Source of the DNA: Ignavibacteria bacterium
Lineage (GTDB): Bacteria; Bacteroidota; Ignavibacteria; Ignavibacteriales; Melioribacteraceae
Length of the DNA: 7,456 bases
Direction: 5' to 3'
NCBI GenBank assembly: GCA_003233295.1
Contig: QILJ01000177.1
Span: 1-7,456 of the forward strand
Positions 1 to 7,456 of this stretch are shown piece after piece. The position numbers were made by a program, and so were the translations under genes. Numbering within the stretch: position 1 is the stretch's first letter; each line of letters starts with the position of its first letter. Below the pieces are notes generated by a model that saw nothing but the letters and a program-made list of their open reading frames with translations, had not been told where the DNA came from and did no database searches.

Positions 1-175
1 TTGCATTTATCGTTGTATCAAATCCATGCATAACCATTGCAACGCTATCGCCGACCAGAACCGCATCAATATCGCTTTCGTCAATTATCCGCGCAGACCA
101 ATAGTCGTAACATGTGACCATCGAAATGTTCTTGCCCTCGCTTTTCAATTTTCCGAAACCTTTAATATTCTTCAT
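1..175 (-). CDS. panB: PanB, 3-methyl-2-oxobutanoate hydroxymethyltransferase (N-terminal part, cut by window edge)
   Basis: Ketopantoate hydroxymethyltransferase transfers a hydroxymethyl group from 5,10-methylene-tetrahydrofolate to 3-methyl-2-oxobutanoate, the first committed step of pantothenate/CoA synthesis in the cytoplasm. Only the first 58 codons are in the window, starting at the ATG read leftward from 175. The translation begins [20 protein letters not shown] and continues with the family signatures TCYDYWSAR (residues 21-29), [11 protein letters not shown] (37-47) and GFDTT (51-55). In known PanB proteins the Asp of VGDS (here D43) binds the catalytic Mg2+, and S44 lies beside the substrate. 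No clear Shine-Dalgarno precedes the start; an ATTAAG repeat lies there instead. GC by hand count is about 41% (72/175), higher than the neighbouring regulator genes. The plus-strand reading frame over the same bases is a shadow. The assignment is from motif recognition and is firm. Confidence 0.93.
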
Positions 176-189
176 CTATTTAAAACTTT

Positions 190-226
190 CTTAATCTTAA
201 TTCTTAATCTTACTCTTAATCCTACT
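190..226. repeat. Degenerate hexamer tandem repeat (CTTAAT / ATTAAG) in the panB leader
   Basis: Exact CTTAAT units occur at 190-195, 196-201, 203-208 and 215-220, with variants CTTACT at 209-214 and CCTACT at 221-226; a single extra T sits at 202. In panB sense the units read ATTAAG and end 15 bases before the ATG, where a ribosome binding site is expected. It could be a replication-slippage tract affecting panB expression or simple low-complexity DNA. Confidence 0.6.
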
Positions 227-264
227 CCACACGATCAAAACCGTTAACTAATTTGATTAATCCA

Positions 265-278
265 ATGATAACTATCAT
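265..278. promoter_or_regulatory. Palindrome ATGATA-AC-TATCAT upstream of panB, possible operator
   Basis: Two perfect 6-bp arms (265-270 and 273-278) are separated by 2 bases, about 90 bases upstream of the panB start. The size and symmetry suit a dimeric repressor site. No regulator can be named from it; the GATAA/TATC content only loosely recalls metal-regulator boxes. In such AT-rich DNA a chance origin is possible. Confidence 0.25.
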
Positions 279-380
279 CTATAAATATTGAAAAGTGCAA
301 AGAGATAACGTCAAAGCATTATCACTACACTTAGTTCAATTAAATAATTATTTTTATAAGTTCTTTGTGCATCACGGTAC

Positions 381-450
381 CTGTCCTTCGATCAAGTCCT
401 TCACAAAATGTAATTTGATAGTTACACTGTAACTGTCTTGCGATCAGCTC
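381..450. repeat. Imperfect direct repeat with an adjoining 15-bp palindrome
   Basis: CTGTCCTTCGATCAAGTC (381-398) recurs as CTGTCTTGCGATCAGCTC (433-450), 14 of 18 bases identical and offset by 52 bases. Overlapping the second copy is AGTTACA-C-TGTAACT (420-434), with perfect 7-bp arms around one central base. The cluster is more GC-rich than the surrounding DNA and looks like regulator binding sites or the scar of a small element. No function can be assigned. Confidence 0.4.
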
Positions 451-590
451 ATATTTTACAATTCAAAACTAATGAAATTTTTATTGGGAACACAAAACTT
501 TATTAAAAAGATTTTTCTAATAGTGTTTATTTGAAAAATTCTAAGATGGGAATGGATAAATATCAAATGCAATAATTATTTATACCATGG

Positions 591-615
591 AAAAAGTTCT
601 GTCCCAGTGACAGAC
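591..615 (-). terminator. Probable intrinsic terminator of the kinase/regulator operon
   Basis: Read leftward, TCTGTC and GACAGA form a 6-bp stem around the loop ACTGG, followed at once by AACTTTTT. It lies about 165 bases beyond the stop codon of the response regulator, in the right orientation to end that operon before panB. The stem is short, so termination may be partial and panB could receive read-through. Confidence 0.45.
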
Positions 616-779
616 AAGCGCAACTTATTAAATTTATAGTAATCAAAAACAATTCAAAATAGCTTTCCCGTCGATCTTTATTGCATGATTAACAATTGCA
701 ATTTCTGCTTCAAGTTCGGTTTGTTTTTTATATTCAAAAACGTTGTGTAATTGCATAATGGTACAAAAGCATATTTTAC

Positions 780-2165
780 TTAAAGATATGAACCTTCTGT
801 TTTATCCTTGTAAATAATTTTATACTTTGCAATAAGTCTATGTATTGTTCTTCTATCAATCCCGCACTTTTGGGCTGTTTGTGAGATGTTACCTTCATTC
901 TCTTTTAGATGGTGAGTTAAGTATTCAATTTCAAATTTACTAATTACATTTTCCTTTGCTTCCATGTATGATTGTGAAAGTAAATTTTGATTTAGTTTAT
1001 TCTTTTCCGAACAAAGGAAGATCATCAGGTCATCATCTTCTATTACTCTCTTTTCTGACGATAGTAAAAAATATGATCTGCTTATAATATTTATCAATTC
1101 TCTAACATTCCCGGGCCACTCGTAATCTGTTAACGCTATTTCTGCAGAAGAAGAAAATGTTTTTAATGGACTTCCATTTTTAGTGCAAAGATTATTGAGT
1201 ATGTGATTGGCTAACAAAATTATATCTTCTTTCCTATCTCTGAGTGGCGGAATAGTAATTTGAAAAGTGTTTAATCTGTAAAACAAGTCCTCTCTGAATT
1301 TACCTATTTCTATTTCCTTCTCAAGATCTTTGTTTGTTGCGGCAATAATTCTAACATCAACATCAATCTCTTTGTTGCTTCCAATTCTTCTAATCTTCTT
1401 GTCTTCAAGTAGCCGCAAAATTTTAATTTGCATTGGCAAACTCATATCCCCAATCTCATCTAAGAAAAAAGTACCATGATTTGCAAATTCCAATAGTCCT
1501 GGTTTGGTTTTTACTGCGCCTGTAAAAGCACCTCGTTCATGCCCAAACAACTCACTCTCAAAAAGATCTTCCGGCAAAGCACCACAATTAACTGGTACAA
1601 ATGGGTGCTTACTCCCTCTGCTAAATTTATGAATTGCTCTAGCAACTAATTCTTTTCCGACTCCACTTTCGCCCAAGATAAGTACATTCATATTTTGTGA
1701 TGATATCTTTTTTAACGAATCAATCATTTTCTGCATTTCAATACTAGAATAAATAATACCCTCTAATTGTTTTACGGTACTTTCTTCTTTCAGTTTCTGA
1801 TCATCTGCATCAATTGCTCTTTTTATACTATCCATTAATTTTCGTGATGTAAAAGGCTTTTCAATAAAGTCGAAAGCCCCATTCTGGATTGCCTCAACAC
1901 TTGCCTCAATAGTACCATAACCTGATATTATTATCACAGGGGTACCCGGGAAACTAGCTGTTGCATTTCCCAATACTTCCATCCCTGAAATTCCACCCAT
2001 TTTTAGATCTGTAATAATCAGATCAAATTTTCTAGTTTTTATTATTTCCAAAGCTTTTTCAGGTCTGTTCTCTACATCCAAATGATAACCTGATTCATGG
2101 GAAAGGATTTTTTCTAAACTTTCTAGCATTTGAATTTCGTCATCAACAATTAATATGTTTTTCAT
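780..2165 (-). CDS. NtrC-family sigma54-dependent response regulator (REC - AAA+ - Fis-type HTH)
   Basis: A cytoplasmic transcription activator that, when phosphorylated, uses ATP to open promoters held by sigma54 RNA polymerase. The 461-aa length is normal for the family. Receiver domain, residues 1-120: acid pocket D8/D9, phosphoacceptor D53 (ITDLKM), switch S81 and K103 in EKPF. AAA+ domain, about 135-370: Walker A GESGVGKE (165-172), the sigma54-contacting GAFTGA loop (212-217), Walker B FFLDEIGD (233-240), sensor I RIIAATN (272-278) and arginine-bearing WPGNVREL (350-357). C-terminal Fis-like helix-turn-helix, about 420-450: NEGNISQTAQKCGIDRRTIHRL. Every key residue is intact, so it should be a working activator. 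Its ATG overlaps the kinase stop as ATGA, with a strong AGGAGGAG ribosome site 7 bases upstream inside the kinase gene, implying coupled translation and a cognate pair. Its likely target is the divergent sigma54 promoter at 3869-3884. The promoter specificity is inference. Confidence 0.96.
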   Translation of the reverse strand: MKNILIVDDEIQMLESLEKILSHESGYHLDVENRPEKALEIIKTRKFDLIITDLKMGGISGMEVLGNATASFPGTPVIIISGYGTIEASVEAIQNGAFDFIEKPFTSRKLMDSIKRAIDADDQKLKEESTVKQLEGIIYSSIEMQKMIDSLKKISSQNMNVLILGESGVGKELVARAIHKFSRGSKHPFVPVNCGALPEDLFESELFGHERGAFTGAVKTKPGLLEFANHGTFFLDEIGDMSLPMQIKILRLLEDKKIRRIGSNKEIDVDVRIIAATNKDLEKEIEIGKFREDLFYRLNTFQITIPPLRDRKEDIILLANHILNNLCTKNGSPLKTFSSSAEIALTDYEWPGNVRELINIISRSYFLLSSEKRVIEDDDLMIFLCSEKNKLNQNLLSQSYMEAKENVISKFEIEYLTHHLKENEGNISQTAQKCGIDRRTIHRLIAKYKIIYKDKTEGSYL

Positions 2166-3649
2166 TTCTCTTCTCCTCCTGCGCTTTTGAATCTTATTGT
2201 AAAGCTAGTACCGTTATTAATTGCGCTTTCACACAAGATTTCAGCCCCATGATTTTTACAGATATTCTTAATAATGTAAAGTCCTAAACCAGTTCCCTTT
2301 TCCCCAGTTTTCGTAGTAAAAAATGGAGAATATATTCTTTCCAAATTTTCTTTTGAAATACCTTTACCGTTGTCAACTATAATAAATTCAACTCTTCCTG
2401 ATTCATCTTTTTTGATAGTAACTGAGATTCTTCCCCCAGATTCCATTGCATCCAAAGCATTGTTTAATAAATTCATTATTACTTGTTCAATCTGTACAAT
2501 ATTTCCATGAATAATTACTTTATCATCTATAAAATTACTATCCACACTAATATGATTTTTCTTAAAAAGCGGATCAAAATTATCTAAGGTTGAATTTGTC
2601 AATTGAATTAAGTCAAGGTCGTGAAATTCGGAAGAAACTCTTTTTGCATTTTTTAGAATAAAACCAGTTGTTTTTGAAATCTTATGAACTTGTTCAATAA
2701 TAACGTCTAATTCCTCCTTAAATTTTTTCATGAAAGAATTATTTTCTGCTTCCATTTGAAGGAAATCAGCTCTTGTCATAATAATAGCAGAATAGTTATT
2801 AATATCATGAGCCATAGCTGCAGCTATTTCGCCAAGTGTTACCATTTTATCCGCACGTCTTAATTCCTCAATATGCAGTTGCTCAATTTCTTTACGCGAG
2901 TTATCCATTTCATTAACCATCCTATTGAAATGGTTATTTATCACTCCAAATTCATCATTATGTTCTATCGGTAGACGAGCTATAAAATCCCCTTTTTCCA
3001 ATTTATCAATCGCTCCATTAATTTCTAGTAAAGGCTTATTAATGAAATAATTAAATAACACTATAAGTCCAAACGTCAATAGAATAATCAAAAGGATACC
3101 TAGGTAAACGTAATGCTGCACACCAGTAGAAAAATTTCTTTCTGCTGAAGTTAAATGAATATCAACATCCATGTAAGCAATTACAGGTTGACTTGCATCG
3201 TGACAACTATGACATGCATTTTCATTTTTTATTGCAAGAAGAGCTATGAATGCATGCTTGTTATCCATTAAACTAGTTTTTCTTCCCTCAATTTTATTAA
3301 AATTTGAATCGACATGCTCAGGAGCAACAATTCGAATATTTTTATTTATATATTGATGTTCAGAAGAATACAAAATCCTCCCATCAGAATTAAATATTCT
3401 AATATGTTGAACATTCTCATTGAGTATTGTGCTGTCAATCAATTCCTGAATATTTTTAGAGTAATTCCCCTTCATAGAACTTTTAAGATTATATAAGATC
3501 ATATCAACAGCAGAATTCAGATATGTTTCTGATCTTTCTCTAAAGTTTATCTGAAATTGTCTAATAAGGAAATAATTAGGAATACCAATACTTAGGATAA
3601 TCAACAGTATGGAGTAGAATACAAACTTACTTTTGATAGTTTTTAGCAT
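2162..3649 (-). CDS. Membrane sensor histidine kinase with a periplasmic c-type haem motif
   Basis: Cognate kinase of the downstream NtrC-type regulator. Numbered from the ATG at 3649 (495 aa): TM1 about 9-30, periplasmic sensor about 31-179, TM2 about 181-203, HAMP about 204-256, then the dimerisation/phosphoacceptor region with H281 in MAHDINN. The ATPase domain has an N box (N393/N396/N397), VDNGKG (425-430) and GTGLGL (452-457). Near the end of the periplasmic part is CHSCH (146-150), a CxxCH covalent haem c site, followed by a stretch like that seen in other haem-bearing sensor kinases and chemoreceptors (VIAYMDVDI). It probably senses redox potential or a haem ligand. The frame stays open upstream to a GTG at 3733. 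I prefer 3649 because TM1 then follows a short basic N-terminus, GAGAG lies 7 bases upstream, and the extra 28 residues would cover a regulatory palindrome. Haem attachment is inferred from the motif. Confidence 0.93.
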   Translation of the reverse strand: MLKTIKSKFVFYSILLIILSIGIPNYFLIRQFQINFRERSETYLNSAVDMILYNLKSSMKGNYSKNIQELIDSTILNENVQHIRIFNSDGRILYSSEHQYINKNIRIVAPEHVDSNFNKIEGRKTSLMDNKHAFIALLAIKNENACHSCHDASQPVIAYMDVDIHLTSAERNFSTGVQHYVYLGILLIILLTFGLIVLFNYFINKPLLEINGAIDKLEKGDFIARLPIEHNDEFGVINNHFNRMVNEMDNSRKEIEQLHIEELRRADKMVTLGEIAAAMAHDINNYSAIIMTRADFLQMEAENNSFMKKFKEELDVIIEQVHKISKTTGFILKNAKRVSSEFHDLDLIQLTNSTLDNFDPLFKKNHISVDSNFIDDKVIIHGNIVQIEQVIMNLLNNALDAMESGGRISVTIKKDESGRVEFIIVDNGKGISKENLERIYSPFFTTKTGEKGTGLGLYIIKNICKNHGAEILCESAINNGTSFTIRFKSAGGEEK

Positions 3650-3708
3650 TTGAAAGCTCTCAAAATTTATATTTTGAATTTTCCAAGTAAATGTTAGTGT
3701 CTTTTTAC

Positions 3709-3723
3709 TGTCCCACTGAGACA
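3709..3723. promoter_or_regulatory. Near-palindrome TGTCCCA-C-TGAGACA, candidate activator (enhancer) site
   Basis: Two 7-bp arms with one mismatched pair surround a central C. The site is centred about 179 bases upstream of the predicted sigma54 start at 3895, within the usual reach of NtrC-type enhancer sites, and 60 bases upstream of the kinase ATG, where it could also serve autoregulation. A further TGTC half-site lies at 3698-3701. That the neighbouring regulator binds here is inference. Confidence 0.4.
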
Positions 3724-3868
3724 TTTGTATCACACTAAAAACATAATAAGTTTATAATTAGAATTAATAACATTTTTATATTAACAAATATGTTTTGTTT
3801 TTAGCTGATTATTAAAGTAAAATTTTATTATTAGAAACAAATTATTCCTTAAGACTAAAATATCTTAT

Positions 3869-3884
3869 TGGTACGTATGTTGCA
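3869..3884 (+). promoter_or_regulatory. Sigma54 (-24/-12) promoter of the receiver-cytochrome operon
   Basis: The sequence TGGTACG-TATG-TTGCA matches the sigma54 consensus TGGCACG-N4-TTGCW at every defined position except one (T for C). The essential GG (3870-3871) and GC (3882-3883) have the required 12-base spacing. The start site should fall at about 3895, at or next to the ATG at 3896. The site sits between the activator operon and the cytochrome operon, the expected arrangement for a local NtrC-type regulator, with AT-rich, bendable DNA upstream. Confidence 0.8.
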
Positions 3885-3895
3885 AGTGAATTTAT

Positions 3896-4282
3896 ATGCA
3901 AATTTTAGCAATCACTAAAGATGTAATTTTATTAAGCTCATTGTGCCACCAAAGTATAACTGAGCTTGGGGAACTCAGATTATATGAGGGGTCTTACGAT
4001 CCATTAGAAATTATCTCTTCAGTACATTCACTTTCCCCTGCATTACTAATTTTGGATGACGATTTGCTTAAACCAAACTCTGCAAAAATTATTAAATCGA
4101 TAAAGCAAATTTTCGAAAATGTTTTAATCATCTTTTTAACTTCTGATAATAGTGTTGATCTTGGAAGAGTCATTTCACCAATCGGGGTATATTTCTATGG
4201 AATAAAGCCAATCTCCACAGATGAGTTAATAGACTTGATTAAATCTGTTTTTACAAAAAATAATTCAAAGACTTATTCTTAA
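3896..4282 (+). CDS. Stand-alone degenerate receiver (CheY-like) domain protein
   Basis: A 128-aa cytoplasmic protein that fits one response-regulator receiver fold with no output domain. Visible landmarks: beta-1 MQILAI (1-6); beta-3 ending in LLILDDD (50-56) with D54 at the phosphoacceptor position; beta-4 LIIFLTSD (77-84) with T82; and GIKPI (102-106) with the conserved K104. The paired acidic residues that normally follow beta-1 and bind Mg2+ are replaced by T7-K8, with only D9 nearby, so phosphorylation may be weak or absent. It is the first gene after the sigma54 promoter and 17 bases before the cytochrome ATG, so it is co-transcribed with the target rather than with the kinase. Possible roles are a phosphate sink, a feedback protein or an adaptor; none is shown. 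No ribosome binding site is visible and the predicted mRNA start falls on the ATG. The fold call is by pattern and fairly secure; the function is unknown. Confidence 0.82.
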   Translation: MQILAITKDVILLSSLCHQSITELGELRLYEGSYDPLEIISSVHSLSPALLILDDDLLKPNSAKIIKSIKQIFENVLIIFLTSDNSVDLGRVISPIGVYFYGIKPISTDELIDLIKSVFTKNNSKTYS

Positions 4283-4299
4283 ACAAAATGGAGGTTTCC

Positions 4300-7074
4300 A
4301 TGAACAAAATCTTTTCAATGCTTACTGCTCTAATTTTAGTAAGCTTAATTCCTGTTTCCGCTCAGGTTGTGTCATTAGATACCTATGGTGTCAATCCTAG
4401 AGAGGTAGCTAAGGATACTATGGATATTTTCGATCAAACATATAATGGTTTGGAAAATGTCGGTAAAGAAACAGAAATGTATTTAAAAGGAAGTTCTAGT
4501 TTAGCTCTTACTGGAGCAACTTGGACTTTAATCACAAAACCTGATAGTTCAGCATCAGTATTAGGAACACCTGAAGTTGCTGATACTTCAACAGAATTTA
4601 TGGTTTTTACACCCGATGTTTCGGGTACTTATAAAATAGTCTTTGCAGATGGTGGAATGGCTGATACAATCACTATTAATGCAGGGTTGTATTTAGGCAT
4701 GGAGGGTGGAGCTGTAGCTTGCGTAACTTGTCACTCTGCTACCGCAACTAAATACATGACAACTGCTCATGCAACTGCAGTAAAAAAACAATTTGATGCT
4801 ATGGAAGGAAGTACTAGTCACTTTGGTGAATCTTGTTTAGAGTGCCATACAACTGGCTACAATTTAAATGCCGTTAATGACGGATTTGATGATTGGCCAT
4901 TCGTATTCCCAGATACATTTGCAACTGGTGTTTACGATGAGATGAAAGCTGCTTATCCTGATGCGATGGCGAGAGCAGATGTACAATGCGAAGCTTGTCA
5001 TGGTCCGGGCAGTGAACATGTGGGTAATAAAACTGATAATAAAATAGTAAAATCATTTGACTCAAAAACCTGTGCAGCTTGTCATGAAGATAATGGCATA
5101 CATCACTATATACCTTCACAATGGAACGCTTCAGGGCAAGATGCAACTGAATTTGACGGACGCGGATTCCACGGCGGACATGCAATTGGAGCATTTGTCG
5201 GTTATGCAGGAAATAGAAGCGGGTGTTCACCTTGTCATAGTGGTTCCGGATATGTTCAGTGGGTCAAAGAAGGGAAACCCGTTAATTCATTAGGTTTGCC
5301 TGCAGCAACTGCTGAACTACCGGTCGGGACTAACATTTCTTGTGCTGTTTGCCATGATCCTCATGATGCATCTCAAGAACATCAATTGAGATTGTCAGAC
5401 ACACAACTTGGTGATGGTACCCCTGTAACATTTGATAAATACGGCACGGGTGCTCAGTGTATGGAATGCCATAGATCACGTAGAAATGCTGAAGAATATA
5501 CTAATGATCCAAACAATGGTAGTCCATATTTTGGCGCACATCATGGCCCGCAAGCGGATATGTTAATTGGTGCAAATGCCCCAAATTTTGGGATCAAACT
5601 ACCATCCTCTCCTCATGCTACCGCAATTGATAATGCATGCGTTGGCTGCCATATGTCTAATGCAGCTGGTGCATTTGATACAAATGGTGATGTAGTTTTA
5701 GTAGGCGGTCACTCATTTAACATGAATGACAAATTAGGTAATGATAATGTTAAAGTTTGTGAAAAATGTCATGGTGACGTTGGTACGACCTTTAATGAGA
5801 AAAAATATTACTTTAACGGGAATGCAGATCATGACGGTGATGGAGTTGCAGAAGGTGTTCAAGAAGAAGTACATGGAATGTTAGAAGAACTTGCAACTTA
5901 TTTACCTCAAGATGCAGATGGTAATGTTGATATGTCTGCAAAGGATAATTCTATCGCTGTATTGAAAGCGGGATATGCTTATATATGGGTAGAAGAGGAT
6001 AGAAGTTTTGGTATCCATAACCCTGCATTCACTGTTGGTTTATTAAGAGCTGCAATTGAATCAATGAAATATGGTTCTATCACAGCTGGTGCAATTCAAA
6101 GTATAACTGATATCCCAATGGATCAAGGATATCAGGTTAGGTTGGTTTGGACAGCTTTTGGTGCTGATGATGGTATTGCAATGGATGCGGTAAAAACTTA
6201 TACAATATTACGTAAAGTCGCTGACGCTGTTCCTCCAAAGGGTTTTGTAAATTACGAAACAATTTCCCAGATTCCTCCTAAATTAGAAGTTGGAGCATCA
6301 CTTGCACTAGCAGGTGAAATGTGGGACGTAGTTAAAGAAGTTGAAGCTATTCAGTTTATGGAATATAGCACTGTGGTTCCTACATTATACAATACCGTTG
6401 AAGGAGATACTGCTTGGGCTACATTTAAAGTCCTTGGTAAAACCGAGAATGGTATTATTGCTGAAACTGATCCAATGGATGGATACTCAACTGACGACCT
6501 AGCTCCAATGGCTCCAACAAACTTGACTGCACAAGTTTTTGGAAATGGAGTAATGTTGGTTTGGGATAAACCTGTTGATAAAGATTTCAACTTCTTCGAA
6601 GTTTATCGAAGTGAAGAGCAAGGATTTATTCCTTCACCAGAAAAACTTATAGCCACAACTACTACTAGAAATCATATAGATACAAATGTTGAGGAAGGAA
6701 AAACATACTACTATATTGTAACAGCAAAAGATTTCTCAGAAAATATGAGTAAATCTTCAAATGAAGTTTATGTCACCCTTACTGATGTAACCAAAGAAGC
6801 AGGATTACCAACTGAATATGCATTAGATCAAAACTATCCAAATCCATTTAACCCATCTACTGCTATTAAGTTCGCTATTCCTGAAGCAGGGAATGTATCA
6901 TTAATTATTTATGATATGCTGGGTAACGAAGTTGAAGTATTAGTTAATAACCAAATGAATGCTGGCTACTATACATTTACTTGGAATGCTTCAAATTACG
7001 CATCAGGCATTTACTTCTGCCAAATGAAAGCAAATGAATTCACGCGTGTGAATAAAATGTTACTAATCAAATAA
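4300..7074 (+). CDS. Secreted nine-haem c-type cytochrome with Ig/FN3-like modules and a T9SS sorting domain
   Basis: A 924-aa exported electron-transfer protein. Signal peptide 1-21 (K3, hydrophobic core, cleavage after VSA). An Ig/PKD-like module spans about 60-128 (TPDVSGTY). Nine CxxCH motifs begin at residues 141, 179, 230, 258, 309, 348, 387, 447 and 487; the third, CEACHGPGSEH, resembles cytochrome c554-type proteins. Thirteen other histidines between 157 and 471, plus H573 in GIHNP, could supply distal ligands. DHDGDG (510-515) is a calcium-loop-like motif just after the last haem. FN3-like modules follow at about 605-735 and 737-828. Residues 837-924 form a T9SS type A sorting domain, predicting export across the outer membrane and attachment to or release from the surface. 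The start at 4300 is chosen over an ATG at 4288 because GGAGG (4290-4294) lies 5 bases before it and the signal peptide begins there. A role in extracellular electron transfer or as a surface reductase is inference; the substrate is unknown. Confidence 0.95.
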   Translation: MNKIFSMLTALILVSLIPVSAQVVSLDTYGVNPREVAKDTMDIFDQTYNGLENVGKETEMYLKGSSSLALTGATWTLITKPDSSASVLGTPEVADTSTEFMVFTPDVSGTYKIVFADGGMADTITINAGLYLGMEGGAVACVTCHSATATKYMTTAHATAVKKQFDAMEGSTSHFGESCLECHTTGYNLNAVNDGFDDWPFVFPDTFATGVYDEMKAAYPDAMARADVQCEACHGPGSEHVGNKTDNKIVKSFDSKTCAACHEDNGIHHYIPSQWNASGQDATEFDGRGFHGGHAIGAFVGYAGNRSGCSPCHSGSGYVQWVKEGKPVNSLGLPAATAELPVGTNISCAVCHDPHDASQEHQLRLSDTQLGDGTPVTFDKYGTGAQCMECHRSRRNAEEYTNDPNNGSPYFGAHHGPQADMLIGANAPNFGIKLPSSPHATAIDNACVGCHMSNAAGAFDTNGDVVLVGGHSFNMNDKLGNDNVKVCEKCHGDVGTTFNEKKYYFNGNADHDGDGVAEGVQEEVHGMLEELATYLPQDADGNVDMSAKDNSIAVLKAGYAYIWVEEDRSFGIHNPAFTVGLLRAAIESMKYGSITAGAIQSITDIPMDQGYQVRLVWTAFGADDGIAMDAVKTYTILRKVADAVPPKGFVNYETISQIPPKLEVGASLALAGEMWDVVKEVEAIQFMEYSTVVPTLYNTVEGDTAWATFKVLGKTENGIIAETDPMDGYSTDDLAPMAPTNLTAQVFGNGVMLVWDKPVDKDFNFFEVYRSEEQGFIPSPEKLIATTTTRNHIDTNVEEGKTYYYIVTAKDFSENMSKSSNEVYVTLTDVTKEAGLPTEYALDQNYPNPFNPSTAIKFAIPEAGNVSLIIYDMLGNEVEVLVNNQMNAGYYTFTWNASNYASGIYFCQMKANEFTRVNKMLLIK

Positions 7075-7091
7075 GGTCTTCCAACCTTTTA

Positions 7092-7119
7092 AAAAGACCC
7101 GGGGAAACCCGGGTCTTTT
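7092..7119 (+). terminator. Strong intrinsic terminator after the cytochrome gene, bidirectional in form
   Basis: AAAAGACCCGGG (7092-7103) and CCCGGGTCTTTT (7108-7119) form a perfect 12-bp stem around a GAAA tetraloop, 17 bases after the cytochrome stop. The stem ends in T4 on this strand and T5 on the other, so it could also stop leftward transcription. GGTCTT at 7075-7080 can alternatively pair with AAGACC at 7094-7099, but that stem is much weaker. Confidence 0.93.
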
Positions 7120-7456
7120 GTAATTTGCAATTTCCACATAATTCTGTTTGCTCTGATTGTAGATTAATATTATAGATTATAAACCATCCTATAGCCAATA
7201 TTCGTTTCCTATTTCTCATTATAAGTTCTAGGTCTATTGGCATTTATATAGCAAACTTTTTCGTGTTATGTCAAATAAAAGGTTACTCCAAATCATAATT
7301 ATTCAACCACTTTTTTAAAATAATTCTAAACCAGAGAAACCGCAGCAAGCTCCAACCTTTCTTTATTATACCTAAATTGAGCGATTAAGACCGTTAAAAA
7401 ACCTTTTAGGGCTGTTTAAAGAGCTAAAAAAGCACTATTTTTGTATTTCTGAAAGA
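7120..7456. other. Gene-poor 3' flank, no convincing CDS
   Basis: About 340 AT-rich bases after the terminator, with no long reading frame on either strand and no tRNA-like fold that I can see. It contains a left-pointing promoter candidate (7245-7274), an inverted repeat GCCAATA (7194-7200) / TATTGGC (7235-7241), and an overlapping weak sigma54-like site reading right (7238-7253). From 7275 to the end I see nothing assignable; the next gene probably starts beyond the window. Confidence 0.55.
7245..7274 (-). promoter_or_regulatory. Sigma70-like promoter candidate pointing left toward the terminator
   Basis: Read leftward, a perfect -35 TTGACA (7274-7269), an 18-base spacer and TATATA (7250-7245) make a near-consensus housekeeping promoter starting at about 7238. 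The only thing downstream is about 120 non-coding bases and then the bidirectional terminator, so the product would be a small RNA of roughly 145 nt. How closely this organism's main sigma factor follows the E. coli consensus is unknown, and the -10 is not perfect. Confidence 0.4.

Follow-up and report, generated by a model that had tools for sequence, protein, structure and literature searches.

A candidate haem-c-sensing two-component/sigma54 switch beside a surface multihaem cytochrome operon in Ignavibacteria-like bacteria

Introduction

To our knowledge, little is known outside Geobacter and Shewanella about when bacteria build surface electron-transfer proteins, and the locus described here raises the question of what might decide it in Ignavibacteria. 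Ignavibacteria have been linked to the reduction of electrodes and minerals (PMC7399161). The window, that is, the whole 7,456-nucleotide stretch analysed, encodes a sensor kinase and an NtrC-type activator divergent from an operon with a multihaem cytochrome, an arrangement referred to below as the module. Among the open-licence papers listed for c-haem kinases, T9SS cytochromes of Ignavibacteria, sigma54 with multihaem cytochromes, Melioribacter two-component systems, leaderless sigma54 transcripts and c-haem kinases with NtrC, none describes the module. Our favoured reading, at a probability of roughly 0.7, is that the module forms a two-component/sigma54 switch of Ignavibacteria-like bacteria, sensing through haem c and dedicated to a multihaem terminal reductase at the cell surface. 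The wiring of the switch appears well supported by the sequence; its signal, either redox potential or NO, and the role of the small receiver REC are what we infer.

Results and discussion

The sensor kinase and its activator

The regulatory half of the locus lies on the reverse strand and comprises the following features.

780..2165, minus strand: NtrC-family sigma54 activator, 461 aa, with receiver, AAA+ domain with GAFTGA and Fis-type HTH
2162..3649, minus strand: sensor histidine kinase, 495 aa, with periplasmic c-haem Cache/PAS-like domain, HAMP, H-box MAHDINN and HATPase_c
3200..3214, minus strand: c-haem motif CHSCH, kinase residues 146-150 counted from ATG 3649, the sole CxxCH of the kinase
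3473..3475, minus strand: Met59 of the kinase, aligning with Met60, the distal ligand of the haem in GSU0935

Alignment with relatives places the kinase start most likely at ATG 3649 (MLKTIKSKF...), the longer GTG frame from 3733 being disfavoured. The CHSCH motif and the HAMP and HATPase_c domains are all present, which bears out the periplasmic-CxxCH kinase of the initial annotation, and the haem c proposed there for the sensor is backed by family resemblance. The CxxCH is kept in 13/13 loci and in all 13 rows of the kinase alignment, and Met59 is likewise invariant in both kinase alignments (13 loci; 13 rows). The sensor matches 3b42 with an E-value of 2.9e-4 and PF21563 with 27.5 bits, barely above the cut-off of 27, while the Tll0287-like profile PF11845 is matched by 5/13 members at E <= 1 (best 0.0021) and has no such match in the window kinase. 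In the predicted kinase model the CHSCH is flanked by strands 133-141 and 156-165; the fold list for this model is taken up by matches to the kinase domain, so the assignment of the sensor to a family rests on sequence.

By this measure the sensor is similar to the GSU0935 c-haem domain of Geobacter, the distal Met60 position included; Met59 and Met60 correspond by alignment position and by the numbering in PMC8396549. Common to the window kinase and the chemoreceptor sensors GSU0935 and GSU0582 (PF21563) are a single CxxCH placed between two strands, a Cache/PAS-like domain in the periplasm flanked by two membrane helices and the distal Met position, whereas their output is chemotaxis and here it is a histidine kinase encoded next to a sigma54 activator. 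Both Geobacter proteins are counted in the sCache_heme family in the preprint PMC12889525. The P. azotoformans protein of that preprint shares a membrane-bound sCache_heme domain with HAMP but has reported NO-sensor properties and another output and other target genes. Relatives of the sensor domain have been interpreted both as redox switches (PMC8396549) and as NO sensors (PMC12889525).

The activator matches PF00072, PF00158, PF25601 and PF02954, and its receiver, GAFTGA-bearing AAA+ domain and Fis HTH place it in the NtrC family of sigma54 activators. The activator start and the kinase stop share the sequence ATGA, the overlap given in the initial annotation. Activators of the NtrC/ZraR/AtoC type with kinase partners carry GAFTGA and act from an upstream palindromic site on a -24/-12 promoter; the window system is alike in domain order and GAFTGA, has a conserved candidate upstream palindromic site and a conserved candidate -24/-12 promoter, and differs in its c-haem sensor kinase, its REC-cytochrome operon target and a first gene predicted to be leaderless. 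The recognition-helix region reads C(G/D)(I/L)DRR(S/T/H)(I/L)HR in 13/13 module loci and differs in the three other aligned activators.

The surface cytochrome and the nature of the signal

The second gene of the divergent operon encodes the presumed target of the switch.

4300..7074, plus strand: nonahaem cytochrome, 924 aa, with OcwA-like core, FnIII-like domains and T9SS type A C-terminal sorting domain

Its start is most likely ATG 4300, with GGAGG just upstream at 4290-4294, and the start at 4288 is disfavoured. Nine CxxCH motifs and the T9SS type A sorting domain (PF18962, 39.1 bits, cut-off 27; TIGR04183, 37.1, cut-off 23) agree with the nine-haem T9SS cytochrome originally reported as the second gene. 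The 50 Foldseek matches listed for the cytochrome model are FnIII-type proteins and complexes, and the haem core emerged with a second aligner; with nine CxxCH and an OcwA core fold in the model the protein falls among OcwA-type cytochromes, and eight non-motif His residues are invariant in 38/38 alignment rows. The modelled core resembles the nonahaem terminal reductase OcwA of the Thermincola outer cell wall (6i5b; PMC6703420), in which haems 2 and 5 are open and haem 9 has His-Met ligands; T9SS anchoring and FnIII-like domains set the window cytochrome apart. The cell-surface electron conduit first suggested is better described as an OcwA-like terminal reductase at the surface. The abstract on OcwA (PMC6703420) emphasises function without a requirement for transcriptional control, whereas the window cytochrome lies beside dedicated regulators.

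What the switch would respond to can be read in another way, possible if rather unlikely: the kinase would be a periplasmic NO sensor and the locus a nitrosative response, in which NO or its precursors induce a surface cytochrome related to OcwA/NrfA, with nitrite or hydroxylamine as its substrate for reduction and electron export secondary. Consistent with this, the HAMP-linked sCache_heme protein of P. azotoformans binds NO tightly and forms no stable oxygen complex (PMC12889525), NO is also bound by GSU0582 and GSU0935 (PMC8396549), and OcwA reduces nitrite slowly and both reduces and oxidises hydroxylamine (PMC6703420). The window cytochrome also partly matches Cytochrom_C552, and NapC/NirT-type proteins lie beside the module in L029, L034, L035 and L038, two of them with sub-cut-off NrfH matches. 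However, Met59, which corresponds to the redox-linked ligand of GSU0935, shows no variation, and L029 has a nearby 16-haem protein with a cytochrome b561 domain, the partner type expected for electron export. No gene for an NO or nitrite reductase was noticed next to the module.

Distribution of the module

An orthologous haem-c kinase is present in 12/391 genomes of the same class, and in each of the 12 it is adjoined by an NtrC-type activator and faces a divergent multihaem cytochrome operon, so the comparison of neighbourhoods called for in the initial annotation returned the same layout throughout. The module cytochrome is T9SS-tagged in 11/12 genomes, and in the remaining one the gene ends at a contig edge. 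Left out of the 12 were G167 and G351, with weak kinase matches (4.1e-22 and 2.0e-21); their kinase-NtrC pairs were rejected as instances of the module, being adjoined by an M54 peptidase without a multihaem cytochrome alongside, although in L040 one single-CxxCH protein is found farther away. L005 (Flammeovirga) was excluded, its match being limited to the C-terminus.

The cytochrome family extends far beyond the switch. In 125 same-class genomes there is a cytochrome match at E <= 1e-60, and 115 of these are outside the 12 module genomes. Taken literally, this is the refuting observation named in the initial annotation, that of homologous cytochromes lacking the regulators in most relatives. 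The dependence runs from the regulators to the cytochrome, a multihaem gene accompanying the regulators in 12/12 cases.

The sigma54-type promoter element

3869..3884, plus strand: sigma54-type promoter element TGGTACGTATGTTGCA, an exact match to TGGYRCRNNNNTTGCW whose position is kept in 11/11 REC-first loci
3896..4282, plus strand: REC, a 128-aa degenerate receiver and first gene of the divergent operon, predicted leaderless; PF00072 at E 1.5e-4, below the cut-off

The motif TGGYRCRNNNNTTGCW has a single exact match in the window, at 3869-3884 (+), where 0.01 matches are expected and 1/200 shuffles has any. With two mismatches allowed there are 13 matches where 4.5 are expected, which leaves the exact match as the only informative one. 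In all 11 loci with REC first the element lies 12-14 nt upstream of the REC ATG, from which a leaderless mRNA is predicted. A start falling on the ATG is unusual for a promoter, and the -12 base is other than C in 4/11 of these loci (L030, L032, L034 and L038), which might point to a translation or other control signal, with transcription beginning farther upstream. We consider this improbable, given the near-exact sigma54 consensus in the window, the adjoining NtrC-type activator and the presence of rpoN in 12/12 module genomes. Moreover, in cytochrome-first loci the element is found 87 nt (L027), 38 or 65 nt (L036, by the start chosen) and 115 nt (L057) from the start codon, and hence does not simply track start codons.

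A conserved palindrome as the candidate operator

3709..3723, no strand assigned: palindrome TGTCCCACTGAGACA, candidate activator (UAS) site by its conservation among loci

Outside their shared elements the divergent intergenic regions are no more alike than shuffled DNA. Common to them are the palindrome TGTCNCANTGNGACA (3709-3723 in the window) and, 131-166 bp downstream of it, the sigma54-type element; in the window a further half-site follows the palindrome 4 nt beyond, the composite spanning 3711-3733. Three loci depart from the palindrome: L035 (3 mismatches) and L037 (4) have weak versions, and L038 (6) lacks it. Such conservation makes it the probable activator site. The initial annotation did not contain the palindrome.

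As a regulon finder the 15-mer at <=1 mismatch was rejected because its counts in the 12 genomes, 24 sites against 29 for the reversed control, do not exceed that control. The composite has 10 exact matches at module loci (8 places), by construction, since it was written from those loci; the only informative part of that count is that no off-target matches occur in the 12 module genomes. Across 370 other genomes of the class there are 71 occurrences, spread over 57 genomes, against about 49 of the reversed pattern over all 382.

Four multihaem genes in three genomes lacking the module (L002 with two, L003 and L004 with one apiece) have upstream of them, at best, a palindrome 4-5 mismatches off, and because these genes lack sites the module was rejected as a general regulator of the cytochrome family. 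That the regulators act elsewhere, with the cytochrome operon a mere neighbour and the promoter match due to chance, would suit a cytochrome family mostly found without regulators, but is very improbable in view of these absences, the divergent layout in 12/12 genomes, the fixed distance of the sigma54-type element in 11/11 loci and the conserved operator. The local kinase-activator-sigma54-cytochrome circuit proposed at the outset is strengthened, its architecture recurring 12/12 with the sigma54-type element and candidate palindromic operator kept and the remaining intergenic DNA not.

REC and a model of the switch

REC, unmentioned in the initial annotation, keeps Asp54, Thr82 and Lys104-Pro105 (Arg at 104 in L034). 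Its first Mg-binding acid is replaced by Ser/Thr in all alignment rows; the second acid position is non-acidic in 12/12 loci, with Glu in 9/22 rows of alignment A1. REC thereby departs from the residue pattern of phosphorylatable response-regulator receivers. It occurs in 11/12 module genomes, with none of comparable strength in the other 379, and a scan of viral contigs found no relatives.

In the dedicated switch that we favour, the inner-membrane kinase would hold one c-type haem, ligated axially by His150 and probably by Met59, in its periplasmic Cache (PAS-like) domain. A redox or ligand change at the haem, either oxidation with Met loss or NO binding, would alter kinase activity, and the kinase would phosphorylate the co-encoded activator, as suggested by their adjacency and intact motifs. 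The activator may then bind the palindrome about 150 bp upstream of the promoter, as its conservation suggests, and open the sigma54 promoter, from which REC, with a leaderless start, and the nonahaem cytochrome would be co-transcribed. The cytochrome would be secreted by the T9SS to the cell surface and presumably reduce external acceptors there. The weakest step concerns REC, which would be produced only with the switch on and most likely exerts feedback on the kinase or the activator.

A tentative extension is a closed redox loop with a governor, in which the c-haem kinase reads periplasmic potential, sigma54 transcription starts at the REC start codon, and REC, found only with the module in the searched genomes and made in step with the reductase, restrains or insulates the kinase/activator pair, so that reductase output follows acceptor demand. 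On this view selection would have fixed leaderless translation from a sigma54 promoter as an element of the design. The module supplies precise candidates for operator and promoter and a named pair of sensor residues. It may also provide a natural promoter responsive, through haem c, to redox or NO, and comes with a co-occurring degenerate receiver family whose role is directly testable.

End of the operon

Rfam gave no matches in the window. Downstream of the cytochrome gene a probable terminator was found by eye, one not picked up in a simple terminator scan.

7092..7119, plus strand: GC-rich hairpin AAAAGACCCGG...CCGGGTCTTTT, probable operon terminator

Gene content and conservation of the module

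As proposed in the initial annotation, the minus strand of the window carries genes for a sensor kinase and an NtrC-type activator that overlap by ATGA, and the second plus-strand gene encodes a nonahaem cytochrome bearing a T9SS sorting domain. The first plus-strand gene encodes a 128-aa degenerate receiver, here termed REC. The near-perfect sigma54 match noted in the divergent region is in fact an exact consensus (0.01 expected by chance). Based on the alignment with relatives, the kinase start should probably be shifted to ATG 3649; the cytochrome start should probably be shifted to ATG 4300, which is preceded by GGAGG at 4290-4294. Between the panB start and the NtrC stop lie ~600 bp without a recognised gene.

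1-175, minus: start of panB (ketopantoate hydroxymethyltransferase; PF02548, E 7.2e-17), left of the NtrC gene
3709-3723: candidate activator site
3869-3884: sigma54-type promoter element
3896-4282, plus: REC

When genome contigs were queried with the window cytochrome, five loci were found, four related over the haem part; one of them, L001 from an Ignavibacteriae MAG, bears the full set. The sensor domains of the window and L001 kinases were then used as the query against 391 genomes of the same class, of which 14 match at E <= 1e-20, 12 of them at E <= 1.1e-47, absence from the others being scored among the best few candidates only and in incomplete assemblies. Two genomes with kinase matches of ~1e-21 were set aside, as their kinase-NtrC pair lacks the cytochrome operon and has an M54 peptidase instead. 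In the gene-neighbourhood comparison the NtrC gene adjoins the kinase and a multihaem gene diverges from it in 12/12 genomes, which bears out the proposed unit. The NtrC gene of L034 (7389-8752) is broken into two reading frames, either by an assembly frameshift or in a decaying copy; in this locus the kinase is separated from the divergent region by a hexahaem gene. The divergent multihaem gene has nine CxxCH motifs in 9/12 loci, eight in L030 and seven in L038, and is truncated by the contig end in L031; a T9SS sorting domain scores above the cut-off in 11/12 module genomes. REC comes first in 10 of the 12 module loci, follows the cytochrome in L027 and is missing in L036.

The module unites known components in a combination that is real and conserved, and regulation within it we infer throughout from sequence. 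No description of the combination was found in a literature search judged by titles, abstract openings and passages. Two features are unexpected, namely a strictly co-occurring degenerate receiver and a predicted leaderless sigma54 start. Beside the module, L029 (13775-19671) and L035 (13975-19553) hold multihaem-protein clusters, that of L029, as scanned, with a NapC/NirT-type protein and a 16-haem protein that has a cytochrome b561 domain; the proteins with 8 or 23 CxxCH motifs in these clusters are described by motif count only.

Promoter element and candidate operator

Each of 13 regions (the intergenic stretch plus 150 bp of kinase and 60 bp of first-gene sequence) contains exactly one GGYR-N6-TTG element, and rpoN is found in 12/12 module genomes. 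In the 11 REC-first loci the -12 base, a C in 7/11, sits 12-14 nt upstream of the REC ATG (shuffle control: mean 0.005, max 1 in 3000 rounds), while overall the divergent regions resemble one another about as much as shuffles do (0.679 vs 0.671). Sigma54 polymerase starts transcription ~12 nt beyond the -12 element, and therefore the 5' end of the REC mRNA is predicted to lie no more than a few nt from the REC ATG. In the cytochrome-first loci the distance from the element to the start codon is 87 nt in L027 and 38-65 nt in L036.

The candidate operator TGTCNCANTGNGACA was derived by comparing the window and L001 by eye and then scanned for. At <= 2 mismatches it occurs in 10/13 regions, or 8/11 without the two deriving ones (shuffles: mean 0.10, max 2 in 400). 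The distance from the palindrome centre to the promoter element is 131-166 bp in 12/13 regions and 190 bp in L038, where no palindrome was recognised. The exact 15-mer has three sites in the 12 whole genomes: those in G165 and G302 lie within the kinase/cytochrome divergent region, and that in G001, among the sites from which the motif was written, precedes a second, 8-haem T9SS cytochrome. At <= 1 mismatch the 24 sites in the 12 genomes do not exceed the reversed control (29), so the 15-mer by itself is no guide to a regulon. Extended by a flanking half-site, in a form drawn up on the module loci themselves, the motif gives 10 exact hits in these genomes, at 8 places that all fall in the divergent region or ahead of the second G001 cytochrome; the reversed pattern gives none. 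Elsewhere in the class the extended form turns up 71 times, in 57/370 other genomes, against ~49 reversed-pattern hits across all 382, and these occurrences are taken as background. Four multihaem genes from three genomes lacking the module have, in their upstream DNA, palindromes with 4-5 mismatches at best.

The kinase locus of G110 carries an 8-haem gene, and the closest nonahaem homologue, on another contig, is preceded by TGTCACGCTGCGACA, a flanking TGTCAC and TGGCACATAAGTTGG, with a spacing of 142 bp, in the usual range, and a distance of 115 nt to the start. Since this site belongs to the 24 that do not outnumber the control, it draws its weight from the gene that follows and from the two additional elements. 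The neighbouring gene is cysS, as by the look of the sequence it also is beside the L027 module, and a rearrangement that left the cytochrome with its own control region therefore seems likely.

At the 2-mismatch level the window has two matches to the operator motif against 0.23 expected. Positions 600-614, TGTCCCAGTGACAGA, between the 3' end of the NtrC gene and the start of panB, lie within the palindrome TCTGTC-CCAGT-GACAGA and show 2 mismatches to the operator motif, with shorter spacing.

Degenerate receiver and putative haem sensor domain

A 17-sequence REC search of the 391 class genomes, likewise scored on the best few candidates of incomplete assemblies, gave 11 at E <= 5.7e-40, exactly the REC-bearing module genomes, the next best reaching only 1.6e-11. 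Asp54, Thr82, Lys104 (Arg in L034) and Pro105 are retained. Of the Mg-binding pair, the first acid is Ser or Thr in every row, and the second position is non-acidic in 12/12 loci and Glu in 9/22 rows of the REC alignment; normal phosphorylation would seem doubtful.

The two-sensor-domain profile matches Geobacter GSU0935 (PDB 3b42, E 2.9e-4), and 13/13 kinases match PF21563 at E <= 1 and 5/13 PF11845. The CxxCH motifs of GSU0935 and the window kinase align, and Met60 of the former, which according to passages of PMC8396549 is a haem ligand besides His144 in one of the two oxidised subunits in the crystal, falls on Met59 of the latter, invariant in 13/13 loci and in the kinase alignment. The same passages describe such domains as redox switches (midpoint potentials -156 and -251 mV) also capable of binding NO and CO, passages of the preprint PMC12889525 consider the signalling members NO sensors, and Anaeromyxobacter has three further domains of this type, as stated in part of PMC3831638. 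The sequence of the window kinase would fit either signal, and the nature of the target favours redox.

Related cytochromes and kinases outside the module

The expectation that homologous cytochromes are mostly tied to these regulators does not hold, as 125/391 class genomes have homologues at E <= 1e-60 and only 10 of these are module genomes; most such cytochromes must, by this count, be regulated otherwise. In L002 (5764-13002), two tandem nine-CxxCH cytochromes diverge, by eye, from a receiver protein and a kinase-like gene with no NtrC pair, possibly an alternative regulator for the same cytochrome family. More distant kinases of the same build are commoner than the module: the full kinase profile reaches E <= 1e-60 in 35 of 395 phylum genomes, of which 8 are module genomes; four of the 27 non-module genomes were inspected and had one CxxCH in each kinase. 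In L039 (6942-10408) and L040 (9680-13148) a related one-CxxCH kinase and NtrC adjoin an M54 (archaemetzincin-like) peptidase, an arrangement that is a second haem-kinase system in the class.
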